A DNA stretch of 64,000 nt from Microbacterium paraoxydans (GTDB taxonomy: Bacteria; Actinomycetota; Actinomycetes; Actinomycetales; Microbacteriaceae): the NCBI RefSeq assembly GCF_019056515.1, contig NZ_CP064873.1:1798001-1862000 (forward strand), read 5' to 3'. Positions within the stretch are counted from its first letter, which is position 1; each line of letters begins with the position of its first letter. Position numbers and translations under genes: made by a program. The notes beneath the pieces are model-generated. The model was given only the letters and a program-made list of their open reading frames with translations, did no database searches and was not told the DNA's origin. This document shows positions 1 through 64,000 of the stretch, one piece after another.

Positions 1-2
1 TG

Positions 3-584
3 GTGCCCTGGCTGTTCGCCTTCATGGTGAGCGTGCTCCTCGCCGGACGGACGCTCTCCCTCACCCGTCTCACCCTCTCGGTGGCTGTGAGCCAGTTCCT
101 CTTCCACGTGCTCTTCGTGCTCGGCACGGTCAGCGCGTCCGGCGTGGCTCTCCGTCACGTGCACGGCGCTCCGCTCGTGCTCCCCGCGGCCGAGGGCACG
201 GCCGTCGTCGCGACCGCCGACGCCTCGATGTGGCTCGGGCACGCCCTCGCCGCCCTCCTCACCGTGACGGCGCTCCACCGCGGGGAGCGGCTGCTCCTCA
301 CCCTGCGCGCTCTCGCCGTCCGACTGGTCCGCTGGGTGCGTCGGCGTGCGGACGCGACGCTCGCCCCGCGCGCCGCTGCTTCTCCGTTCCGCCTCGCCGG
401 GCTCTTCCTCGTGCCGGCGGGCCGCGGTCTTCGCCTCCTCACTCCGCTTCTCGGGCGCGCCCCGCCCTCTCTCCCCGCGCTCTCATCCGCGCCCGCGGCC
501 TCCCGCCGTGCGGTGCGTCCTCGCGCCGTCCCCGGTGACGCGCGCGTCCGAACGCAGGTACCCGCGTCGCTCGGCGACGTCTGA
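3..584 (+). CDS. Membrane protein upstream of copC, possibly 5'-partial
   Basis: Not a family I recognise. The frame is open to the window edge, so the GTG at position 3 may be internal and the gene may begin outside. The first half has two or three hydrophobic stretches (about residues 1-50 and 75-90) with scattered histidines (HVLF, RHVHG, WLGH, LHRGE). The second half is rich in Arg, Ala and Pro and looks like a disordered cytoplasmic tail. It ends 14 bp before copC in the same direction, so it is probably the first visible gene of the copper operon. A metal-related membrane role is inference from context only. Confidence 0.6.
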   Translation: MPWLFAFMVSVLLAGRTLSLTRLTLSVAVSQFLFHVLFVLGTVSASGVALRHVHGAPLVLPAAEGTAVVATADASMWLGHALAALLTVTALHRGERLLLTLRALAVRLVRWVRRRADATLAPRAAASPFRLAGLFLVPAGRGLRLLTPLLGRAPPSLPALSSAPAASRRAVRPRAVPGDARVRTQVPASLGDV

Positions 585-598
585 AGAGAGGCTCTTCC

Positions 599-1219
599 AT
601 GTCCCCTGTCCGCAGATTCGCGGTCGGGGCGGTGCTGGCGGCTGTCGCGATCCTCGCGACGGCGGCGCCGGCGACCGCCCATGACCAACTCATCGAGAGC
701 AGCCCCGCCGACGGGGAACGGCTCGACACCGCGCCCGTCAGCGTCACGATGACGTTCTCGGGCGAGCTCCTCGTCCTCGACGAGTCGACCGCCGGGGCCG
801 TCGTCCTCGTCGTCGACGCGGAGGGCGAGGACTGGGCGACGGGCGAGGTGGAGGTGCGCGGACGGAACGTCACCGCTGCCCTCCTGCCCGACATGCCGGA
901 CGGCGGGTACCAGGTGCGCTGGCAGGTCGTCTCCGAGGACGGGCACCCGATCGCGGGGGTCATCCCCTTCGCCGTCGGAGACACCGTTCCGCTGGAGTCG
1001 ACAGGGAACCCGGAGCCGACCGCGTCCGCCACGGGCGGATCGTCGACCGCATCGGATCAGAACGCAGACGAGACGGGCGGCCCGGTCCGGGTCCTGCTCG
1101 TCGGCGGGGCGGGCGCGGCACTCGCCGTCGCCGCCTTCGCCCTCCTCCTCATCCTCCGCCGCCGTCGCGCGGCCGCCGTGCCGCCGGAATCCGGCGACGA
1201 CACGGCAGAGAACTCCTGA
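599..1219 (+). CDS. copC: CopC-domain copper-binding protein, membrane anchored
   Basis: 206 aa. It starts with a signal peptide (residues 1-28, ending ATAPATAH), so the mature N-terminus begins with histidine, as in CopC/PcoC where that histidine ligates Cu(II). The CopC beta-sandwich follows (about 28-125, with motifs ESSPADGE, VTMTFSGEL, YQVRWQVVSEDGHPI). A Ser/Thr/Gly linker and one C-terminal transmembrane helix (about 164-188) with an Arg-rich cytoplasmic end tether it to the outer face of the membrane. The next gene, a PCu(A)C chaperone, starts 11 bp downstream. The role is periplasm-side copper binding or delivery. The family call is firm; whether it serves resistance or cuproenzyme supply is open. 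Confidence 0.88.
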   Translation: MSPVRRFAVGAVLAAVAILATAAPATAHDQLIESSPADGERLDTAPVSVTMTFSGELLVLDESTAGAVVLVVDAEGEDWATGEVEVRGRNVTAALLPDMPDGGYQVRWQVVSEDGHPIAGVIPFAVGDTVPLESTGNPEPTASATGGSSTASDQNADETGGPVRVLLVGGAGAALAVAAFALLLILRRRRAAAVPPESGDDTAENS

Positions 1220-1230
1220 AAGGCATCATC

Positions 1231-1761
1231 ATGAACATTCGCACTTCCCTCCCCCGCCTCGGCGCGGCGATCGTCCTCTCGCTCGTCGCGCTCACCGGGT
1301 GCACCGCGCCCACAGCCGAGACACCGACCAGCGCCCCCGCCGGTGACGATCTCCGGATCGACGACGCCTGGGTCAAGGCCGCCGACGACGGCATGTCCGC
1401 GGCTTTCGGCGTGCTCGTCAACGAGGGCGAGGAGGACGTGACGGTGACATCGGTCGCCTCCGCCGCCTCGCCGATGATCGAGCTGCACGAGACCGTGGAG
1501 AACGAGGCCGGAGAGATGGTCATGCGGGAGATCGCCGGGGGTTTCGTCGTCCCCGCCGGCGGCAGCCTCGCCCTCGAGCCCGGGGGGAATCACATCATGA
1601 TGATGGACCTCTCCGAGCCTCTGGAAGCCGGTGACGAGGTCGCTTTCACCGTCACCCTGTCGGACGACTCCACGTTCGAGTTCGCCGCGCCGGTGAAGGA
1701 CTACTCCGGCGCGAACGAGAACTACGACGGCGCCGACGACCACGAGGGCATGGACCACTGA
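1231..1761 (+). CDS. PCu(A)C-type copper chaperone lipoprotein
   Basis: 176 aa. A lipoprotein signal ends in LTGC, making Cys24 the acylated residue. The rest is the PCu(A)C fold: DAWVKAADDGMSAAFG near the start, IELHETVENEAGEMVM in the middle and NHIMMMDL later. These supply the His/Met ligands of a pattern close to the family's H-x10-M-x21-HxM Cu(I) site. Such proteins pass Cu(I) to cytochrome oxidase or export systems. The His/Glu-containing tail (HEGMDH) may add metal contacts. Its stop overlaps the start of the DyP gene by one base (TGATG), indicating translational coupling. A strong A-rich ribosome site is absent; AAAGG lies about 9 nt upstream. Confidence 0.88.
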   Translation: MNIRTSLPRLGAAIVLSLVALTGCTAPTAETPTSAPAGDDLRIDDAWVKAADDGMSAAFGVLVNEGEEDVTVTSVASAASPMIELHETVENEAGEMVMREIAGGFVVPAGGSLALEPGGNHIMMMDLSEPLEAGDEVAFTVTLSDDSTFEFAAPVKDYSGANENYDGADDHEGMDH

Positions 1762-2987
1762 TGGCCGCGCGCGTCTCGGGCGCGCGCACCGGCCGCACCG
1801 GCTCGACCCGGCGGCAGTTCCTCCTCGGAGGGGCTGTCGCCGGTGTCGGCGCCGCCGTCGCGGTCGGGGCCGACCTCGCCCTCACGCGAGCGGACACGGA
1901 GGCTCCCGCGGCCCCCGCACCGCTCAACGGCTCCCTCACAGTCCCGTTCCACGGTGTCCATCAGGCCGGGATCGACACCCCTGCCCAGGCGCACGGCTCG
2001 TTCGTGGCGCTCGACCTCCGGCCGGAGGTCGACCGCGACGGACTCCGCCGGCTCCTGCGTATCCTCACGGACGACGCGGCGCGGCTCACCCAGGGACGAT
2101 CGGCGCTCGCGGACTCGGAGCCGGAGCTCGCACTCGCCCCGGCCCGGTTGACCGTCACGTTCGGCTTCGGCCCGACTCTCGTGGCACGGGCCGGCAACAG
2201 CAGTCCGTCCTGGCTCGCTCCGCTGCCCGCCTTCCGCGTGGACCGCCTGCAGCCGGAGTTCTCGGATGGGGACCTGCTCCTCCAGCTCGCCGCCGACGAC
2301 CCTCTGACCGTCGCGCACGCGCAGCGCATGCTCCTGAAGGACGCGCGCGGCTTCGCGACCGTGCGATGGATCCAGCAGGGCTTCCGCCGGGCACACGGCA
2401 CAGAGCGACCGGGCACGACCATGCGCAATCTCTTCGGCCAGGTCGACGGCACGAGCAATCCGCAGCCGGGGACGGACGACTTCGACCGGGTGGTCTGGAG
2501 TGAGGACGGCTGGCTGGCCGGCGGCACGGGCATGGTCCTGCGCCGCATCCGCATGGACCTCGACGCCTGGGACCGCCTGGATCGCGGGGGCCGCGAGGCC
2601 TCGGTGGGGCGGACGCTCCGCGACGGTGGGCCGCTCACGGGGACGTCGGAGTTCGACGAGCCGGACTTCGACGCGACGACGGCCATCGGGTTCCCCGTCA
2701 TCCCGGCGTTCGCGCACATCCGGCGCGCACGCGGGGACGGGACGGAGCGCATCTTCCGACGGGCGTACAACTACGACGAGCGCCCGGCCGGAGGCGGCGT
2801 CTCCGAATCCGGGCTGCTCTTCGCCGCGTTCCAGGCCGACGTCGCGCGGCAGTTCGTCCCCATGCAGCAACGGCTCGACGAGCTCGACCTGCTCAACGAG
2901 TGGACCGTCCCGATCGGATCCGCCGTGTTCGCCGTACCCCCGGGATGTGCGGAGGGCGGCTACATCGGGGAGACGCTGCTCGACTGA
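1761..2987 (+). CDS. efeB: Tat-exported DyP-type haem peroxidase (EfeB-like)
   Basis: 408 aa. The N-terminus has a twin-arginine signal (STRRQFLLGG, residues 15-24) followed by an Ala/Gly/Val core, so it should be exported folded with haem. The DyP signature GQVDG (226-230, catalytic Asp229) is present, as are the proximal haem histidine in PAFAHIRRAR (His319) and a distal arginine in IFRRAYNYDE. The length and the Tat signal match the EfeB subfamily, which acts in iron/haem handling or dye peroxidation. No efeU or efeO is visible; instead it is coupled to copC and the PCu(A)C gene. The symbol is by family resemblance; the actual substrate is unknown. Confidence 0.85.
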   Translation: MAARVSGARTGRTGSTRRQFLLGGAVAGVGAAVAVGADLALTRADTEAPAAPAPLNGSLTVPFHGVHQAGIDTPAQAHGSFVALDLRPEVDRDGLRRLLRILTDDAARLTQGRSALADSEPELALAPARLTVTFGFGPTLVARAGNSSPSWLAPLPAFRVDRLQPEFSDGDLLLQLAADDPLTVAHAQRMLLKDARGFATVRWIQQGFRRAHGTERPGTTMRNLFGQVDGTSNPQPGTDDFDRVVWSEDGWLAGGTGMVLRRIRMDLDAWDRLDRGGREASVGRTLRDGGPLTGTSEFDEPDFDATTAIGFPVIPAFAHIRRARGDGTERIFRRAYNYDERPAGGGVSESGLLFAAFQADVARQFVPMQQRLDELDLLNEWTVPIGSAVFAVPPGCAEGGYIGETLLD

Positions 2988-2997
2988 GGCCGAGCAG

Positions 2998-3750
2998 TCA
3001 GTGGGGTCCGCGTCGCCGCGCCGCAGCGACCGCGGGCCCCACACCGTCCAGGATGGGTTCTCCGTGGCCGGTCAGGACGACTCGCGCGCTCGTCCGGGCA
3101 AGAGTATCCAACGAATCCATCGCTTCGGTGGTGTCGGCCGTGGCCGCCCTGGCGACGATCTGGGGCACGGTCTCGCCGGTGTACGGGTCGAGCGTCACGA
3201 GGGCGTCGCCGGCGATGAGCACCCCGGACTCCTCGAACAGGTATGCGCAGTGCCCTTCCGTGTGCCCGGGAGTCCACAGCGCGATCGGGGTGCCTGGGGT
3301 ATCGATCGGATGCTCGTGCCGCACGCGCGGCTGCGCCTCGACGCCCCGGACGTTCAGCGCTCCGGCGAGTGCCATCCGGGTGATGGTCGGGATCCCCCGC
3401 GGATGGGTGAGCACGTAGGGGACGCGCGGTGAGGCCGGACGGTAGCTGTACGGATGACGAGCCAGGTGTGCGTCGCGAGGGTGGACGAACACGGAGACCC
3501 CCTCCTCGTGCAGCCCGCACGCGACACCGACGTGGTCGAAGTGCCCGTGCGTCAGGACGACCGCATCGATGTCTGTCTCTTTCGCCGCGAGGTGACCGAG
3601 CAGGTCGCGCAGCACGCCCCTGCTGCGCGGCAGTCCCGCATCGAACAGCGTCAGCCCGTCCGCGGTCTGCACGAGGTAGCAGTTGACGTCCGCCACGCTG
3701 ATGCTGAAGAAGCCGGGAACGACCTCCGTCCACTGCCGCCCTCTGCTCAT
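2998..3750 (-). CDS. Metallo-beta-lactamase-fold hydrolase
   Basis: 250 aa. The zinc-site motif THGHFDH (residues 67-73) is intact. A later PGHTEGH supplies the third-strand histidine, AGDALV the bridging aspartate and LTGHGEPI the last histidine. This is the glyoxalase II/lactonase-like branch. The substrate cannot be told from sequence. The ATG at 3750 overlaps the stop of the upstream gene (4 bp, ATGA), so the two are co-translated. Its 3' end is convergent with the DyP gene, with only 10 bp between the stops. A longer in-frame extension upstream is just the overlap with the preceding gene. Confidence 0.87.
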   Translation of the reverse strand: MSRGRQWTEVVPGFFSISVADVNCYLVQTADGLTLFDAGLPRSRGVLRDLLGHLAAKETDIDAVVLTHGHFDHVGVACGLHEEGVSVFVHPRDAHLARHPYSYRPASPRVPYVLTHPRGIPTITRMALAGALNVRGVEAQPRVRHEHPIDTPGTPIALWTPGHTEGHCAYLFEESGVLIAGDALVTLDPYTGETVPQIVARAATADTTEAMDSLDTLARTSARVVLTGHGEPILDGVGPAVAAARRRGPH

Positions 3751-4241
3751 CCCCGGTCCTCCTCGTCGTCGGCGGGCCCGCGCCCCGCATCGAAGTTGCG
3801 CTCGTACCGCTCCCTGGCCTCGAGCAGCACGTGTGCGCCGATCACGGCGATCGGCTCCACGTCCGTCAGCAGCGGCTCGCAGTCCGGGCCGCGGCCGCAG
3901 TGCTCGCCCCGGAGGACCCAGGCGATGCGCTGCGGATCCTGCTCGGCGAGGTGCCGGTACTGGCAGAGTTGGCGCGCCAGCCAGTCCTCCAGGGGACGCG
4001 TCCACCACCGCTCGGCGTCGAGAGGATTGACGGAGAGCCCGGGGAGCTCCAGTCCGCTCTCGGTGTCGACGCTGGAGCGGCGGGCGTCCGCGTCCGGTCC
4101 CTCGGAGTAGCGGACATGCAGACCGGGGCATGCGCGGACGACCGCGGCCAGCTGCGCCAGGTGGTCGATGCGTCGCAGCCCGGTCGCAGCGTCGCGATCG
4201 GTCGAGGTGCCGCAGGTGCGGTCGAGAGCGGCGTCGGTCAT
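3747..4241 (-). CDS. Conserved unknown, DUF6098-like
   Basis: 164 aa, no signal or membrane segment. It contains a conserved-looking stretch with ESGLELPGLSVNPL followed by ARQLCQYRHL and a cysteine-bearing LRGEHCGRGPDCEPLL, which I associate with the actinobacterial DUF6098 family. The function is unknown. The start at 4241 is supported by TACGCT (minus strand, 4248-4253) placed 6 nt upstream, a leaderless arrangement seen repeatedly in this window. The gene is followed by the overlapping hydrolase gene as a two-gene operon. Confidence 0.7.
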   Translation of the reverse strand: MTDAALDRTCGTSTDRDAATGLRRIDHLAQLAAVVRACPGLHVRYSEGPDADARRSSVDTESGLELPGLSVNPLDAERWWTRPLEDWLARQLCQYRHLAEQDPQRIAWVLRGEHCGRGPDCEPLLTDVEPIAVIGAHVLLEARERYERNFDAGRGPADDEEDRG

Positions 4242-4247
4242 GGGCTG

Positions 4248-4253
4248 AGCGTA
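4248..4253 (-). promoter_or_regulatory. Candidate -10 for leaderless transcript (start 4241)
   Basis: TACGCT lies exactly 6 nt before the ATG of the DUF6098-like gene, fitting TANNNT and leaderless initiation. No clear -35 is visible. Confidence 0.5.
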
Positions 4254-4441
4254 AGAAGCGGCCGTGACGACGCCGAGGGGGATTGACAATCCGGGCTTGG
4301 AGCTCATCATCGCCGGAGCGACCGCGGACGCGGACGCGGACGCGCGAGAAGTTACCGCGCCGCTTCCGCCGCGTCAATGCCCTCTCAGCCCGCACCCAGG
4401 GGTTCTACCTTCGGGCAACCGCACCCACCTTGGAGGGGATC

Positions 4442-4915
4442 ATGAGCGACACCACCCGCACTACCCGCTACGCCGAGACACCGATCCAGAAGACGGCGCT
4501 GATCGTCGGCATCGTCTTCCTCATCGTCGGTATCGCCGGCTTCATCCCGGGCCTGACCCACTCGGCCGAACACCTGCACGGAGCCGGAGCAGCATCGGAG
4601 GCCCTGCTCCTCGGCCTCTTCCAGGTCTCGGTCCTGCACAACGTCGTGCACCTGCTGTTCGCCGTCGCGGGCATCGCGCTCGCCGCCTCGCCGCGCGCCT
4701 CCCGCCTCTACCTCATCATCGGCGGGCTCGCGTACCTCGTCGTCTGGCTGTACGGCCTCGTCGCGGTCGGCAACGAGCAGCTGAACTTCCTGCCGGTGAA
4801 CAACGCCGACAACTGGCTCCACCTCGGTCTCGCGATCGGCATGGTGCTGCTGGGCATCTTCGTCAGTCGAGAGCCGCGCGTCCCGCGGAACGGCGCAGGC
4901 ACCGCGCGCGTCTGA
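4442..4915 (+). CDS. DUF4383 four-helix membrane protein
   Basis: 157 aa. It has four hydrophobic segments (about 18-38, 58-78, 85-107 and 120-140). The pattern AEHLHGAG, LHNVVHLLFAVAGIALA, then AYLVVWLYG and NADNWLHLGLA is typical of DUF4383 integral membrane proteins, which have no assigned function. GGAGG sits about 6 nt before the ATG and decides the start. It is monocistronic, with a strong terminator just downstream. Confidence 0.82.
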   Translation: MSDTTRTTRYAETPIQKTALIVGIVFLIVGIAGFIPGLTHSAEHLHGAGAASEALLLGLFQVSVLHNVVHLLFAVAGIALAASPRASRLYLIIGGLAYLVVWLYGLVAVGNEQLNFLPVNNADNWLHLGLAIGMVLLGIFVSREPRVPRNGAGTARV

Positions 4916-4929
4916 CACTCGGTGCACCC

Positions 4930-4976
4930 CAGACGGGACGCCTCCTCCTCGTCTCGCGGAGGGGGCGTCCCGTCTG
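4930..4976. terminator. Bidirectional stem-loop terminator
   Basis: A 13-bp perfect stem (CAGACGGGACGCC with its complement) closes a loop containing further C/G-rich pairing. It lies between the converging DUF4383 and DUF7882-like genes and can serve both. Confidence 0.7.
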
Positions 4977-4991
4977 TCGCCGTCCCGTGCC

Positions 4992-5321
4992 CTACGACAG
5001 GTCCAGGTTGCCGGTGACGGCTCTCCCGGCCGGCTCCGGCACGAGATACAGGCCGCTCGGCGAGTTCGCCGTGTACGCCAGCGCGTCGACCCAGGCGCGG
5101 TTGATCTCCGGCTGGCGGCTGCCGACGTACTTGAACACCATAGAACTCCCGGCGTGGAGCCAGACGGTGATCCGTCCGCCCCCGACGCTGGCGTCCTCCT
5201 TCCAGGTGTACGGGAAGGGCTCGCCCCGCCGCAGCTTCGCGGTCATCACCAGCTGCAGATGCCGCAGCGCGCGGTCCTCGACCTCGACCTTGGTGCTTCC
5301 GTCGTAGATGAATCTGCCCAT
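4992..5321 (-). CDS. Small DUF7882-like protein
   Basis: 109 aa. It matches a short family common in Microbacteriaceae (sometimes mislabelled as DNA ligase): MGRFIYDGSTKVEVEDRALR, then LQLVMTAKLRRGE, a WKEDASVGGGR turn, FKYVGSRQPEIN and a SPSGLYLVPEP end. There are no catalytic motifs and the function is unknown. The ATG at 5321 has AGGAAGG about 8 nt upstream, which favours it over the in-frame ATG 14 codons earlier. Confidence 0.72.
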   Translation of the reverse strand: MGRFIYDGSTKVEVEDRALRHLQLVMTAKLRRGEPFPYTWKEDASVGGGRITVWLHAGSSMVFKYVGSRQPEINRAWVDALAYTANSPSGLYLVPEPAGRAVTGNLDLS

Positions 5322-5493
5322 GTCCGCCCTTCCTGAGATGATCGCCACGAGGTCTCGTCCCACGGAGGTGCGATCGTCGATCGCCGGTGGTGATGTCCGT
5401 CCACCCTGTCACCGGCACCGCACCCGGGAAGACGAAGACACCGTTGTGCGGACAGGAAACGAACAGTTCGTGCGAGCGGTGTCCATTCCCCGG

Positions 5494-5814
5494 TCACCCC
5501 TCCGCCGGCTGCACGGCATTCCCCCAGACCCAGCAGCGGTAGGTGCGCTCGCCGGCACGGAACTCTATGCCCGCCGCGAGCGGAGTGGAGCGGACGACCT
5601 TGGCCTCCACGCGGATCGCCTCCGGGCCGAACCGCACCCACGCCCGCACCCGCCGCTGGAGCGCGTGCGGATAGACGGTGACGGCGGACTCGCGCAAGGC
5701 GAGCTCGCGATCGGACAGGGACTGCAGGGGGCCGCGGCGTGCGGCGGCCTCGATGGCCTGATGCTGCGACCGCATGTCGTTGTACGCGGAGAGCGCGCGA
5801 CCCGAGTTCCCCAC
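5494..5814 (-). CDS. Hypothetical 106-aa protein
   Basis: I do not recognise the family. It starts at GTG 5814, preceded by GGAGGAAGGA. The first half is helical and charged; the second half is a beta-rich segment (RVRAWVRFGPEAIRVEAKVV, then a Cys/Trp-containing ERTYRCWVWGNAV). It has no signal peptide and no membrane helix. The good ribosome site, codon use like its neighbours and placement before the tRNA cluster support a real gene. Its codirectional neighbour at 4992-5321 is a similarly small unknown. Confidence 0.55.
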   Translation of the reverse strand: MGNSGRALSAYNDMRSQHQAIEAAARRGPLQSLSDRELALRESAVTVYPHALQRRVRAWVRFGPEAIRVEAKVVRSTPLAAGIEFRAGERTYRCWVWGNAVQPAEG

Positions 5815-5984
5815 ACCGGCTCCTTCCTCCGGCCTCTTCCAGGATACCGATACTCGAACACATCTTCGAACTCGATCCCGAGGGCGCAGACACGCAGATT
5901 CGCACCGAGGTCGCAGGGCTCCGCCGTGAGACTGCGACCTCGCGCGGATCTGCGACCCCGCGCGGGGGAAGGATGCCCCGCGGG

Positions 5985-6016
5985 CAAGAAAAAACCCCCG
6001 GCAGAACCGGGGGTTT
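5985..6016 (-). terminator. Rho-independent terminator of the minus-strand tRNA operon
   Basis: On the minus strand a 10-bp stem (AAACCCCCGG and its complement, 5990-5999 with 6007-6016) is followed directly by six T. This is a textbook terminator after tRNA-Val(GAC). Confidence 0.88.
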
Positions 6017-6020
6017 CAGG

Positions 6021-6095
6021 TGGTGCGCGATACTGGGATCGAACCAGTGACCTCTTCCGTGTCAGGGAAGCGCGCTACCGCTGCGCCAATCGCGC
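6021..6095 (-). tRNA. tRNA-Val(GAC)
   Basis: Cloverleaf folds with acceptor stem GCGCGAT/ATCGCGC and anticodon arm CTTCC-CTGACAC-GGAAG (anticodon GAC). The T arm contains GGTTCGATCC. Discriminator A is followed by an encoded CCA at 6021-6023, unlike the other three tRNA genes here. It is the last gene of the Gly-Cys-Val operon, immediately before the terminator. Confidence 0.95.
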
Positions 6096-6122
6096 CCGTT
6101 GGGGCTATTCAGTTTTCCCGTG

Positions 6123-6193
6123 AGGTGGCGACGGGATTCGAACCCGTGTAAACGGCTTTGCAGGCCGGTGCCTAGCCGCTCGGCCACGCCACC
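6123..6193 (-). tRNA. tRNA-Cys(GCA)
   Basis: Acceptor stem GGTGGCG/CGCCACC, anticodon loop CTGCAAA (anticodon GCA) and T arm GGGTTCGAATCCC. Discriminator U73 is the identity base expected for tRNA-Cys. CCA is not encoded. Length is 71 nt. Confidence 0.95.
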
Positions 6194-6245
6194 GTGTGGA
6201 TTGACCCCACGTGCCGCCGATCTTCGAGAAGATCTACTGCACTCG

Positions 6246-6318
6246 AGCGGATGACGAGACTCGAACTCGCGACCCCAACCTTGGCAAGGTTGTGCGCTAC
6301 CAACTGCGCTACATCCGC
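6246..6318 (-). tRNA. tRNA-Gly(GCC)
   Basis: Acceptor stem GCGGATG/CATCCGC, anticodon arm CAACC-TTGCCAA-GGTTG (anticodon GCC), T arm GAGTTCGAGTCTC, discriminator U73 as usual for bacterial tRNA-Gly. CCA is not encoded. It is the first gene of the minus-strand operon. Confidence 0.95.
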
Positions 6319-6469
6319 ATTTCGTTCCCGGTTGTCCCGGGCACTTATGAAACATTAGCCGATGATCCGCGCTCCGCCAAACCCGTGGCGAATCTCGCGC
6401 GTGTCTCCCCGACTGGTCATCGAGGCGCTCGCGGGTCGGGTAGTATCGGTTGACGTACCCCGCGGGTAT

Positions 6470-6542
6470 GGGCGATTGGCGCAGTTGGTAGCGCGCTTCC
6501 TTCACACGGAAGAGGTCATCGGTTCGAGTCCGGTATCGCCCA
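6470..6542 (+). tRNA. tRNA-Val(CAC)
   Basis: Acceptor stem GGGCGAT/ATCGCCC, anticodon arm CTTCC-TTCACAC-GGAAG (anticodon CAC), T arm CGGTTCGAGTCCG, discriminator A, no encoded CCA. It is divergent from the Gly-Cys-Val operon and is followed 10 nt later by a terminator. Confidence 0.95.
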
Positions 6543-6552
6543 CAGAATCCCT

Positions 6553-6582
6553 CCGAAGGCCCCGATCATCCGGGGCCTTCGG
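6553..6582. terminator. Bidirectional terminator between tRNA-Val and the GH13 gene
   Basis: An 11-bp stem CCGAAGGCCCC / GGGGCCTTCGG with a short loop is followed by a T-containing stretch on the plus strand. It lies between the converging tRNA-Val(CAC) and GH13 genes. Confidence 0.8.
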
Positions 6583-6594
6583 TGTTTCCACCGG

Positions 6595-8259
6595 TCACAG
6601 GACCCTGCCGTCCCCCGGTCGCGAGACCCGCAGCCACCGATAGCCGTACGCGGGAAGCTCCAGCTCCACCCCGCCGTCGTCGTCGAGGGGCACGCGCCGC
6701 GCGTCGAGGAGGTCGACCAGGGTCGTGCCCGCGGGCTCCTCCCCCAGTCGGAACCGCGTCGTCGCCGGCCGCTCCGCGAAGTTGTGGACGGCGATCGTGC
6801 GCCCGACATCCGCCTCCAGGGAGTGCACCAGCAGGGCGTCCTGCGGCTGGTCGATGACGCGGAACATCCCCCACCCGAGCTCGGGCGACACCCGGTAGCG
6901 CGCGGTCAGGTCGCGGATGAAGTGCAGCAACGATCCCCGGTCCTCGAGCTGCGCGGCGGCGTTCACGTGCGTGGGCGCGTACCCGTCCGTCGGCACCGGC
7001 GCGACCAGCCGGGAGGGACGCGCATCGGAAAAGCCGCCGTTGCGATCCGCCGACCACTGCATCGGGGTGCGCACGGCCTGCCGCCCCTCGATGGCGATGT
7101 TCTCGCCCATCCCGATCTCCTCGCCGTAGAACAGCACCGGGGTTCCGGGGAGGGTGAAGAGCAGGCTGTAGGCCATCCGGATCCTCCGGGGATCGCCTTC
7201 CAGCATCGGCGGGAGGCGTCGGGTGATCCCGCGCCCGAACACCCGCTGCCGCTCGTCCGGCGCGAAGGCCTCGAAGACCTCCTGGCGCTCGGCGTCGCTC
7301 AGCTTGTCGAGGGTGAGCTCGTCGTGGTTCCGGAGGAAGTTCGCCCACTGCACCTCGGGCCCGAGGACCGGGCGGGCCGTGAGCGCCTCGACGAGCGGCG
7401 CGGGATCGCGGCGGGCGAGCGACAGATAGAGCGCCTGCATCGCCACGAAGTCGAACTGCATGGTCAGCTCATCGCCGTCCGCACCCCCGAAGTACGCCCG
7501 CTGCTCCTCGTACGGCAGGTTGACCTCGCCCAGCAGGATCGCCTCACTGGACCGCCGCTGCAGGAAGCGCCGCATGTCGCGCAGCAGCTCGTGCGGGTCG
7601 GGGAGGTCGGACGTCTTCGGGACCTCGAGGAGGAACGGCACCGCATCGACCCGGAACCCCGAGACGCCGAGCTGCAGCCAGAACCCGATCACCTTCGCGA
7701 TCTCATCTCGGACCACGGGGTTGGCGATGTTGAGGTCGGGCTGGTGCTCGTAGAAGCTGTGCTGGTACCACTGCCCCGACTTGTCGTCCTTCGTCCAGAT
7801 CCCGTCGGCCTGCCCGGGGAACACCGTGTTCTTCTGGCCCTTCGGCGGTGCATCGTCCCGCCAGACGTAGTAGTCGCGATAGGGCGAGTCGACGCTCCGG
7901 AGCGCCGCGCGGAACCACGGGTGACGGTCGGAGGTGTGGTTGACGACGAGGTCGACGATCACGCGGATGCCGCGGTCACGGGCGGTGCGGATCACCTCCA
8001 CGAGGTCGCCGTGGGTCCCCAGGCGAGGGTCCACGCCGTAGAAGTCGCTGACGTCGTAGCCGTCGTCGAGGTCAGGCGAGGGGTAGAACGGCATGAGCCA
8101 CAGGCACGTCACGCCCAGCTGTGCCAGATAGTCGATCCGCTGCGCGAGGCCGCGGAGGTCGCCGACGCCGTCGCCGTCCCCGTCCAGGAAGGTCTCCACG
8201 TCGAGGCAGTAGACGACGGCCGTCTTCCACCACAGGTCGCTCGTGTCGGTGATCTTCAT
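6595..8259 (-). CDS. GH13 alpha-amylase family enzyme, trehalose synthase-like
   Basis: 554 aa, a full GH13 barrel with a short C-terminal beta domain. It shows VVYCLDVETFLDGDGDGVGD near the start, DLVVNHTSDRHPWF, the nucleophile in GFRVDAVP (Asp205), the acid/base in LLGEVN (Glu245) and the transition-state stabiliser in NHDE (Asp313). The tract FYGEEIGMGENI resembles TreS (maltose-to-trehalose isomerase), but the long TreS N-terminus and a maltokinase partner are absent. An alpha-glucan or trehalose-related hydrolase/transglycosylase is the safest reading. Its start overlaps the stop of the upstream oxidoreductase by 4 bp (ATGA), so the two are translationally coupled. Confidence 0.83.
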   Translation of the reverse strand: MKITDTSDLWWKTAVVYCLDVETFLDGDGDGVGDLRGLAQRIDYLAQLGVTCLWLMPFYPSPDLDDGYDVSDFYGVDPRLGTHGDLVEVIRTARDRGIRVIVDLVVNHTSDRHPWFRAALRSVDSPYRDYYVWRDDAPPKGQKNTVFPGQADGIWTKDDKSGQWYQHSFYEHQPDLNIANPVVRDEIAKVIGFWLQLGVSGFRVDAVPFLLEVPKTSDLPDPHELLRDMRRFLQRRSSEAILLGEVNLPYEEQRAYFGGADGDELTMQFDFVAMQALYLSLARRDPAPLVEALTARPVLGPEVQWANFLRNHDELTLDKLSDAERQEVFEAFAPDERQRVFGRGITRRLPPMLEGDPRRIRMAYSLLFTLPGTPVLFYGEEIGMGENIAIEGRQAVRTPMQWSADRNGGFSDARPSRLVAPVPTDGYAPTHVNAAAQLEDRGSLLHFIRDLTARYRVSPELGWGMFRVIDQPQDALLVHSLEADVGRTIAVHNFAERPATTRFRLGEEPAGTTLVDLLDARRVPLDDDGGVELELPAYGYRWLRVSRPGDGRVL

Positions 8260-9221
8260 GTGCGCTCCCTCAGGGCGGGCAGGATCTCGGACGCGGCCGC
8301 CTTCAGGAACCCGGTCTGCTCCCGACCGACGTGGTGCAGATAGATCCGGTCGAAGCCGACACCGACGAGCTCCGCCAGTCGTCCCGCGAGGGAACGGGCG
8401 TCATGATCGACGAGGACCGCCTTGCGCAGCCCCGCTTCGTCGACCTCGCCCACCGCCGCGTCGAAGTCCTCCGGCTGCTCGATGTTCCACGCGAGCGGCG
8501 GGGTGACGACGCCCTGCCGCCACTGCTCCTTCGCGGTCGCGTAGGCCTCGGCATCGTCGGCGCCCCAGCTCACGTGGGTCTGCAGGATGCACGGCCCCTG
8601 TCCCCCGGCGGAGCGGTAGGCCTCGACCACCCTCCGGAGCGCGGACGGCTCCTGGGCGACGGTCGCGAGCCCGTCCGCCCACCCGGCCGCCCACTCCGCG
8701 GTCTCCGGGCTGACGGCGGTGGCGAAGAGGGGTGGCGGCTGCGCCGGTCGGGTCCAGATCCGCCCGCGGTGCACGCGCACGAGACCGTCATGGTCGACCT
8801 CCTCTCCGGCCAGCAGCCGGCGGATCACGTCCACGCTCTCGCGTAACCGCGCGTTCCGGACGTCCTTGGCGGGCCAGACGTCGCCGGTCACGTGCTCGTT
8901 CATGGCTTCCCCGCTGCCGAGCGCGGCCCAAAACCGTCCGGGGAACATCTCCTCCAGCGTCCCGAAGGCCTGTGCGACGATCGCCGGGTGGTATCGCTGT
9001 CCCGGCGCGTTGACCATGCCGATCGGGAAGCGGGTGCGGGCCAGCGCCGCGGCGATCCAGCTGAACGCGAATCCCGACTCCCCCTGCTCGGGCAGCCACG
9101 GGGCCAGGTGATCGGAGCACATCGCCCCGTCGAAGCCGGCCCACTCCGCGCTGACGACCGCGTCGAGCAAGGCGCTGGGCGGGATCTGCTCATGGGAGGC
9201 GTGGAATCCGATGAAGACCAT
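8256..9221 (-). CDS. Luciferase-like (LLM class) flavin-dependent oxidoreductase
   Basis: 321 aa TIM-barrel of the bacterial luciferase superfamily. It begins IGFHASHEQIPPSALL and contains GAMCSDHLAPW, ALGSGEAMNEHVTG and HHVGREQ near the end. It resembles the TIGR03885 subfamily, thought to be FMN- rather than F420-dependent; that assignment is from memory. ATG 9221 is the first plausible start; codons further upstream run into the promoter of the divergent GIY-YIG gene. It is coupled by ATGA to the GH13 gene. Substrate unknown. Confidence 0.8.
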   Translation of the reverse strand: MVFIGFHASHEQIPPSALLDAVVSAEWAGFDGAMCSDHLAPWLPEQGESGFAFSWIAAALARTRFPIGMVNAPGQRYHPAIVAQAFGTLEEMFPGRFWAALGSGEAMNEHVTGDVWPAKDVRNARLRESVDVIRRLLAGEEVDHDGLVRVHRGRIWTRPAQPPPLFATAVSPETAEWAAGWADGLATVAQEPSALRRVVEAYRSAGGQGPCILQTHVSWGADDAEAYATAKEQWRQGVVTPPLAWNIEQPEDFDAAVGEVDEAGLRKAVLVDHDARSLAGRLAELVGVGFDRIYLHHVGREQTGFLKAAASEILPALRERT

Positions 9222-9312
9222 AGGCCGAGTCTGGCAAGCGACGACGCCCCACGGCAGTGGTTGACAGAAGCGCCGGGTACTGGCAGGTACGGCCGATGTC
9301 CGAGGGCGGACG

Positions 9313-9318
9313 TAGGCT
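9313..9318 (+). promoter_or_regulatory. Candidate -10 for leaderless transcript (start 9325)
   Basis: TAGGCT is placed 6 nt before the GTG start of the GIY-YIG gene. Confidence 0.55.
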
Positions 9319-9324
9319 GCACCG

Positions 9325-9750
9325 GTGCCGAAACCCCGCCTTCTCCCCGGACCCTGCCCGCTCTGCGGCGGTGTCACCGGGCTGCGGACGGACGATGCCT
9401 GGCATTGCGCGCTCTGCGGCTGGCGCTACGGAGACTCCCCCGACCCCGACCTGCCGTTCCCGCGGATCGACGTCGTGTACTACCTCCGGTACGACCGCAG
9501 GGTGAAGATCGGCACGAGCAGGCAGCCACGGCGCAGACTCGCGAGCATCCGTCATGACGAGCTCCTCGCCTTCGAACGGGGCGACCGGGTGCGCGAACAG
9601 CAGCGTCACCGCGAGTTCGCCTCCGCGCGCGAAGGCGGCGAGTGGTTCACCCTGACGCCCGAGATCCGCGCTCACATCGCCCGCTTGCAGCAGGACGGCG
9701 ACCCCTGGCACCAGTACGCCCGCTGGCTCAGCGCCGCTCTCCGGGGCTGA
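9325..9750 (+). CDS. GIY-YIG nuclease-like protein with N-terminal zinc ribbon
   Basis: 141 aa. An N-terminal zinc ribbon (CPLCG, then CALCG) precedes a short GIY-YIG-type domain of the T5orf172/MUG113 kind: VVYYLRYDRRVKIGTSRQPRRR, where YYL and KIG occupy the GIY and YIG positions, then an REQQRHREF helix with Glu and a GEWF turn. It could be a small nuclease or a nucleic-acid-binding relic. The GTG start has TAGGCT 6 nt upstream, arguing for a leaderless mRNA. It is a single gene divergent from the oxidoreductase gene. Confidence 0.72.
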   Translation: MPKPRLLPGPCPLCGGVTGLRTDDAWHCALCGWRYGDSPDPDLPFPRIDVVYYLRYDRRVKIGTSRQPRRRLASIRHDELLAFERGDRVREQQRHREFASAREGGEWFTLTPEIRAHIARLQQDGDPWHQYARWLSAALRG

Positions 9751-9861
9751 GCCGCCTATCACCACGCGCCGGATCGCACCAGGGGATCCCGTCCTTCGCG
9801 GACGGCAGGCAGACTCGCCGATGAACGGGCGCACCCGGCGCCCCGCGTGAGAGGACCGGAC

Positions 9862-10035
9862 ATGAACGGACGAGAGAACATCCCCGCCGACGACGTCAGC
9901 GCGCAGGATCCGCTCGCCGGCGACGGGAGCGGCGACCCGAACAGCGACCGCCAGTTCCTGCAGGATCTGCCTCCCGCCCAGGTCGACACCGAGCAGCAGC
10001 AGGAGCATCAGGCCGAGGCCGACGACGAGGAGTAG
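9862..10035 (+). CDS. Small acidic hypothetical protein
   Basis: 57 aa, strongly acidic and Gln-rich (QQQEHQAEADDEE at the end), predicted disordered. GAGAGGA lies about 6 nt before the ATG at 9862; an in-frame GTG 15 nt earlier is less well placed. It ends just before a long perfect hairpin terminator, which supports it being a real short transcription unit. No function can be assigned. Confidence 0.55.
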   Translation: MNGRENIPADDVSAQDPLAGDGSGDPNSDRQFLQDLPPAQVDTEQQQEHQAEADDEE

Positions 10036-10042
10036 TCCTCGC

Positions 10043-10087
10043 GACGACGAGGGGCGACCGGATCGGCATCCGGTCGCCCCTCGTCGT
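10043..10087. terminator. Long stem-loop terminator
   Basis: An 18-bp perfect stem (10043-10060 with 10070-10087) and 9-nt loop lies between the small acidic gene and the converging SPW gene. It can end both transcripts. Confidence 0.8.
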
Positions 10088-10095
10088 GTCCGGCG

Positions 10096-10482
10096 TCAGG
10101 CAGTCGCGGCGCGTCCGCGGGTGCTCTGCGGCTGCGGCTGGGAGAACAGCACGACGACGATGACGGCGGCACCGACGACGACATGCGGGAGCCAGACATT
10201 CAGCGCCTCGCCCGCGAAGCCGAACAGCCACGGCGACAGGGCGAGGAAGAGGCTCGCGACGATGTCGAAGACGAGGTGCACGGGCATGGGGATCAGACCG
10301 AACGGACCCCACTCGTACTTCGTGAAGAGGCTGTAGACGATGAGGCCGACGCCGAGGACGATCGGGATGACGACGGGGGCTCCGCCCATGCCGGCGAAGC
10401 CGAAGAGCCAGGGCGCGGCGATCAGAGCGATTCCGACGACGTAGTCGAGAACTCCATGGACCTTGGTCGGGATGAAACGCAT
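10096..10482 (-). CDS. SPW-repeat integral membrane protein
   Basis: 128 aa with four hydrophobic segments. It carries two copies of the SPW repeat: VLDYVVGIALIAAPWLFGF and VFDIVASLFLALSPWLFGF, each ending in a PWLFGF turn. These proteins are small membrane proteins of unknown role. AAGGAGG lies 5-6 nt before the ATG, a strong ribosome site that decides the start. The C-terminus is Gln/Pro rich. It lies downstream of, and in the same direction as, the PemK-like gene but 83 bp away, so it may have its own promoter. Confidence 0.8.
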   Translation of the reverse strand: MRFIPTKVHGVLDYVVGIALIAAPWLFGFAGMGGAPVVIPIVLGVGLIVYSLFTKYEWGPFGLIPMPVHLVFDIVASLFLALSPWLFGFAGEALNVWLPHVVVGAAVIVVVLFSQPQPQSTRGRAATA

Positions 10483-10565
10483 GATTCCTCCTTGGGTGCC
10501 GCCGGCGGCGACTCACAGGTAGGTTCGGAGCCCTGCCCTCATCGGATGGGAACGCGGCATCCGCC

Positions 10566-11159
10566 TCAGCTCTGTGCCCACCCGTATCGCCGCTGGAGCG
10601 CCGCAGCGACCCGGGCGTACCGGGTACGGTCCAGGGCCGCTGCCTCCCGGCGGAGACCACGCTCGTGGACGCTGTAGAGCTGTTCGATGTCGACCCAGGA
10701 CTCGCGGCCCTGCCCGTCCCACTCCCCGCTCCCGATCGAGAGGTAGTCGCGGTCGCCGTCGTGCGGCCGGCTGGTCATCCGCACCGCGTACACCCGCTCG
10801 GAGGACTGCCGCCCGATCACCAGCACCGGTCGGTCCTTGCCTCGGCCGTCGTTCTCCTCGTACGGCACCCAGGTCCAGACGACCTCGCCCGCATCCGGGG
10901 CCCCGTCCCGCTGCGGCGCGTAGGACACACGGACGGCCGGCATGCGCCCGGCGTCGAGCCGCACGGTCTCGGTGCCGCGGGCGCGTCCCGGCTCGACGCC
11001 GGCATCCGATGCCGACCGCCGCTCGCGCTCCTCGGCCGTCCGCAGACGCGCGTCCGGGCGCCGCGGACCGGGAGAGGTCCGCGACGCCCGGGGGGAGCCC
11101 ACTGCTCGGCGCAGGAGATCCGCGAGTGTCTTCAGGATGCCGTTGCTGGTCGTGCCCAC
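10566..11159 (-). CDS. PemK/MazF-like toxin-fold protein without adjacent antitoxin
   Basis: 197 aa. The C-terminal half (about 85-195) is PemK/MazF-like: EVVWTWVPYEENDGRGKDRP, then VLVIGRQ, VYAVRMTS and a SWVDIEQLYSV segment containing the conserved positions of the fold. The N-terminal 80 residues are Arg-rich and variable. MazF-fold proteins are usually mRNA endonucleases paired with a small antitoxin; here neither flank has one, so it may be a domesticated solo version. The GTG start has TAGGGT 6 nt upstream (leaderless). Confidence 0.72.
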   Translation of the reverse strand: MGTTSNGILKTLADLLRRAVGSPRASRTSPGPRRPDARLRTAEERERRSASDAGVEPGRARGTETVRLDAGRMPAVRVSYAPQRDGAPDAGEVVWTWVPYEENDGRGKDRPVLVIGRQSSERVYAVRMTSRPHDGDRDYLSIGSGEWDGQGRESWVDIEQLYSVHERGLRREAAALDRTRYARVAAALQRRYGWAQS

Positions 11160-11165
11160 ACGGTC

Positions 11166-11171
11166 ACCCTA
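11166..11171 (-). promoter_or_regulatory. Candidate -10 for leaderless transcript (start 11159)
   Basis: TAGGGT, 6 nt before the GTG start of the PemK-like gene. Confidence 0.5.
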
Positions 11172-11178
11172 ACCGTCG

Positions 11179-12417
11179 TTACGCGTTCGCGAGTGCGTAG
11201 CCCTCCTCGCCGTGGACGACCTGGTCGACACCGGCGATCTCGTCCTCGTTCGTGATGCGGAACCCGATCGTCTTCTGGATCACGAAGCCGATCACCCAGG
11301 CGACCACGAAGGAGTAGATCAGCACGCCGGCGGCGGCGATCACCTGGACGGCGAGCTGACGGGCGTCGCCGCCGACGAAGAGGCCGGTGCCGGTGGCGAA
11401 GAAGCCGAGGTACACGGTGCCGATGAGACCGCCGACGAGGTGGATGCCGACCACGTCGAGCGAGTCGTCGAACCCGAGGCGGAACTTCAGCTCCACCGCG
11501 AGGGCGCAGACGATGCCGGCGACCGCGCCGAGCAGGAGGGACCACCCGGGGGTGAGGTTGGCGCACGCCGGGGTGATCGCCACGAGACCCGCCACCGCAC
11601 CGGAGGCGGCTCCGACGGAGGTGGGCTTGCCGTCCTTGATGCGCTCGATGAGGATCCAGCCGAGGATCGCCGCCGCCGTCGCGCCGAGCGTGTTCAGGCC
11701 GATGAGGCCGACGCCGCCCATGTCCTCGGCGAGCCACTCCGCACCGGCGTTGAAGCCGAACCAGCCGAACCACAGCAGGGCGGCGCCCAGCAGCGTCAGC
11801 GGCACGTTGTGCGGCTTGAGGATGCCCTTCTGGAAGCCGATGCGCTTGCCGAGCACCAGGGCGAGGGCCAGCGCCGCGGCGCCCGCGTTGATGTGCACCG
11901 CGGTGCCGCCGGCGTAGTCGATCACGCCGATGCCGCTGTCCTCGCCGAACAGGGTGGTGCCGAGGTTCATGATCCAGCCACCGCCCCAGACCCAGGCGGC
12001 GACCGGGAAGTAGCCGACCGTGGCGAAGACGCCCGCGAAGATCAGCCAGCTGCCGAACTTCGCCCGATCGGCGATCGCCCCGGAGATGAGGGCGACGGTG
12101 ATGATCGCGAAGGTGGCGCCGTACGCGACGCTGAGGAGGGCGACGTTCGACCCCTCACCCGAGGCGAGGCTGGACAGGCCGATGTCCGCGAACGGGTTGC
12201 CCGCGAAGGCCGTCGGGCTGTCCACGGCGCTCATCGAGAAGCCGAAGAGAATCCACAGCACGGCGACGAGTCCGATCGAGCCGAAGCTCATCATCATCAT
12301 GCTGACGACGCTCTTCGCCTTGACGAGACCGCCGTAGAAGAACGCGACGCCGGGGGTCATGAGCAGCACCAGTGCCGTCGCGGTGATCGCCCACGAGATG
12401 TTGCCGGGAGCATCCAT
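11179..12417 (-). CDS. amtB: Ammonium transporter AmtB
   Basis: 412 aa, eleven hydrophobic segments, standard Amt length. Family motifs are present: ALVLLMTPGVAFFYGGLV near the start, DYAGGTAVHINAG (twin-His pore and signature region) and LGAALLWFGWFGFNAGAE. It conducts ammonium/ammonia across the plasma membrane. GAGG lies 7 nt before the ATG. A two-repeat GlnR box lies 52-89 bp upstream, so expression should rise on nitrogen limitation. No glnK or glnD follows it here, unlike the amtB-glnK-glnD operon of many actinobacteria. Confidence 0.95.
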   Translation of the reverse strand: MDAPGNISWAITATALVLLMTPGVAFFYGGLVKAKSVVSMMMMSFGSIGLVAVLWILFGFSMSAVDSPTAFAGNPFADIGLSSLASGEGSNVALLSVAYGATFAIITVALISGAIADRAKFGSWLIFAGVFATVGYFPVAAWVWGGGWIMNLGTTLFGEDSGIGVIDYAGGTAVHINAGAAALALALVLGKRIGFQKGILKPHNVPLTLLGAALLWFGWFGFNAGAEWLAEDMGGVGLIGLNTLGATAAAILGWILIERIKDGKPTSVGAASGAVAGLVAITPACANLTPGWSLLLGAVAGIVCALAVELKFRLGFDDSLDVVGIHLVGGLIGTVYLGFFATGTGLFVGGDARQLAVQVIAAAGVLIYSFVVAWVIGFVIQKTIGFRITNEDEIAGVDQVVHGEEGYALANA

Positions 12418-12468
12418 AGGAAAACCTCACATCCGAAGTAGTTGAGAGCTTCAGTGTGACCACGGGCG

Positions 12469-12506
12469 ATTTCGCCCATGCGTGAGGTTTGTTTCCCCGC
12501 GGTTAC
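12469..12506 (-). promoter_or_regulatory. GlnR box upstream of amtB
   Basis: Read on the minus strand: GTAAC-N6-GAAAC (12506-12491), then N6, CACGC, N6, GAAAT (12473-12469). The first half matches the actinobacterial GlnR consensus GTNAC-N6-GAAAC exactly; the second half is degenerate except for GAAAT. The box upstream of glnA in this window has the same spacing and the same final GAAAT. Confidence 0.78.
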
Positions 12507-12551
12507 AGCCCGGCTCCGCGTGTGAACATCGCGTTACGCGGGCCTGCGGGC

Positions 12552-13589
12552 TTACGCAGAATGCGTGAGCGCGTTGAGCCGGGAGATGGCGCGCAGGTAC
12601 TTCTTGCGGTAGCCGCCGGCGAGCATCTCGTCGGAGAACACGGCGTCGAGCCCGAGGCCCGTCGCGAGGATCGGGATCTGGGCGTCGTAGACGCGGTCGA
12701 CGAAGGCGACGAACCGCAGGGCCTCGGACTGGTCGGTGAGCTGGCGCACGCCCCGCAGCCCCACCCGGTGCAGGCCGTCGATGAGCCGGATGTAGCGCGA
12801 GGGGTGCACCTGCGCCAGGTGCCGGATGAGGTCGTCGAACGCGTCGTCAGAGACGGCGCCGTCCGCCGCGGCGGCGTCCACGGCGGCGCTGTAGGCGGCA
12901 TCGTCCAGCGCCACGGCGTGACCGTCGATCGCGCGCTGCCGGAAGTCGACGCCGTCGATGCGCAGGGTCTGGAAGCTGTCCGACATCGCGTGGATCTCGC
13001 GCAGGAAGTCCTGCGCGGCGAAGCGCCCCTCGCCGAGCGCGTTCGGCGGCGTGTTGGATGTGGCCGCGAGCCGGGTGCCGGTGGGCACGAGCTCCCCGAG
13101 CAGGCGCGTCATGACCATGGTGTCGCCCGGGTCGTCGAGCTCGAACTCGTCGATGCAGAGCAGATCGGCGCCCTTCAGGAGGTCCACGGTGTTCTTGTAG
13201 CCGAGGGCACCCACCAGGGCGGTGTACTCGATGAACGAGCCGAAGTACTTCCGTCGCGCCGGCATCGCGTGGTAGATCGAGGCGAGCAGATGGGTCTTGC
13301 CCACGCCGAAGCCGCCGTCGAGGTAGACGCCGGGCTTGAGCTCCGGCTCCTTCTTGGCCCGGCTGAACAGACCGCCGCGCTTGACGGGAGCGCCGCGTCC
13401 TGCGAAGCGGAGCAGCGTCTGCTTCGCCTCCTCCTGGGACGGGTACGCGGGGTCCGCCCGGTAGCTGTCGAACGTGGCGTCGTCGAACTGCGGCGGCGGC
13501 ACGAGGCTCGCGAGCATCTCGGGTCCGCTGACCGTCGGCGTGCGCTCGGTGAGGTGGACGGTTCCGGTGCGGGTGGTCGGGTCGGTCAT
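12552..13589 (-). CDS. zapE: Cell division protein ZapE / AFG1-like ATPase
   Basis: 345 aa P-loop ATPase of the AFG1/ZapE family. Walker A is [16 protein letters not shown] and Walker [16 protein letters not shown]; it also has [20 protein letters not shown] (sensor region) and a C-terminal [22 protein letters not shown] segment (here [12 protein letters not shown]). ZapE interacts with FtsZ in proteobacteria; the actinobacterial role is less studied. I chose ATG 13589 over the adjacent GTG 13592 because AGGA is 5 nt away from the ATG and only 2 nt from the GTG. Divergent from the sulfurtransferase gene. Confidence 0.87.
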
Positions 13590-13733
13590 CACGGTCCTGA
13601 ATCAGGCAACGGCCTGTGTCGAAGTCTTACGGATCGGGTCCCGGGGGCGCGCGGAGGATCTATCGTCGAAGGGACGGATCCACACTACGCCGTCCGCACC
13701 GCACGCTCGCCCGCTCACCGCTACGGAGACCCC

Positions 13734-14627
13734 ATGGCCATCGAGTTCGACTCCTCCTCCCCCAAGTTCGCCGAGTACGCCGAGCCCGGCCGCCTGGTGA
13801 CGACCGAGTGGCTCGCCGCCCACCTGGGAGAGCCCGGCCTCGTGGTCGTCGAGTCGGACGAGGACGTCCTCCTCTACGAGACGGGCCACATCCCCGGAGC
13901 GGTGAAGGTGGACTGGCACACCGAGCTGAACGACCCGGTGGTGCGGGACTACGTCGACGGCGAGGGCTTCGCCGAGCTGCTCAGCCGCAAGGGCATCGCC
14001 CGCGACGACACGGTCGTGATCTACGGCGACAAGAACAACTGGTGGGCCGCCTACGCGCTCTGGGTGTTCTCCCTCTTCGGCCACGAGGACGTGCGCCTCC
14101 TCGACGGCGGTCGTGACCGCTGGATCGCGGAGGGCCGCGAGCTCACCCGCGAGGCGACGAACCGCCCCGCCACGGAGTACCCGGTGGTGGAGCGGGACGA
14201 CACGGCCATCCGCGCCTACAAGGAGGACGTGCTCGCCCACCTCGGCAACCCGCTCATCGACGTGCGCTCGCCGGAGGAGTACAGCGGCGAGCGGACCACG
14301 GCTCCCGCCTACCCGGAGGAGGGGACGCTGCGGGCCGGCCACATCCCCACCGCGCAGAGCGTGCCGTGGGCGAAGGCGGTCGCCGAGGACGGCGGCTTCA
14401 AGAGCCGTGCGGAACTCGACGCCATCTACCGGGACGGCGCCGGGCTGCAGGACGGCGACGACGTCGTGGCCTACTGCCGCATCGGGGAGCGCTCGAGCCA
14501 CACGTGGTTCGTGCTGAAGCACCTCCTCGGCTTCGAGAACGTCCGCAACTACGACGGCTCGTGGACCGAGTGGGGCAGCGCGGTGCGCGTCCCGATCGTC
14601 ACGGGCACGGAGCCCGGCACCGTCTGA
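13734..14627 (+). CDS. Thiosulfate/3-mercaptopyruvate-type sulfurtransferase (two rhodanese domains)
   Basis: 297 aa with two tandem rhodanese domains. The N-terminal domain is inactive ([12 protein letters not shown] at the loop position, no Cys). The C-terminal domain has the active loop [10 protein letters not shown] with the persulfide cysteine. CRIGERS is the actinobacterial CysA2/SseA pattern. It moves sulfane sulfur from thiosulfate or similar donors to cyanide or cellular acceptors. SufE begins 9 bp downstream in the same operon, suggesting delivery of persulfide sulfur to Fe-S assembly or related trafficking. GGAGA lies before the ATG. Confidence 0.9.
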
Positions 14628-14636
14628 GGTGGGAGA

Positions 14637-15077
14637 ATGGCGGGGATGAACGCCTCCGCCCTGCCCGAGACCCTCGCCGAGATCCGCGACGGATTCCTGG
14701 AGACCCCGGAATCGGACCGCCTGCTGCTGCTCCTGGAGTACGCGGACGAGCTGCCCGCCGTCTCCGACGAGGTGGCGGCGCATCCGGAGATGTGCGAGCG
14801 CGTCGCGGAGTGCCAGTCGCCGGTCTACATCTACGTCGAAGTCCACGACGACGTCGTGACCATGCACGCCACGGCTCCGGAAGAGGCGCCGACGACCCGG
14901 GGCTTCGCGAGCATCCTCGTGCAGGGCCTCACGGGGCTGACGGCGGACGAGGTCCTGGCGATCCCCGAGGACTACCCGCAGTCGATCGGGCTCACGAAGG
15001 CGGTGTCACCGCTGCGGATCGGCGGCATGACCGGCATGCTGATGCGCGCCAAGAACCAGGTCAGGCAGAAGCGCTGA
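14637..15077 (+). CDS. sufE: SufE-family sulfur acceptor
   Basis: 146 aa, a typical SufE. It keeps RVAECQSPVYIYVEV with the persulfide-accepting Cys, a GFASILVQGLTGLTADEVL helix and the terminal LRIGGMTGMLMRAKNQVR. SufE takes sulfur from a desulfurase and passes it on; here the sulfur donor may be the upstream rhodanese rather than SufS. GAGGT is 6 nt before ATG 14637; ATG 14646 is an alternative. Its last 17 bp overlap the 3' end of the converging hydrolase gene. Confidence 0.9.
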   Translation: MAGMNASALPETLAEIRDGFLETPESDRLLLLLEYADELPAVSDEVAAHPEMCERVAECQSPVYIYVEVHDDVVTMHATAPEEAPTTRGFASILVQGLTGLTADEVLAIPEDYPQSIGLTKAVSPLRIGGMTGMLMRAKNQVRQKR

Positions 15078-16218
15078 GCCCCTGCGCCGCGAGCCACTCC
15101 GTGATCGCGGTGGTCCAGCCCTTCTCGTCGTAGTTCCAGAGCTTGGTGTGCCTCGCGACCGTGAAGCGCGGCATGGTGACGAGGTCCGGCCGCGCCTCCT
15201 GCAGGGCGTGCGAGGCGTCCGCGGGAACGAAGCCGTCGTCGTCGCTGTGCAGGATGAGGATCGGCGCGTGCAGTTCGTCGGCACGGGCGACCATGTCCAG
15301 GCGGTCGAACAGGATGGGTTCGTCCGCACCGCTGAGCTTCGCCGTGAGCGGCAGCTGCAGCGCCCCCATGGCGAGGGCGGGCAGGGGCTCGCGCACTCGG
15401 GCGACCCGCGCCTGGAAGCGCAGCACGGTGCGCCAGTCCACGACCGGCGACTCGAGGATGATGCCCGCGATACGATCGCGATGGCCGGAGTTGACCGCAG
15501 CCTGCAGGGACACCGCCCCTCCCATGGACCAGCCCATCAGCACGACCCGCTCGGCGCCGTGACGCAGCGCGTAGGCGATCCCGGCGTCCACGTCGCGCCA
15601 CTCCGACGCCCCGAGGGCATAGGCGCCCGCTCTGGTGCGCGGGGCCTCGCCGTCGTTGCGGTAGGACACGACGAGAGTGGGCAGCCCAGCCGCGTGCATC
15701 ACCGGCACGGCACGGAGGCATTCGGCCCTGGTCGTGCCCCGACCGTGCACCTGGATGACCCAGGTCGAGGAGTCCCCGGGGAAGAACCATGCGGGGCACG
15801 GCCCGGCCGGAGAGCCGATGAGCACGTTCTCCCAGCGCAGGTGCAGCTCGCTCGGCGACGTGTAGTAGCTGCCGCTGAAGGACGCTCCTCGGTCCACTCT
15901 GGCGCCGGGTTCGATCTTCGTGAGGAGCTTGCGCCGCACCGTCGTGCCGTCGGCGCTGAGGACGGCACCGAGCTTGACGTAGCCGTAGGTGCCCGTCGTG
16001 AACAGGCCGTATCGCCCCGGGAGCTCGGTGTCGAGCGTGCGGCGGAGCTCGATCGTCTGAGCGCCGGTGTCGATCGCGAGGATCTCGGTGTCCTGGATGC
16101 GGCTTCGCAACGGGGTGACGACCCGGCGCGCCACCGCGATCACGAGGACCCCGACGGCAGCGCCCACAGCGAGGAGCGCGGGGACAACGATCGCAACGGC
16201 GTGCCTGAGACTCTTCAT
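15061..16218 (-). CDS. Membrane-anchored alpha/beta-hydrolase
   Basis: 385 aa. One N-terminal transmembrane anchor (about 8-32) leads to an extracytoplasmic domain. The hydrolase core holds HGRGTTR (oxyanion region), the nucleophile elbow GWSMGG, ILHSDDDGFVP with the acid residue, and a C-terminal RHTKLWNYDEKGW with the His. This resembles the peptidase S15/S9-like YqkD or FrsA branch; the substrate is unknown. The start has GGAAGG 3-8 nt upstream and a TAGAGT -10 that overlaps the -10 of the divergent DUF3000 gene. The 3' end overlaps sufE by 17 bp in convergent orientation. Confidence 0.8.
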   Translation of the reverse strand: MKSLRHAVAIVVPALLAVGAAVGVLVIAVARRVVTPLRSRIQDTEILAIDTGAQTIELRRTLDTELPGRYGLFTTGTYGYVKLGAVLSADGTTVRRKLLTKIEPGARVDRGASFSGSYYTSPSELHLRWENVLIGSPAGPCPAWFFPGDSSTWVIQVHGRGTTRAECLRAVPVMHAAGLPTLVVSYRNDGEAPRTRAGAYALGASEWRDVDAGIAYALRHGAERVVLMGWSMGGAVSLQAAVNSGHRDRIAGIILESPVVDWRTVLRFQARVARVREPLPALAMGALQLPLTAKLSGADEPILFDRLDMVARADELHAPILILHSDDDGFVPADASHALQEARPDLVTMPRFTVARHTKLWNYDEKGWTTAITEWLAAQGLSASA

Positions 16219-16227
16219 CGCCTTCCG

Positions 16228-16237
16228 ACTCTAGCCT
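16228..16237. promoter_or_regulatory. Overlapping divergent -10 elements
   Basis: The 10-bp sequence ACTCTAGCCT holds TAGCCT on the plus strand (6 nt before GTG 16244) and TAGAGT on the minus strand (9 nt before ATG 16218). The two hexamers share the CTA/TAG core, so polymerase binding in one direction should block the other. Confidence 0.5.
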
Positions 16238-16243
16238 GTTGCC

Positions 16244-16825
16244 GTGACCGCACACCCCGAGGCCGGGACGCCCTTCGACGCCGCCGTGGCCGAACTGCGC
16301 GCGACCGCGTTCCGAGACGACATCGCGGTCCGTGAGATCCCCACGCCCCAGAATCTGGCCCCCTTCGCGATCGCCCTGTCCGCCGACGTCCGCCCGGGCG
16401 AGGACGGCGACTCCGTGTACGGGACCGGACGGTTCATCCTGCTGCACGATCCGGACGAGCCGGATGCCTGGGGCGGCGCCTGGCGCATCGTGATCTTCGC
16501 CCAGGCGCCACTCGAGACCGAGATCGGCACCGACCCCCTGCTCGCCGACGTCACCTGGTCGTGGCTCGTGGACGCGCTGGATTCCCGGGACGCGATCTAC
16601 CACTCCCCGTCCGGCACGTCGACGAAGACGCTGTCGAAGGGATTCGGGGGCCTCGCCGACGAGGGCGACGGCGCACAGATAGAATTGCGGGCGTCCTGGA
16701 CTCCGGAGGGCCCGTTCCGACCGCACGTCGAAGCATGGGCCGAGCTGGTCGGAATGCTGGCGGGGCTTCCGCCGGGTTCCGAGGGCATCGCCGTGATCGG
16801 CGCGCGAAAGGCTGTACGTGACTGA
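16244..16825 (+). CDS. DUF3000 protein
   Basis: 193 aa, soluble. It matches DUF3000, an actinobacterial family found next to RNase D: FRDDIAVREIPTPQNLAPFA, DPDEPDAWGGAWRIVIFAQ, a WSWLVDAL helix and TLSKGFGGLA. Function unknown. The GTG start is leaderless by the TAGCCT-N6-GTG arrangement. Its last 8 bp overlap the start of the RNase D gene, so the two are coupled; a role tied to RNA processing is inference. Confidence 0.82.
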   Translation: MTAHPEAGTPFDAAVAELRATAFRDDIAVREIPTPQNLAPFAIALSADVRPGEDGDSVYGTGRFILLHDPDEPDAWGGAWRIVIFAQAPLETEIGTDPLLADVTWSWLVDALDSRDAIYHSPSGTSTKTLSKGFGGLADEGDGAQIELRASWTPEGPFRPHVEAWAELVGMLAGLPPGSEGIAVIGARKAVRD

Positions 16826-18011
16826 ATACTCCGTGATCTCCGAAACCGAGGAGTTCCGTGCCGCCTGCGCTGCGCTCGCCGCAGGCACCGGGCCGGTCGC
16901 CGTCGATGTCGAGCGGGCGTCCGGCTTCCGCTACTCGCAGCGGGCCTATCTGGTTCAGGTGTTCCGGCGCGAGGCCGGGGTGTTCCTGTTCGACCCGCCC
17001 GCGATCGGCGACTTCGCTCCCCTGCAGGAGGCCATCGGCGACGTCGAGTGGGTGCTCCACGCGGCCAGCCAGGACCTCCCGTCGCTGCGCGAGCTGCACC
17101 TGGAGCCGAAGGAGATCTTCGACACCGAGCTGGCGTCCCGTCTGCTCGGTCACGACCGGGTGGGTCTGGCCGCCGTCGTCGAGGACACGCTCGGCATCAC
17201 CCTGAAGAAGGAGCACTCGGCGGCCGACTGGTCCACCCGTCCGCTGCCCGACTCCTGGCTGGACTATGCCGCGCTCGACGTGCTGCACCTCGTCGACGTC
17301 CGCGACGCCCTCGTCGCCGAGCTCGAGGAACAGGGCAAGACCGCGTTCGCCGCGCAGGAGTTCGCCGCCACCCTGGCGCGCGCCCCGAAGGCCCCGCGCG
17401 AAGACCCCTGGCGGCGGCTGAGCGGGCTCCACCAGGTGCGCGGCGCCCGCAACCTCGCCGTCGCCCGCGCCCTGTGGGAGGCGCGCGAGATGTACGCGCA
17501 GCAGCAGGACATCTCGCCCGGGCGCCTCGTTCCCGACCGCTCCCTCGTCGCCGCGGTCCTCGCCAACCCCCCCTCCAAGCAGGCTCTCGCGGGAGTCAAG
17601 GAGTTCCAGGGTCGCGCGAGCCGCACCCAGCTCGACCGGTGGTGGCAGGCGATCGTCGACGGCCGTGCCGCCGAGACGCTGCCGCGCGAGCGTGTGCCCA
17701 GCGACGCACTCCCGCCGCCCCGCGCCTGGGGCGACCGCAACCCGGAGGCGGACGCCCGCCTGAAGGCCGCCCGTCCCGCCGTCGAGGCCGTCGCGGAGGA
17801 GCTGGGCATGCCCACCGAGAACCTCCTCACGCCCGAGTACCTGCGCCGGGTCGCGTGGGACGGCCCTGGGACGACGGCGGAGGAGATCGGCGCCGCGCTC
17901 TCCGCGCTCGGAGCCCGCCCCTGGCAGGTTGAACAGACTGCACAGAAGATCGCCGACGCCTTTGTAGAGGCGGCGCAATCGCCGGACACCACGTCCGCGA
18001 CCGCTTCGTAG
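16818..18011 (+). CDS. rnd: Ribonuclease D-like 3'-5' exonuclease with HRDC domain
   Basis: 397 aa. The DEDD exonuclease domain shows VAVDVERASGF (motif I, with Asp and Glu), WVLHAASQDLPSLRE (motif II) and DSWLDYAALDVLHLVDV (motif III, Tyr and Asp, DEDDy type). An HRDC helical domain (RLSGLHQVRGARNLAVARAL) and a C-terminal extension follow. RNase D trims structured RNA 3' ends, notably tRNA precursors. Start is GTG 16818, overlapping DUF3000 by 8 bp. No terminator is obvious; fadA follows 73 bp later with its own promoter. Confidence 0.9.
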   Translation: MTEYSVISETEEFRAACAALAAGTGPVAVDVERASGFRYSQRAYLVQVFRREAGVFLFDPPAIGDFAPLQEAIGDVEWVLHAASQDLPSLRELHLEPKEIFDTELASRLLGHDRVGLAAVVEDTLGITLKKEHSAADWSTRPLPDSWLDYAALDVLHLVDVRDALVAELEEQGKTAFAAQEFAATLARAPKAPREDPWRRLSGLHQVRGARNLAVARALWEAREMYAQQQDISPGRLVPDRSLVAAVLANPPSKQALAGVKEFQGRASRTQLDRWWQAIVDGRAAETLPRERVPSDALPPPRAWGDRNPEADARLKAARPAVEAVAEELGMPTENLLTPEYLRRVAWDGPGTTAEEIGAALSALGARPWQVEQTAQKIADAFVEAAQSPDTTSATAS

Positions 18012-18050
18012 GTTCGATCCAACCGATTCCTCCCGGTTTCCGGCCGTTCA

Positions 18051-18056
18051 TAGACT
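18051..18056 (+). promoter_or_regulatory. Candidate -10 of the fadA-fadB operon
   Basis: TAGACT precedes fadA by 28 bp, leaving a short leader that carries GGAGG before the GTG start. Confidence 0.45.
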
Positions 18057-18084
18057 GAGGCCACCGCACTAACTTGGAGGCAGA

Positions 18085-19290
18085 GTGGCCGAGATCTCGG
18101 ACGTCTTCTTCGTCGATGGAGTGCGCACCCCCTTCGGGCGCGCCGGCGAAAAGGGCATGTACTGGAACACCCGCGCGGATGACCTCGCCGTGAAGGCGAC
18201 CATCGGCCTGATGGAGCGCAACGCGGCCGTACCGGCGGACCGCATCGACGATGTCGCCATCGCCGCGACGAGCCAGACCGGCGACCAGGGGCTCACCCTC
18301 GGGCGGTCGGTGGCGATCCTCGCCGGACTCCCCCAGACCGTCCCCGGACTCGCGGTGGAGCGCATGTGCGCCGGCGCGATGACGAGCGTGACGACCATGG
18401 GCGCCTCGATTGGCGTGGGCATGTACGACCTCGCCCTGGCGGGCGGTGTCGAGCACATGGGGCACCACCCGATCGGCGCGAACGCCGACCCCAACCCGCG
18501 TTTCGTGGCGGAGAAGATGGTCGACCCCGGAGCCCTCAACATGGGCGTCACCGCGGAGCGCATCTTCGACCGCTTCCCGCACCTCACCAAGGAGCGCTCC
18601 GACCGCTACGGCATGCGCAGCCAGCAGAAGGTGCAGGCCGCCTATGACGCCGGCAAGATCCAGCCGGATCTCGTGCCGGTCGCGATCAAGGGCGCCGACG
18701 GCGCCTGGGGCCTGGCCACCGAGGACGAGGGCCGCCGACCGCAGACCACGATGGAGGACCTCGCCGGCCTCAAGACGCCGTTCCGTCCGCACGGCCGCGT
18801 CACCGCCGGAACGTCTTCGCCGCTCACCGACGGCGCGACGATGTCGCTGCTCGCCGGCGGCAGCGCCGTCAAGGAGCTCGGCCTCGCGCCGAAGATGCGG
18901 ATGGTCTCGTTCGCCTTCGCCGGCGTGCAGCCCGAGATCATGGGCATCGGCCCGATCCCGTCGACCGAGAAGGCGCTCAAGAAGGCCGGCCTCAACATCT
19001 CCGACATCGGTCTGTTCGAGCTCAACGAGGCGTTCGCCATCCAGGTCATCTCCCTCCTCGATCACTTCGGCATCGACGACGACGACCCCCGGGTGAATCC
19101 GTGGGGCGGCGCGATCGCGGTCGGCCACCCGCTGGCCGCTTCCGGCGTCCGGCTCATGATCCAGCTCGCGGCGCAGTTCGCGGAGCGCCCCGACGTGCGC
19201 TACGGCCTGACGGCGATGTGCGTCGGTCTCGGGCAGGGCGGCTCCGTCATCTGGGAGAACCCGCACTACGACGGAAAGAAGAAGAAGTGA
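18085..19290 (+). CDS. fadA: Acetyl-CoA C-acyltransferase (thiolase)
   Basis: 401 aa thiolase II. Acyl-binding Cys95 lies in VERMCAGAM, NEAFAIQ carries the conserved Asn-Glu, GGAIAVGHPLAASG holds the catalytic His and TAMCVGLGQGGS the second cysteine. It cleaves 3-ketoacyl-CoA in the last step of beta-oxidation. GTG start with GGAGG 7 nt before it. The next gene's GTG start overlaps this stop by 4 bp (GTGA), so FadA and FadB are made together as the usual complex. Confidence 0.95.
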   Translation: MAEISDVFFVDGVRTPFGRAGEKGMYWNTRADDLAVKATIGLMERNAAVPADRIDDVAIAATSQTGDQGLTLGRSVAILAGLPQTVPGLAVERMCAGAMTSVTTMGASIGVGMYDLALAGGVEHMGHHPIGANADPNPRFVAEKMVDPGALNMGVTAERIFDRFPHLTKERSDRYGMRSQQKVQAAYDAGKIQPDLVPVAIKGADGAWGLATEDEGRRPQTTMEDLAGLKTPFRPHGRVTAGTSSPLTDGATMSLLAGGSAVKELGLAPKMRMVSFAFAGVQPEIMGIGPIPSTEKALKKAGLNISDIGLFELNEAFAIQVISLLDHFGIDDDDPRVNPWGGAIAVGHPLAASGVRLMIQLAAQFAERPDVRYGLTAMCVGLGQGGSVIWENPHYDGKKKK

Positions 19291-21428
19291 GCTACGACGA
19301 CGTCGACTTCTCGCCCATCCAGGCGCTCACCGAGGGAGAGGTCGTCACGCACTCCCCCGTGCGCGACATCCGCCTCGCATCGGGCAAGGTCCTCGCCCTG
19401 ATCACGCTGGACAACGGTCGTGACCACACCCGTCCGAACACCCTGGGTCCGGCCACCCTCACCGAGCTCGGCGCGACGCTGGACGGCCTCAAAGCCCGCG
19501 CGGCGGCCGGCGAGATCCAGGCGGTCGGCATCACCGGCAAGCAGTACATCATGGCCGCCGGCGCCGACCTCTCGGACATCAGCAAGGTCGGTTCGCGTGA
19601 CAACGCGCGGCTGATCGCCCAGCTCGGCCACAAGGTGCTCGGGAAGCTGAGCGAGCTCGGCGTGCCGTCGTTCGCGTTCGTGAACGGCCTGGCGCTCGGC
19701 GGCGGGCTGGAGATCGCCCTGAACTCCACGTACCGCACGGTCGACGCCTCGGCCGCGGCCGTGGCACTGCCCGAGGTCTTCCTCGGCATCATCCCCGGGT
19801 GGGGCGGCGCCTACCTCCTGCCGAACCTCATCGGCATCGAGAACGCCCTCGAGGTGGTCATCTCCAACCCGCTCAAGCAGAACCGCATGCTGAAGCCGCA
19901 GCAGGCCTTCGACCTGGGCATCTTCGACGCCATCTTCCCCGCGGCGAACTACCTCGAGAACTCGCTCGCCTGGGCGGACGCGGTCCTCGGCGGCACGAAG
20001 GTCGTGCGCAAGAACGAGCCGGGCAAGATCGAGCGCCTCACCAAGTGGCCGATCGCCATCAAGATGGCGCGGGGCATGCTGGAGTCCAAGATCGGCACCG
20101 TGCCGAAGTCGCCGTACGCGGCTCTCGAGCTGCTCGACAAGGCGAAGAGCGGCACCAAGGCGGAGGGCTTCGCCCGCGAAGACGAGGCCCTGGCGGAACT
20201 GGTGACCGGCGATCAGTTCGCCGCGTCGATGTACGCCTTCGACCTCGTGCAGAAGCGCGCGAAGCGCCCGGTCGGCGCCCCTGACAAGGAGCTCGCGAAG
20301 AAGGTCACCAAGGTCGGCATCATCGGTGCGGGTCTCATGGCCAGCCAGTTCGCGCTGCTGTTCGTGCGCAAGCTCCAGGTGCCCGTGCTGATCACCGACC
20401 TCGACCAGGCGCGCGTCGACAAGGGCGTCGCCTACATCCACGAGGAGATCGGCAAGCTGGAGGCGAAGGGCCGCGTGGACGCGGACACCGCGAACAAGCT
20501 GCGCGGTCTCGTCACGGGCACGACCGACAAGACCCTCTACGCGGACTGCGACTTCGTCATCGAGGCGGTCTTCGAAGAGGTCGGCGTCAAGCAGCAGGTC
20601 TTCGGCGAGATCGAGAAGATCATCGCGGAGGACGCGGTGCTCGCCACGAACACCTCGTCGCTGTCGGTCGAGGAGATCGGCGCGAAGCTGGCCCACCCGG
20701 AGCGGCTCGTCGGCTTCCACTTCTTCAACCCGGTCGCGGTCATGCCGCTGATCGAGATCGTGAAGACGCCGGCGACGGCGGACACCGCGCTGTCGACCGC
20801 GTTCGTCGTCGCCAGGAACCTCGGCAAGAACGCGGTGCTCACCGCCGACGCCCCGGGCTTCGTGGTGAACCGTCTGCTCGCAAAGGTCATGGGCGAGGCG
20901 GCGCGCGCCGTCTACGAGGGCACCCCGATCGCCGACGTCGAGAAGGCGTTCGCACCGCTCGGCCTGCCGATGGGCCCCTTCCAGCTCATCGACCTCGTCG
21001 GCTGGAAGGTCGCCGCGCACGTGCAGGACACGATGGTGCGCGCGTTCCCGGACCGCTTCTACGCGAACGAGAACTTCCACGCCCTGGCCGAGCTCGACCA
21101 GGTCGTCGAGAAGGACAAGGGCGGCCGTGTGGTCGGCTGGACGAAGCAGGCCGAGAAGGTCCTGGCGCCCGCCGTCGGCAAGAGCCCGGCGTCGGCGGCC
21201 ACGATCCTGCAGCGCGTGCAGGACGGTCTCGCGACCGAGATCAAGCTGATGCTCGACGAGGGCGTGGTGCCGGAGGTCGAGGACATCGACCTGTGCCTCA
21301 TCCTCGGCGCCGGCTGGCCGTTCATCGATGGTGGGGCGTCGCCGTACCTCGACCGCGAGGGGGCCTCCGAGCGCGCATTCGGCGGCTCGTTCCACACCCC
21401 GCAGATCCGCGGCATCCAGAACCGCTGA
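19287..21428 (+). CDS. fadB: Fatty-acid oxidation complex alpha subunit (enoyl-CoA hydratase / 3-hydroxyacyl-CoA dehydrogenase)
   Basis: 713 aa. The N-terminal crotonase domain (about 1-200) has AAGADLSDIS and GLALGGGLEIAL for the oxyanion hole and LPEVFLGIIPGWGGAYLLP. The dehydrogenase half begins with the NAD site VGIIGAGLMASQFA (about 340-355), then NTSSLSVEEIG and RLVGFHFFNPVAVMPLIEIV with the catalytic His, followed by two C-terminal helical domains. It hydrates enoyl-CoA and oxidises 3-hydroxyacyl-CoA. Dinucleotide motif GAGLMA replaces the more common GAGxMG. GTG start overlaps fadA. Its stop directly abuts the stop of the converging GMC gene. Confidence 0.94.
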   Translation: MSYDDVDFSPIQALTEGEVVTHSPVRDIRLASGKVLALITLDNGRDHTRPNTLGPATLTELGATLDGLKARAAAGEIQAVGITGKQYIMAAGADLSDISKVGSRDNARLIAQLGHKVLGKLSELGVPSFAFVNGLALGGGLEIALNSTYRTVDASAAAVALPEVFLGIIPGWGGAYLLPNLIGIENALEVVISNPLKQNRMLKPQQAFDLGIFDAIFPAANYLENSLAWADAVLGGTKVVRKNEPGKIERLTKWPIAIKMARGMLESKIGTVPKSPYAALELLDKAKSGTKAEGFAREDEALAELVTGDQFAASMYAFDLVQKRAKRPVGAPDKELAKKVTKVGIIGAGLMASQFALLFVRKLQVPVLITDLDQARVDKGVAYIHEEIGKLEAKGRVDADTANKLRGLVTGTTDKTLYADCDFVIEAVFEEVGVKQQVFGEIEKIIAEDAVLATNTSSLSVEEIGAKLAHPERLVGFHFFNPVAVMPLIEIVKTPATADTALSTAFVVARNLGKNAVLTADAPGFVVNRLLAKVMGEAARAVYEGTPIADVEKAFAPLGLPMGPFQLIDLVGWKVAAHVQDTMVRAFPDRFYANENFHALAELDQVVEKDKGGRVVGWTKQAEKVLAPAVGKSPASAATILQRVQDGLATEIKLMLDEGVVPEVEDIDLCLILGAGWPFIDGGASPYLDREGASERAFGGSFHTPQIRGIQNR

Positions 21429-23093
21429 TCAGCTCTCCGCAGGGGGTCGCGCCGTGGGCGTGGCCCCCTGTGTCGTCCGCGGCGTCGGACGGGTATCCGG
21501 CTCGCCGTTGCGCGGCCAGTGCGACAGCGCGTGCTCCGCGAGGGCGGTGATGGTCAGGGACGGGTTCACCCCCGGATTCGCGGGCACAGCGGCGCCGTCG
21601 ACGACGTGCAGCCCGGGGTGCCCCCAGACGCGCTGATACTCGTCCACGACACCCTCCTCCGGTGCACCGGAGATCACCGCTCCCCCGAGGAAGTGCGCGG
21701 TGAGCGGGATTCCGAAGACCTCGGGCCAGGAGCCGCGCGCCGCCGTGGGCACCCCGCCCTCACGCTGCAGACGCGCGGCGATGGCTCGGGCGGCGCGATG
21801 CGCCTCGGGCAGGTGACTGGGGTTCGGCGCGCCATGCCCCTGGGCACTCGTGAGCCGCGTCCGGCCGAGGCGACGCCGCAGGGACAGGGTGAGCGAGTTG
21901 TCGGCGGTCTGCATGACGAGCGCGATGATCCCCCGTTCGCTCCAGCGCCGGAGGGAGGCGAGGCGGAGGGCCTGCACGGGTCGGCGCAGCACCTGCCCCG
22001 CGAGTGCGGCGAGGCGGCCCGGCAGGGCGCGGTCGCCGGGGACCAGCACGGTGGCGAGAGCGCCCATGAGGTTGGATCCCGGACCGTAGCGGACGTTCTC
22101 GACATGGGTGCGGTCGTCCACGTGGAATGAGGTGGTGATCGCCACGCCCCGCGCCAGCTCCACCCGCTCCGGCACCCGGACGGCGACGGCGCCGTCCAAG
22201 GCCTCCGAGTTCGTCCGGGTGAGCCGGCCCACGGCGTCGGAGATCCGCGGAAGCGCGCCCGACGCCTTCATCCGATGGAGGAGCTGCTGGGTGCCCCAGG
22301 TCCCCGCCGCCAGCACGACCTCTCGTGCGATGACGGTCTGCTCACGCCGCCGGAACCAGGCACCACTGCGTCGTGTCGTGACCGAGAAGCCGCCGTCCGG
22401 CAGCTCGCGCACCTCGGTGACGGTGCGCAGCGGCTCGATGACCGCCCCGCGGCGCTCGGCCAGGGCGAGGTAGTTCTTCACGAGGGTGTTCTTCGCGCCG
22501 ACGCGGCAGCCGACCATGCAGTTCCCACAGAGCGTGCAGCCTGTGCGCTCGGGGCCCTCCCCGCCGAAGAACGGATCAGCGACCCGCTTCCCCGGTTCCC
22601 CGAACCACACGCCGACGGGTGCGCGGCGGAACGTCGCGCCCACCCCGAGGTCCTCGGCGGCTCCGGCCATGATCCGCTCGACCGGTCCGTCGTGCGGATA
22701 GCGGTCCACCACGCCGAGCATGCGCCGGGCTGTGGCATAGTGCGGGGCGAGCGCGGTGCGCCAGTCCCGGATCGATGCCCACTGCGGGTCGGCGAAGAAC
22801 GCCGCGCCCGGTTCGTACAGCGTGTTGGCGTAGTTGAGCGACCCCCCGCCCACTCCCGCACCGGCGAGGATCATGACGTGCGGAAGCCGATGGATGCGCT
22901 GCACCCCGAAGCACCCGAGCGCCGGGACCCAGAGGTAGCGACGCACGTCCCAGCTGGTCTTCGCGAAGTCCTCGTCGGCGAATCGCCGCCCGGCCTCGAA
23001 CACGCGGACGCGGTAGCCCTTCTCCGTGAGCCGGAAGGCCGCGACGGAGCCGCCGAAGCCCGAACCGACGATGACGACGTCCTCATCGAACAT
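21429..23093 (-). CDS. GMC-family oxidoreductase, cholesterol-oxidase-like
   Basis: 554 aa FAD enzyme. The N-terminal FAD site is VVIVGSGFGGSVAAFRL. GAGVGGGSLNYAN matches the GMC signature. An inserted cysteine cluster CTLCGNCMVGC (about 187-197) is typical of the ChoD/cholesterol-oxidase-like branch. The C-terminal VVDGAAVPANPGVNPSLTI closes the FAD domain. It probably oxidises a sterol-like or long-chain alcohol; the substrate is not known. Its start overlaps the stop of the diacylglycerol kinase-like gene by 11 bp, making it the third gene of a three-gene operon. Confidence 0.85.
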   Translation of the reverse strand: MFDEDVVIVGSGFGGSVAAFRLTEKGYRVRVFEAGRRFADEDFAKTSWDVRRYLWVPALGCFGVQRIHRLPHVMILAGAGVGGGSLNYANTLYEPGAAFFADPQWASIRDWRTALAPHYATARRMLGVVDRYPHDGPVERIMAGAAEDLGVGATFRRAPVGVWFGEPGKRVADPFFGGEGPERTGCTLCGNCMVGCRVGAKNTLVKNYLALAERRGAVIEPLRTVTEVRELPDGGFSVTTRRSGAWFRRREQTVIAREVVLAAGTWGTQQLLHRMKASGALPRISDAVGRLTRTNSEALDGAVAVRVPERVELARGVAITTSFHVDDRTHVENVRYGPGSNLMGALATVLVPGDRALPGRLAALAGQVLRRPVQALRLASLRRWSERGIIALVMQTADNSLTLSLRRRLGRTRLTSAQGHGAPNPSHLPEAHRAARAIAARLQREGGVPTAARGSWPEVFGIPLTAHFLGGAVISGAPEEGVVDEYQRVWGHPGLHVVDGAAVPANPGVNPSLTITALAEHALSHWPRNGEPDTRPTPRTTQGATPTARPPAES

Positions 23094-23997
23094 GCGCGTC
23101 CCTCCGCTCCACCCGGGTCATGACGGTCAGCGCGCCCGCGCGGATCGAGATCGTGCAGGTCTCCTCGCCGACACGCTCGCCGTCCGCGTAGGCCACGAGA
23201 CCCGGGGCGGCGACGGTGACCGTGCGGGCCCGGACGTGCCGCACCTCCCGGCGCGCCAGGTGCGTCCCGCGCAGGAGGAGCGGGAACAGTCGCACCAGGC
23301 GGAGGCGGCCGAGGGGACCCACGGCGACGATGTCGAGGACGCCGTCGTCCGGGGCGGCGCCGATGCACACCGGCATACCCCCGCCGTAGCTCGCGGTGTT
23401 CCCGACCGCGACGAGCGTGCCGGGTGCCGCCGTCTCCGGGCCGTCATCGACGCGGATCGTGAAGTCGAACGGACGCAGCCGGACGAGCTCGACCAGCAGC
23501 GCGAGGTAGTACCGCAACGCGCCGGAGGGCCAGCGGAGGCGGTTGGTGCGATCGCTCACCCGGGCATCGAAGCCCAGCGCCGCCACCGTGAGGAACAGCG
23601 AGGTGCCCGTCGCGGTCCGCACCTCGCCGATGTCGATGGCACGGGGCACGCCGGTCAGCGCGAGTTCCACGGCCTCCGACACGTCCGCGCGCGGCAGCCC
23701 GAGCGCGCGCGCCAGATCGTTCCCCGTGCCGGCGGGAACCACCGTCACCGGGACACCCGCCGCACACACGACCTCGAGGATGCCCGAGAGGGTGCCGTCG
23801 CCGCCCACGACGACGAGTCCGTCCGGTCCCGCGTCCAGGGCCACCGCGGCCAGCCGCCTCGTGTCGGCAGCCGAACGCCCGGCGTACACGCGCACGTCCG
23901 CCCCGCGCCGTCGGAGGTGAGCGAGCGCGTCGTCCGCGACCCGCTGCCCGCGGCCCTTGCCGGACAGCGGGTTCGACAGCACCGCGATGTGCCCCAT
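23083..23997 (-). CDS. Diacylglycerol kinase-like lipid kinase
   Basis: 304 aa of the DAGK_cat/YegS/sphingosine kinase family. The nucleotide site GGDGTLSGIL and the PAGTGNDLARALGLP motif are intact, with ADGERVGEE and a C-terminal beta sandwich. It should phosphorylate a diacylglycerol or similar lipid using ATP. I chose ATG 23997, just past the upstream stop; an in-frame ATG at 24024 would overlap the upstream gene by 26 bp. Between a GMC oxidase and an alkyl-DHAP synthase-like enzyme, it points to a lipid-modifying operon. Confidence 0.87.
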   Translation of the reverse strand: MGHIAVLSNPLSGKGRGQRVADDALAHLRRRGADVRVYAGRSAADTRRLAAVALDAGPDGLVVVGGDGTLSGILEVVCAAGVPVTVVPAGTGNDLARALGLPRADVSEAVELALTGVPRAIDIGEVRTATGTSLFLTVAALGFDARVSDRTNRLRWPSGALRYYLALLVELVRLRPFDFTIRVDDGPETAAPGTLVAVGNTASYGGGMPVCIGAAPDDGVLDIVAVGPLGRLRLVRLFPLLLRGTHLARREVRHVRARTVTVAAPGLVAYADGERVGEETCTISIRAGALTVMTRVERRDAHVR

Positions 23998-23998
23998 C

Positions 23999-25630
23999 TC
24001 AGACGGTCGTCCCGATCGGGACATCGGCGAGGACGGCGCCCGGGTTCATGATGCCGCGGGGATCGAGCTCCCGCTTCACGGCAGTGAGGATCCGCATGCC
24101 GGTGTCCCCGATCTCCTCCGCGAGCCACGGGGCATGATCGCGACCCACGGCGTGATGGTGGCTGATGGTCCCGCCGTTCGCGAGGATCGCGTCGTTCACT
24201 CTCCCCTTCACGAGCGCCCACGCGCCGAGGGGGTCCCGTCGCAGCCCGGCGAGGACCGTGAAGTAGAGGGAGGCGCCCGTCGGATACACGTGGGAGACAT
24301 GGCACATGATGTATGAGCGGGCATCCGCCGCGTCGAAGCCGTCCCGCAGGGCCGCCTCGACCGCTTCCTTCAGAGTGCGCAGGTTCGACCAGGTCGTCGC
24401 GGTCTCCAGCGTCTCGCAGAACACCCCGGCGTCGAGCAGAGCGTCGCGCAGGTACGGACCGTCGAATCGTCCCGCCGCCCAATCCTCCGCGTCGCCGGTG
24501 CCGGCACTGCGGCCGCCTGCCGCAGCGAGGATCGCGGCGGTCCGGTCCCGGCGGCCGGCGGCGTCCTCGCCCTCGAACACCGTCACGACGCCGGCTCCCT
24601 TCGCGAGAGCCTTCCCGATCCGGCCGACCTGGGCGAGGCTCACCGCGGTCTCGGCTTCGTCGGAGAGGCGGATGACCGTGGGACCCGCACCGTGCTGCAC
24701 CACCCGCCGGAGCGCATCGGCGCCGCGGTCGAAGTCCGGGAAGGTCCACGACTCGAAGATCCGGTCCGTCGGCACCGGATGCACCCGGACCCGGACCTCG
24801 GTGATCACGCCGAAGATCCCCTCAGAGCCCAGGAAGAGGCGGACGAGGTCGGGGCCGGCGGCCGATCCCGGTGCGCGGCCGAGGTCGAGGTCCCCCGTGG
24901 GCGTCGCGACCCGGATCCCCGTCACCATCGCGTCGAAACGCCCGTTGCCCGCGGAGTTCTGTCCGGAGGATCGGGCGGCGGCGAAACCGCCGATCGTGGC
25001 GTACCGGAAGCTCTGCGGGAAGTGCCCGAGCTCGAACCCCTGGGCGCCGAGCAGCGCTTCGGCCTCGGGTCCCGTCGTGCCCGCCGCGAGAGTCGCCTGA
25101 CCACTGAGCGGGTCGAGGTGGAGCAGCCCGGAGAGTCGACGCAGGTCCAGGCTGACGACGGCACGATGCCGGCCGGTCTCCGGATCCAGCGCACCGACCA
25201 CGCTCGTTCCTCCGCCGAACGGGATGACGGCGATCCCGCGCTCCCCCGCCAGAGCGAGGCAGGCGCGCACGGCGTCGTGGTCCGCAGGGAACACCACGGC
25301 GTCGGGCGCATCCTGCTCGGGATGCCGTCGTCGCAGAAGGTCGGGGGTGGAGCGTCCTCCGGCGTGCCGCAGGCGCACCGACGTCGTGACGTCCACCGCA
25401 TCGGGGCGGACCACCGCCGCCAGCGCGTCGCGATCATCCGCGGTCAGTCGCGAGGGCCGCACCCGCACGTCATCCAGCGCCGGCGGACGGGGCGGACGGG
25501 GAACACGACCCAGCAGCAGGGGCAGCAGGCCGCGCACCGCGAGCGGAAGGTCTTTCGCCCGGTCCGGATCGCCCCAGCCGTTCCAGCGCATCTCGGGCCT
25601 GTCGGCCCCTCTGCCGTTCGCCTGCTCCAT
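23999..25630 (-). CDS. FAD-binding oxidase, alkyldihydroxyacetonephosphate synthase-like
   Basis: 543 aa PCMH-type flavoprotein. It carries RWNGWGDP near the start, the FAD loop IPFGGGTSVVG, FRYATIGGFAAARSSGQNS, GSEGIFGVITEV, a Tyr-containing TGASLYFTV and the His cluster SHHHAVG. These line up with positions conserved in eukaryotic AGPS, including the catalytic Tyr and His tract, better than with glycolate or lactate oxidases. AGPS exchanges acyl for alkyl on DHAP in ether-lipid synthesis. In bacteria the reaction of this branch is mostly unproven. ATG 25591 is an alternative start at the conserved RWNGWGD; it would leave 59 bp to the divergent TetR gene instead of 20. Confidence 0.78.
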   Translation of the reverse strand: MEQANGRGADRPEMRWNGWGDPDRAKDLPLAVRGLLPLLLGRVPRPPRPPALDDVRVRPSRLTADDRDALAAVVRPDAVDVTTSVRLRHAGGRSTPDLLRRRHPEQDAPDAVVFPADHDAVRACLALAGERGIAVIPFGGGTSVVGALDPETGRHRAVVSLDLRRLSGLLHLDPLSGQATLAAGTTGPEAEALLGAQGFELGHFPQSFRYATIGGFAAARSSGQNSAGNGRFDAMVTGIRVATPTGDLDLGRAPGSAAGPDLVRLFLGSEGIFGVITEVRVRVHPVPTDRIFESWTFPDFDRGADALRRVVQHGAGPTVIRLSDEAETAVSLAQVGRIGKALAKGAGVVTVFEGEDAAGRRDRTAAILAAAGGRSAGTGDAEDWAAGRFDGPYLRDALLDAGVFCETLETATTWSNLRTLKEAVEAALRDGFDAADARSYIMCHVSHVYPTGASLYFTVLAGLRRDPLGAWALVKGRVNDAILANGGTISHHHAVGRDHAPWLAEEIGDTGMRILTAVKRELDPRGIMNPGAVLADVPIGTTV

Positions 25631-25650
25631 GGGTTACAGTGTGACACATC
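25631..25650. promoter_or_regulatory. Divergent promoter/possible TetR operator
   Basis: Only 20 bp separate the two divergent start codons. The segment holds TACAGT (plus-strand -10-like, 10 nt before ATG 25651) overlapping the near-palindrome GTGTGACAC. A TetR-type autoregulator acting on both directions would fit; the operator assignment is inference. Confidence 0.35.
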
Positions 25651-26259
25651 ATGGAAGAACGTCAACCGCTCGCCGTGCGCTCGGAGATCCTCGCGCCGAC
25701 CTGGGACGCCACGCAACGCCGGGTGCTCGACGCCGCCGACGAGCTGCTCGTCCGCGCCGGCGTCCACGGGGTGACGATCGCCGCCCTCGCGCGTCGTTCC
25801 GGTCTCAGCCGGCCCACCATCTACCGGACGTGGCGGGATGCCGACGACGTCGTCCGATCCGCGCTCCTCCGGCGGGTCGCCGACCTCCTCAGCCGGTTCC
25901 CCGCGACGACCGGCTCCCGGGACGCGCTCGTCGCGGACGTGCTGCGGTTCACCTCCCTGTTCCGGGCCGACCCCGTGTACGGCCACCTCCTCGACGAGGA
26001 ACCCGAGGCGTTCACGCGCTACACCCTGCACCGGGTGGGGTCCAGCCAGCGACTCATCCTCCAGTGGCTCGCCGACGCGATCGCGGCGGCGCAGGCCCAG
26101 GGCTCGGTTCGCGCGGGTGACCCCGGCGAGATCGCCGTCATGCTGCTCCTGATCGCCCAGTCCGCCGTGCTGTCGCACGGCACGGTGGCCGACCTCATCG
26201 ACGAGAAGGCGTGGGAACGCGAGCTCCGCGCCGCGCTGGACGGCCACCTCCGGCCATGA
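25651..26259 (+). CDS. TetR/AcrR-family transcriptional regulator
   Basis: 202 aa. The N-terminal helix-turn-helix (about 22-68) reads RRVLDAADELLVRAGVHGVT, then IAALARRSGLSRPTIYRTW, the TetR signature. The C-terminal ligand domain is Leu/Ala-rich with no recognisable ligand motif. It overlaps glpD by 4 bp (ATGA) and is divergent from the lipid-enzyme operon, so it most likely controls both. Ligand unknown; an acyl-CoA or glycerolipid intermediate would fit the neighbours. Confidence 0.88.
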   Translation: MEERQPLAVRSEILAPTWDATQRRVLDAADELLVRAGVHGVTIAALARRSGLSRPTIYRTWRDADDVVRSALLRRVADLLSRFPATTGSRDALVADVLRFTSLFRADPVYGHLLDEEPEAFTRYTLHRVGSSQRLILQWLADAIAAAQAQGSVRAGDPGEIAVMLLLIAQSAVLSHGTVADLIDEKAWERELRAALDGHLRP

Positions 26260-27698
26260 CCCCCGCCCCGACTGCCCTCCACGCGGCCCGCCGCCGAAGC
26301 GATCTCGCCGCGGCGGCAGACGGCACCTGCGACGTCCTCGTGGTCGGCGGCGGGATCACCGGGACGGGCGTGGCCCTGGACGCCGCGTCGCGCGGTCTCC
26401 GGGTGACCCTCATCGAGGCGGAGGACCTCGCCTTCGGGACGAGCCGGTTCAGCTCGAAGCTCGTCCACGGCGGCCTGCGGTACCTCGCGACGGGCGACGT
26501 GGCGACGGCGCGCGAGAGTGCGCGGGAGCGGCATCTCCTGATGTCGGTGATCGCGCCCCACCTCATCCGTCCGCTCGGACAGCTGCTCCCGTTCGCCCCC
26601 GGTGTCAGCGGCCGCCAGCGGGGGGCCGGGGCGGCGGGGATGGCGATGGGCGACCTCCTCCGGCTGCAGGCGCGCACGAGCGCGAAGACCCTCCCCGGGC
26701 CGCACCCCGTCGGGGCCGCGAGGGCGCTGCGCCTGTTCCCCGCCCTGAACCCCCGCGGACTGCGCGGCGGCATGGTCACGTACGACGGCCAGCTGTCCGA
26801 TGACGCCGCCCTCGTCGTCGCGGTCGCGCGTACGGCGGCCGGTCTCGGCGCGCGGATCCTCACCAGGGTCCGCGCCGAGCGGCTGCACGCGGACGGCGCT
26901 GCAGCGACGGACACGCTCACCGGGGAACGCATCGATATCCGGGCGCGGACGGTCATCAACGCCACCGGGGTGTGGGCGGCGACCCTCGACGACGGCCTCA
27001 CCCTGCGCCCGAGCCGCGGCACCCACATCGTCCTGGACGCCGCGGATCTCGGCGATCCGGCCGCGGCGCTGACCATCCCGCTGGAAGGTTCTGTCAGCCG
27101 CTACGTGTTCGCCCTGCCACAGCGCGGCGGGCGTGTCCTCGTCGGTCTCACCGATGTCGACGCGCCGGGTCCCATCCCCTCCGTCGCCGAGCCCACCGAG
27201 GCCGAGATCGGCTTCCTCCTGGAGACACTGAACCGCCTGCTCGCGGTGCCGGTGGCGCGGGACCGCGTCCGCGGAGCCTTCGCCGGCCTCCGTCCGCTCG
27301 TCGACACCGGAGCGGCCGAGACCGCAGACGTCTCCCGTCGGCATCTCGTGCGCGCCTCCGCCTCGGGGGTGATCTCCGTTCTCGGCGGCAAGCTGACGAC
27401 CTACCGGCGGATGGCCGAGGACGCCGTGGACCTGGCGGTGCGGCAGTACGGCCTCCGTGCCGGCCCCAGTGGCACCGCGACCCTGCGCCTGATCGACGAT
27501 TCCGCACCGGGCGATGTCGTCGAGGGCGGCGCACTCTCCCGCGCCGCCGTCGAGCACGCTGTGCGTTCGCAAGGCGCGATGACCGCAGCCGATGTGCTCG
27601 ACCGCCGCACGCGGATCGGGCTCGTCTCCGACGACCGCGCCCGAGCCCTTCCGGCGGTGGAGCGGATCGTCGCCGAGACCCTCGCCGACCTGCCCTGA
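26256..27698 (+). CDS. glpD: FAD-dependent glycerol-3-phosphate dehydrogenase
   Basis: 480 aa. The FAD site DVLVVGGGITGTGVALDAAS starts near residue 25. FGTSRFSSKLVHGGLRYL is the GlpD signature, YDGQLSDDAALVVAVARTA follows, and a C-terminal VISVLGGKLTTYRRMAEDAV matches the family. It oxidises glycerol-3-phosphate to DHAP with quinone reduction at the membrane. It is shorter than E. coli GlpD at the C-terminus. Coupled to the TetR gene (ATGA), and convergent with dxs. DHAP is the precursor of the alkyl-DHAP synthase reaction across the divergent promoter. Confidence 0.9.
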   Translation: MTPAPTALHAARRRSDLAAAADGTCDVLVVGGGITGTGVALDAASRGLRVTLIEAEDLAFGTSRFSSKLVHGGLRYLATGDVATARESARERHLLMSVIAPHLIRPLGQLLPFAPGVSGRQRGAGAAGMAMGDLLRLQARTSAKTLPGPHPVGAARALRLFPALNPRGLRGGMVTYDGQLSDDAALVVAVARTAAGLGARILTRVRAERLHADGAAATDTLTGERIDIRARTVINATGVWAATLDDGLTLRPSRGTHIVLDAADLGDPAAALTIPLEGSVSRYVFALPQRGGRVLVGLTDVDAPGPIPSVAEPTEAEIGFLLETLNRLLAVPVARDRVRGAFAGLRPLVDTGAAETADVSRRHLVRASASGVISVLGGKLTTYRRMAEDAVDLAVRQYGLRAGPSGTATLRLIDDSAPGDVVEGGALSRAAVEHAVRSQGAMTAADVLDRRTRIGLVSDDRARALPAVERIVAETLADLP

Positions 27699-27726
27699 CG
27701 GGCAGCGGACGCCGGGGGATCCTCCG

Positions 27727-29667
27727 TCAGTGACGCTCGTGGAGCGGGAGCTCGATCGCGCCGGTCTCACCGGCGTGGCGGGCCTTCGGGATGCGGGTGC
27801 CCAGCACCTGCGCCACGACGTCCTGGGCGATCTTCGAGGCGGTGAGACCGGCGTCGGCGAGGATCTGATCGCGCGACGCGTGATCGATGAACTCGTCGGG
27901 AAGGCCCAGCTCGTCCACCGCAGTGTCGATCCCCGCCTCGCGGAGCACCTGCCGCACGCGGGTGCCGATGCCACCCACGCGGATGCCGTCCTCCAGCGTG
28001 ATCACCAGGCGATGCCGCGCCGCCAGCTCGACCACCGAGGGCTGCACCGGGATCGCCCACCGCGGGTCGATCACGGTGGCGCCGATGCCCTGGGCGCGCA
28101 GCCGGTCGGCCACGTCGAGAGCCAGAGCGGCGAACGGGCCGATGGCGACGATGAGGACGTCTTCGCCCTCGCCGCGCGCCAGCACGTCCACGCCGTCCGC
28201 GAGGCGCTCGAGCGCCGGCAGATCGGCCGAGACGTCGCCCTTCGGGAAGCGGATGACGGTCGGAGCGTCCTCGACGGCGACCGCTTCGTCCAGCGCCTCG
28301 GTCAGACGCGCACCGTCACGGGGCGCCGCGATGCGGATGTGCGGGACGATCTGCAGCATGGCCAGATCCCACATGCCGTGGTGACTCGGGCCGTCGGGAC
28401 CCGTGACGCCGGCCCGATCGAGCACGAAGGTCACGCCCGCGCGGTGCAGCGCGACGTCCATGAGCACCTGGTCGAACGCCCGTCCCATGAACGTGGCGTA
28501 CACGGCGACGACCGGGTGCAGGCCGCCGTACGCGAGTCCGGCGGCCGAGGCCACCGCGTGCTGCTCGGCGATGCCGACGTCGTAGACACGGTCGGGGAAG
28601 CGCTCCGCGAAGGGGGCGAGGCCGGTGGGCCGGAGCATCGCCGCGGTGATGGCGATCACGTCCGAGCGGCGCTCGCCGACCTTCACGAGGGCGTCGGAGA
28701 AGACGTCGGTCCACCCGCGGCCGCCCGAGGACAGCGTCTCCCCCGTCGTCGGGTCGATCTTGCCGACCGCGTGGAACTGGTCGGCCTCATCGTCGCGGGC
28801 CGGCTGATACCCGCGGCCCTTCTCGGTGATCGCGTGCACGATGACGGGTGCGCCGTAGGACTTCGCCAGCTCCAGGGTCTCCAGCAGCGCCGGAAGATCG
28901 TGGCCGTCGACGGGACCGAGGTACTTGATGTCGAGGTTGGAGTACAGGGCCTCGTTGTTGGTGAACCGCGAGAGGAATCCGTGGGTGCCGCCGCGCACTC
29001 CGCGGAACACCGCTCGACCCACCGGCCCGAACGCGCGGAAGAGGCGATCGGACTTGTGGTGGAGGTCCTTGTACGCCGCCGCAGTGCGGACCCGGTTCAG
29101 GAAGCGGGACATGCCGCCGATGGTCGGCGCGTAGGAGCGGCCGTTGTCGTTGACGACGATCACGAGGTTGCGGTCGTTGTCGTCGGAGATGTTGTTCAGC
29201 GCCTCCCACGTCATGCCGCCGGTCAGCGCGCCGTCGCCGACGACCGCGACGACGTGTCGGTCCGCGCGGCCGGTCGCGGTGAGTGCTCGGGATACGCCGT
29301 CGGCCCAGCTCAGCGAGCTGGAGGCGTGAGAGGACTCGACGACGTCGTGCGGGCTCTCCGCACGCTGCGGGTAGCCCGCGAGCCCCTCCCGGACGCGCAG
29401 CTTCGAGAAGTCCTGGCGGCCGGTGAGTATCTTGTGGACATAGGACTGGTGGCCGGTGTCGAAGATGAAGGGGTCGTCCGGCGAGGAGAACACACGGTGC
29501 AGGGCGATCGTGAGCTCCACGACACCGAGGTTGGGACCGAGGTGCCCACCCGTCTGCGAGACGTTCTCGACGAGGAAAGCCCGGATCTCCGCAGCGAGTT
29601 CTTCCAGTTGCTCCGGCGAGAGCCGATCAAGATCGCGCGGTCCAGAGATGCTCGGAAGAATGGGCAT
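27727..29667 (-). CDS. dxs: 1-deoxy-D-xylulose-5-phosphate synthase
   Basis: 646 aa, full length. It has the N-terminal substrate/ThDP tract GGHLGPNLGVVELTIALH, DTGHQSYVHKILTGR, the ThDP/Mg motif GDGALTGGMTWEALNNI, the transketolase-type catalytic Glu in YDVGIAEQHAVASAAGL and GPDGPSHHGMWDL. It condenses pyruvate and glyceraldehyde-3-phosphate, the first step of the MEP isoprenoid pathway. GAGGAGG is 5 nt before the ATG; TAGGAT about 60 nt upstream is a candidate -10. Monocistronic. Confidence 0.97.
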   Translation of the reverse strand: MPILPSISGPRDLDRLSPEQLEELAAEIRAFLVENVSQTGGHLGPNLGVVELTIALHRVFSSPDDPFIFDTGHQSYVHKILTGRQDFSKLRVREGLAGYPQRAESPHDVVESSHASSSLSWADGVSRALTATGRADRHVVAVVGDGALTGGMTWEALNNISDDNDRNLVIVVNDNGRSYAPTIGGMSRFLNRVRTAAAYKDLHHKSDRLFRAFGPVGRAVFRGVRGGTHGFLSRFTNNEALYSNLDIKYLGPVDGHDLPALLETLELAKSYGAPVIVHAITEKGRGYQPARDDEADQFHAVGKIDPTTGETLSSGGRGWTDVFSDALVKVGERRSDVIAITAAMLRPTGLAPFAERFPDRVYDVGIAEQHAVASAAGLAYGGLHPVVAVYATFMGRAFDQVLMDVALHRAGVTFVLDRAGVTGPDGPSHHGMWDLAMLQIVPHIRIAAPRDGARLTEALDEAVAVEDAPTVIRFPKGDVSADLPALERLADGVDVLARGEGEDVLIVAIGPFAALALDVADRLRAQGIGATVIDPRWAIPVQPSVVELAARHRLVITLEDGIRVGGIGTRVRQVLREAGIDTAVDELGLPDEFIDHASRDQILADAGLTASKIAQDVVAQVLGTRIPKARHAGETGAIELPLHERH

Positions 29668-29776
29668 CTGCGCCTCCTCACAGGCCTCGGCAGAGCGTCC
29701 GAACGGGTGCGGACGTCTTCCCGATCCTACCGCTCGGAGCCGGGAATCCCCCGAGGGCGGGAGACCCTTGACACGC

Positions 29777-29812
29777 CGAAGGGGCCCGTGTCCGTGGACA
29801 CGAGCCCCTTCG
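29777..29812 (-). terminator. Terminator downstream of acnA
   Basis: A 17-arm inverted repeat beginning CGAAGGGGC and ending GCCCCTTCG (one internal mismatch, tight loop) lies 11 bp past the acnA stop. Confidence 0.7.
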
Positions 29813-29822
29813 TCGTCGCGGC

Positions 29823-32657
<2,835 letters not shown>

Positions 32658-32782
32658 GAATCCGTCTCCTTCTATTCGGATGGGAGCGACAGGCGCCTCC
32701 ATCTTGCTCGCCGGTGCGGCCGCGCGGCTAGCAAGGGGGACCTAACCAGTCTGCTCCGCGCTGGTCACCGGCGAAAGCCCGT

Positions 32783-32808
32783 GATTTATCTTGATGTCGA
32801 GATAAATC
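32783..32808. promoter_or_regulatory. Palindromic operator-like site upstream of acnA
   Basis: GATTTATCT (32783-32791) is repeated inverted as AGATAAATC (32800-32808) around TGATGTCG, giving a core TATCTTGATGTCGAGATA-like operator. The outer bases GTGAT/ATCAC extend it imperfectly. It sits between acnA and the end of DUF3159 in an AT-rich island that stands out from the surrounding GC. From memory it resembles the TCTTGATxTCAAGA-type sites of the MarR-family regulator TamR on actinobacterial aconitase genes; that link is inference. Confidence 0.6.
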
Positions 32809-32810
32809 TA

Positions 32811-33545
32811 TCACGCCGCCGCGGGGTCGTCGTGCGACGACGCGCGGGGATAGAGCGCACGGACGACCAGCCAGGTCACCGCGATCAGGGGCGCGAACAA
32901 CGGCAGTCCCATCACGAGCTTGAGGGTCCCGAGAGCGGTGACGTCGCCGGCCAGGTACAGCGGGAACTGCACGATCAGTCGGGCGAAGAACAGCGCGGCC
33001 CAGGCGATGCCCAACCAGAAGAAGGCCCGCCGCTTGCGACGGTCCGCACGCCAGGCGGTTCCCTCCCCCATGAGGAAGCCGACCGCGAGACCGATGACGG
33101 ACCAGCCGATGAGCGCCGAGACGAGGATCGCCGACCCGTAGACCGCGTTCGTGATGAGGCCGGGGACGAAGTTGTCCTCGCCGCGGCCCGTCCACAGGGC
33201 CAGACCGGCGGCGGCCACGGCCGCGATCAGTCCGCCGAGGGCGGCCGACGGCGGAGACTTCTGCACCAGCCGGACGACGGTGAACACGGCGGCCAGACCG
33301 ACGGACACTCCGAGGGGCAGCAGCAGGGGCTCAGGCCGAAGGGTGAACAGGATCACGAACGCGAGGCTCGGGAGCACCGACTCAAGGATCCCGCGCCAGC
33401 CGCCCATGGCCGACCAGACGACCTTGTGCGTGCTCGCGCTCTCGGACGGGTCGAGCCCGGCCTTGCGCGCGGCGCCGCCGAGTGCTGCTCCGAGGATCTC
33501 CGACGCGCTCTGCGTGCGCGGCTCCTCGGCGTCCGGCGTGGTCAC
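32811..33545 (-). CDS. DUF3159 integral membrane protein
   Basis: 244 aa with five to six hydrophobic segments. It begins with a soluble N-terminus (SASEILGAALGGAARKAGL), then WSAMGGWRGILESVLPSLAF, a conserved-looking ARLIVQFPLYLAGDVTALG and a short His/Asp tail. This matches DUF3159, an actinobacterial membrane family of unknown function that travels with DUF3710 and dut, as here. GTG start overlaps the DUF3710 stop by 4 bp. Last gene of a dut-DUF3710-DUF3159 operon. Confidence 0.83.
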   Translation of the reverse strand: MTTPDAEEPRTQSASEILGAALGGAARKAGLDPSESASTHKVVWSAMGGWRGILESVLPSLAFVILFTLRPEPLLLPLGVSVGLAAVFTVVRLVQKSPPSAALGGLIAAVAAAGLALWTGRGEDNFVPGLITNAVYGSAILVSALIGWSVIGLAVGFLMGEGTAWRADRRKRRAFFWLGIAWAALFFARLIVQFPLYLAGDVTALGTLKLVMGLPLFAPLIAVTWLVVRALYPRASSHDDPAAA

Positions 33546-34129
33546 GCGGAGCCCGGCGTCGCCGGCATCTTCAGCGGGATGAGGTCGCGCGGCGGCATGG
33601 GCGCTCCCCCGCGGACGACGACGATCGAGCGGAAGAGGTCCTCGACCTTCGCCGCCGCCTCCGGGTCGGACGCCGCCGCACCGCCGATCACACCGCGCAG
33701 GAACCAGCGGGGCCCGTCGATGCCGATGAAGCGCGCGAGGCGCAGGCCGGAGCCTTCACTGGCGGTCGCGGGCACCTCCGCGAGCAGCTCCTTGCCGAGC
33801 GGCCCCTCGCGCTCCTCGACGCGACCGCCCTGCGCCTTGACCTGGTCGCGCAGCTGGACGCGCGTCTCGTCCCACAGACCGCCGCTGCGCGGAGCCGCGA
33901 ACGGCTGCACCTGGAGCGACGACTCGGCGTAGTCGAGCCCGACCGCCACGATGCGCTTGCTCTGCTCCTCCACCTCGAGCCGCAGGTTCAGTCCCTCGCG
34001 CGGCAGGATCTTGATCCCGCCGAGGTCGATGTACGGGCGGACGGGGTTCGCCTCGGAGTCGTCGAACGGGCCCTCGGTGGCGCGGTTCTCCGGCGCCGAC
34101 TTGGAAGGAGTCTCGTTGCTGTCGGTCAT
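33542..34129 (-). CDS. DUF3710 protein
   Basis: 195 aa soluble protein of the DUF3710 family: YIDLGGIKILPREGLNLRLE, QVQPFAAPRSGGLWDETR, then IDGPRWFLRGVIGGAAA. It is found next to dut in most actinobacteria; no activity is known. ATG start overlaps the dut stop by 4 bp. The N-terminal 25 residues are Ser/Glu/Asn-rich and probably disordered. Confidence 0.85.
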   Translation of the reverse strand: MTDSNETPSKSAPENRATEGPFDDSEANPVRPYIDLGGIKILPREGLNLRLEVEEQSKRIVAVGLDYAESSLQVQPFAAPRSGGLWDETRVQLRDQVKAQGGRVEEREGPLGKELLAEVPATASEGSGLRLARFIGIDGPRWFLRGVIGGAAASDPEAAAKVEDLFRSIVVVRGGAPMPPRDLIPLKMPATPGSA

Positions 34130-34596
34130 TTCGCCTGTCCTGCTTCGTTCTCGGGGGTCTGTGCCTGGTAGCCGGTCGAGCCGAATCCGCCGGCGCCGCG
34201 AACGCTGTCCGGCAGCTCGTCGACCGGGAGGAACCGGGCACGGGTGACGGGCATCACGATGAGCTGTGCGATGCGATCGCCGACGGCGACATCGTACGCG
34301 CTGTGGATGTCCGTGTTGATCAGGCTGACCTTGATCTCGCCCCGGTAGCCGGCGTCGACGGTGCCGGGAGAGTTCACGATCGAGATACCGTGCTTCGCCG
34401 CGAGACCGCTGCGGGGCACCACGAAGGCCGCATAGCCGTCCGGCAGCGCGATGCGCACGCCGGTGGGAACGAGAGCGCGCTCCCCCGGCTCCAGCCGCAC
34501 GGCCTCGGCGGCGACGAGATCGGCTCCGGCGTCACCCGGATGCGCATAGCCGGGGACCGCTGCGGCGATAATGGGGACATCAACGGAATCGGTCAC
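34126..34596 (-). CDS. dut: dUTP diphosphatase
   Basis: 156 aa trimeric dUTPase with all five motifs: HPGDAGADL, VVPRSGLAAKHG, NSPGTVDAGYRGEI, DRIAQLIV and the C-terminal GGFGSTGY flap. It hydrolyses dUTP to dUMP, keeping uracil out of DNA and feeding thymidylate synthesis. GTG start with TAGCCT 6 nt upstream, so the transcript is probably leaderless. Its start codon is only 3 bp from the ATG of the divergent DUF3093 gene. Confidence 0.95.
   Translation of the reverse strand: MTDSVDVPIIAAAVPGYAHPGDAGADLVAAEAVRLEPGERALVPTGVRIALPDGYAAFVVPRSGLAAKHGISIVNSPGTVDAGYRGEIKVSLINTDIHSAYDVAVGDRIAQLIVMPVTRARFLPVDELPDSVRGAGGFGSTGYQAQTPENEAGQAK
34567..34572 (+). promoter_or_regulatory. Candidate -10 of DUF3093 gene, inside dut
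   Basis: GATAAT lies 27 bp before ATG 34600 and within the 5' coding end of the divergent dut gene. Confidence 0.4.
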
Positions 34597-34599
34597 CCC

Positions 34600-35073
34600 A
34601 TGAGGCTAATGCAGAACCCCGCAACGGACGCACGTCCCCGCTACCACGAACGCCTGGCCCCCAGCCTGTGGCTGCTGGTCACGATCGCCCTGGCGGGACC
34701 GATGGTGTCCCTGATCTTCGTGCCGGTCGGCTCGACCTTCGCGCTGCTGCTCGGCGGAGCGGTGTCCGCGCTGCTCGTGGTGGCGGCCATCGCCCTGGCT
34801 CCGGTCGTCTCGGTGCAGGACGGCGTGCTCCGCGCCGGACCCGCCCACATCGACGTGCGCCACCTCGGCGAGCCGGTGGCGCTGACCGGCGACGAGGCAC
34901 GGGCCGCACGAGGACCGGAGCTCCCGGCTCGCGGGTGGCACCTCATCCGCGGCGGCATCGACGGTGTCGTCGTGGTGCCGAACATCGACGAGGCAGACCC
35001 CGTCATCGCGTGGACGATCTCGACCAGGACGCCCGATCGGCTCGCCGCGGCCATCCGCGCGGCGCGGGGCTGA
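34600..35073 (+). CDS. DUF3093 membrane protein
   Basis: 157 aa. RYHERLAPSLWLL leads into two transmembrane segments (about 25-45 and 48-70), followed by a soluble beta domain with ISTRTPDRLAAAI at the end. This is the DUF3093 pattern, of unknown function, regularly divergent from dut. ATG 34600 and ATG 34609 are both possible; neither has a strong ribosome site. Candidate -10 GATAAT at 34567-34572 lies inside dut, so the two promoters overlap the opposite genes. Confidence 0.8.
   Translation: MRLMQNPATDARPRYHERLAPSLWLLVTIALAGPMVSLIFVPVGSTFALLLGGAVSALLVVAAIALAPVVSVQDGVLRAGPAHIDVRHLGEPVALTGDEARAARGPELPARGWHLIRGGIDGVVVVPNIDEADPVIAWTISTRTPDRLAAAIRAARG
34603..34608 (-). promoter_or_regulatory. 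Candidate -10 for leaderless dut transcript (start 34596)
   Basis: TAGCCT, 6 nt before GTG 34596. It lies inside the first codons of the divergent DUF3093 gene. Confidence 0.5.
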
Positions 35074-35095
35074 CCGCCCCCCGGAGAAACGACAG

Positions 35096-35126
35096 CGCGC
35101 CCCTGACCGGATGGTCGGGGGCGCGT
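35096..35126. terminator. Bidirectional stem-loop terminator
   Basis: CGCGCCCC-T-GACC pairs with GGTC-G-GGGGCGCG around a 4-nt loop, between the converging DUF3093 and DUF4193 genes. Confidence 0.7.
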
Positions 35127-35148
35127 GAGGCGTCGCGCAGAGGGCTGC

Positions 35149-35442
35149 TCAGGCAGCGCACTCCTTGCAGATGGGGCCATCGGGTCCCTCGTGGTCGAGC
35201 TGCGAGCGGTGCTTCACGAGGAAGCAGCTCATGCAGGTGAACTCGTCCTGCTGCGCGGGCAGCACGACGACATCCAGCTCGAGATCGGAGAGGTCCGCGC
35301 CCGGGAGATCGAAGTTCGACGGGTTGTCGGAGTCCTCGTCTCCGGTCGTGCCGGACAGCTTGTCCGGCACACGCTCCTTGAGGGCTTCGATCGACTCGGA
35401 GTCGTCTTCACTCTTTCGGGGAGCGTCGTAATCGGTTGCCAT
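35149..35442 (-). CDS. DUF4193 zinc-ribbon-like small protein
   Basis: 97 aa. The first half is acidic (ATDYDAPRKSEDDSES, then DLSDLELDVVVLPAQQ). The second half has two CxxC pairs, FTCMSCFLVKHRSQL and PICKECAA, likely one zinc site. It is the actinobacterial DUF4193 family, function unknown. ATG 35442 is favoured by GGAG about 9 nt before it over an ATG 21 nt earlier. Divergent from sepH, a frequent arrangement. Confidence 0.85.
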   Translation of the reverse strand: MATDYDAPRKSEDDSESIEALKERVPDKLSGTTGDEDSDNPSNFDLPGADLSDLELDVVVLPAQQDEFTCMSCFLVKHRSQLDHEGPDGPICKECAA

Positions 35443-35641
35443 GCGGTGAATCTCCACTTTCATGGTGCGAGTGGGCGGGTGCGCCGTCGGGTAATCGGCG
35501 GCCATAGTTTGCATGACCGGCGGGCGTTTCGCAAATGCCCTCCCATGCGACAGGGCAAACTCACGGCACGCCCGCCGTATTCCCTCTCCCGACGCGTCTC
35601 CCGTGACACCATGAACGCACACCCATCAGAGGGGCATTCGC

Positions 35642-36691
35642 ATGGAAAACGTCACCATCGTCGGCACAGAAGCAGGAGTGCTCGTCCTCGCGACCGAGGC
35701 GGGCGAGCGGTTCGCGCTGCCCATCGACGCCGTGCTGCAGCGGGAGATCCGCCGCGCGACCCGCCAGGCCGAGCCGGCGGCGCAGAAGCTCGCCGCGAGT
35801 CCGCGGGACATCCAGGCCCAGATCCGCGCCGGTCTCACCGCCGCAGAGGTCGCGGAGCTCCTCGGGATCAGCGTCGACGACGTCGCGCGCTTCGAGGGTC
35901 CCGTCCTCGCCGAGCGGGAGCACATCATCGGGCAGGCGCTCGCCGTCCCCGTCCTCATCGGCAGCGAGGTCGAGCCCGACGCGCAGCCGACGTTCGGCGC
36001 CGCGGTGCGCGCCAAGCTGGCCGAGGTGGGCGCGTCGTCCGAGCGCTGGGCGAGCTGGAAGGAGGAGTCCGGCTGGATCATCAAGCTGGAGTTCTCCGCC
36101 AACGACGTCGAGCACGACGCGCGTTGGAGCTTCGACCCTCGGCGGAGCGCCCTCTCGCCGCTGAACGCCGACGCCACGCAGCTCTCGCGACAGGGGTCCC
36201 TGCCGGAGGGCCTGATCCCGCGTCTGCGAGCCGTGGAGGCCGACCGCGCCGCCTCGCCCTACAAGGACGACAGCCGCTTCGACTCCGGCGCCTTCGGACC
36301 GCGCCTCGTCCCGGCTCCCGCGGCCGAGGCAGAGGAGCCGGCGCAGCCCGAGCGCTCGGCGCCGGCGGTCCAGGACGCCGCGATCAACCGCGCCCCCGAC
36401 GCCGCCTCGACGAGCCCCGAGACCGCCGATCTCCTCGAGGCCCTGCGCCGTCGCCGCGGCCAGCGCGAGGCGGCGCCGATCGAGCACGAGATCGAGGACG
36501 TTCAGGACGACACCGATCCGATCGCCCTCTTCGCCGCATTGGAGGAGCCGGACGACGAGCCCGCGGCCCCGGAGCCCACGCCTCGTCAGCCGTCCTCGAA
36601 CGACGCCGGCGACAGCGGCGGCCGTCGGCGGCGCCGCAACGCCATGCCGTCGTGGGACGAGATCGTCTTCGGAGCACGCACCGACGAATGA
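35642..36691 (+). CDS. sepH: Septation protein SepH (DUF3071)
   Basis: 349 aa. The N-terminal DUF3071 domain has ENVTIVGTEAGVLVLA, RFALPIDAVLQREIRRA, a helix-turn-helix-like IRAGLTAAEVAELLGISVDDV and REHIIGQALAVPV. A long acidic Pro/Ala-rich linker follows (about 220-330), ending in a basic RRRRNAMPSWDEIVFG motif. SepH stimulates FtsZ assembly at division sites in Streptomyces and Mycobacterium. GAGGGG precedes the ATG. A second in-frame region 5' to it contains no better start. Confidence 0.92.
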   Translation: MENVTIVGTEAGVLVLATEAGERFALPIDAVLQREIRRATRQAEPAAQKLAASPRDIQAQIRAGLTAAEVAELLGISVDDVARFEGPVLAEREHIIGQALAVPVLIGSEVEPDAQPTFGAAVRAKLAEVGASSERWASWKEESGWIIKLEFSANDVEHDARWSFDPRRSALSPLNADATQLSRQGSLPEGLIPRLRAVEADRAASPYKDDSRFDSGAFGPRLVPAPAAEAEEPAQPERSAPAVQDAAINRAPDAASTSPETADLLEALRRRRGQREAAPIEHEIEDVQDDTDPIALFAALEEPDDEPAAPEPTPRQPSSNDAGDSGGRRRRRNAMPSWDEIVFGARTDE

Positions 36692-36706
36692 CCGCGGTCG
36701 CTCGCG

Positions 36707-37828
36707 TCAGGAGGCGAAGGCGCCGAGCCGCAGGAACGGCACCCTGGTCTCCTCCGGGGTGAGTGCGCCGTGCTGCCCGATCATGCCGCGGTTGCGCTGG
36801 TCCTCGGCCGTGCCGTCGTAGAGAGCGCGCACACCCGTGGCGGCGATCAGCACGTCACCGATCCGGGACCGGGCGTCGTCGCTGACGACGGGGCCGAAGA
36901 GACCGGCCCGCAGCGCCTCCTCCCGGGTGGCGACCTCGGCCACCCCCTCCAGATCGCGGCGCAGACGCGTGGCCAGCACCGCGGTGTCGGAGTCCGGCTC
37001 CCGGTACAGGTGCAGCATGCGAGGCTCGCCCCCGACGTGCCGGATGCCGACGAGATGCTCCTCCTCGAGCACGACCTGCCGATGGGACGGTACGTCGACC
37101 ATGCCGTGATCCGAGGTCACCACCACGCCCACGCGCGGCGGGACGCGGACCGAGAGCGCGCCGTCGATCCGCTCCAGCGCGGTGACCCATTCCGCGGAGT
37201 CCACCCCGTGCTTGTGCCCCGCCTTGTCGACCTCGGGCAGGTAGCAGTAAACGAGGGAGCCCGGGTTCTCCGCGGCCAGCGCGTAGGAGGCCTCGACCCG
37301 TTCCTCCGGCGTCGCCGCGGGGACGAATGTCGCGCCGCGGAGGGTCGCACGTGTGAAGCCGCTGTGCGCGTACGCCGCCAGCCCCACGGCGAAGGCCGGC
37401 CGGCCCGTCGCCGCCATGCGCTCGAACACCGTGGGGGCGGCCTGCCAGGTGAGCGGGTCCAGACCGTCCGTCTCCCACCCGCTGAGCTGATTCACGAGGA
37501 CATCCCGCTCCGGATCCCGGACGCGATAGCCGACGAGACCGTGCTGCCCCGGCCAGACCCCGGTGGTGAGACTCGTGAGGGCGGCCGCCGTCGTCGTCGG
37601 GAAGACCGTCTGCGCGATGTCCTTCTTCGTCATCGTCGCGGTGAGCGAGCGGGCGTGACCGGCGTGCCCGCGGAGGCTGATCGCCCCGAGGCCGTCGATC
37701 ACCACGAGCACGGTCGAATCGACGCGCGGCAGCGTGGCGGATTCGCCGCGGAGAGCGGCGCACAGGTCGTCCGCCACCCCGACGACGCTCCGGGCGCCCG
37801 GCGGCGCGGACGGTAGCATGAAGGACAT
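36707..37828 (-). CDS. Alkaline phosphatase superfamily hydrolase (nucleotide pyrophosphatase-like)
   Basis: 373 aa. It is a type I phosphodiesterase/nucleotide pyrophosphatase fold protein: VVIDGLGA (metal Asp), VFPTTTAAALTSLTTG (nucleophile Thr), YLPEVDKAGHKHG (metal Asp/His) and VVTSDHGMVDV (metal Asp-His). It should hydrolyse phosphodiester or phosphomonoester bonds; the actual substrate is unknown. The gene usually sits beside sepH and parC in actinobacteria. ATG 37828 and 37819 are both possible starts. Divergent from parC by 44 bp. Confidence 0.85.
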   Translation of the reverse strand: MSFMLPSAPPGARSVVGVADDLCAALRGESATLPRVDSTVLVVIDGLGAISLRGHAGHARSLTATMTKKDIAQTVFPTTTAAALTSLTTGVWPGQHGLVGYRVRDPERDVLVNQLSGWETDGLDPLTWQAAPTVFERMAATGRPAFAVGLAAYAHSGFTRATLRGATFVPAATPEERVEASYALAAENPGSLVYCYLPEVDKAGHKHGVDSAEWVTALERIDGALSVRVPPRVGVVVTSDHGMVDVPSHRQVVLEEEHLVGIRHVGGEPRMLHLYREPDSDTAVLATRLRRDLEGVAEVATREEALRAGLFGPVVSDDARSRIGDVLIAATGVRALYDGTAEDQRNRGMIGQHGALTPEETRVPFLRLGAFAS

Positions 37829-37872
37829 CCGAGCCAGTCTGACACAGGCTCCCGTACGCCCTCAGGAAGTCC

Positions 37873-40314
37873 ATGCCGAAAACCCCGCCGCCCGAGCCTG
37901 TCGAGGAACGCATCCAGGACATCGATCTCTCTCACGAGATGCAGGGCTCCTTCCTGGAGTACGCGTACTCCGTCATCTATTCGCGGGCACTCCCGGACGC
38001 CAGAGACGGCCTCAAGCCGGTGCAGCGCCGCATCCTGTTCCAGATGGCCGAGATGGGCCTGCGCCCGGACCGCGGCCATGTGAAGAGCGCCCGGGTCGTC
38101 GGCGAGGTCATGGGAAAACTGCACCCCCATGGCGACTCGGCGATCTATGACGCGCTCGTCCGCCTCGCGCAGGAGTGGGCCCTCCGGGTGCCGCTCGTCG
38201 ACGGTCACGGCAACTTCGGATCCCTGGACGACGGCCCCGCCGCCGCGCGGTACACCGAGGCGCGTCTCGCCGCCCCCGCGCTCTCGCTCACCGAGAACCT
38301 CGACGAGGACGTCGTCGACTTCATCCCGAACTACGACGGCCAGTTCCAGCAGCCGGCCGTGCTGCCCGCGGCTTTCCCCAACCTGCTCGTCAACGGTGCC
38401 AGCGGCATCGCGGTGGGCATGGCGACCAACATGGCGCCGCACAACCTCATCGAGGTCGTCGCCGCGGCGACCCACCTGCTCGAGAACCCGGACGCCACCA
38501 CCGAGGACCTCATGGAGTACGTCCCCGGTCCCGACTTCCCGTCGGGCGGGATCCTCATGGGGCTCGACGGCGTCAAGGACGCCTACACGACCGGGCGCGG
38601 TGCCCTCAAGGTCCGCGGGCGGACGTCGATCGAGCCGCTGGGCCCCCGGCGCACGGGCATCATCGTGTCGGAGCTGCCCTACATGGTCGGTCCGGAGCGT
38701 CTCATCGAGAAGATCCGCGACGCGGTGCAGGCGAAGAAGCTGCAGGGCATCAGCGACGTCACCGATCTCACCGACCGCAACCACGGCCTCCGCGTCGCCA
38801 TCGGGATCAAGACCGGTTTCGATCCGAACGCCGTGCTGGAGCAGCTCTACCGGCTCACCCCGCTGGAGGACTCCTTCAGCATCAACAACGTCGCCCTCGT
38901 CGACGGCCAGCCCCGCACCCTCGGGCTCAAGGAGATGCTCAGCGTCTACGTCGGCCACCGCATCGAGGTCATCACCCGCCGCAGCCGGTACCGTCTCGCC
39001 CGCCGGGAGGAGCGCCTGCACCTGGTGGAGGGTCTGCTCATCGCGATCCTCGACATCGACGAGGTCATCCAGGTCATCCGGTCGTCGGACGACACCGAGC
39101 AGGCCCGCACCCGGCTCCGGTCCGTGTTCGACCTCAGCGAGCCGCAGGCCGAGTACATCCTCGAGCTGCGGCTGCGACGTCTGACCAAGTTCTCGCGCAT
39201 CGAGCTCGAGGCGGAACGCGACGCCCTCCTCGCGGAGATCGCGTCGCTGCGCGAGCTGCTCGCCAGCCCGGCCCTGCTGCGCGCGGCCGTCGCCCGGGAG
39301 CTGGACGCCGTGGCCGAGGCGTACGGGACGCCGCGGCGCACCCTGCTGATGAACGCGGCCCCGCCGAAGCCCCGTGCGACGAAGGGCGCCGTCGACCTGC
39401 AGATCGCCGACGCGCCGACCACCGTCGTCCTCTCGACGACGGGCCGCGCCGTGCGCGTGGACCTCGGCGAAGGACAGGAGTTGACGGCTCCGGCCCGGCG
39501 GAGCAAGCACGATGCCATCCTCGCGACGGTCGAGACGACGGTCCGCGGCGAGGTCGGGGCGCTCACCAGCACGGGACGCGTCGTCCGCTTCTCCCCCGTG
39601 GACCTGCCCTCGGTGCCGGGCACCTCGGTGCAGCTCGCCGCGGGGACTCCGCTTCGCGACTACCTGGGGATCACGACCAAGAGTGAGCGCATCCTCGGGT
39701 TCGTCCGTTTCGACAGCGAGACCCCCGTCGCGCTCGGCACCGCCCAGGGCATCGTGAAGCGCATCGTGCCGTCGACCCTGCCCGTGCGGCCCGACCTGGA
39801 GGTCATCGGCCTCAAGACCGGAGACTCCGTGGTCGGTGTGGCCGACGCGGCGGATGACGCCGACCTCGTGTTCCTGACGACGGATGCGCAGCTGCTGCGG
39901 TTCTCGGCCTCGACGGTCCGCCCCCAGGGCGCGCCGGCCGGCGGCATGGCGGGCATCAAGCTCGGCTCGGGCGCCTCCGTCCTCTTCTTCGGCGCCGTCC
40001 GCCCGGACACCGATGCCGTCGTCGCCACGGTGTCGGGCGCGGAGAGCATCCTGCCCGGCACCGATCCCGGCCGCGCGAAGGTCTCGGCCTTCACGGAATA
40101 CCCGTCGAAGGGCCGCGCGACCGGCGGCGTCCGCGCCCACGCCTTCCTGAAGGGCGAGGACCGCCTCACCGTCGCCTGGGTCGGCCCGAACCCGGCTCTG
40201 GCCGTCGACCCCACCGGCGCGGTGCGCAAGCTGCCGGACGTGGGGGCACGACGCGACGCCTCCGGTCAGCCGATCGACGGCGTCATCGGCAGCATCGGCC
40301 GCACGCTCGTCTGA
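37873..40314 (+). CDS. parC: DNA topoisomerase IV subunit A
   Basis: 813 aa GyrA/ParC fold. The winged-helix region contains [18 protein letters not shown] and the active-site Tyr127 in ARYTEARL. The QRDR area is [13 protein letters not shown] (Ser89 and the acidic position conserved). The C-terminal beta-pinwheel lacks an evident GyrA box (QRRGGKG), which argues for ParC over GyrA. With ParE it decatenates sister chromosomes. The start has AGGA 5-8 nt before the ATG. Convergent with parE across a strong terminator. Confidence 0.9.
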
Positions 40315-40321
40315 TCCGTTC

Positions 40322-40364
40322 CACGAAGAAGGGGACCCGGCCGCGCCGGGTCCCCTTCTTCGTG
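40322..40364. terminator. Bidirectional terminator between parC and parE
   Basis: A 19-bp perfect stem (40322-40340 with 40346-40364), CACGAAGAAGGGGACCCGG and its complement, with a 5-nt loop and T-containing flanks on both strands. Confidence 0.9.
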
Positions 40365-40374
40365 ACTTCTGCTC

Positions 40375-42486
40375 TCAGGCGTCGATGGACTCACGGGAGA
40401 GCTGGTCGGCGGAATCGATGATGAACTCCCGCCGCGGGGCGACCTCGTTGCCCATGAGCAGTTCGAAGACGCGGCCCGCCGCCTCGGCGTCCTCCATCCG
40501 GACGCGGCGGAGCAGACGACCGGAGCGGTCCATCGTCGTGTTCGCGAGCTGCTCGGCGTCCATCTCGCCGAGACCCTTGTAGCGCTGGATCGGCTCGTGC
40601 CAGCGCTTGCCGGCCTTGCGGAGCTTCGCGAGCAGCGCGTGCAGCTCCTGCTCGCTGTAGGTGTAGATCGTCTCGTTCGGCTTGGATCCCGGGTTGATGA
40701 CGATGATCCGATGCAGCGGCGGCACGGCGGCGAACACCCGTCCGTGCTCGATGAGGGGCCGCATGTAGCGGAAGAACAACGTGAGCAGGAGGGTGCGGAT
40801 GTGCGCGCCGTCGACGTCGGCGTCGCTCATGAGGATGATCTTCCCGTAGCGCGCGGCGTCGATATCGAAGGTCCTCCCGGAGCCGGCCCCGATCACCTGG
40901 ATGATCGACGCGCACTCGGCGTTGGACAGCATGTCGCCGACCGACGCCTTCTGCACGTTGAGGATCTTCCCGCGGATCGGCAGCAGCGCCTGGAACTCGC
41001 TGTTGCGCGCGTTCTTCGCCGTGCCAAGGGCCGAGTCTCCCTCGACGATGAAGAGCTCGCTGCGCTCCACGTCGTTCGTCCGACAGTCGACGAGCTTGGT
41101 CGGCAGGGTCGAGGACTCGAGCGCGTTCTTCCGGCGCTGCGTCTCCTTGTGGGCGCGTGCCGACACGCGGGCCTTCATCTCGGAGACGATCTTGTCGAGC
41201 AGCTGCGTGGCCTGGCTCTTGTCGTCGCGCTTGGTGGAGGTGAAACGCTGCTGGAGGTCCTTCCGCATCACCTGGGCCACGATCTGGCGCACGGCGGGCG
41301 TGCCGAGCACCTCCTTCGTCTGACCCTCGAACTGCGGCTCCGGCACGTTGACCGTGAGGACCGCGGTGAGGCCGGCGAGGACGTCGTCCTTCTCGAGCTT
41401 GTCGTTGCCGACCTTGAGCCGGCGGGCGTTCTGCTCGACCTGGCTGCGGAGCACCTTCAACAGCTCCTGCTCGAAGCCCTGCTGATGCGTACCGCCCTTC
41501 GGCGTGGAGATGATGTTCACGAAGGAGCGGATGCGGGTGTCGTAGCCGGTGCCCCAGCGCAGGGCGATGTCGACGGCGCAGACGCGCTCGACCTCGGTCG
41601 CCACCATGTGCCCGTCCGGCTGCAGGACCGGGACGGTCTCGGTGAACGTCCCCTCCCCCTGGATGCGCCAGGTGTCGGTCACCGGCGGGTCGACCGCGAG
41701 GTAGTCCACGAACTCGGAGATGCCGCCCTCGTAGAGGTACGACGTCTCCACGGGGCCGGTCGGCGCACCGTCCTCCCCCACCCCGGCGCTCGCGGCGCGC
41801 TCGTCGCGCACCACGATCTCGAGCCCGGGGACCAGGAAGGCCGTCTGACGCGCCCGCGTCTCGAGCTCGGCGAGCTGGAACGCGGCGTCCTTGGTGAAGA
41901 TCTGGCGGTCGGCCCAGTACCGCACCCGGGTGCCGGTGACGCCGCGCGGCGCCTTGCCGACGACGCGCAGCTCGCTGTTCTCCTCGAACGGGGTGAACGG
42001 CGCATCGGGCCGCTTCTCCCCCGAGTCCTGGAAGATGCCGGGCTCACCGCGGTGGAAGGACATCGCGTAGGTCTTGCCGCCGCGGTCGACCTCGACGTCG
42101 AGGCGCTCGGAGAGGGCGTTCACGACCGAGGCCCCGACGCCGTGCAGACCGCCCGATGCCGCATAGGAGCCACCGCCGAACTTCCCTCCGGCGTGCAGCT
42201 TCGTGTAGACGACCTCGACGCCGGTCAGACCGGTTCGCGGCTCGACGTCGACGGGGATGCCGCGACCGCGGTCATGCACCTCGACGCTGCCGTCGTCGTG
42301 GAGGATGACGTCGATGCGCGAGCCGTTGCCGGCCACCGCCTCGTCGACGGAGTTGTCGATGATCTCCCAGAGGCAGTGCATGAGCCCGGGCGAACCGTTC
42401 GAGCCGATGTACATGCCGGGGCGCTTGCGGACCGCCTCGAGTCCTTCGAGCACCTGGAGATGATGGGCGGAGTACTCGGCATTCAC
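40375..42486 (-). CDS. parE: DNA topoisomerase IV subunit B
   Basis: 703 aa. GHKL ATPase motifs: EIIDNSVDEAVAG and HDRGRGIPVDVEPRTG, with GGKFGGGSYAASGGLHGVG. The TOPRIM domain has EGDSALGTAKNARN, LPIRGKILNVQKA and MSDADVDGAHIRTLLL. The C-terminus is QRYKGLGEMDAEQL. It supplies ATP-driven strand passage for ParC. I start at GTG 42486 (NAEYSAHHLQVLEGL), where similarity to the family begins; GGAG is only 3 nt away, and the open frame upstream has no family resemblance. Confidence 0.92.
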   Translation of the reverse strand: MNAEYSAHHLQVLEGLEAVRKRPGMYIGSNGSPGLMHCLWEIIDNSVDEAVAGNGSRIDVILHDDGSVEVHDRGRGIPVDVEPRTGLTGVEVVYTKLHAGGKFGGGSYAASGGLHGVGASVVNALSERLDVEVDRGGKTYAMSFHRGEPGIFQDSGEKRPDAPFTPFEENSELRVVGKAPRGVTGTRVRYWADRQIFTKDAAFQLAELETRARQTAFLVPGLEIVVRDERAASAGVGEDGAPTGPVETSYLYEGGISEFVDYLAVDPPVTDTWRIQGEGTFTETVPVLQPDGHMVATEVERVCAVDIALRWGTGYDTRIRSFVNIISTPKGGTHQQGFEQELLKVLRSQVEQNARRLKVGNDKLEKDDVLAGLTAVLTVNVPEPQFEGQTKEVLGTPAVRQIVAQVMRKDLQQRFTSTKRDDKSQATQLLDKIVSEMKARVSARAHKETQRRKNALESSTLPTKLVDCRTNDVERSELFIVEGDSALGTAKNARNSEFQALLPIRGKILNVQKASVGDMLSNAECASIIQVIGAGSGRTFDIDAARYGKIILMSDADVDGAHIRTLLLTLFFRYMRPLIEHGRVFAAVPPLHRIIVINPGSKPNETIYTYSEQELHALLAKLRKAGKRWHEPIQRYKGLGEMDAEQLANTTMDRSGRLLRRVRMEDAEAAGRVFELLMGNEVAPRREFIIDSADQLSRESIDA

Positions 42487-42667
42487 AATCTCCGAGTCTA
42501 TTCGCGGGAGGGAGCCGCCCCTCGCAGACACTCCCCGGGTCGCCGCGTTCGCGGGTGCGCGCGTACGCGCTGAGCGAAACACGCCGTCGACCGGGCATGC
42601 CCCCAGGTGCAGCGTGGTTGTATTGAGCACGACCAACAAGGACGCCGACACCCGAGGAGGCCCCGAG

Positions 42668-42886
42668 ATGAATGCAACGACCGAACGTGAGACCTCCGCT
42701 GTCGAGTACCGCCTGACCGCGATGGACCGCTGCGACTCGTGTGGAGCGCAGGCCTACATCGCCGCCGAGGTCAACGGTTCCGAGCTGCTCTTCTGCGCCC
42801 ACCACGGCCGCAAGTACGAAGAGAAGCTGCGCAGCGTGGCCACGAGCTGGCACGACGAGACCGCTCGTCTCATCGAGACGGTCTGA
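42668..42886 (+). CDS. DUF7455-like small zinc-ribbon protein
   Basis: 72 aa. MDRCDSCGAQAYIAAEVNG followed by LLFCAHHGRKYEEKL gives a CxxC...CxxH zinc site. Such proteins lie divergent to topoisomerase or sigma-factor genes in many actinobacteria and have no known activity. GAGGAGG is about 7 nt before the ATG at 42668. The 180 bp between it and parE holds no other gene I can support. Confidence 0.82.
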   Translation: MNATTERETSAVEYRLTAMDRCDSCGAQAYIAAEVNGSELLFCAHHGRKYEEKLRSVATSWHDETARLIETV

Positions 42887-42912
42887 TCAGCGCCTGAGCC
42901 GGTCGAACCGGT

Positions 42913-43950
42913 TCAGTCCACGACCCTCCGCCGAATCCGCGGACCGAGGCGGGTGAGGATCTCCTCGCCCACCGTATCGATCCGCTCGGCGAGGGTCGTT
43001 GCTGTCTCCTCCCCCTGTGCGCCGGGGCCGAAGATCGTCACCTCGTCGCCGACCGCCATCCCCGGCCAGCCTTCGACAGTCATCGTGGCGACATCGATGG
43101 TCGAGACCGCACGCGAGCCGGCGGGGGTGCCCACCGTCATCCCGGCCAGCGTGGAGGGGACGCCGTCCAGGCTCCCGACGGCGACGATCGCGCTCTCGCC
43201 CTCCACCCGCACGACCGGCGCGACGAGACGCGCCGCGGGACGAACCCCGTCGAGGTCCGGACCGTCCGCCGAGCGGATGCCGTAGCAGAACGCGCCGATC
43301 CGCGACACGGTCCCGCGCAACTCGGGTCGCCACCAGGACGCGGCCGAGGCCGTGAGGTGTACAGACCCCGGCTGCGGCCCGGTCAGGCCGACCTGCCGGA
43401 CGGCGTCGAGGAACACGGCCTGCGCCTCGTCGTCCTCGGCATCGCTCGCCTCGGCGATGTGGCTCCAGACGCCGACGAGGGCGAGTGCGCCGGAGCGCTC
43501 GGCGTCTCGGGCTTCGGCGACCGCGGCCGCCCAGTCCTCCGGGCGCACGCCGTTGCGATGCAGCCCGGTGTCGATCTTGAGGTGGATCCGTGCGCGCACG
43601 CCGAGGACCTCCGCCCGCGCGGCGATGCGCCGGAGATACTCGACCGTGCCGACGCCGAGCTCGATGTCCTGCAGGAGCGCCTCGTCGATCTCCTCATCGG
43701 TCGAGGTCGCCCAGGCGAACACCGTCACCTCTCCGCCCGCGATGCGCCGGACCTCGACGCCTCCGCGCACGTCATAGCTGCCGAACGAGGTCACCCCGGC
43801 CTCGAGGGCCGTCTCGACCGCCCAGCGGAGCCCGTGGCCGTAGGCGTCGTCCTTGAGGACCAGCATCAGCGTGGAGTCGCCGAGGCGGTCACGGACCGCC
43901 GCGATGTTCGCGCGGAAGACGGCACTGTCCAGACGCAGTTCGGGGCGCAT
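42913..43950 (-). CDS. alr: Alanine racemase, barrel subunit lacking the catalytic-tyrosine segment
   Basis: 345 aa. The PLP barrel is complete: Lys33 in LVLKDDAYGHG, Arg132 in LKIDTGLHRNG, His in WSHIAEASD, the phosphate-site SASW area, and SRIGAFCYGIRS. The C-terminal domain is shortened. Where Alr normally has AGExVSYGRTY, this protein runs VVRVEGES straight to AIVAVGSLDG, so the catalytic Tyr (Tyr265 of the Geobacillus enzyme) is missing, and VGRVSMD reads VSTIDVATM. GDEVTIFGPG and ILTRLGPRIRR remain. The upstream gene carries the missing tyrosine. GGGAGG 4-5 nt before ATG 43950 sets the start, 11 bp after the upstream stop; ATG 43965/43962 are alternatives. Confidence 0.85.
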   Translation of the reverse strand: MRPELRLDSAVFRANIAAVRDRLGDSTLMLVLKDDAYGHGLRWAVETALEAGVTSFGSYDVRGGVEVRRIAGGEVTVFAWATSTDEEIDEALLQDIELGVGTVEYLRRIAARAEVLGVRARIHLKIDTGLHRNGVRPEDWAAAVAEARDAERSGALALVGVWSHIAEASDAEDDEAQAVFLDAVRQVGLTGPQPGSVHLTASAASWWRPELRGTVSRIGAFCYGIRSADGPDLDGVRPAARLVAPVVRVEGESAIVAVGSLDGVPSTLAGMTVGTPAGSRAVSTIDVATMTVEGWPGMAVGDEVTIFGPGAQGEETATTLAERIDTVGEEILTRLGPRIRRRVVD

Positions 43951-43961
43951 CGGGCCTCCCA

Positions 43962-44666
43962 TCATGCCTCCCATCCGCGCACGGCGTGCGCTCCCGGGAC
44001 CGCGACGAGCTCGGCCGGGGTCATCCGGGTCAGCTCCGCCCAGCGCGCGATAGCGCCGGAGGCGGGTCCGGTCCCTCCGAAATAGGTCACCGCGTCGCCC
44101 ACCTCCGCGAGAGCGCCCTGGAGGTCGATGACGCAGACGTCCATCGCGACACGCCCGACGATAGGGTGCAGTGCGCCGTCGATCTCCACGTCCGCGTGGT
44201 TGCCCAGGGCCCGGACGACGCCCTGAGCGTAGCCGCCCGTCACGAGCGCGACCGTGGTGTCCGCCGCCGCCCGGAAGGTGTAGCCGTACGAGACGGCCTC
44301 TCCCGCCCGCAGGCGCTTGGTGGACATGACACGGCCAACCAGACGCATGACCGGAGGCGTCGTCGGGAGGCCCTCCGCGGATGGCAGCCCATAGAGGAGA
44401 CGGGGATCGAGGTCCGGCTCTCCAGTGGTCGTGGCGGTGATGCCTTCGAGACGGAGCGCCTCGACCTCTCCGGGAGAGTCCACGAGGACCTCCTCCGCTC
44501 CCGCCGCGGTCACCGCCTGGGCGACGGCGAGCAGACCGTGACCCCACGCATCGCGCCGGAGGTCGGCCCGGCGACCCCCCGCCCGGATCGCCGCGGACGC
44601 GCCGGCAGCGAGGGCCGAACGCGAGATCATCGCCTGCGGAAGCGCACTCGAACTCGTCTCACACAC
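43962..44666 (-). CDS. Alanine racemase C-terminal-domain protein without catalytic lysine
   Basis: 234 aa. Only about 60 residues of the Alr N-terminus remain (SRSALAAGASAAIRAGG, then DLRRDAWGHG), where the PLP lysine position of the KADAYGHG motif is Arg37. Barrel strands beyond about residue 75 are missing. The C-terminal domain is canonical: RVMSTKRLRAGEAVSYGYTF with the catalytic Tyr127, VTGGYAQGVVRALGNHADVE and PIVGRVAMD. It is therefore the complement of the downstream gene. The GTG start at 44666 has TAGGCT 7 nt upstream (leaderless); ATG 44630 is a poorer alternative. Together the two should form one heterodimer, supplying D-alanine for peptidoglycan. Confidence 0.85.
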   Translation of the reverse strand: MCETSSSALPQAMISRSALAAGASAAIRAGGRRADLRRDAWGHGLLAVAQAVTAAGAEEVLVDSPGEVEALRLEGITATTTGEPDLDPRLLYGLPSAEGLPTTPPVMRLVGRVMSTKRLRAGEAVSYGYTFRAAADTTVALVTGGYAQGVVRALGNHADVEIDGALHPIVGRVAMDVCVIDLQGALAEVGDAVTYFGGTGPASGAIARWAELTRMTPAELVAVPGAHAVRGWEA

Positions 44667-44673
44667 GTGCTCC

Positions 44674-44679
44674 AGCCTA
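44674..44679 (-). promoter_or_regulatory. Candidate -10 for leaderless transcript of the racemase pair
   Basis: TAGGCT with 7 nt to the GTG at 44666. It supports the longer start of the tyrosine-domain protein. Confidence 0.55.
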
Positions 44680-44750
44680 GCTTCCGCGCTCCCAGGAGCC
44701 TGGGGGCTCCCCGCGTAGACTGGGACGTCGATCCCTAGACCCGGAGCTTC

Positions 44751-45767
44751 ATGTCTCGTCTTTCTCTCGCGCCCCGCATCCGCTACCTCCTCGGCCGTGC
44801 CCGCCGCATCGACGTCGGTTCCGTCTTCGAACGTGCCAAGGAGGCCTCGGCCCAGCATCACCGGCCCGTGCCCACGATCGTCGCCGACATGCTCTGGTCG
44901 GCGGCCCGTCACAACGTCGGCTTCCAGGACTACATCGACTACGACTTCGCGATGCTGAACCGCGCCGAGCGCGAGACGTACATGACGCACCCCGTGTCCA
45001 ACCAGCTCTCGCAGAAGTACGACCACCCCGACTTCCGCTGGATCTTCCAGGACAAGATCGAGTTCAACCGCAAGTTCTCCGCGCACCTGCACCGCGAGTG
45101 GATGGTGGTCGAGGAGGGGAACGCCGACGAGGTCCGCGCCCTCACGGAGCGCCTCGGCACGATCGTCACGAAGGAGCCGGTCGGTCAGGCCGGCACCGGT
45201 GTGCACCGGTATCACGCCGCCGACATCACGGACTGGACCGAGTTCCACCGCGGCCTCCTCGATCGCGGCGAGCTGCTGATCGAAGAGGTCATCCGTCAGC
45301 ACGACGACCTGGCAGCGGTGTGCCCCGGGACTGTGAACACCACGCGCATCACCGCGTTCTTCGACGGCGAGAAGGCGCACATCCTCGCGATGGCGCAGAA
45401 GTTCGGCCGCGGCGCGGTGAGCGATCAGATGACATTCGGCGGCTTCTACACGATGCTCGACGAGAACGGGCACGCGGTGGGGGCCGGCTACGACTCGCAC
45501 GGCCACGTCCACGAGACGCACCCGGACTCCGGGTTCCGCATCGCCGACTTCCAGCTGCCGTACATGGACGAGGTACGCGCGTTCATCGATCAGGTCGCCC
45601 GCGTCGTGCCGCAGGTGCAGTACGTGGGCTGGGACGTCGTCGTGACCCCGGACGGCCCCGTGCTCGTCGAGGGCAACTGGGGCGCGGGCGTGTACGAGAA
45701 CAAGCCCAGCGTCACCGGTATCCGGACCGGGCACAAGCCGCGCTACCGCGAGGTCATCGGCTTCTGA
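44751..45767 (+). CDS. Sugar-transfer associated ATP-grasp protein
   Basis: 338 aa ATP-grasp fold of the ATPgrasp_ST kind: VTKEPVGQAGTGVHRYHA (nucleotide lysine/Gly-rich loop), GELLIEEVIRQHDDLAAVCP, NTTRITAFFDGEKA, and the metal-binding VGWDVVVTPDGPVLVEGNWG. These enzymes are inferred to ligate an amino or carboxyl group during surface-polysaccharide assembly; none of that is shown here. GGAG precedes the ATG with TAGACT about 30 nt upstream as the likely -10. Divergent from the racemase pair and convergent with the CofE-like gene. Confidence 0.8.
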   Translation: MSRLSLAPRIRYLLGRARRIDVGSVFERAKEASAQHHRPVPTIVADMLWSAARHNVGFQDYIDYDFAMLNRAERETYMTHPVSNQLSQKYDHPDFRWIFQDKIEFNRKFSAHLHREWMVVEEGNADEVRALTERLGTIVTKEPVGQAGTGVHRYHAADITDWTEFHRGLLDRGELLIEEVIRQHDDLAAVCPGTVNTTRITAFFDGEKAHILAMAQKFGRGAVSDQMTFGGFYTMLDENGHAVGAGYDSHGHVHETHPDSGFRIADFQLPYMDEVRAFIDQVARVVPQVQYVGWDVVVTPDGPVLVEGNWGAGVYENKPSVTGIRTGHKPRYREVIGF

Positions 45768-45802
45768 CCCTGTCGAAGCGTCGACCCGGCCCCTTACGCG
45801 CA

Positions 45803-45838
45803 AACCGGCCCCTTGCGTTCGCACGCAAGGGGCCGGTT
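45803..45838. terminator. Bidirectional terminator, part of a larger nested dyad
   Basis: A 16-bp perfect stem (45803-45818 with 45823-45838) and 4-nt loop lies between the converging ATP-grasp and CofE-like genes. It is itself flanked by a second inverted pair, GTCGACCC (45780-45787) with GGGTCGAC (45854-45861). Confidence 0.85.
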
Positions 45839-45865
45839 CGTTCGTAAAGGGGTGGGTCGACCTGC

Positions 45866-46558
45866 TCAGACCGCGCGGACGATGCCGAGCGGGGTGGACT
45901 CGAGGCCCTGACCGAGCGGGTTGTCACCCAGGATCTTCACCAGCCGCAGCTCCCCCGCCTTGTCCAGCGTGGAGCCGAGGATGTTGCCGCCGAGATCGTT
46001 GATGTCGACCACGGCCACCTCGGCCTGGCCGCCGATCAGCGTCTTCAGGTGCGCCGCGACCCGGTCCGGGTCCTTCGGCCCGAGCACCACAGCCTCGTTG
46101 TACGGAGGGATGGTGTGCTTCGTCGGGCCGTCGATCGCGCGCGCCTTGTCCCCCGCGATGCGGTAGAAGTCGCCCTTGCGCCCGAAGGCCTTGGTGACCG
46201 CCGAGACGGCCGCCGCGAAGAGGATGCGCGGCGTACCGCACTCGCGCAGCGCCATCTCCATCGTCTCCGGCATGCCGAGACCGATGCCGTACGGCGTGCG
46301 GGTGACGTACTTCGACAGGAACAGCGCGAGCTTGCGCGGCTTGATCTCGTCGAGGCGGTAGGACCGCCCCTGCGTGATCGCGACGATCTTCTCGGTCACG
46401 AAGAGGAGGTCGCCCGGTTGGACGGCATCCTTGGCGTACTCCGTGATGATGGCGTCGAGATCGTCGTCCGGCATCACGACACGGGTGCGCAGCGGAATCC
46501 GCGCGTAGCTCTTTCCGTCGACGCTCGCCTCGAGCGCCTTGCCCTCGTTCGCCTGCAT
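45866..46558 (-). CDS. CofE-like gamma-glutamyl ligase family protein
   Basis: 230 aa. The family is F420-0:gamma-glutamyl ligase-like: DLLFVTEKIVAITQGRSYRL, RTPYGIGLGMPETMEMALRE, KGDFYRIAGDKARAIDGPT and AEVAVVDINDLGGNILG. In F420 producers CofE adds glutamates to F420-0. No other F420 genes are seen, and this protein belongs to the stand-alone branch often near ATP-grasp genes, so another acceptor is likely. ATG 46558 overlaps the sigA stop by one base (TGATG), so it is probably co-transcribed with sigA. Confidence 0.72.
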   Translation of the reverse strand: MQANEGKALEASVDGKSYARIPLRTRVVMPDDDLDAIITEYAKDAVQPGDLLFVTEKIVAITQGRSYRLDEIKPRKLALFLSKYVTRTPYGIGLGMPETMEMALRECGTPRILFAAAVSAVTKAFGRKGDFYRIAGDKARAIDGPTKHTIPPYNEAVVLGPKDPDRVAAHLKTLIGGQAEVAVVDINDLGGNILGSTLDKAGELRLVKILGDNPLGQGLESTPLGIVRAV

Positions 46559-47799
46559 CACTCGAGGTAGTCCCGCAGCGACTGCGAGCGGCTCGGGTGG
46601 CGCAGCTTGGCCATCGTCTTGGACTCGATCTGGCGGATGCGCTCACGCGTCACCCCGAACGTGTCACCGATCTGGTCGAGCGTCTTCGGTTGACCGTCGC
46701 CCAGGCCGAAGCGCATCCGGATCACGCCGGCCTCGCGCTCCGAGAGCGAGTCGAGGAGCTGCTCGAGCTGACGCTGCAGCATCGTGAAGCCCACGGCATC
46801 GGCGGGGACCACGGCCTCGGTGTCCTCGATGAGGTCACCGAACTCGCTGTCGCCGTCTTCGCCGAGCGGCGTGTGCAGGGAGATCGGCTCGCGACCGTAC
46901 TTCTGCACCTCCACGACCTTCTCCGGAGTCATGTCGAGCTCGCGGCTCAGCTCTTCCGGAGTGGGTTCGCGACCGAGGTCCTGCAGCATCTGGCGCTGCA
47001 CGCGGGCGAGCTTGTTGATGACCTCGACCATGTGCACCGGGATGCGGATCGTGCGGGCCTGGTCGGCCATGGCGCGGGTGATGGCCTGACGGATCCACCA
47101 GGTCGCGTAGGTCGAGAACTTGAAGCCCTTGGTGTAGTCGAACTTCTCGACCGCGCGGATGAGACCGAGGTTGCCCTCCTGGATCAGATCCAGGAACTGC
47201 ATGCCGCGACCGGTGTAGCGCTTGGCGAGGGAGACGACGAGACGGAGGTTCGCGCCGAGGAGGTGGCTCTTCGCGCGCTGACCGTCACGGGCGACCCACT
47301 GCAGGTCGAGTCCGAGCTGGCTCGTCTTCTCGGCGGGAGACATCGCGGAGAGCTTCTCCTCCGCGAACAGACCCGCCTCGATGCGCATCGCGAGCTCGAC
47401 CTCTTCGGCCGCGTTCAGCAGTGCGACCTTTCCGATCTGCTTCAGGTAGTCCTTGACCGGGTCGGCGGTCGCGCCGGTGATCTGGGTCGAGTAGACCGGG
47501 ACCTCTTCGTCGTCCTTGGAGGAGATGACGATCGCACCGGTCGGCAGCGGCTCGGTGAAGGCCGGCTTCGCGTCATCCTCCTCCTCGTCGCCCGCGGCGT
47601 CTTCGGAGCCCTCGGCCGCAGCGGCGTCGTCTTCCTCGACGACGTCGTCCGACTTCTTCTTCTTCGCGGGGGCGCGCTTGGCCGCGGCACGCTTGGGCGC
47701 GGGAGCCGCTTCGGTCGCTTCGACGTCCTCGACCTCGGGATCCGCGGTGATCTGATCGGCCTTCTTCGTCCGCGTGTTCTTCGTCGTGGCAGGAGTCAC
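46558..47799 (-). CDS. sigA: Primary RNA polymerase sigma factor SigA
   Basis: 413 aa. An acidic/basic, low-complexity N-terminus (1-90, with [14 protein letters not shown]) precedes region 1.2 ([16 protein letters not shown]), region 2 ([20 protein letters not shown], then [18 protein letters not shown]), region 3 and region 4 ([16 protein letters not shown], then [20 protein letters not shown]). It is the housekeeping sigma factor (RpoD/HrdB class). A candidate promoter is GATACT preceded by TGC (minus strand, 47910-47918), an extended -10, giving a leader near 100 nt. Confidence 0.97.
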
Positions 47800-47909
47800 G
47801 TTTCGCCTTTCACGGGGCCGCTGGGAGACCCCGGGACATTTCGGACACTAGTAAGACCCTTGTCAAGTCCAGCGCTCGAAAACACTGATTGACAACGGGT
47901 CGGACTCCT

Positions 47910-47918
47910 AGTATCGCA
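47910..47918 (-). promoter_or_regulatory. Candidate extended -10 of sigA
   Basis: TGC-GATACT on the minus strand, about 111 bp before the sigA ATG; no clear -35. It is the best hexamer I can see in the 167-bp gap. Confidence 0.35.
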
Positions 47919-47966
47919 CACGTATGGCGATGAGGACGCATTCGCGCCCGATCTGCACGGACGGAT

Positions 47967-48908
47967 TCAGCCGCGGCCCGGCTTGTCGTCGTCGCCCGAC
48001 GGACGGGTGGCGAGGTAGCGCTCGAGTTCGGCCGCGAGCTCATCGGCGCTGGGCAGGTCGCGTTCGCTGAATCCGCCCTCGTCGTACGAGTCGTCCTCGG
48101 GGTCACGGCCGGCCATGTAGGCGTCGTAGCGACGTTCCAGGTTGTGCACCATCTGCTGCAGCTCGTCGTTCGCCGCGACCTGCTCGTCGACCCGGGCGAT
48201 GTAGTCCGCGCGCCGCTCCTGCACGGCGTCCAGCATGAGCACGAGACCGGTCGACGCCATGAGCTTCTCCGCCGCCGCGCTGACCGCCTCGGGGTTCTCG
48301 GTCTCGGCGAGGTAGTGCGGCACGAGGAGGACGAAGCCGACGACGCGTTCCCCGCGCTCCGCGAACCGGTACTCGAGCAGGTGACCGGCAGTGGCGGGCA
48401 CCTGCGTGCGCGGACGCCACACGGAGTGCGACACGACGAGGTCGCGCCGGTTCCCGCTCACCGTTGTCCCGATGGGACGCGTGTGCGGCACGGGCATGGC
48501 GATGGAGTGCACCCAGTGCAGTCCCGACGCCTCGAACTCCGCTGCGAGGTCCAGCACCGTCTCCGCGAAGGCGTTCCAGGCGAAGTCGGGCTCGTAGCCC
48601 GTGAGGAGGAGGAACGGACGACCGAGCGCGTCCGTGGCGAGGGAGAGCTCGAGTCGGGGCGGGCGGAACTCGGCGAGGTGGTCCTGGTCGAACGAGATCA
48701 CGGGGCGACGCGCGCGGTAGTCGAGGAGCACGTCGTTGTCGAAGATCGCGAGCGGCTGCGGCGACGTCGTCTCCCTCAGGTGATCGATGAGCCCCGACAC
48801 CGCACTGCCCGCGTCGGTGAATCCGGTGAGCAGCATCACGAGAGGCAGGCCGTGGGGCACCGTGGGAGCGTTCGCGACGCGTTCGTGGATCTCTCCGGAG
48901 AAGGGCAT
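47967..48908 (-). CDS. PAC2-family protein (proteasome assembly chaperone-like)
   Basis: 313 aa with PAC2 features: VMLLTGFTDAGSAVSGLIDHL near the start, DNDVLLDYRARRPVISFD, FLLLTGYEPDFAWNAFAE and SIAMPVPHTRPIGTT. The C-terminal 90 residues are acidic and coiled-coil-like, ending in Asp/Lys/Gly. Actinobacterial PAC2 proteins often sit near pup-proteasome or ATP-grasp genes; no proteasome genes lie here, so the partner is unknown. ATG 48908 has TAGCAT 6 nt upstream (leaderless). Confidence 0.83.
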   Translation of the reverse strand: MPFSGEIHERVANAPTVPHGLPLVMLLTGFTDAGSAVSGLIDHLRETTSPQPLAIFDNDVLLDYRARRPVISFDQDHLAEFRPPRLELSLATDALGRPFLLLTGYEPDFAWNAFAETVLDLAAEFEASGLHWVHSIAMPVPHTRPIGTTVSGNRRDLVVSHSVWRPRTQVPATAGHLLEYRFAERGERVVGFVLLVPHYLAETENPEAVSAAAEKLMASTGLVLMLDAVQERRADYIARVDEQVAANDELQQMVHNLERRYDAYMAGRDPEDDSYDEGGFSERDLPSADELAAELERYLATRPSGDDDKPGRG

Positions 48909-48914
48909 GTCTCC

Positions 48915-48920
48915 ATGCTA
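48915..48920 (-). promoter_or_regulatory. Candidate -10 for leaderless transcript (start 48908)
   Basis: TAGCAT, 6 nt before the ATG of the PAC2 gene. Confidence 0.5.
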
Positions 48921-49009
48921 CGAGCCGCACCCGGACCCGGGCTCTGACCTGTCTCGCTGAGAGCGAACACACCCCGCCGGGCGGGCCGACGACCCCGGGG
49001 CGGAGATCC

Positions 49010-49015
49010 TAGGAT
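49010..49015 (+). promoter_or_regulatory. Candidate -10 upstream of pepA
   Basis: TAGGAT ends 7 nt before ATG 49023, fitting leaderless start at that codon; it also overlaps ATG 49014, so only one of the two starts can be right if this is the promoter. Confidence 0.45.
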
Positions 49016-50501
49016 GGAGACCATGACGCTTCCCGTGCTCTCGCACACCACCGATCAGTTCCCCGGAAGCGCTGCCGATGCCGCAGTGCTCGTCGTCCCC
49101 GATCTCTCCGAGTCGGCCGAGTCCCTGGCGGCTCACCCCGGTCTCGCCGACGTCCTCGCGGGCATCGGCTTCACCGGCGCCGCCGGAGCGTTCGCGCGGG
49201 TCTACGCCCCCGAGGTGACGACGCTCCCCTTCGCGGTCGTCGGCGTCGGCTCCACCATCGACGACGCGTCCGTGCGCAGCGCCGCCGGCACGGCTCTCCG
49301 GTCCCTCACCGGCTTCGACACCGTCTCGCTCGGCCTCGCCTCCGGACTCGAGGCGCACGCGGCCGCGGCGGCGGAAGGCGCCGTCCTCGGCGGCTACCGC
49401 TTCGACGACTATCGCGCCGAGAACGGCAGGAAGAAGCGGGCGACGGCGGTCGTCGTCCACGCCCCGCTCGACGACGCGACGATCGCCCGTGCCCACGCGA
49501 CGGGCGAGGCCGTCGCCCTCATCAAGGACCTCGTGAACGTGCCCGCCGAGTGGCAGAGCCCTGCGCAGCTCGCGCAGAGCGCCGCCGACAGCGTCGCCGA
49601 CCTCGACGTCACCGTGCAGATCCTCGACGAAACCGCTCTCGCGGAACAGGGCTTCGGCGGCATCCTCGGCGTCGGCCAGGGCTCCGACCGGCCGCCGCGT
49701 CTCGTCCGCCTCGACTATGCGCCGGCGGACGCGCAGCGCCACATCGCCCTCGTCGGCAAGGGCATCACCTTCGACACCGGCGGCCTGTCGCTGAAGCCCG
49801 CGGCCTCGATGGTCGGCATGAAGTTCGACATGGCCGGTGCCGCGACCTCCCTCGCCGCCCTCCGCGCCATCGCCGCCCTCCGCCTCCCCGTGCATGTGAC
49901 GGCGTGGCTCTGCATCACCGACAACATGCCGTCCGGCCGCGCCCTCCGCCCCGGCGACGTCATCCGCATCCTCGACGGCACCACCGTCGAGGTGCTGAAC
50001 ACCGACGCGGAAGGGCGCCTCGTCCTCGCCGACGGTCTGGTCGCCGCGAGCCGCGAGAACCCCGACGTCATCATCGACGTCGCGACCCTGACCGGCGCGA
50101 TCGTCGCGGCCCTCGGCCACCGTCACACCGGCGTCTTCGGCGACGACGAGACGGTCGCGGAGTTCCTCGCCGCCGCCGCGCGCACGGGGGAGCCGGCGTG
50201 GCACATGCCTCTGCCCGCCTACATGGAGGAGACGCTCGACTCCCCCATCGCCGACATGATCAACGCCAACATGGGAGATCGGATGGGCGGCGCGTCCTTC
50301 GCCGGCCTCTTCCTGCGGCGCTTCGTCGGCCGTACCTCGGACGCGGACGACGCGCCGCGCATCCCCTGGGTGCACCTCGACATCGCGGGCTCCGGTGAAC
50401 ACGCCGGCGCCCCCTACGGCTTCACCGAGAAGGGCCCCACGGGGGCGATGGTCCGATCGATCATCGCCTTCGCCGAAGCAGCATCCCACCCGGAGGCATG
50501 A
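49014..50501 (+). CDS. pepA: Leucyl aminopeptidase (M17)
   Basis: 495 aa. The C-terminal M17 catalytic domain holds VGKGITFDTGGLSLKP (metal Lys/Asp), KFDMAGAAT, the signature NTDAEGRLVLADGL and ATLTGAIVAALG. The N-terminal half is the variable domain. It removes N-terminal leucine and other residues from peptides using two metals. ATG 49014 has GGAG 8 nt upstream; ATG 49023 instead fits a leaderless transcript from TAGGAT (49010-49015). Its stop overlaps lpd by 4 bp (ATGA). Confidence 0.93.
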   Translation: METMTLPVLSHTTDQFPGSAADAAVLVVPDLSESAESLAAHPGLADVLAGIGFTGAAGAFARVYAPEVTTLPFAVVGVGSTIDDASVRSAAGTALRSLTGFDTVSLGLASGLEAHAAAAAEGAVLGGYRFDDYRAENGRKKRATAVVVHAPLDDATIARAHATGEAVALIKDLVNVPAEWQSPAQLAQSAADSVADLDVTVQILDETALAEQGFGGILGVGQGSDRPPRLVRLDYAPADAQRHIALVGKGITFDTGGLSLKPAASMVGMKFDMAGAATSLAALRAIAALRLPVHVTAWLCITDNMPSGRALRPGDVIRILDGTTVEVLNTDAEGRLVLADGLVAASRENPDVIIDVATLTGAIVAALGHRHTGVFGDDETVAEFLAAAARTGEPAWHMPLPAYMEETLDSPIADMINANMGDRMGGASFAGLFLRRFVGRTSDADDAPRIPWVHLDIAGSGEHAGAPYGFTEKGPTGAMVRSIIAFAEAASHPEA

Positions 50502-51880
50502 CACCCATGACAACCCACACCTTCGACATCGTCGTCCTGGGCGGCGGCAGCGGCGGGTACGCCGCGGCACTGCGAGCGAGCGAGCTCGGCAAGTCCGTCG
50601 CACTGATCGAGAAGGACAAGGTGGGAGGCACATGCCTCCACCGCGGGTGCATCCCCACGAAGGCGCTGCTGCACGCCGCCGAGGTGGCGGACCACGTGCG
50701 TGACGCCTCCTCCGTGGGAGTCACGGCCTCGTTCGGCGGGATCGACGTCGCCGGGGTGCGCACCTACCGCGAGGGCATCGTCGCCAAGAAGTACAAGGGT
50801 CTCGAGGGGCTCGTGAAGGCGCGCGGGATCACGACGGTCACCGGACTCGGTCGCCTGAACGCGGACCGGAGCGTGAGCGTCGGCGACGACGTCTACGTCG
50901 GCACGGACGTGATCCTCGCCACCGGCTCCTACAGCCGCTCGCTGCCGGGGCTCGAGATCGGCGGCCGGATCCTGACCAGCGAGCAGGCCCTCGCCCTGGA
51001 CGTCATCCCCGAGCGCGTGCTCATCCTGGGCGGCGGCGTGATCGGCGTCGAGTTCGCGAGCGTGTGGCGCTCCTTCGGCGCCGAGGTGACGATCGTGGAG
51101 GCCCTGCCCCACCTCGTCCCGAACGAAGACATCGCGATGAGCAAGGGGCTCGAGCGCGCGTTCCGCCGCCGCGGTATCCAGTACTCCCTCGGCGTGCGCT
51201 TCCAGAGCGCCACGCAGGACGACTCGTCCGTGACCGTCACGCTGGAGGACGGCACGGAGTTCACCGCCGACTACCTCCTCGTCGCCGTCGGCCGCGGCCC
51301 CGCCACCGCCGACCTGGGCTTCGAGGAAGCCGGCGTGCGTCTGGACCGCGGGTTCGTGACGGTGGACGGCGACCTCCGCACCGATGTCCCCGGTGTGTGG
51401 GCGGTCGGCGACATCGTCCCGGGTCTCCAGCTCGCTCACCGCGGGTTCCAGCAGGGCATCGCGGTCGCCGAGCGCATCGCGGGTCTCTCCCCCGTGAACG
51501 TGCCCGACGTGCAGATCCCGAAGGTCACCTACTCCAGCCCCGAGGTCGCCTCGGTCGGTCTGACGGAGGAGGCGGCGGTCGCCGCGCACGGTGCCGACGC
51601 CGTCCACTCCTACGAGTACAACCTCGCGGGGAACGGGAAGAGCGAGATCATCGGCACGGGTGGCCTCGTCAAGGTCGTCCGCCTCAAGGACGGACCCGTC
51701 CTCGGTGTGCACCTCCTCGGCGACCGCGTCGGAGAGCTCATCACGGAGGGGCAGCTCGCGGTCGCGTGGGAAGCCCACCCGGAGGACATCGCGCCGCTCA
51801 TCCACGCCCACCCGACCCAGAGCGAGGCCCTCGGCGAAGCCTTCCTCGCACTGGCCGGAAAGCCCCTGCACGCCCTCTGA
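50498..51880 (+). CDS. lpdA: Dihydrolipoyl dehydrogenase (E3)
   Basis: 460 aa. The FAD site VVLGGGSGGYAAALRA is followed by the redox disulfide GGTCLHRGCIPTK (Cys46, Cys51). The NAD site is VLILGGGVIGVEFASVW and the C-terminal interface has HAHPTQSE, with the catalytic His. It reoxidises lipoyl groups on E2 with NAD. ATG 50498 overlaps pepA; ATG 50507 is an alternative. Directly followed by the E2 gene, so E3 and E2 are co-expressed. Confidence 0.95.
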   Translation: MTPMTTHTFDIVVLGGGSGGYAAALRASELGKSVALIEKDKVGGTCLHRGCIPTKALLHAAEVADHVRDASSVGVTASFGGIDVAGVRTYREGIVAKKYKGLEGLVKARGITTVTGLGRLNADRSVSVGDDVYVGTDVILATGSYSRSLPGLEIGGRILTSEQALALDVIPERVLILGGGVIGVEFASVWRSFGAEVTIVEALPHLVPNEDIAMSKGLERAFRRRGIQYSLGVRFQSATQDDSSVTVTLEDGTEFTADYLLVAVGRGPATADLGFEEAGVRLDRGFVTVDGDLRTDVPGVWAVGDIVPGLQLAHRGFQQGIAVAERIAGLSPVNVPDVQIPKVTYSSPEVASVGLTEEAAVAAHGADAVHSYEYNLAGNGKSEIIGTGGLVKVVRLKDGPVLGVHLLGDRVGELITEGQLAVAWEAHPEDIAPLIHAHPTQSEALGEAFLALAGKPLHAL

Positions 51881-51946
51881 GCACCAACCGGTGCCCGAGT
51901 CACTAAGCTAGACAAGCGTCATACAACTTCTGAAGGAGACTCAGTC

Positions 51947-53716
51947 ATGAGCACATCCGTGGTCCTCCCCGCTCTCGGTGAGAGCGTCACAGAGGGTACG
52001 GTCACCCGCTGGCTCAAGCAGGTGGGAGACACCGTCCAGGCGGACGAGGGCCTGCTCGAGATCTCGACCGACAAGGTCGACACCGAGATCCCCTCCCCCG
52101 TCACCGGCGTGATCGAGGAGATCCTCGTGGCCGAGGACGAGACCGTCGAGGTCGGTGCTCTGCTGGCCCGCATCGGTGACGGCAGCGGCGCGGCCCCTGC
52201 CGGCGATGCCCCTGCCGCCGCCGAAGCCGCTCCGGCCGAAGCCGCCGCCCCCGCCGCTCCGGAGCCCGCCGCGGCTCCCGCAGCGGAGCCGCAGGCTCCC
52301 GCCGAGTCCGCGCCCGCCGAGGCCGCCCCTGCGGCTCCGTCCGGCGACGCGACCGACATCGTGCTCCCCGAACTCGGCGAGAGCGTCACCGAGGGCACCG
52401 TCACCCGGTGGCTCAAGCAGGTCGGCGACTCGGTCGAGGTCGATGAGGCGCTCCTCGAGATCTCCACCGACAAGGTCGACACCGAGATCCCGTCGCCGGT
52501 CGCCGGCGTGCTGCAGGAGATCGTCGCCGGCGAGGACGAGACCGTCGAGGTCGGCGCCGTGCTGGCACGTGTCGGTTCCGGTGCTGCTCCCGCGGCTCAG
52601 CCCGAGGCTCCTGCCGCTCCGCAGGCCGAGGCTCCCGCCGCGCCGGCCCCGCAGGCCGAGACTCCGGCTGCACAGCCCGATACTCCGGCTGCTCCCGCTC
52701 CGCAGGCCGAGGCCCCCGCCGCGCCGGCCCAGCCCGCTGCTCCCGCACAGCCCGCTGCTCCGGCACAGCCCGCGCAGACCGAGGCTCCCAAGCTGTCGCT
52801 GCCGACCGAGAGCGACAACCTCTACGTGACCCCGCTCGTCCGCCGTCTGGCTGCGCAGCAGGGCGTGGATCTGGCCACGGTCAAGGGCACCGGCGTCGGA
52901 GGCCGTATCCGCAAGGAGGATGTCCTCAAGGCGGCCGAGACGGCGACCGCCGCACCGGCCGCCGCCGCGGCACCGGCTCCGGCACCGCTCGAGGTGTCGC
53001 CGCTGCGCGGGACCACTCAGCCGATGTCGCGCCTGCGCAAGGTCCTCGCCAAGCGCGCGGTCGAGTCGATGCAGCAGACCGCTCAGCTCACCACCGTGGT
53101 CGAGGTCGACGTCACCGCTCTCGCCGAGTACCGCGACAGCGTCAAGGCGTCCTTCCTCGAGAAGACGGGCGACAAGCTCTCCTTCCTCCCGTTCTTCGCG
53201 CTGGCGGCGGCGGAGGCCCTGCAGGCCTTCCCGATCATCAACGCGACGGTCGACGGCGAGCAGATCGTCTACCCGGCCTCCGAGAACGTCTCGATCGCGG
53301 TCGACACCGAGCGCGGTCTGCTCACGCCGGTGCTCCGCGACGCGGCCTCGAAGAACATCGCCGAGATCGCCCACGAGATCGCCGACCTCGCGGCGCGCAC
53401 GCGCGACAACAAGCTGAAGCCGGACGAGCTCGCCGGCGGCACGTTCACGCTGACCAACACCGGTTCGCGCGGCGCGCTGTTCGACACCCCCGTGGTGTTC
53501 CTGCCGCAGTCGGCGATCCTCGGCACCGGCACGGTCGTCAAGCGCCCGGGTCTGGTCAAGGTCGGCGGCACCGACGCGATCGCGGTCCGCTCCTACGTGT
53601 ACCTGGCTCTGTCGTACGACCACCGCATCATCGACGGTGCCGACGCGGCCCGCTTCCTCGGTGCGGTGAAGGCCCGCCTCGAGGCTGCGCAGTTCAGCGG
53701 TCAGCTCGGAGCCTGA
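51947..53716 (+). CDS. sucB: 2-oxoacid dehydrogenase E2 (dihydrolipoamide acyl/succinyltransferase), two lipoyl domains
   Basis: 589 aa. There are two lipoyl domains, each with [15 protein letters not shown] (lipoylated Lys in DKV), joined by Ala/Pro-rich linkers, including one repetitive [14 protein letters not shown] linker (about 215-285). An E3/E1-binding domain ([20 protein letters not shown], then GRIRKEDV) and a catalytic domain with [16 protein letters not shown] (His-Asp) follow. The symbol sucB is conventional; actinobacterial forms often serve pyruvate dehydrogenase as well. AAGGAG precedes the ATG; TAAGCT/TAGACA about 40 nt upstream could be an internal promoter. Confidence 0.92.
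52590..52790 (+). repeat. Low-complexity Pro/Ala-encoding linker repeat within sucB
   Basis: Imperfect tandem copies of a unit encoding [10 protein letters not shown] and PAAPAQ, rich in GCTCC and CAGGCCGAGG. It encodes the flexible linker between the second lipoyl domain and the binding domain. Such repeats change length by slippage. Confidence 0.7.
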
Positions 53717-53732
53717 TCCGGCGGCTTCGCCC

Positions 53733-55166
53733 TCACCTCGGCTGGTCCGCGACGCGATACGCGTCGCGGACCAGCCATTTCTCGTCCACCCACACCAGTA
53801 CGACGATCATCGCCCCCGCGCCTGAGCCTTCTCGAGCCGCGGACGACGACGACAGCTCCAGCACGGCGATGTCTCCGTAGCGATCCACCAGCACAGGGTC
53901 GTCACCGCCGATGAGCTCTGCCGCGACCGCCCTGATCGCCGGCGCTCCCCCCGCGATCGCCGTCGCGCACACCGGATCCTCTCGCGACTCGCACTCCGCG
54001 ATCCGCGTGATCACGTCCGGCAGGGCGGCCAGCGGATCATCGACCGCCGGTGGCGTGGCGCCCGCGGTGGGCGACGGCATCGGCGACCGCGCGGGTTCCC
54101 GCGAGGTCTCGTGCGCGGGATCCGACGTCGACGGACGCGCGGTCGTCGCCGTACCCGCATCGGGGCTTCCGACCGCAGACCCCTCTCCTCCGCTGGGCCA
54201 CAACGACCCGGCGACGAGCACAGCCGCCGCGCAGACTCCGGCGACGACGAAGATCCGCGCCCGGCGGGGCCGTGTGCTCCGCCGCTCCGTCCCTCGGGGC
54301 GCTGCGACCTCGCGCGGGCGGACGAGGGCGCGCGCTCGGCCGGAGAGGTGGTCGAGGAAGGCGCGAAGGGCGGCGACGACCGTCGCTCGCTCGCGCACGC
54401 GGAGACGGTCCCGCGGCACGCCGGTCTCCCGCAGCCGACTGCGCGTGGCGGAGTCGGCTCGGAGGCGCCGGAGCGCCGTGGCGGCGCCGACGGAGGCACC
54501 CGTCTGATCCTCGGTCGCAGACTCCAGCGGCCGCGGCGCCGCGATCTCCAGCAGCTCCCGCTCCCCTTCTTCGAGCAGCCGTCGCGGTACACGGCGTTGC
54601 GCGGCAGCCGTGCGGAGATGCTCCCGGAGGCGATCGAGGACGCGGATCAGCGCCTTGTCCGCGCAGTCCGCGTGCAGGCGATCCAGGACTGCCAGGACCG
54701 CCGACGCCGCGTCCTGGCCCGCTCCCGGCACGAAGACAGGACGGCCGCGTTCGGTGAGCCACCAGGCCCCCGGCACCTCGGCGGCCGGCATCGGCCCCAG
54801 CTCGCTCAGCCCGCGCAGCATGCTCACGACGACCGTGCTGATCTCCCCCGAGGACAGCCCTCCCCGCGCTCGACCGGCCCGCTCCAGGAAGACGTGCAGA
54901 GTCTCCGTGCACCACGGAAGCAGCACGTCGTGTCCGCGCGCGCGACGGACGACGTCGAGAGGGGCGGCGACGTGCTGCGACCCCGCGTACCGCCACCCCG
55001 CCCATCCGGTGAGGCCCTCCGCATCGCGGCGCACGACCGGACCATCCGGCGAGGCGACGAGAGCGCCCTCCAGGGGTCCCTCCCCAGGATCCAGGAGCCG
55101 GATCGTGCGATGAGCCTGCGGCAGTACGGCCTGGTCGAAGGGCGGATTCTCACGCTCATCTGTCAT
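53733..55166 (-). CDS. Single-pass membrane protein, unknown function
   Basis: 477 aa, no family recognised. The cytoplasmic N-terminal half (about 1-320) is Leu/Arg/Ala-rich. The segment with HDVLLPWCTETLHVFLERAG and ISTVVVSMLRGLSELG faintly recalls the C-lobe of a degenerate protein kinase, but no catalytic motif is present. One transmembrane helix (about 322-340, FVVAGVCAAAVLVAGSLW) is followed by a Ser/Thr/Pro linker and a small extracytoplasmic beta domain (about 400-477) with two cysteines (ECESREDPVC). ATG 55166 has no clear ribosome site; ATG 55175 is also possible. A pseudokinase-like sensor is only a guess. Confidence 0.6.
   Translation of the reverse strand: MTDERENPPFDQAVLPQAHRTIRLLDPGEGPLEGALVASPDGPVVRRDAEGLTGWAGWRYAGSQHVAAPLDVVRRARGHDVLLPWCTETLHVFLERAGRARGGLSSGEISTVVVSMLRGLSELGPMPAAEVPGAWWLTERGRPVFVPGAGQDAASAVLAVLDRLHADCADKALIRVLDRLREHLRTAAAQRRVPRRLLEEGERELLEIAAPRPLESATEDQTGASVGAATALRRLRADSATRSRLRETGVPRDRLRVRERATVVAALRAFLDHLSGRARALVRPREVAAPRGTERRSTRPRRARIFVVAGVCAAAVLVAGSLWPSGGEGSAVGSPDAGTATTARPSTSDPAHETSREPARSPMPSPTAGATPPAVDDPLAALPDVITRIAECESREDPVCATAIAGGAPAIRAVAAELIGGDDPVLVDRYGDIAVLELSSSSAAREGSGAGAMIVVLVWVDEKWLVRDAYRVADQPR
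53740..53776 (+). terminator. Terminator of the pepA-lpd-sucB operon, embedded in the converging gene
   Basis: A 17-bp perfect stem (53740-53756 with 53760-53776) with a 3-nt loop, followed by ATTTCTC. It lies wholly inside the last codons of the converging membrane-protein gene. Confidence 0.8.
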
Positions 55167-55317
55167 GCGACCCATCCCAACCGATCGCCACGGTCCCGTC
55201 CGCGCATTCATCCGCTCCGGGACGGGATCCGGAACCGGGCCGGACTGTGCAGGAGAGATCAGGCGCCGTCCTCTCCGCTGCACGCGAACGGCGGCATCGC
55301 AAGGCTCTCGGACTCGG

Positions 55318-55323
55318 TAGGCT
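55318..55323 (+). promoter_or_regulatory. Candidate -10 for leaderless transcript (start 55331)
   Basis: TAGGCT, 7 nt before the ATG of the DUF4191 gene. Confidence 0.55.
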
Positions 55324-55330
55324 GGTCTCC

Positions 55331-56041
55331 ATGGCAAAGCGTGCTCCCGAACCCGAGAAGCGTCCTGGGTTCTTCTCCCAGATCAAGTCCCTCTTCCGGT
55401 TCACGCGCGAGGCCTACCCCTGGCTCCCCTGGGCGCAGGCCGCGATCCTCATCGGCGGCGTGCTCCTCGGTCTCCTGGCCGGCTACCTGATCCCGCCGTT
55501 CCAGGTGTGGACCCTCGTCCTGTGGGCCATCACCGGCCTCATGCTCGGCGTCCTCGGCGCCCTCTTCCTCATGACCCGACTTTCGACCTCGGCCATGTAC
55601 ACGAAGATCGACGGCATGCCCGGTGCGACGGGTCACGTGCTCAGCACCAGCCTGGGTCGTCAGTGGCAGGCCTCCGAGACACCGGTGGGCATCAACCCGA
55701 AGACGCAGGAGGCCGTGTACCGGACGGTCGGCCGCGGCGGCATCGTCGTCGTCGGCGAGGGCGCCCGCGGACGCCTCACTCGACTGGTGAACGAGGAGCG
55801 CAGCCGGGCGCAGCGCGTCGCCCACGGCGTGCCGATCACGGTGCTCTACGTCGGACACGGCGAGGACGAGGTGCCGATCGCCGACCTCGCGAAGACCATC
55901 AAGAAGCTTCCGAAGGCCATCGACAAGGCCACCATGGCGGCCGTCATCCGCCGCATCGACTCGGTGTCGCAGTCGCTGTCGTCGCTTCCCATCCCGAAGG
56001 GCATCGACCCGACGAAGGTACGGGCGCAGCGTCCGCGCTGA
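55331..56041 (+). CDS. DUF4191 membrane protein
   Basis: 236 aa. FFSQIKSLFRFTREAYPWLP leads to two transmembrane helices (about 35-55 and 60-82), then a soluble C-terminal domain with MPGATGHVLSTSLGRQWQ and RVAHGVPITVLYVG. It matches DUF4191, an actinobacterial family found between the lipoyl E2/lipB-lipA genes and glnA. Function unknown. ATG 55331 with TAGGCT 7 nt upstream, leaderless. Ends in a terminator. Confidence 0.85.
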   Translation: MAKRAPEPEKRPGFFSQIKSLFRFTREAYPWLPWAQAAILIGGVLLGLLAGYLIPPFQVWTLVLWAITGLMLGVLGALFLMTRLSTSAMYTKIDGMPGATGHVLSTSLGRQWQASETPVGINPKTQEAVYRTVGRGGIVVVGEGARGRLTRLVNEERSRAQRVAHGVPITVLYVGHGEDEVPIADLAKTIKKLPKAIDKATMAAVIRRIDSVSQSLSSLPIPKGIDPTKVRAQRPR

Positions 56042-56059
56042 CCCGCGCCCCGGAACCGC

Positions 56060-56096
56060 GAAGCGCGGCCGTCCTCATCGAGGGCGGCCGCGCTTC
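56060..56096. terminator. Bidirectional stem-loop terminator
   Basis: A 16-bp stem (56060-56075 with 56081-56096, one T-G wobble) and 5-nt loop, followed by TCTCTCATT, between the converging DUF4191 and rimK-like genes. Confidence 0.8.
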
Positions 56097-56098
56097 TC

Positions 56099-57286
56099 TC
56101 ATTCCGAGAGCGGCTGCTTGGGGAGGCGGCGCACCTTCGCCCGCCGGCGACGACGCTCGGGGATCATCGAGCGCATCTCATCGAGCTTGCCGAAGCAGAA
56201 CAGGCGGTCGTCGGCCTCGAGGACCACGTGCTTGCGCGGGTTCGGGATGACGCTGACTCCGCGGTGCAGCGTGAGCACCGTGATGTCGCGTTCCCACAGG
56301 CCCGCCTCCCCCAGCGTCTTCCCGACGAGGTCCGCGGCGCCGTGGACCATGAGCTCGGCGACGCCGTACCCCGTGGAGACGGTGAGGCGCTGCCGCACGT
56401 CGATCTCCGGGAAGGCGACCTGACCGGCGATGTAGTCGATGATCGCTCCCGCGACGTCGAGCTTGGTCGCGGTCTCGATGCCCTGCAGGCCCGGGGAGGA
56501 GTTGACCTCCATCACCAGGGGTCCCTCGTCCCCCTCCAGCATGTCCACGCCGGCGACACGGAGGCCCATGATCTGGGCCGAGCGCACCGCGGCCCGCTCG
56601 TAGACGGGGTCGAGCTCGATCGCCTCGACCGAGCCGCCACGATGCACGTTGGAGCGGAACTCGTCTCCGGCCGCCGAGCGGCGCATGGCCGCGACCACGC
56701 GGTCCCCGACGACGAGCGCGCGGATGTCGCGCCCCCGGCTCTCGGCGATGAACTTCTGGATGAGCACGTTCTGCTTGGTGGAGTGGAGCGTCTCGATGAT
56801 GGCCTCGGCCACCTTCACCTGAGGCGCGAGGATGACGCCGATGCCCTGGGTGCCCTCGAGCAGCTTGATCACCACGGGAGCGCCGCCGACGCGCTCGATC
56901 GCCGGTCGCACGTCGGCGCGGTTGCGCACGAAGGCGGTCGGCGGCATCGCGATGTTGTGCCGGGAGAGGATCTGGTTCGCCCGCAGCTTGTCGCGCGCGC
57001 TGGAGATGCCGTTCGCCGTGTTGGGGGTGTAGACGTCCATCTGCTCGAACTGCCGCACCACGGCGGTGCCGAAGTACGTGATCGAGTTGCCGATGCGGGG
57101 CAGGATCGCGTCGTAGTCGCTGAGCTGCCGGCCCCGGTAGTGCAGGTCGGGCTCATCGGAGGTCAGGTCGATCGCGAAGCGCAGCGTGTTGAGCACCTTC
57201 ACGTTGTGGCCCCGCTGCAGTGCGGCCGCGCGGAGGCGTTGGGTGGAGTACGCCTGCGGCGCACGGGACAGCACTGCGATCTTCAC
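56099..57286 (-). CDS. rimK: RimK-type glutamate ligase fused to an RCK_C/TrkA-C domain
   Basis: 395 aa. The first 290 residues are RimK-like ATP-grasp: IAVLSRAPQAYSTQRLR, ILPRIGNSITYFGTAVVRQF, PVVIKLLEGTQGIGVIL and VMEVNSSPGLQGIE. RimK adds glutamates to ribosomal protein S6 in E. coli. An extra domain of about 85 residues follows: VAELMVHGAADLVGKTLGEA, then RDITVLTLHRG and VLEADDRLFCFG, the RCK_C fold that in other proteins gates K+ channels and can bind cyclic di-AMP. A basic tail (RRRRRAKVRRLPKQ) ends it. GTG start with AGGAAA about 8 nt before. Divergent from a RimB-type protease by 18 bp. Confidence 0.85.
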   Translation of the reverse strand: MKIAVLSRAPQAYSTQRLRAAALQRGHNVKVLNTLRFAIDLTSDEPDLHYRGRQLSDYDAILPRIGNSITYFGTAVVRQFEQMDVYTPNTANGISSARDKLRANQILSRHNIAMPPTAFVRNRADVRPAIERVGGAPVVIKLLEGTQGIGVILAPQVKVAEAIIETLHSTKQNVLIQKFIAESRGRDIRALVVGDRVVAAMRRSAAGDEFRSNVHRGGSVEAIELDPVYERAAVRSAQIMGLRVAGVDMLEGDEGPLVMEVNSSPGLQGIETATKLDVAGAIIDYIAGQVAFPEIDVRQRLTVSTGYGVAELMVHGAADLVGKTLGEAGLWERDITVLTLHRGVSVIPNPRKHVVLEADDRLFCFGKLDEMRSMIPERRRRRAKVRRLPKQPLSE

Positions 57287-57304
57287 GGGGGATTTCCTGC
57301 CAGG

Positions 57305-57793
57305 ATGTATCAGGTGAGTAGGTCTACCCATTCAAACACCCTTACGGGGTGGCGCGAGTGGGTGAGCCTGCCCGATCTCGGCGTCGACTGGATCAAAGCC
57401 AAGATCGACACCGGCGCCCGCACCTCGTCCCTGCACGCGTTCGACATCCAGGAGTTCGAGCGCGACGGCGAGGCCTGGGTGCGTTTCCGCGTGAAGCCCT
57501 GGCAGGACAGCCAGGAGGACGCGGTCGTCGTGGAGTCCCCCATCCACGATCGCCGGGCCGTCCGGAGCTCGTCCGGGCACGCGCAGGAGCGTCTCGTCGT
57601 GCAGTTGATGATCCGGCTCGTCGACCGCGAGGTGATGGCCGAGGTCACGTTGAGCAACCGGGACGAGATGGGATTCCGCATGCTGATCGGCCGGGAAGCG
57701 CTGCGTCGCGGCTACGTCGTGGATCCGGCGCGTTCCTTCCTCGGAGGTCGCGCGCCCCGTGAGGCACGTCGGCGCAACCGCGGCCGCGCCTGA
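57305..57793 (+). CDS. RimB-type ATP-dependent zinc protease-like protein (pfam05618)
   Basis: 162 aa. REWVSLPDLGVDWIKAKIDTGARTSS carries the aspartyl-protease-like DTGA motif, with FRMLIGREALRRGYVVDP further on. This is the RimB/retropepsin-like family that trims the poly-glutamate tails added by RimK. The arrangement next to rimK supports that pairing. ATG 57305 and GTG 57314 are both possible starts; the second has CAGGAT 7 nt upstream, like the leaderless genes here. The C-terminus is Arg-rich. Confidence 0.8.
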   Translation: MYQVSRSTHSNTLTGWREWVSLPDLGVDWIKAKIDTGARTSSLHAFDIQEFERDGEAWVRFRVKPWQDSQEDAVVVESPIHDRRAVRSSSGHAQERLVVQLMIRLVDREVMAEVTLSNRDEMGFRMLIGREALRRGYVVDPARSFLGGRAPREARRRNRGRA

Positions 57794-57796
57794 GCG

Positions 57797-58192
57797 TCAG
57801 GCGCGGATGAGGACCGTTCCCACGGCCTTGTCGTGCAGGCCACGCTGATCCGGATCCCACACCACGGCCGGGATCACGATCAGGAGCAGCAGCGTGCGCA
57901 CGATCGGGCGCCACAGGCCGACCCATCCGCCGTCGAGACGGACGACGCGCATGCCGAGGATGCGGTGCCCGGGGCTGCCGCCCGCGGTCGGGATGAAGAG
58001 GATCTGCACCACGCCGAAGATGAGCAGCGTGGCGAACGGGTCGTACTGGAAGAACGCGACGGAGAGGATGACAGCTGCCGTCCAGTCGATCGCGAGGGCC
58101 CCGATCCGACGTCCAGGGCGACCGATGCTCCCCGGTCCGGACTCCGGGAGTCCGAGTCGCTCACCGGGGTACGTGTTCACAGCATCCGTCAC
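57797..58192 (-). CDS. RDD-family membrane protein
   Basis: 131 aa. The RDD domain contains [21 protein letters not shown], then [14 protein letters not shown], with three transmembrane segments (about 35-52, 55-75 and 95-113). RDD proteins are small membrane proteins of largely unknown or transport-related function. It is regularly adjacent to glnA in actinobacteria, divergent as here. GTG 58192 has TAGGCT 6 nt upstream (leaderless). Confidence 0.87.
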
Positions 58193-58198
58193 CCCTCC

Positions 58199-58204
58199 AG
58201 CCTA
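58199..58204 (-). promoter_or_regulatory. Candidate -10 for leaderless transcript (start 58192)
   Basis: TAGGCT, 6 nt before the GTG of the RDD gene. Confidence 0.55.
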
Positions 58205-58240
58205 CCGAGGCTGTGGATGCCCTCTGATCCTGCTCACGCT

Positions 58241-58278
58241 GTAACACGGACGAAACAAAGCGGATACCGTGGAGAAAT
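58241..58278 (+). promoter_or_regulatory. GlnR box upstream of glnA
   Basis: GTAAC-N6-GAAAC-N6-GATAC-N6-GAAAT, all four pentamers spaced by exactly six bases. The first pair matches the GlnR consensus exactly, and the second pair differs by one or two bases. It ends 61 bp before the glnA ATG and agrees in spacing with the amtB site. Confidence 0.85.
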
Positions 58279-58339
58279 CCCCCGTCCGTACTGTGCAGAG
58301 TGGCCCCGAAGCCATCGATCCGCATCACAGGAGTCGTAC

Positions 58340-59764
58340 ATGTTCAAAGATTCGTCCGAGGTACTGGCCTACATCAAGGAGAACGACGTCAAATTCCTTG
58401 ACATCCGTTTCACCGACCTCCCTGGTGTGCAGCAGCACTTCAACATCCCTGCGGCGACGGTCGACGAGGCCTTCTTCACGGACGGACAGCTGTTCGACGG
58501 CTCCTCCATCCGCGGCTTCGCCAGCATCCACGAGTCGGACATGCAGCTCATCCCGGATGTGACGACGGCGTACATCGACCCCTTCCGCGAGGCGAGCACC
58601 CTCGTGATGATCTTCGACATCTACAACCCGCGCACCGGCGAGATCTACTCGAAGGACCCGCGTCAGGTCGCGAAGAAGGCGGAGAAGTACCTCACCTCCA
58701 CCGGCATCGCCGACACCGCGTTCTTCGCCCCCGAGGCCGAGTTCTACATCTTCGACGACGTGCGCTACTCCGTGACCGCCGGCGAGAGCTTCTACAAGGT
58801 CGACTCCGAGGAGGCCGCGTGGAACACCGGCCGCGAGGAGGAGGGCGGAAACCTCGCCAACAAGACCCCCTACAAGGGCGGCTACTTCCCCGTCAGCCCG
58901 GTCGACAAGACGGCCGACCTGCGCGACGACATCACCCTCAAGCTCATCGATGCGGGCTTCATCCTCGAGCGCTCCCACCACGAGGTGGGAACGGCCGGCC
59001 AGCAGGAGATCAACTACCGCTTCGACACCATGGTGCACGCGGCGGACGACATCCTGAAGTTCAAGTACATCGTCAAGAACACCGCCGAGGAGTGGGGCAA
59101 GGTCGCCACCTTCATGCCGAAGCCGCTGTACGGCGACAACGGCTCGGGTATGCACACCCACCAGTCGCTGTGGAACGACGGCAAGCCGCTGTTCTACGAC
59201 GAGGCCGGCTACGGTCAGCTCAGCGACATCGCGCGGTGGTACATCGGCGGCATCCTGGCGCACGCGCCGGCACTGCTCGCCTTCACCAACCCGACGCTGA
59301 ACAGCTACCACCGTCTGGTTAAGGGCTTCGAGGCTCCGGTCAACCTGGTCTACTCGGCCGGCAACCGCTCCGCCGCGATCCGCATCCCGATCACGGGCTC
59401 GAACCCGAAGGCCAAGCGCATCGAGTTCCGCGCCCCCGACGCCTCGGGCAACCCGTACCTCGCCTTCGCCGCGCAGCTCATGGCGGGCCTCGACGGCATC
59501 AAGAACCGCATCGAGCCGCACGAGCCCGTCGACAAGGACCTCTACGAGCTTCCGCCCGAGGAGGCCAAGAACATCCCGCAGGTGCCGAACTCCCTGCTGG
59601 ACTCCCTCGAGGCGCTCCGCGCCGACCACCAGTTCCTCCTCGAGGGCGGCGTGTTCACCGAGGAGCTCATCGAGACCTGGATCTCCTACAAGTACGAGAA
59701 CGAGATCCTGCCGATCGCTCAGCGCCCGCACCCGTTCGAGTACGAGCTGTACTTCGGCGTCTGA
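58340..59764 (+). CDS. glnA: Glutamine synthetase type I
   Basis: 474 aa, length normal for GSI-beta. It has [28 protein letters not shown] (metal Glu), [11 protein letters not shown] (His/Glu metal site), [17 protein letters not shown] and the adenylylation loop with the target Tyr in [10 protein letters not shown] near residue 400. It makes glutamine from glutamate, ammonia and ATP. AGGAG lies 7-8 nt before the ATG. The GlnR box upstream suggests nitrogen control of transcription, and the Tyr predicts GlnE adenylylation. Confidence 0.97.
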
Positions 59765-59783
59765 GCCGACCGCGGATCGCGAG

Positions 59784-59813
59784 AGAGCCCGTCCCCATCT
59801 GGGGGCGGGCTCT
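59784..59813 (+). terminator. glnA terminator
   Basis: AGAGCCCGTCCCC pairs with GGGGGCGGGCTCT (one T-G pair) around loop ATCT, followed by TTTC. Confidence 0.85.
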
Positions 59814-59924
59814 TTCGCCGTCCGGGGGCCGGGAGATGACGGCAGTCCTACCCCTCCGTACTCATTCGAGGTTTTTTCATTCACGGATCCAGACATATCG
59901 CTGTCTTCTGACTCCGTCTTCGCC

Positions 59925-59930
59925 TATGCT
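59925..59930 (+). promoter_or_regulatory. Candidate -10 of the toxin operon
   Basis: TATGCT, 39 bp before ATG 59969, leaves a leader with AGGAAGAGGG before the start codon. The 100 bp upstream are relatively AT-rich, with a TTTTTT tract at 59872. Confidence 0.4.
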
Positions 59931-59968
59931 CGATCCCGCAGCCGGGGGGCTCGCAGGAAGAGGGCGGC

Positions 59969-60261
59969 ATGTCGCAGGACTATGAGGTCGACACGGACGT
60001 GTTGCGGACGATGGCGGCGAAGACGCGGCGCATCGTCGCAGACATCGGGGCGACCGACCTCACCCCGCCGACGAGCGCCGGCCACGAGTGGGTGGTCGCA
60101 GAGCCTCTGAGCGGTTCGCCGAAGCCTGGTCTGCGGGCCTCGCAGCCCGGGTGACGGACTCCGACGAGTTCACCGAGCGTTTGGCGACGACGGCCCGGGT
60201 CTTCGACGAGGGGACGGATGCCGCGAAGGCCGAGGTCGACGCGATGATCTGGGAAGAATGA
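59969..60261 (+). pseudogene. WXG100/ESX-like gene with a frameshift
   Basis: The ATG frame encodes SQDYEVDTDVLRTMAAKTRR, a typical start of small ESX/WXG-type proteins, and then stops at 60154. The next frame, one base back, continues without break from about 60090: ERFAEAWSAGLAARVTDSDE and TTARVFDEGTDAAKAEVDAM to TGA 60259-60261, which overlaps the toxin ATG. The join lies near 60085-60100 at GTGGGTGG; one missing G in the run would restore a 97-codon protein. So it is either a recent mutation or a sequencing error. It would normally provide the secretion or chaperone partner of the toxin. Confidence 0.72.
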
Positions 60262-60980
60262 TGGAGCTCGGGCAGACCGGCTCCGCGGTGTTCACCCTTG
60301 CTGTCGTGCAGCCGTTCCAGGCCACGATGGACATGCTCGCCGTCTCCGCGCAGACGCTCTGGGAGCACCCGGACATCATCCTCGAACTCCTCGGCGGGGC
60401 TGCGACCTTCATCGGAGGCGCCGCACTCGCTGTCGGCGGCGCAGGCCTGACGGTGACCGGCGTCGGTGCCCTCGCCGGCGCTCCCGCCATCGCCGCAGCA
60501 GGCATCGGCGTCGCCGGCGTCGGTGCAGGACTCATCGGCGATGCAACCGGGCGGTCGTTCCGCGAAACCGACCGAGCCTCCGACTCCCGCAAGGGTGTCG
60601 ATCGCGGGGATGGGCGCGACACCGGTGGGCGCTATGCGAATGGCCAGGAGATCAGGCCCTGGGTCGACAAGGAGAAAGTCGGACTCGACGAGTATGCCTC
60701 TGAGGCAGGGGTCGACGTGATTCGAAGGAAAGTTCACGTCACCTATGAGGGCGCCCCGCAAGCGAGCCGCTCGTACGACGGGTTGGTCAAGAATAATGAC
60801 GGGTCGAACACCTATACCGGAATCGAGGTCAAGTCCGGCTCGGCTATCGATGAGTATGGCAGGGCATCGAGCACCCAGCGCCAGTTCGACGATGCCGTAA
60901 ACGCAGGTACGCCCGCGCGCGGCAAACTAGACGGTGATGACATCATCATCACGCGAGTAGAGAGCAGGGATGTCCCATGA
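60258..60980 (+). CDS. Polymorphic toxin with C-terminal PD-(D/E)XK nuclease-like domain
   Basis: 240 aa. Residues 35-95 are a hydrophobic Gly/Ala-rich pore-like or trafficking segment (ELLGGAATFIGGAALAVGG) typical of actinobacterial ESX/polymorphic toxins. The C-terminal 120 residues look like a restriction-endonuclease fold: YDG with Asp174, then GIEVKSG with Glu190 and Lys192, and QRQFDDAV with Gln209. The predicted activity is DNA or RNA cleavage. Lower GC than flanking genes suggests transfer. Start ATG 60258/60261 overlaps the WXG-like stop (ATGA), and the stop overlaps the immunity start (ATGA). Shorter than usual: no long N-terminal WXG or LXG domain. Confidence 0.72.
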   Translation: MMELGQTGSAVFTLAVVQPFQATMDMLAVSAQTLWEHPDIILELLGGAATFIGGAALAVGGAGLTVTGVGALAGAPAIAAAGIGVAGVGAGLIGDATGRSFRETDRASDSRKGVDRGDGRDTGGRYANGQEIRPWVDKEKVGLDEYASEAGVDVIRRKVHVTYEGAPQASRSYDGLVKNNDGSNTYTGIEVKSGSAIDEYGRASSTQRQFDDAVNAGTPARGKLDGDDIIITRVESRDVP

Positions 60981-61462
60981 GAGCGCCATTTACGCATGGC
61001 GAAGAAACACCCAGCGGGCAGCGCGGCTGGATCACGGACAGCTTCCGCCCCATTCCCGCGCATCTGAGGCTCATGCTGGGCCACCTGGACGGCGAGCGAA
61101 AGCTGACCTACATAATCTGGCCCGGATCCGATCCCTCCAGCACCGTGGGCTTCCGCGAGCCTGCCGGGGATACCTTCATGCAGGCGGCAGGCTCTGCCGA
61201 CGCAATGACGGTGGAGGTGAAACTGCCTGGACCTGACGGTGAGAGCCACTTGTATACGGTCGGGCGTGCCGAGCCCGTCGACGGGACGACGACGCTGATC
61301 CCGATCAGTCAGACCCGTGCGGTGCGCGTGTTCTCGAACGAGGTGTTCACAGCAGACGAAGCCGCGGTCATCTTCTACACGTACTACCTCACCGACGCCG
61401 TCGCTCAGCCGTACGTCCTCCGCGAGCTCGACCTCAGCCAGGAGCTGTCGGAGGAACGATGA
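60977..61462 (+). CDS. Candidate immunity protein 1
   Basis: 161 aa, family not recognised. The first half is distinctive (RGWITDSFRPIPAHLRLMLG, then LDGERKLTYIIW). The second half (about 97-161) has PISQTRAVRVFSNEVFTADE and an aromatic-rich FYTYYLTDAVAQPYVLRELD. Directly overlapping a nuclease toxin gene (ATGA) is the standard place for its immunity gene. A paralogue of identical length lies 857 bp downstream, with the last 65 residues nearly identical. An immunity role is inference from position and duplication. Confidence 0.7.
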   Translation: MRAPFTHGEETPSGQRGWITDSFRPIPAHLRLMLGHLDGERKLTYIIWPGSDPSSTVGFREPAGDTFMQAAGSADAMTVEVKLPGPDGESHLYTVGRAEPVDGTTTLIPISQTRAVRVFSNEVFTADEAAVIFYTYYLTDAVAQPYVLRELDLSQELSEER

Positions 61463-61467
61463 GAGTC
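61271..61467 (+). repeat. Direct repeat copy A (3' end of immunity gene 1 into the WXG100 gene)
   Basis: 197 bp nearly identical to 62128-62324 at an offset of 857 bp. I count four mismatches. The repeat spans the immunity 3' end, its stop and the first nine bases of the following WXG gene, so it marks a duplicated unit. Confidence 0.88.
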
Positions 61468-61743
61468 GCGGTCCGCCACGACGCCATTAGCGACACGGTC
61501 GCGCGTCTCGCTCTCACCGTCCGGCGATTCGAAGACGCGCTCGATGGCCTCGACGCGGAGGCCACCCTGCTGCGATCCTCATGGTCCGGTGAGGCCCATG
61601 CCGCATACGACCGCGCCCACCACGACTGGGACACCGCCATCCGCGGCATGAAGGCCGCCCTCGCCGAAGCCAATCGACGACTCATCACCGCCAACGCCAT
61701 CTCCATGGAGACCGCCAGCACCGCCGCCCGCCTCTGGAAGTGA
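61459..61743 (+). CDS. WXG100-family protein
   Basis: 94 aa, all helical. The hairpin turn carries WSG (Trp42-Gly44) in SSWSGEAHAAYDRAHHDWD, the WXG100 hallmark, with amphipathic helices on either side. Such proteins are ESX/type VII substrates or chaperones of the linked toxin. ATG 61459 overlaps the immunity stop (ATGA). It directly abuts a truncated second toxin copy. No ESX core genes are in this window. Confidence 0.82.
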   Translation: MRVAVRHDAISDTVARLALTVRRFEDALDGLDAEATLLRSSWSGEAHAAYDRAHHDWDTAIRGMKAALAEANRRLITANAISMETASTAARLWK

Positions 61744-61837
61744 CGCTCATACGGTTCGGGATGGAACCCCCGCCCGCGCCAAACCGGACGGCGAAGACAT
61801 CGTCGTCACACGAGTAGAAACGCAGGTTGTGCCTTGA
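61742..61837 (+). pseudogene. 3' remnant of a second nuclease toxin
   Basis: In frame with TGA 61835-61837 the sequence reads RDGTPARAKPDGEDIVVTRV and ends VETQVVP. It aligns with the last 25 residues of the intact toxin (NAGTPARGKLDGDDIIITRV, then ESRDVP). Nothing upstream survives: it starts right at the WXG100 stop. Its stop overlaps the TTG start of the second immunity gene, as the intact toxin overlaps the first. Confidence 0.8.
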
Positions 61838-62319
61838 CGTTCAAGCCCACCCACGCCTCGGCCTCTCCCTCGGGACTCTACGGATTCGTCACGGACGCGT
61901 ACCGTCCCATCCCTGACGAGCTCTGCTTCATGTTGGGACGCCTCGACGGGGAAACGAAGTTCACGTGCAGCATCTGGCGAGCCGAGAACCCTGAGAAGGG
62001 ATTCGTCACGCCGGAAGACCTGACCGGCTCCTTCATCCAGGCGGCGGGATCAGCCGATGGCATTACTGTCGAAGTCCGACTTCTTGGACCTGACGGCAAG
62101 AGCCACCTCTATACGATCGGGCGCCCTGAGCCCGTCGACGGGACGACGACGCTGATCCCGATCAGTCAGACCCGTGCGGTGCGTGTATTCTCGAACGAGG
62201 TGTTCACAGCAGACGAAGCCGCGGTCATCTTCTACACGTACTACCTCACCGACGCCGTCGCTCAGCCGTACGTCCTCCGCGAGCTCGACCTCAGCCAAGA
62301 GCTGTCGGAGCAACGATGA
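61834..62319 (+). CDS. Candidate immunity protein 2 (paralogue)
   Basis: 161 aa, same length as the first copy. The start is TTG 61834 overlapping the toxin-remnant stop (TTGA), mirroring the ATGA overlap of copy 1. The N-terminal half is diverged but alignable (YGFVTDAYRPIPDELCFMLG, LDGETKFTCSIW). The last 65 residues differ by one position (SEQR instead of SEER). It is now an orphan immunity gene, because its toxin is truncated; such orphans can protect against related toxins of other strains. Confidence 0.7.
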   Translation: MTFKPTHASASPSGLYGFVTDAYRPIPDELCFMLGRLDGETKFTCSIWRAENPEKGFVTPEDLTGSFIQAAGSADGITVEVRLLGPDGKSHLYTIGRPEPVDGTTTLIPISQTRAVRVFSNEVFTADEAAVIFYTYYLTDAVAQPYVLRELDLSQELSEQR

Positions 62320-62324
62320 GAGTC
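62128..62324 (+). repeat. Direct repeat copy B (3' end of immunity gene 2 into the WXG remnant)
   Basis: Partner of 61271-61467. Identity falls off sharply upstream of 62128, where the immunity N-termini diverge. Confidence 0.88.
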
Positions 62325-62356
62325 TTGGAGACCGCCAGCACGCCGCCCGCCTCTGG
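62316..62356 (+). pseudogene. Internally deleted WXG100 remnant
   Basis: ATGAGAGTC, the first nine bases of the intact WXG100 gene, is joined directly to TTGGAGACCGCCAGCA and CGCCGCCCGCCTCTGG, its last bases, with about 240 bp missing between and one further base lost. The gene is dead. It shows that the duplicated unit once included the WXG gene. Confidence 0.8.
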
Positions 62357-62385
62357 CGGTAACGGCGCTCCGGGCAGGGCCCGCG

Positions 62386-62778
62386 TCAGCGCTCCTCGGC
62401 GACGATCTCGGCCTTGAAGCCCGCGGAGTTCTCCAGCCATCCGGCGTAGTGATCCGGCCCACCGGCGTGCGGGTAGCGCTCCGCGTACAAAGGCCGCCAG
62501 CCGTGCTCGGGCGCCGCCGCCATGATCGCGTCCACTCGGTCCCGCGGGCCCGCAGCGAAGGCGAGATGGTTCACGCCCGGGGCACGACGATCGTGTTCAC
62601 TGCCGCTGAGGTTCGGGGATGTCGTGAGGGTGACATACGCGCCACCCGCCTCCCAGGACTCGCCCTCGGGCCACGCGCTGGCGCGGACGAAACCCACCGC
62701 ACCGAGCAGCCACCCCCACTCCGCTCGCGACGACACGAGGTCGGCGACCCAGACCTCCACGTGGTGAATCCCTGCCAT
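62386..62778 (-). CDS. VOC-family (glyoxalase/dioxygenase fold) protein
   Basis: 130 aa, one VOC module: IHHVEVWVADL at the start (metal His), GGAYVTLTT, VNHLAFAAG with a second His, and YAGWLENSAGFKAEIVA with the last Glu. The substrate cannot be told; bleomycin-resistance-like, glyoxalase and dioxygenase functions all share this fold. ATG 62778. Its 3' end faces the toxin locus. Confidence 0.82.
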   Translation of the reverse strand: MAGIHHVEVWVADLVSSRAEWGWLLGAVGFVRASAWPEGESWEAGGAYVTLTTSPNLSGSEHDRRAPGVNHLAFAAGPRDRVDAIMAAAPEHGWRPLYAERYPHAGGPDHYAGWLENSAGFKAEIVAEER

Positions 62779-62914
62779 CCGTCCAGTCTCTCAGCTCCCC
62801 GTGGATCCTCCATTGCAGGTGTCGGGCTCTACGTCAACCCCAACGCGTCGCTTTTTTTGCGCGGATACGGTGAAGACATCGTCGGGATACCCGGTCCCGC
62901 CAGTGGAGGACGCC

Positions 62915-64000
62915 GTGATCACCCAGGAAGCCCCGCCCACCGCCGCGCTTCTGGACGGCCGCTACCGCCTGGCGGAGGCCGTCGGCATGGGCGGGATGGC
63001 GACCGTGTACCGCGCGGAGGACATCGCGCTCGAACGCACCGTCGCGGTGAAGATGTTCCGCGAGTCCGACGATGCCGTACTGTCCGTGGAGCGGGTGCAT
63101 TCGGAGAAGGCGCTCCTCGCGGGCCTCAACCACCCGGGCCTGGTCACGCTCCTGGACGCGCACCTCGAGCCCGGACGACCGAAATACCTCGTGATGGAGT
63201 ACGTGCCGGGACCGACGCTGAGCAAGCGCATGGCCCGCGCGACGGTGACCCCGCGCGAGATCGCCACGATCGGGGCGGACATCGCCTCCGCCCTCCACGC
63301 CGTGCACAGCGCCGGCATCGTGCACCGCGACATCAAGCCCTCGAACGTCCTGCTCACGCCGCCCTTCGACACGAACGGCAGGTGGAGCGCGAAGCTCGCC
63401 GACTTCGGGATCGCCTGCGCCATCGACATGTCCCGTGTCACCACCCCCGGGATCGTCCTCGGGACGCTGACCTACATGGCACCCGAGCAGCTGCGGAACG
63501 GCGACATCCGTCCCGCGGTCGACATCTACGCGCTCGGTCTCGTCCTGTTGGAGGCGCTCACCGGCAAGCCTGGGTTCGCCCCCACCCTCAGCGTCGAATC
63601 CGCCCTCGCCCGTCTCCACATCGCGCCGGAGATCCCCGCGGAGTTGGGATCGGAGTGGGCCGCACTGCTCACCGCGATGACGGCGATCGAGCCCGAAGCA
63701 CGGCCGCACGCTCTGGAGGTCGAGAGCGAACTGCGCCGGCTGATCGATCTCCCCGTCACCGAAGAGGTGGCAACGGATGTCACCGTGCCGCTTCCCGCGC
63801 CGACCGCAGGCGCCCTCCCCCGGACGCGCGCCGAGGCTCGCGCCCGCCGTCGCGCCGCCGCGGCGCACCCCGCCCCGTCCCCGGCACGGCGTACGCGCCG
63901 TCGTCGCGAGTCTCTCCTCATCGCCGCGGTGGTCGTGCTCGGCGTGGTGACCACCGCCTCCGCAGCACTGCTCGGACACGGCGAGCAGGCTCTCGCGAGC
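62915..64000 (+). CDS. PknB-type Ser/Thr protein kinase, 3'-partial
   Basis: 362 codons to the window edge with no stop. The kinase domain (about 15-280) has VGMGGMATVYRAED (Gly loop), VAVKMF (ATP Lys), HRDIKPSNVLL (catalytic loop), DFGIA and MAPEQL. A basic Ala/Arg-rich juxtamembrane stretch and a transmembrane helix (SLLIAAVVVLGVVTTASAAL, about 330-350) follow; an extracellular part must lie beyond the window. GTG start 62915 has GGAGG 6 nt upstream. No PASTA repeats are visible yet. Confidence 0.92.
   Translation, partial: MITQEAPPTAALLDGRYRLAEAVGMGGMATVYRAEDIALERTVAVKMFRESDDAVLSVERVHSEKALLAGLNHPGLVTLLDAHLEPGRPKYLVMEYVPGPTLSKRMARATVTPREIATIGADIASALHAVHSAGIVHRDIKPSNVLLTPPFDTNGRWSAKLADFGIACAIDMSRVTTPGIVLGTLTYMAPEQLRNGDIRPAVDIYALGLVLLEALTGKPGFAPTLSVESALARLHIAPEIPAELGSEWAALLTAMTAIEPEARPHALEVESELRRLIDLPVTEEVATDVTVPLPAPTAGALPRTRAEARARRRAAAAHPAPSPARRTRRRRESLLIAAVVVLGVVTTASAALLGHGEQALAS

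Follow-up and report, generated by a model that had tools for sequence, protein, structure and literature searches.

A pair of adjacent genes and the question that it raises

Alanine racemase (Alr) is a homodimer in which each active site takes its lysine from one subunit and its tyrosine from the other. In the 64,000-nucleotide stretch of Microbacterium paraoxydans DNA analyzed here (the window, to which coordinates refer unless stated otherwise), two adjacent Alr-like genes have divided these residues between them, raising the question of whether they are the remains of a broken enzyme or the two halves of a working one and, if the latter, what the composite enzyme might racemize.

Both genes lie on the minus strand in the order B-A, separated in the window by a spacer of 11 bases, and both reading frames are open, with 0 internal stops. 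Gene B (43962..44666, minus strand; 234 aa) begins with a GTG, although an ATG at codon 13 is a possible alternative start, and gene A (42913..43950, minus strand) codes for 345 aa. Pfam searches found the full PF01168 (Ala_racemase_N) barrel in A, with PF00842 (Ala_racemase_C) recognized only from model position 33, and a complete PF00842 in B, where PF01168 is not called. Alignment to the positions of Geobacillus Alr revealed that A, the barrel subunit, retains the pyridoxal phosphate (PLP) lysine as Lys33 (codon 43852..43854, minus strand; Lys39 in Geobacillus; translation and column alignment) and Arg136 as Arg132 (43555..43557, minus strand; translation and column table), and that its catalytic-tyrosine loop is deleted: about 20 residues with the tyrosine of the SYG motif are absent at a junction that the alignments place at approximately 43190..43206 (minus strand). 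In B, the tyrosine donor with the reduced barrel, Tyr265 is present as Tyr127 of the SYG motif (codon 44286..44288, minus strand) and the place of the PLP lysine is taken by Arg37 (codon 44556..44558, minus strand; both by translation and alignment). The initial annotation had described this locus as an alanine racemase split over two genes with complementary loss of catalytic residues, and its gene coordinates as well as its readings of Lys33, Arg132, Arg37, and Tyr127 were all confirmed, the strand being the one detail that it did not give.

The combination of Lys and Tyr in the same chain that characterizes alanine racemase is absent, A having no such Tyr and B no such Lys, and both proteins score below the 168-bit cutoff of the alanine racemase equivalog TIGR00492 (114.4 bits for A and 97.3 bits for B). 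Membership in the superfamily (PLP fold type III, barrel plus beta domain) is indicated by the Pfam matches and by the best PDB fold matches of both AlphaFold monomer models, which are alanine racemases. The model of B is confident (mean pLDDT, 87) and retains approximately the first three β/α units of the barrel; that of A (mean pLDDT, 70) is confident in the barrel and poor after residue 224, so that its C-terminal domain is of low confidence. The nearest named B proteins are from Microbacterium and are 90 to 92% identical, and the database label on the B half is "alanine racemase." Two further B proteins, P0009 from Zhihengliuella sp. ISTPL4 (88% identical) and P0122 from Streptomyces sp. 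AC495_CC817 (68%), look like mislabeled Microbacterium records.

We propose that A and B would be obligate partners in a heterodimer, each dimer having exactly one active site that works. To this site, A would supply the PLP lysine, the barrel, the PLP-phosphate site, and the residue at the specificity gate, and B would supply the second catalytic base (Tyr) along with other residues reaching across the interface; the opposite site, consisting of the barrel remnant of B and the tyrosine-less domain of A, would be dead.

Conservation of the split pair across the family

When B was used as a query against 299 genomes of the family, it retrieved matches in 296, ordinary Alr among them. Inspection of the 30 best loci, that of the window genome included, revealed that 28 are adjacent B-A pairs with the same reciprocal loss, spanning 15 genus labels; the other two are an ordinary Alr (L040) and a fusion (L034). 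The column table of these 28 pairs has the barrel residues kept in A and the C-domain residues in B; in four pairs (L019-L022), the lysine position of B is unaligned in the 30-locus alignment and was read as Asp in a wider tally. In two loci (L035 and L036), A retains the length of the loop and has Gly at the tyrosine position.

The wider tally condensed 248 loci to 86 distinct A and 90 distinct B proteins, with A matches shorter than 300 residues and B matches shorter than 190 residues dropped and the canonical-Alr loci (L091-L170) excluded. Because Lys39, Arg136, and Tyr265 were the class-defining residues of this tally, only the remaining residues count as independent evidence. Tyr43, Lys129, His166, Ser204, and Arg219 are kept in all 86 distinct A proteins, and among the 90 distinct B proteins Arg290 and Met312 are invariant, Asp313 is present in 88 (Asn in 2), and Tyr284 is present in 86 (Phe in 4). 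Most of these residues are assigned in PMC3485190 to one or the other subunit of a single site. For the entryway and PLP residues of Mycobacterium tuberculosis Alr, that paper assigns Tyr364 and Ile362 to the lysine's own subunit and Tyr271', Tyr290', Arg296', and Arg316' to the other. The columns of the pair match this assignment: at the Ile position, all 28 A proteins have Ile or Val and B is variable, and at the columns of the two arginines of the other subunit, all 28 B proteins have Arg. PMC4517790 primes the same Ile and thus disagrees with PMC3485190 on the subunit from which that residue comes.

The two genes are also coupled. Both starts could be called in 25 loci, the choice of starts being made by script, and in 20 of these the two genes overlap by 1 to 8 bases (by 4 bases in 17 of the 20); the other five loci, the window among them, have gaps of 5 to 38 bases. 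Ten comparisons within Microbacterium gave dN/dS values of 0.128 to 0.271 for A and 0.091 to 0.195 for B, which indicates purifying selection on both. This bears directly on the notion that A and B are pieces of an alr that has broken apart and is decaying, as might be suspected from both being without parts of a normal Alr: the ratio is well below 1 for both genes in 10/10 comparisons, the window genes have no internal stops, and whatever one half has lost is kept in the other, leaving this explanation with next to no probability. Outside the family, a sample of 248 genomes of the order (at least 18 of them from the family) gave no match above the range of ordinary Alr, and in a sample of 296 genomes of the phylum only 4 genomes had matches at E <= 1e-105, all from the family. 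We judge the reciprocal loss to be no local accident and no product of chance. Judging by the papers listed in searches of an open-licence library, neither an alanine racemase that is split or heterodimeric nor the racemase for type-B peptidoglycan has been described there.

Natural fusions and a second split design

A natural A-B fusion is found in L034 (629 aa), where a lysine-bearing barrel without the SYG motif is followed by a half with Ser in place of the lysine and with SYG. The same A-B fusion design is present in 6/6 genomes of genus label g21 and 5/5 of g74 that were examined, with Tyr at the gate in 11/11; the gate column is empty in the alignment for 10 of these 11 fused A halves, and the residue was read by motif. 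The fused B halves have Ser or Thr in the lysine place in 10/11, the position not being found in L377. In g78 (5/5 genomes), A and B are separate genes in the order A-then-B, with a Tyr gate in A and Thr for the lysine in B, and these genomes also carry a B-A pair with a Glu gate. Acidic-gate B and A run on in one frame in G283, where the codons near the junction include no start, and in G234, which has possible starts there.

Of the 16 Tyr-gate halves, 10 were included in a barrel tree, where they group with canonical Alr (support, 100/99) and apart from the class in the window. The simplest reading is that the reciprocal loss would have happened at least twice. The Tyr-gate halves form two groups in this tree, and these may share a single origin.

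D-alanine is required for peptidoglycan. We ran a canonical Alr profile (E <= 1e-8) on 34 genomes. In g21 it recovered no Alr other than the fused protein (6/6), and in g78 only split pairs were found, one with a Tyr gate and one with a Glu gate (5/5; genomes listed as 99 to 100% complete), so that this profile search recovered no ordinary alr in any of the 11 g21 and g78 genomes (11/11). Because D-alanine is needed and these genomes show only composite Alr, the composite design very probably works, provided that no D-amino-acid transaminase supplies the D-alanine. In three g74 genomes (G073, G188, and G274), the fused and split genes are joined by a further Alr-like gene that is divergent (E about 1e-48).

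The genome harboring the window (3.59 Mb) carries two intact alr genes besides the pair. The second of them (C1:325576-326559; L002) is divergent, with His at the gate, His in the place of Lys129, and GYG for SYG, and a similar gene is present in Agromyces sp. Root81 (L389). Given that all of these proteins are homologous and that two intact Alr are encoded in the same genome, A and B might be thought to pair not with each other but each with an intact Alr, resulting in regulation or in mixed dimers. We regard this as very improbable, as A and B are adjacent, mostly overlapping, and found fused to each other, and the canonical-profile search of g21 and g78 found no intact Alr with which they could partner. 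A canonical alr elsewhere with a silent pair had been named at the outset as the finding that would speak against a composite racemase; half of this holds, in that two intact alr genes exist, but the low dN/dS of both genes in the 10 Microbacterium comparisons indicates that the pair is not decaying. The proposal of the initial annotation that complementary halves would build one composite site gains support from the 15 genus labels, the gene overlaps, the purifying selection, the fusions, and the genomes with composite forms only. The residue partition, its conservation, the gene coupling, the purifying selection, and the natural fusions are evident from sequence; a composite heterodimer is well supported by them, with the physical association and catalysis being predicted.

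The gate residue and the likely substrate

The residue at the specificity gate of A, Glu329 (42964..42966, minus strand), aligns with Tyr361 of Streptomyces lavendulae Alr (1vfh), which is equivalent to Tyr354 of Geobacillus Alr in Table 2 of PMC3485190. The pair thus lacks the alanine-restricting gate tyrosine, and the gate is acidic in all 86 distinct A proteins (Glu in 69 and Asp in 17). PMC3485190 describes this residue as a gate for substrate size that controls specificity, with Thr in Lyr, Ala in Bar, and Asn in VanT, and reports that the gate Thr of docked Lyr touches the side-chain amine of D-Lys. An acid at the gate would suit a positively charged side chain. The replacement of Tyr354 by Glu or Asp suggests, with lesser confidence than the composite site, that the substrate may be a diamino acid, namely ornithine in Microbacterium and diaminobutyrate elsewhere.

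We considered the choice of Asp or Glu at the gate as a marker of diaminobutyrate versus ornithine and rejected it, as there is no clean sorting; Lacisediminihabitans combines Glu with diaminobutyrate. The Arg-Asn pair used by Lyr and Bar is not diagnostic because the canonical Alr of the window genome has it too.

The initial annotation called the pair alanine racemase, which finds no support here: the genome has two intact alr genes, and the gate residue and the distribution described below point to a diamino acid. A milder version would make the pair a heterodimeric isozyme of the two intact alr, its gate change being neutral or regulatory. The Tyr-gate split and fused relatives seem to be the alanine racemases of their genomes, so that alanine is probably an acceptable substrate for a composite enzyme; nevertheless, the class in the window never has Tyr at the gate (0/86), coexists with intact alr in its own genome and with a Tyr-gate pair in g78, and is absent from Microbacterium groups that keep a canonical alr. 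Moreover, charged residues at the gate lowered alanine racemization in another Alr, according to PMC4517790, and we consider the isozyme reading unlikely. Instead, the pair probably racemizes a diamino acid, the D form of which would enter the bridge of type-B peptidoglycan.

Distribution and peptidoglycan chemistry

A is present at E <= 1e-50 in 297 of 366 Microbacterium genomes, and a search of 68 of the other 69 with the B profile revealed five more that show the pair or pieces of it. L-Lys is found in the M. lacticum clade. According to PMC10757982, M. arborescens and M. imperiale have L-Lys, and D-Orn is found in M. sufflavum, in the M. liquefaciens clade, and in the M. testaceum clade with the exception of M. 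enclense; M. enclense and M. gubbeenense have L-Lys within clades given as D-Orn. Pair-positive species with reports of Orn or D-Orn are M. testaceum and M. oxydans, as members of clades given as D-Orn, M. sufflavum, and M. schleiferi (Orn; Table 2 of PMC10978784). The pair is also present in M. luticocti, M. hydrocarbonoxydans, M. esteraromaticum, M. commune, M. allomyrinae, M. terrae, M. terricola, M. chocolatum, and M. fluvii, and searches with the A and B profiles did not find it in M. arborescens, M. lacticum, M. laevaniformans, M. dextranolyticum, or M. flavum. Individual pair-negative genomes could be named by identities of 99 to 100%. Eleven of the approximately 64 negatives were placed in canonical-Alr trees, where they lie around M. 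arborescens and M. thalli and around or near M. lacticum, M. flavum, M. laevaniformans, and M. dextranolyticum; this two-group picture is looser in a second tree, where L073, L075, and L076 branch off separately. The Alr on a contig titled Stenotrophomonas maltophilia P13 (L091; JACEFY010000081.1) is of the Microbacterium type and lies close to the M. lacticum group, and the label or assembly of this contig looks wrong.

Diaminobutyrate (Dab) occurs in Leifsonia, Clavibacter, Herbiconiux, and Agromyces. It is also reported for Subtercola vilae (type B2gamma; PMC5945732), which has an intact acidic-gate gene (see below), and for Lacisediminihabitans (PMC7033078), which carries the pair. Three named Agromyces genomes have neither the pair nor an acidic-gate gene among their matches; they have an ordinary Tyr-gate Alr, and two of them carry one more intact gene, in which the gate residue is His or Ala. 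As the genus has Dab and these three genomes show no acidic-gate gene, either D-diamino acids must also arise in some other way or the connection drawn between the pair and wall chemistry is wrong.

A rule that absence of the pair means absence of D-ornithine fails with M. radiodurans (G549), in which the A and B profile searches found no pair and one canonical Alr only and for which PMC10757982 reports D-ornithine. This is the one clear contradiction to the diamino acid link, and with it a diamino acid substrate would be a good and testable prediction. Taking these lines together, we consider it probable that A and B are the obligate partners of a heterodimer, the one composite site of which probably racemizes a diamino acid for type-B peptidoglycan.

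Intermediates and the origin of the pair

Several genes in the family have the appearance of intermediates. Full-length dead partners of A are found in Marisediminicola senii, where B is matched over 358 residues and has Ser for Lys39, Ala for Lys129, Ser for Arg136, and Gly for His166, and also in genus label g58 (348 to 358 residues) and G679 (322 residues). An intact gene that retains Lys as well as Tyr and has Asp at the gate adjoins ordinary alr in Clavibacter, three Herbiconiux, Planctomonas, and two Subtercola genomes. In trees built on subsets, these intact acidic-gate genes fall among the A proteins and apart from canonical Alr by their barrels (98/96) and nearer to a canonical Alr by their C domains; they may be surviving ancestors or reassembled genes. 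In Herbiconiux moechotypicola (L175), the canonical alr beside the acidic-gate gene has Trp and not Tyr at the gate.

That the pair would derive from alr-like copies by reciprocal loss, as first proposed, finds support in these comparisons. The more specific proposal of a tandem duplication is plausible, with the dead full-length partners adjoining A, and is tempered by the intact acidic-gate genes, which may represent ancestors or later reassemblies.

Genomic neighborhood

Two neighbors of the pair are constant: a DUF7455 gene (42668..42886, plus strand) and a gene for a topoisomerase subunit B of the GyrB/ParE type (40375..42651, minus strand), each near the pair in 18/18 split-pair regions, which places the split pairs at one and the same locus; a sigma-factor homologue is present in 16/18. 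On the other side, an ATP-grasp protein (PF14397; 44751-45767, plus strand) is transcribed away from gene B, and a F420_ligase/CofE-like protein (45866-46561, minus strand), the score of which is well under the CofE equivalog cutoff, lies between the pair and the sigma factor. We considered these two as required functional partners and rejected this because they are near the pair in only 4/18 and 6/18 regions, respectively. Both of the other Microbacterium regions examined are among the four with the ATP-grasp gene.

Significance and comparison with known systems

The pair can be viewed as a natural experiment in the passage from a homodimer to an obligate heterodimer, as intact acidic-gate genes, full-length partners with dead barrels, truncated partners, and fusions all occur in one family. 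More broadly, we lean slightly toward the view that this family has repeatedly made a single-site composite of the Alr fold, once as an acidic-gate heterodimer for D-diamino acids and separately as a Tyr-gate pair or fused pseudodimer that would be the sole alanine racemase of its host. The pair would also be a candidate source of the D-ornithine and D-diaminobutyrate in type-B peptidoglycan, which is a gap in cell wall biology. There is also a warning for annotation, in that the B half is labeled "alanine racemase," yet the g21 and g78 genomes searched show no ordinary alr gene.

The closest known system is Alr itself, the fold-type III homodimer (Geobacillus, 1SFT and 1BD0; S. lavendulae, 1VFH; M. 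tuberculosis, 1XFC), which the models of both A and B resemble in fold. The two-base catalytic residues of Alr are divided in the pair between A and B, and a cross-subunit site is predicted from the residues, which partition as expected for one. However, Alr has two sites in a homodimer, whereas the pair would have one site between two different chains, with Tyr354 replaced by Glu or Asp and a large part of the barrel lost in B. In the trypanosomatid prozyme-type systems and in ornithine decarboxylase/antizyme inhibitor, paralogues are likewise paired, one copy being without catalytic residues; in contrast, both copies of our pair have lost complementary residues, and the losses seem recurrent in separate lineages. 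In the VanT serine racemase, the catalytic domain belongs to a membrane protein and, unlike in the pair, has Lys and Tyr in one chain. Changes at the gate accompany changes in specificity in VanT (Asn) and in Lyr and Bar, which share the fold and admit larger substrates upon replacement of the gate tyrosine, as described in PMC3485190; however, Lyr and Bar are homodimers with the small residues Thr and Ala at the gate, whereas the gate of the pair is acidic. Finally, PddB, the PLP-independent diaminobutyrate racemase described in PMC8225329, also makes D-diaminobutyrate in an actinobacterium but is a monomeric, DapF-like enzyme with a cysteine pair and no PLP, and it represents another possible route to this D-amino acid.
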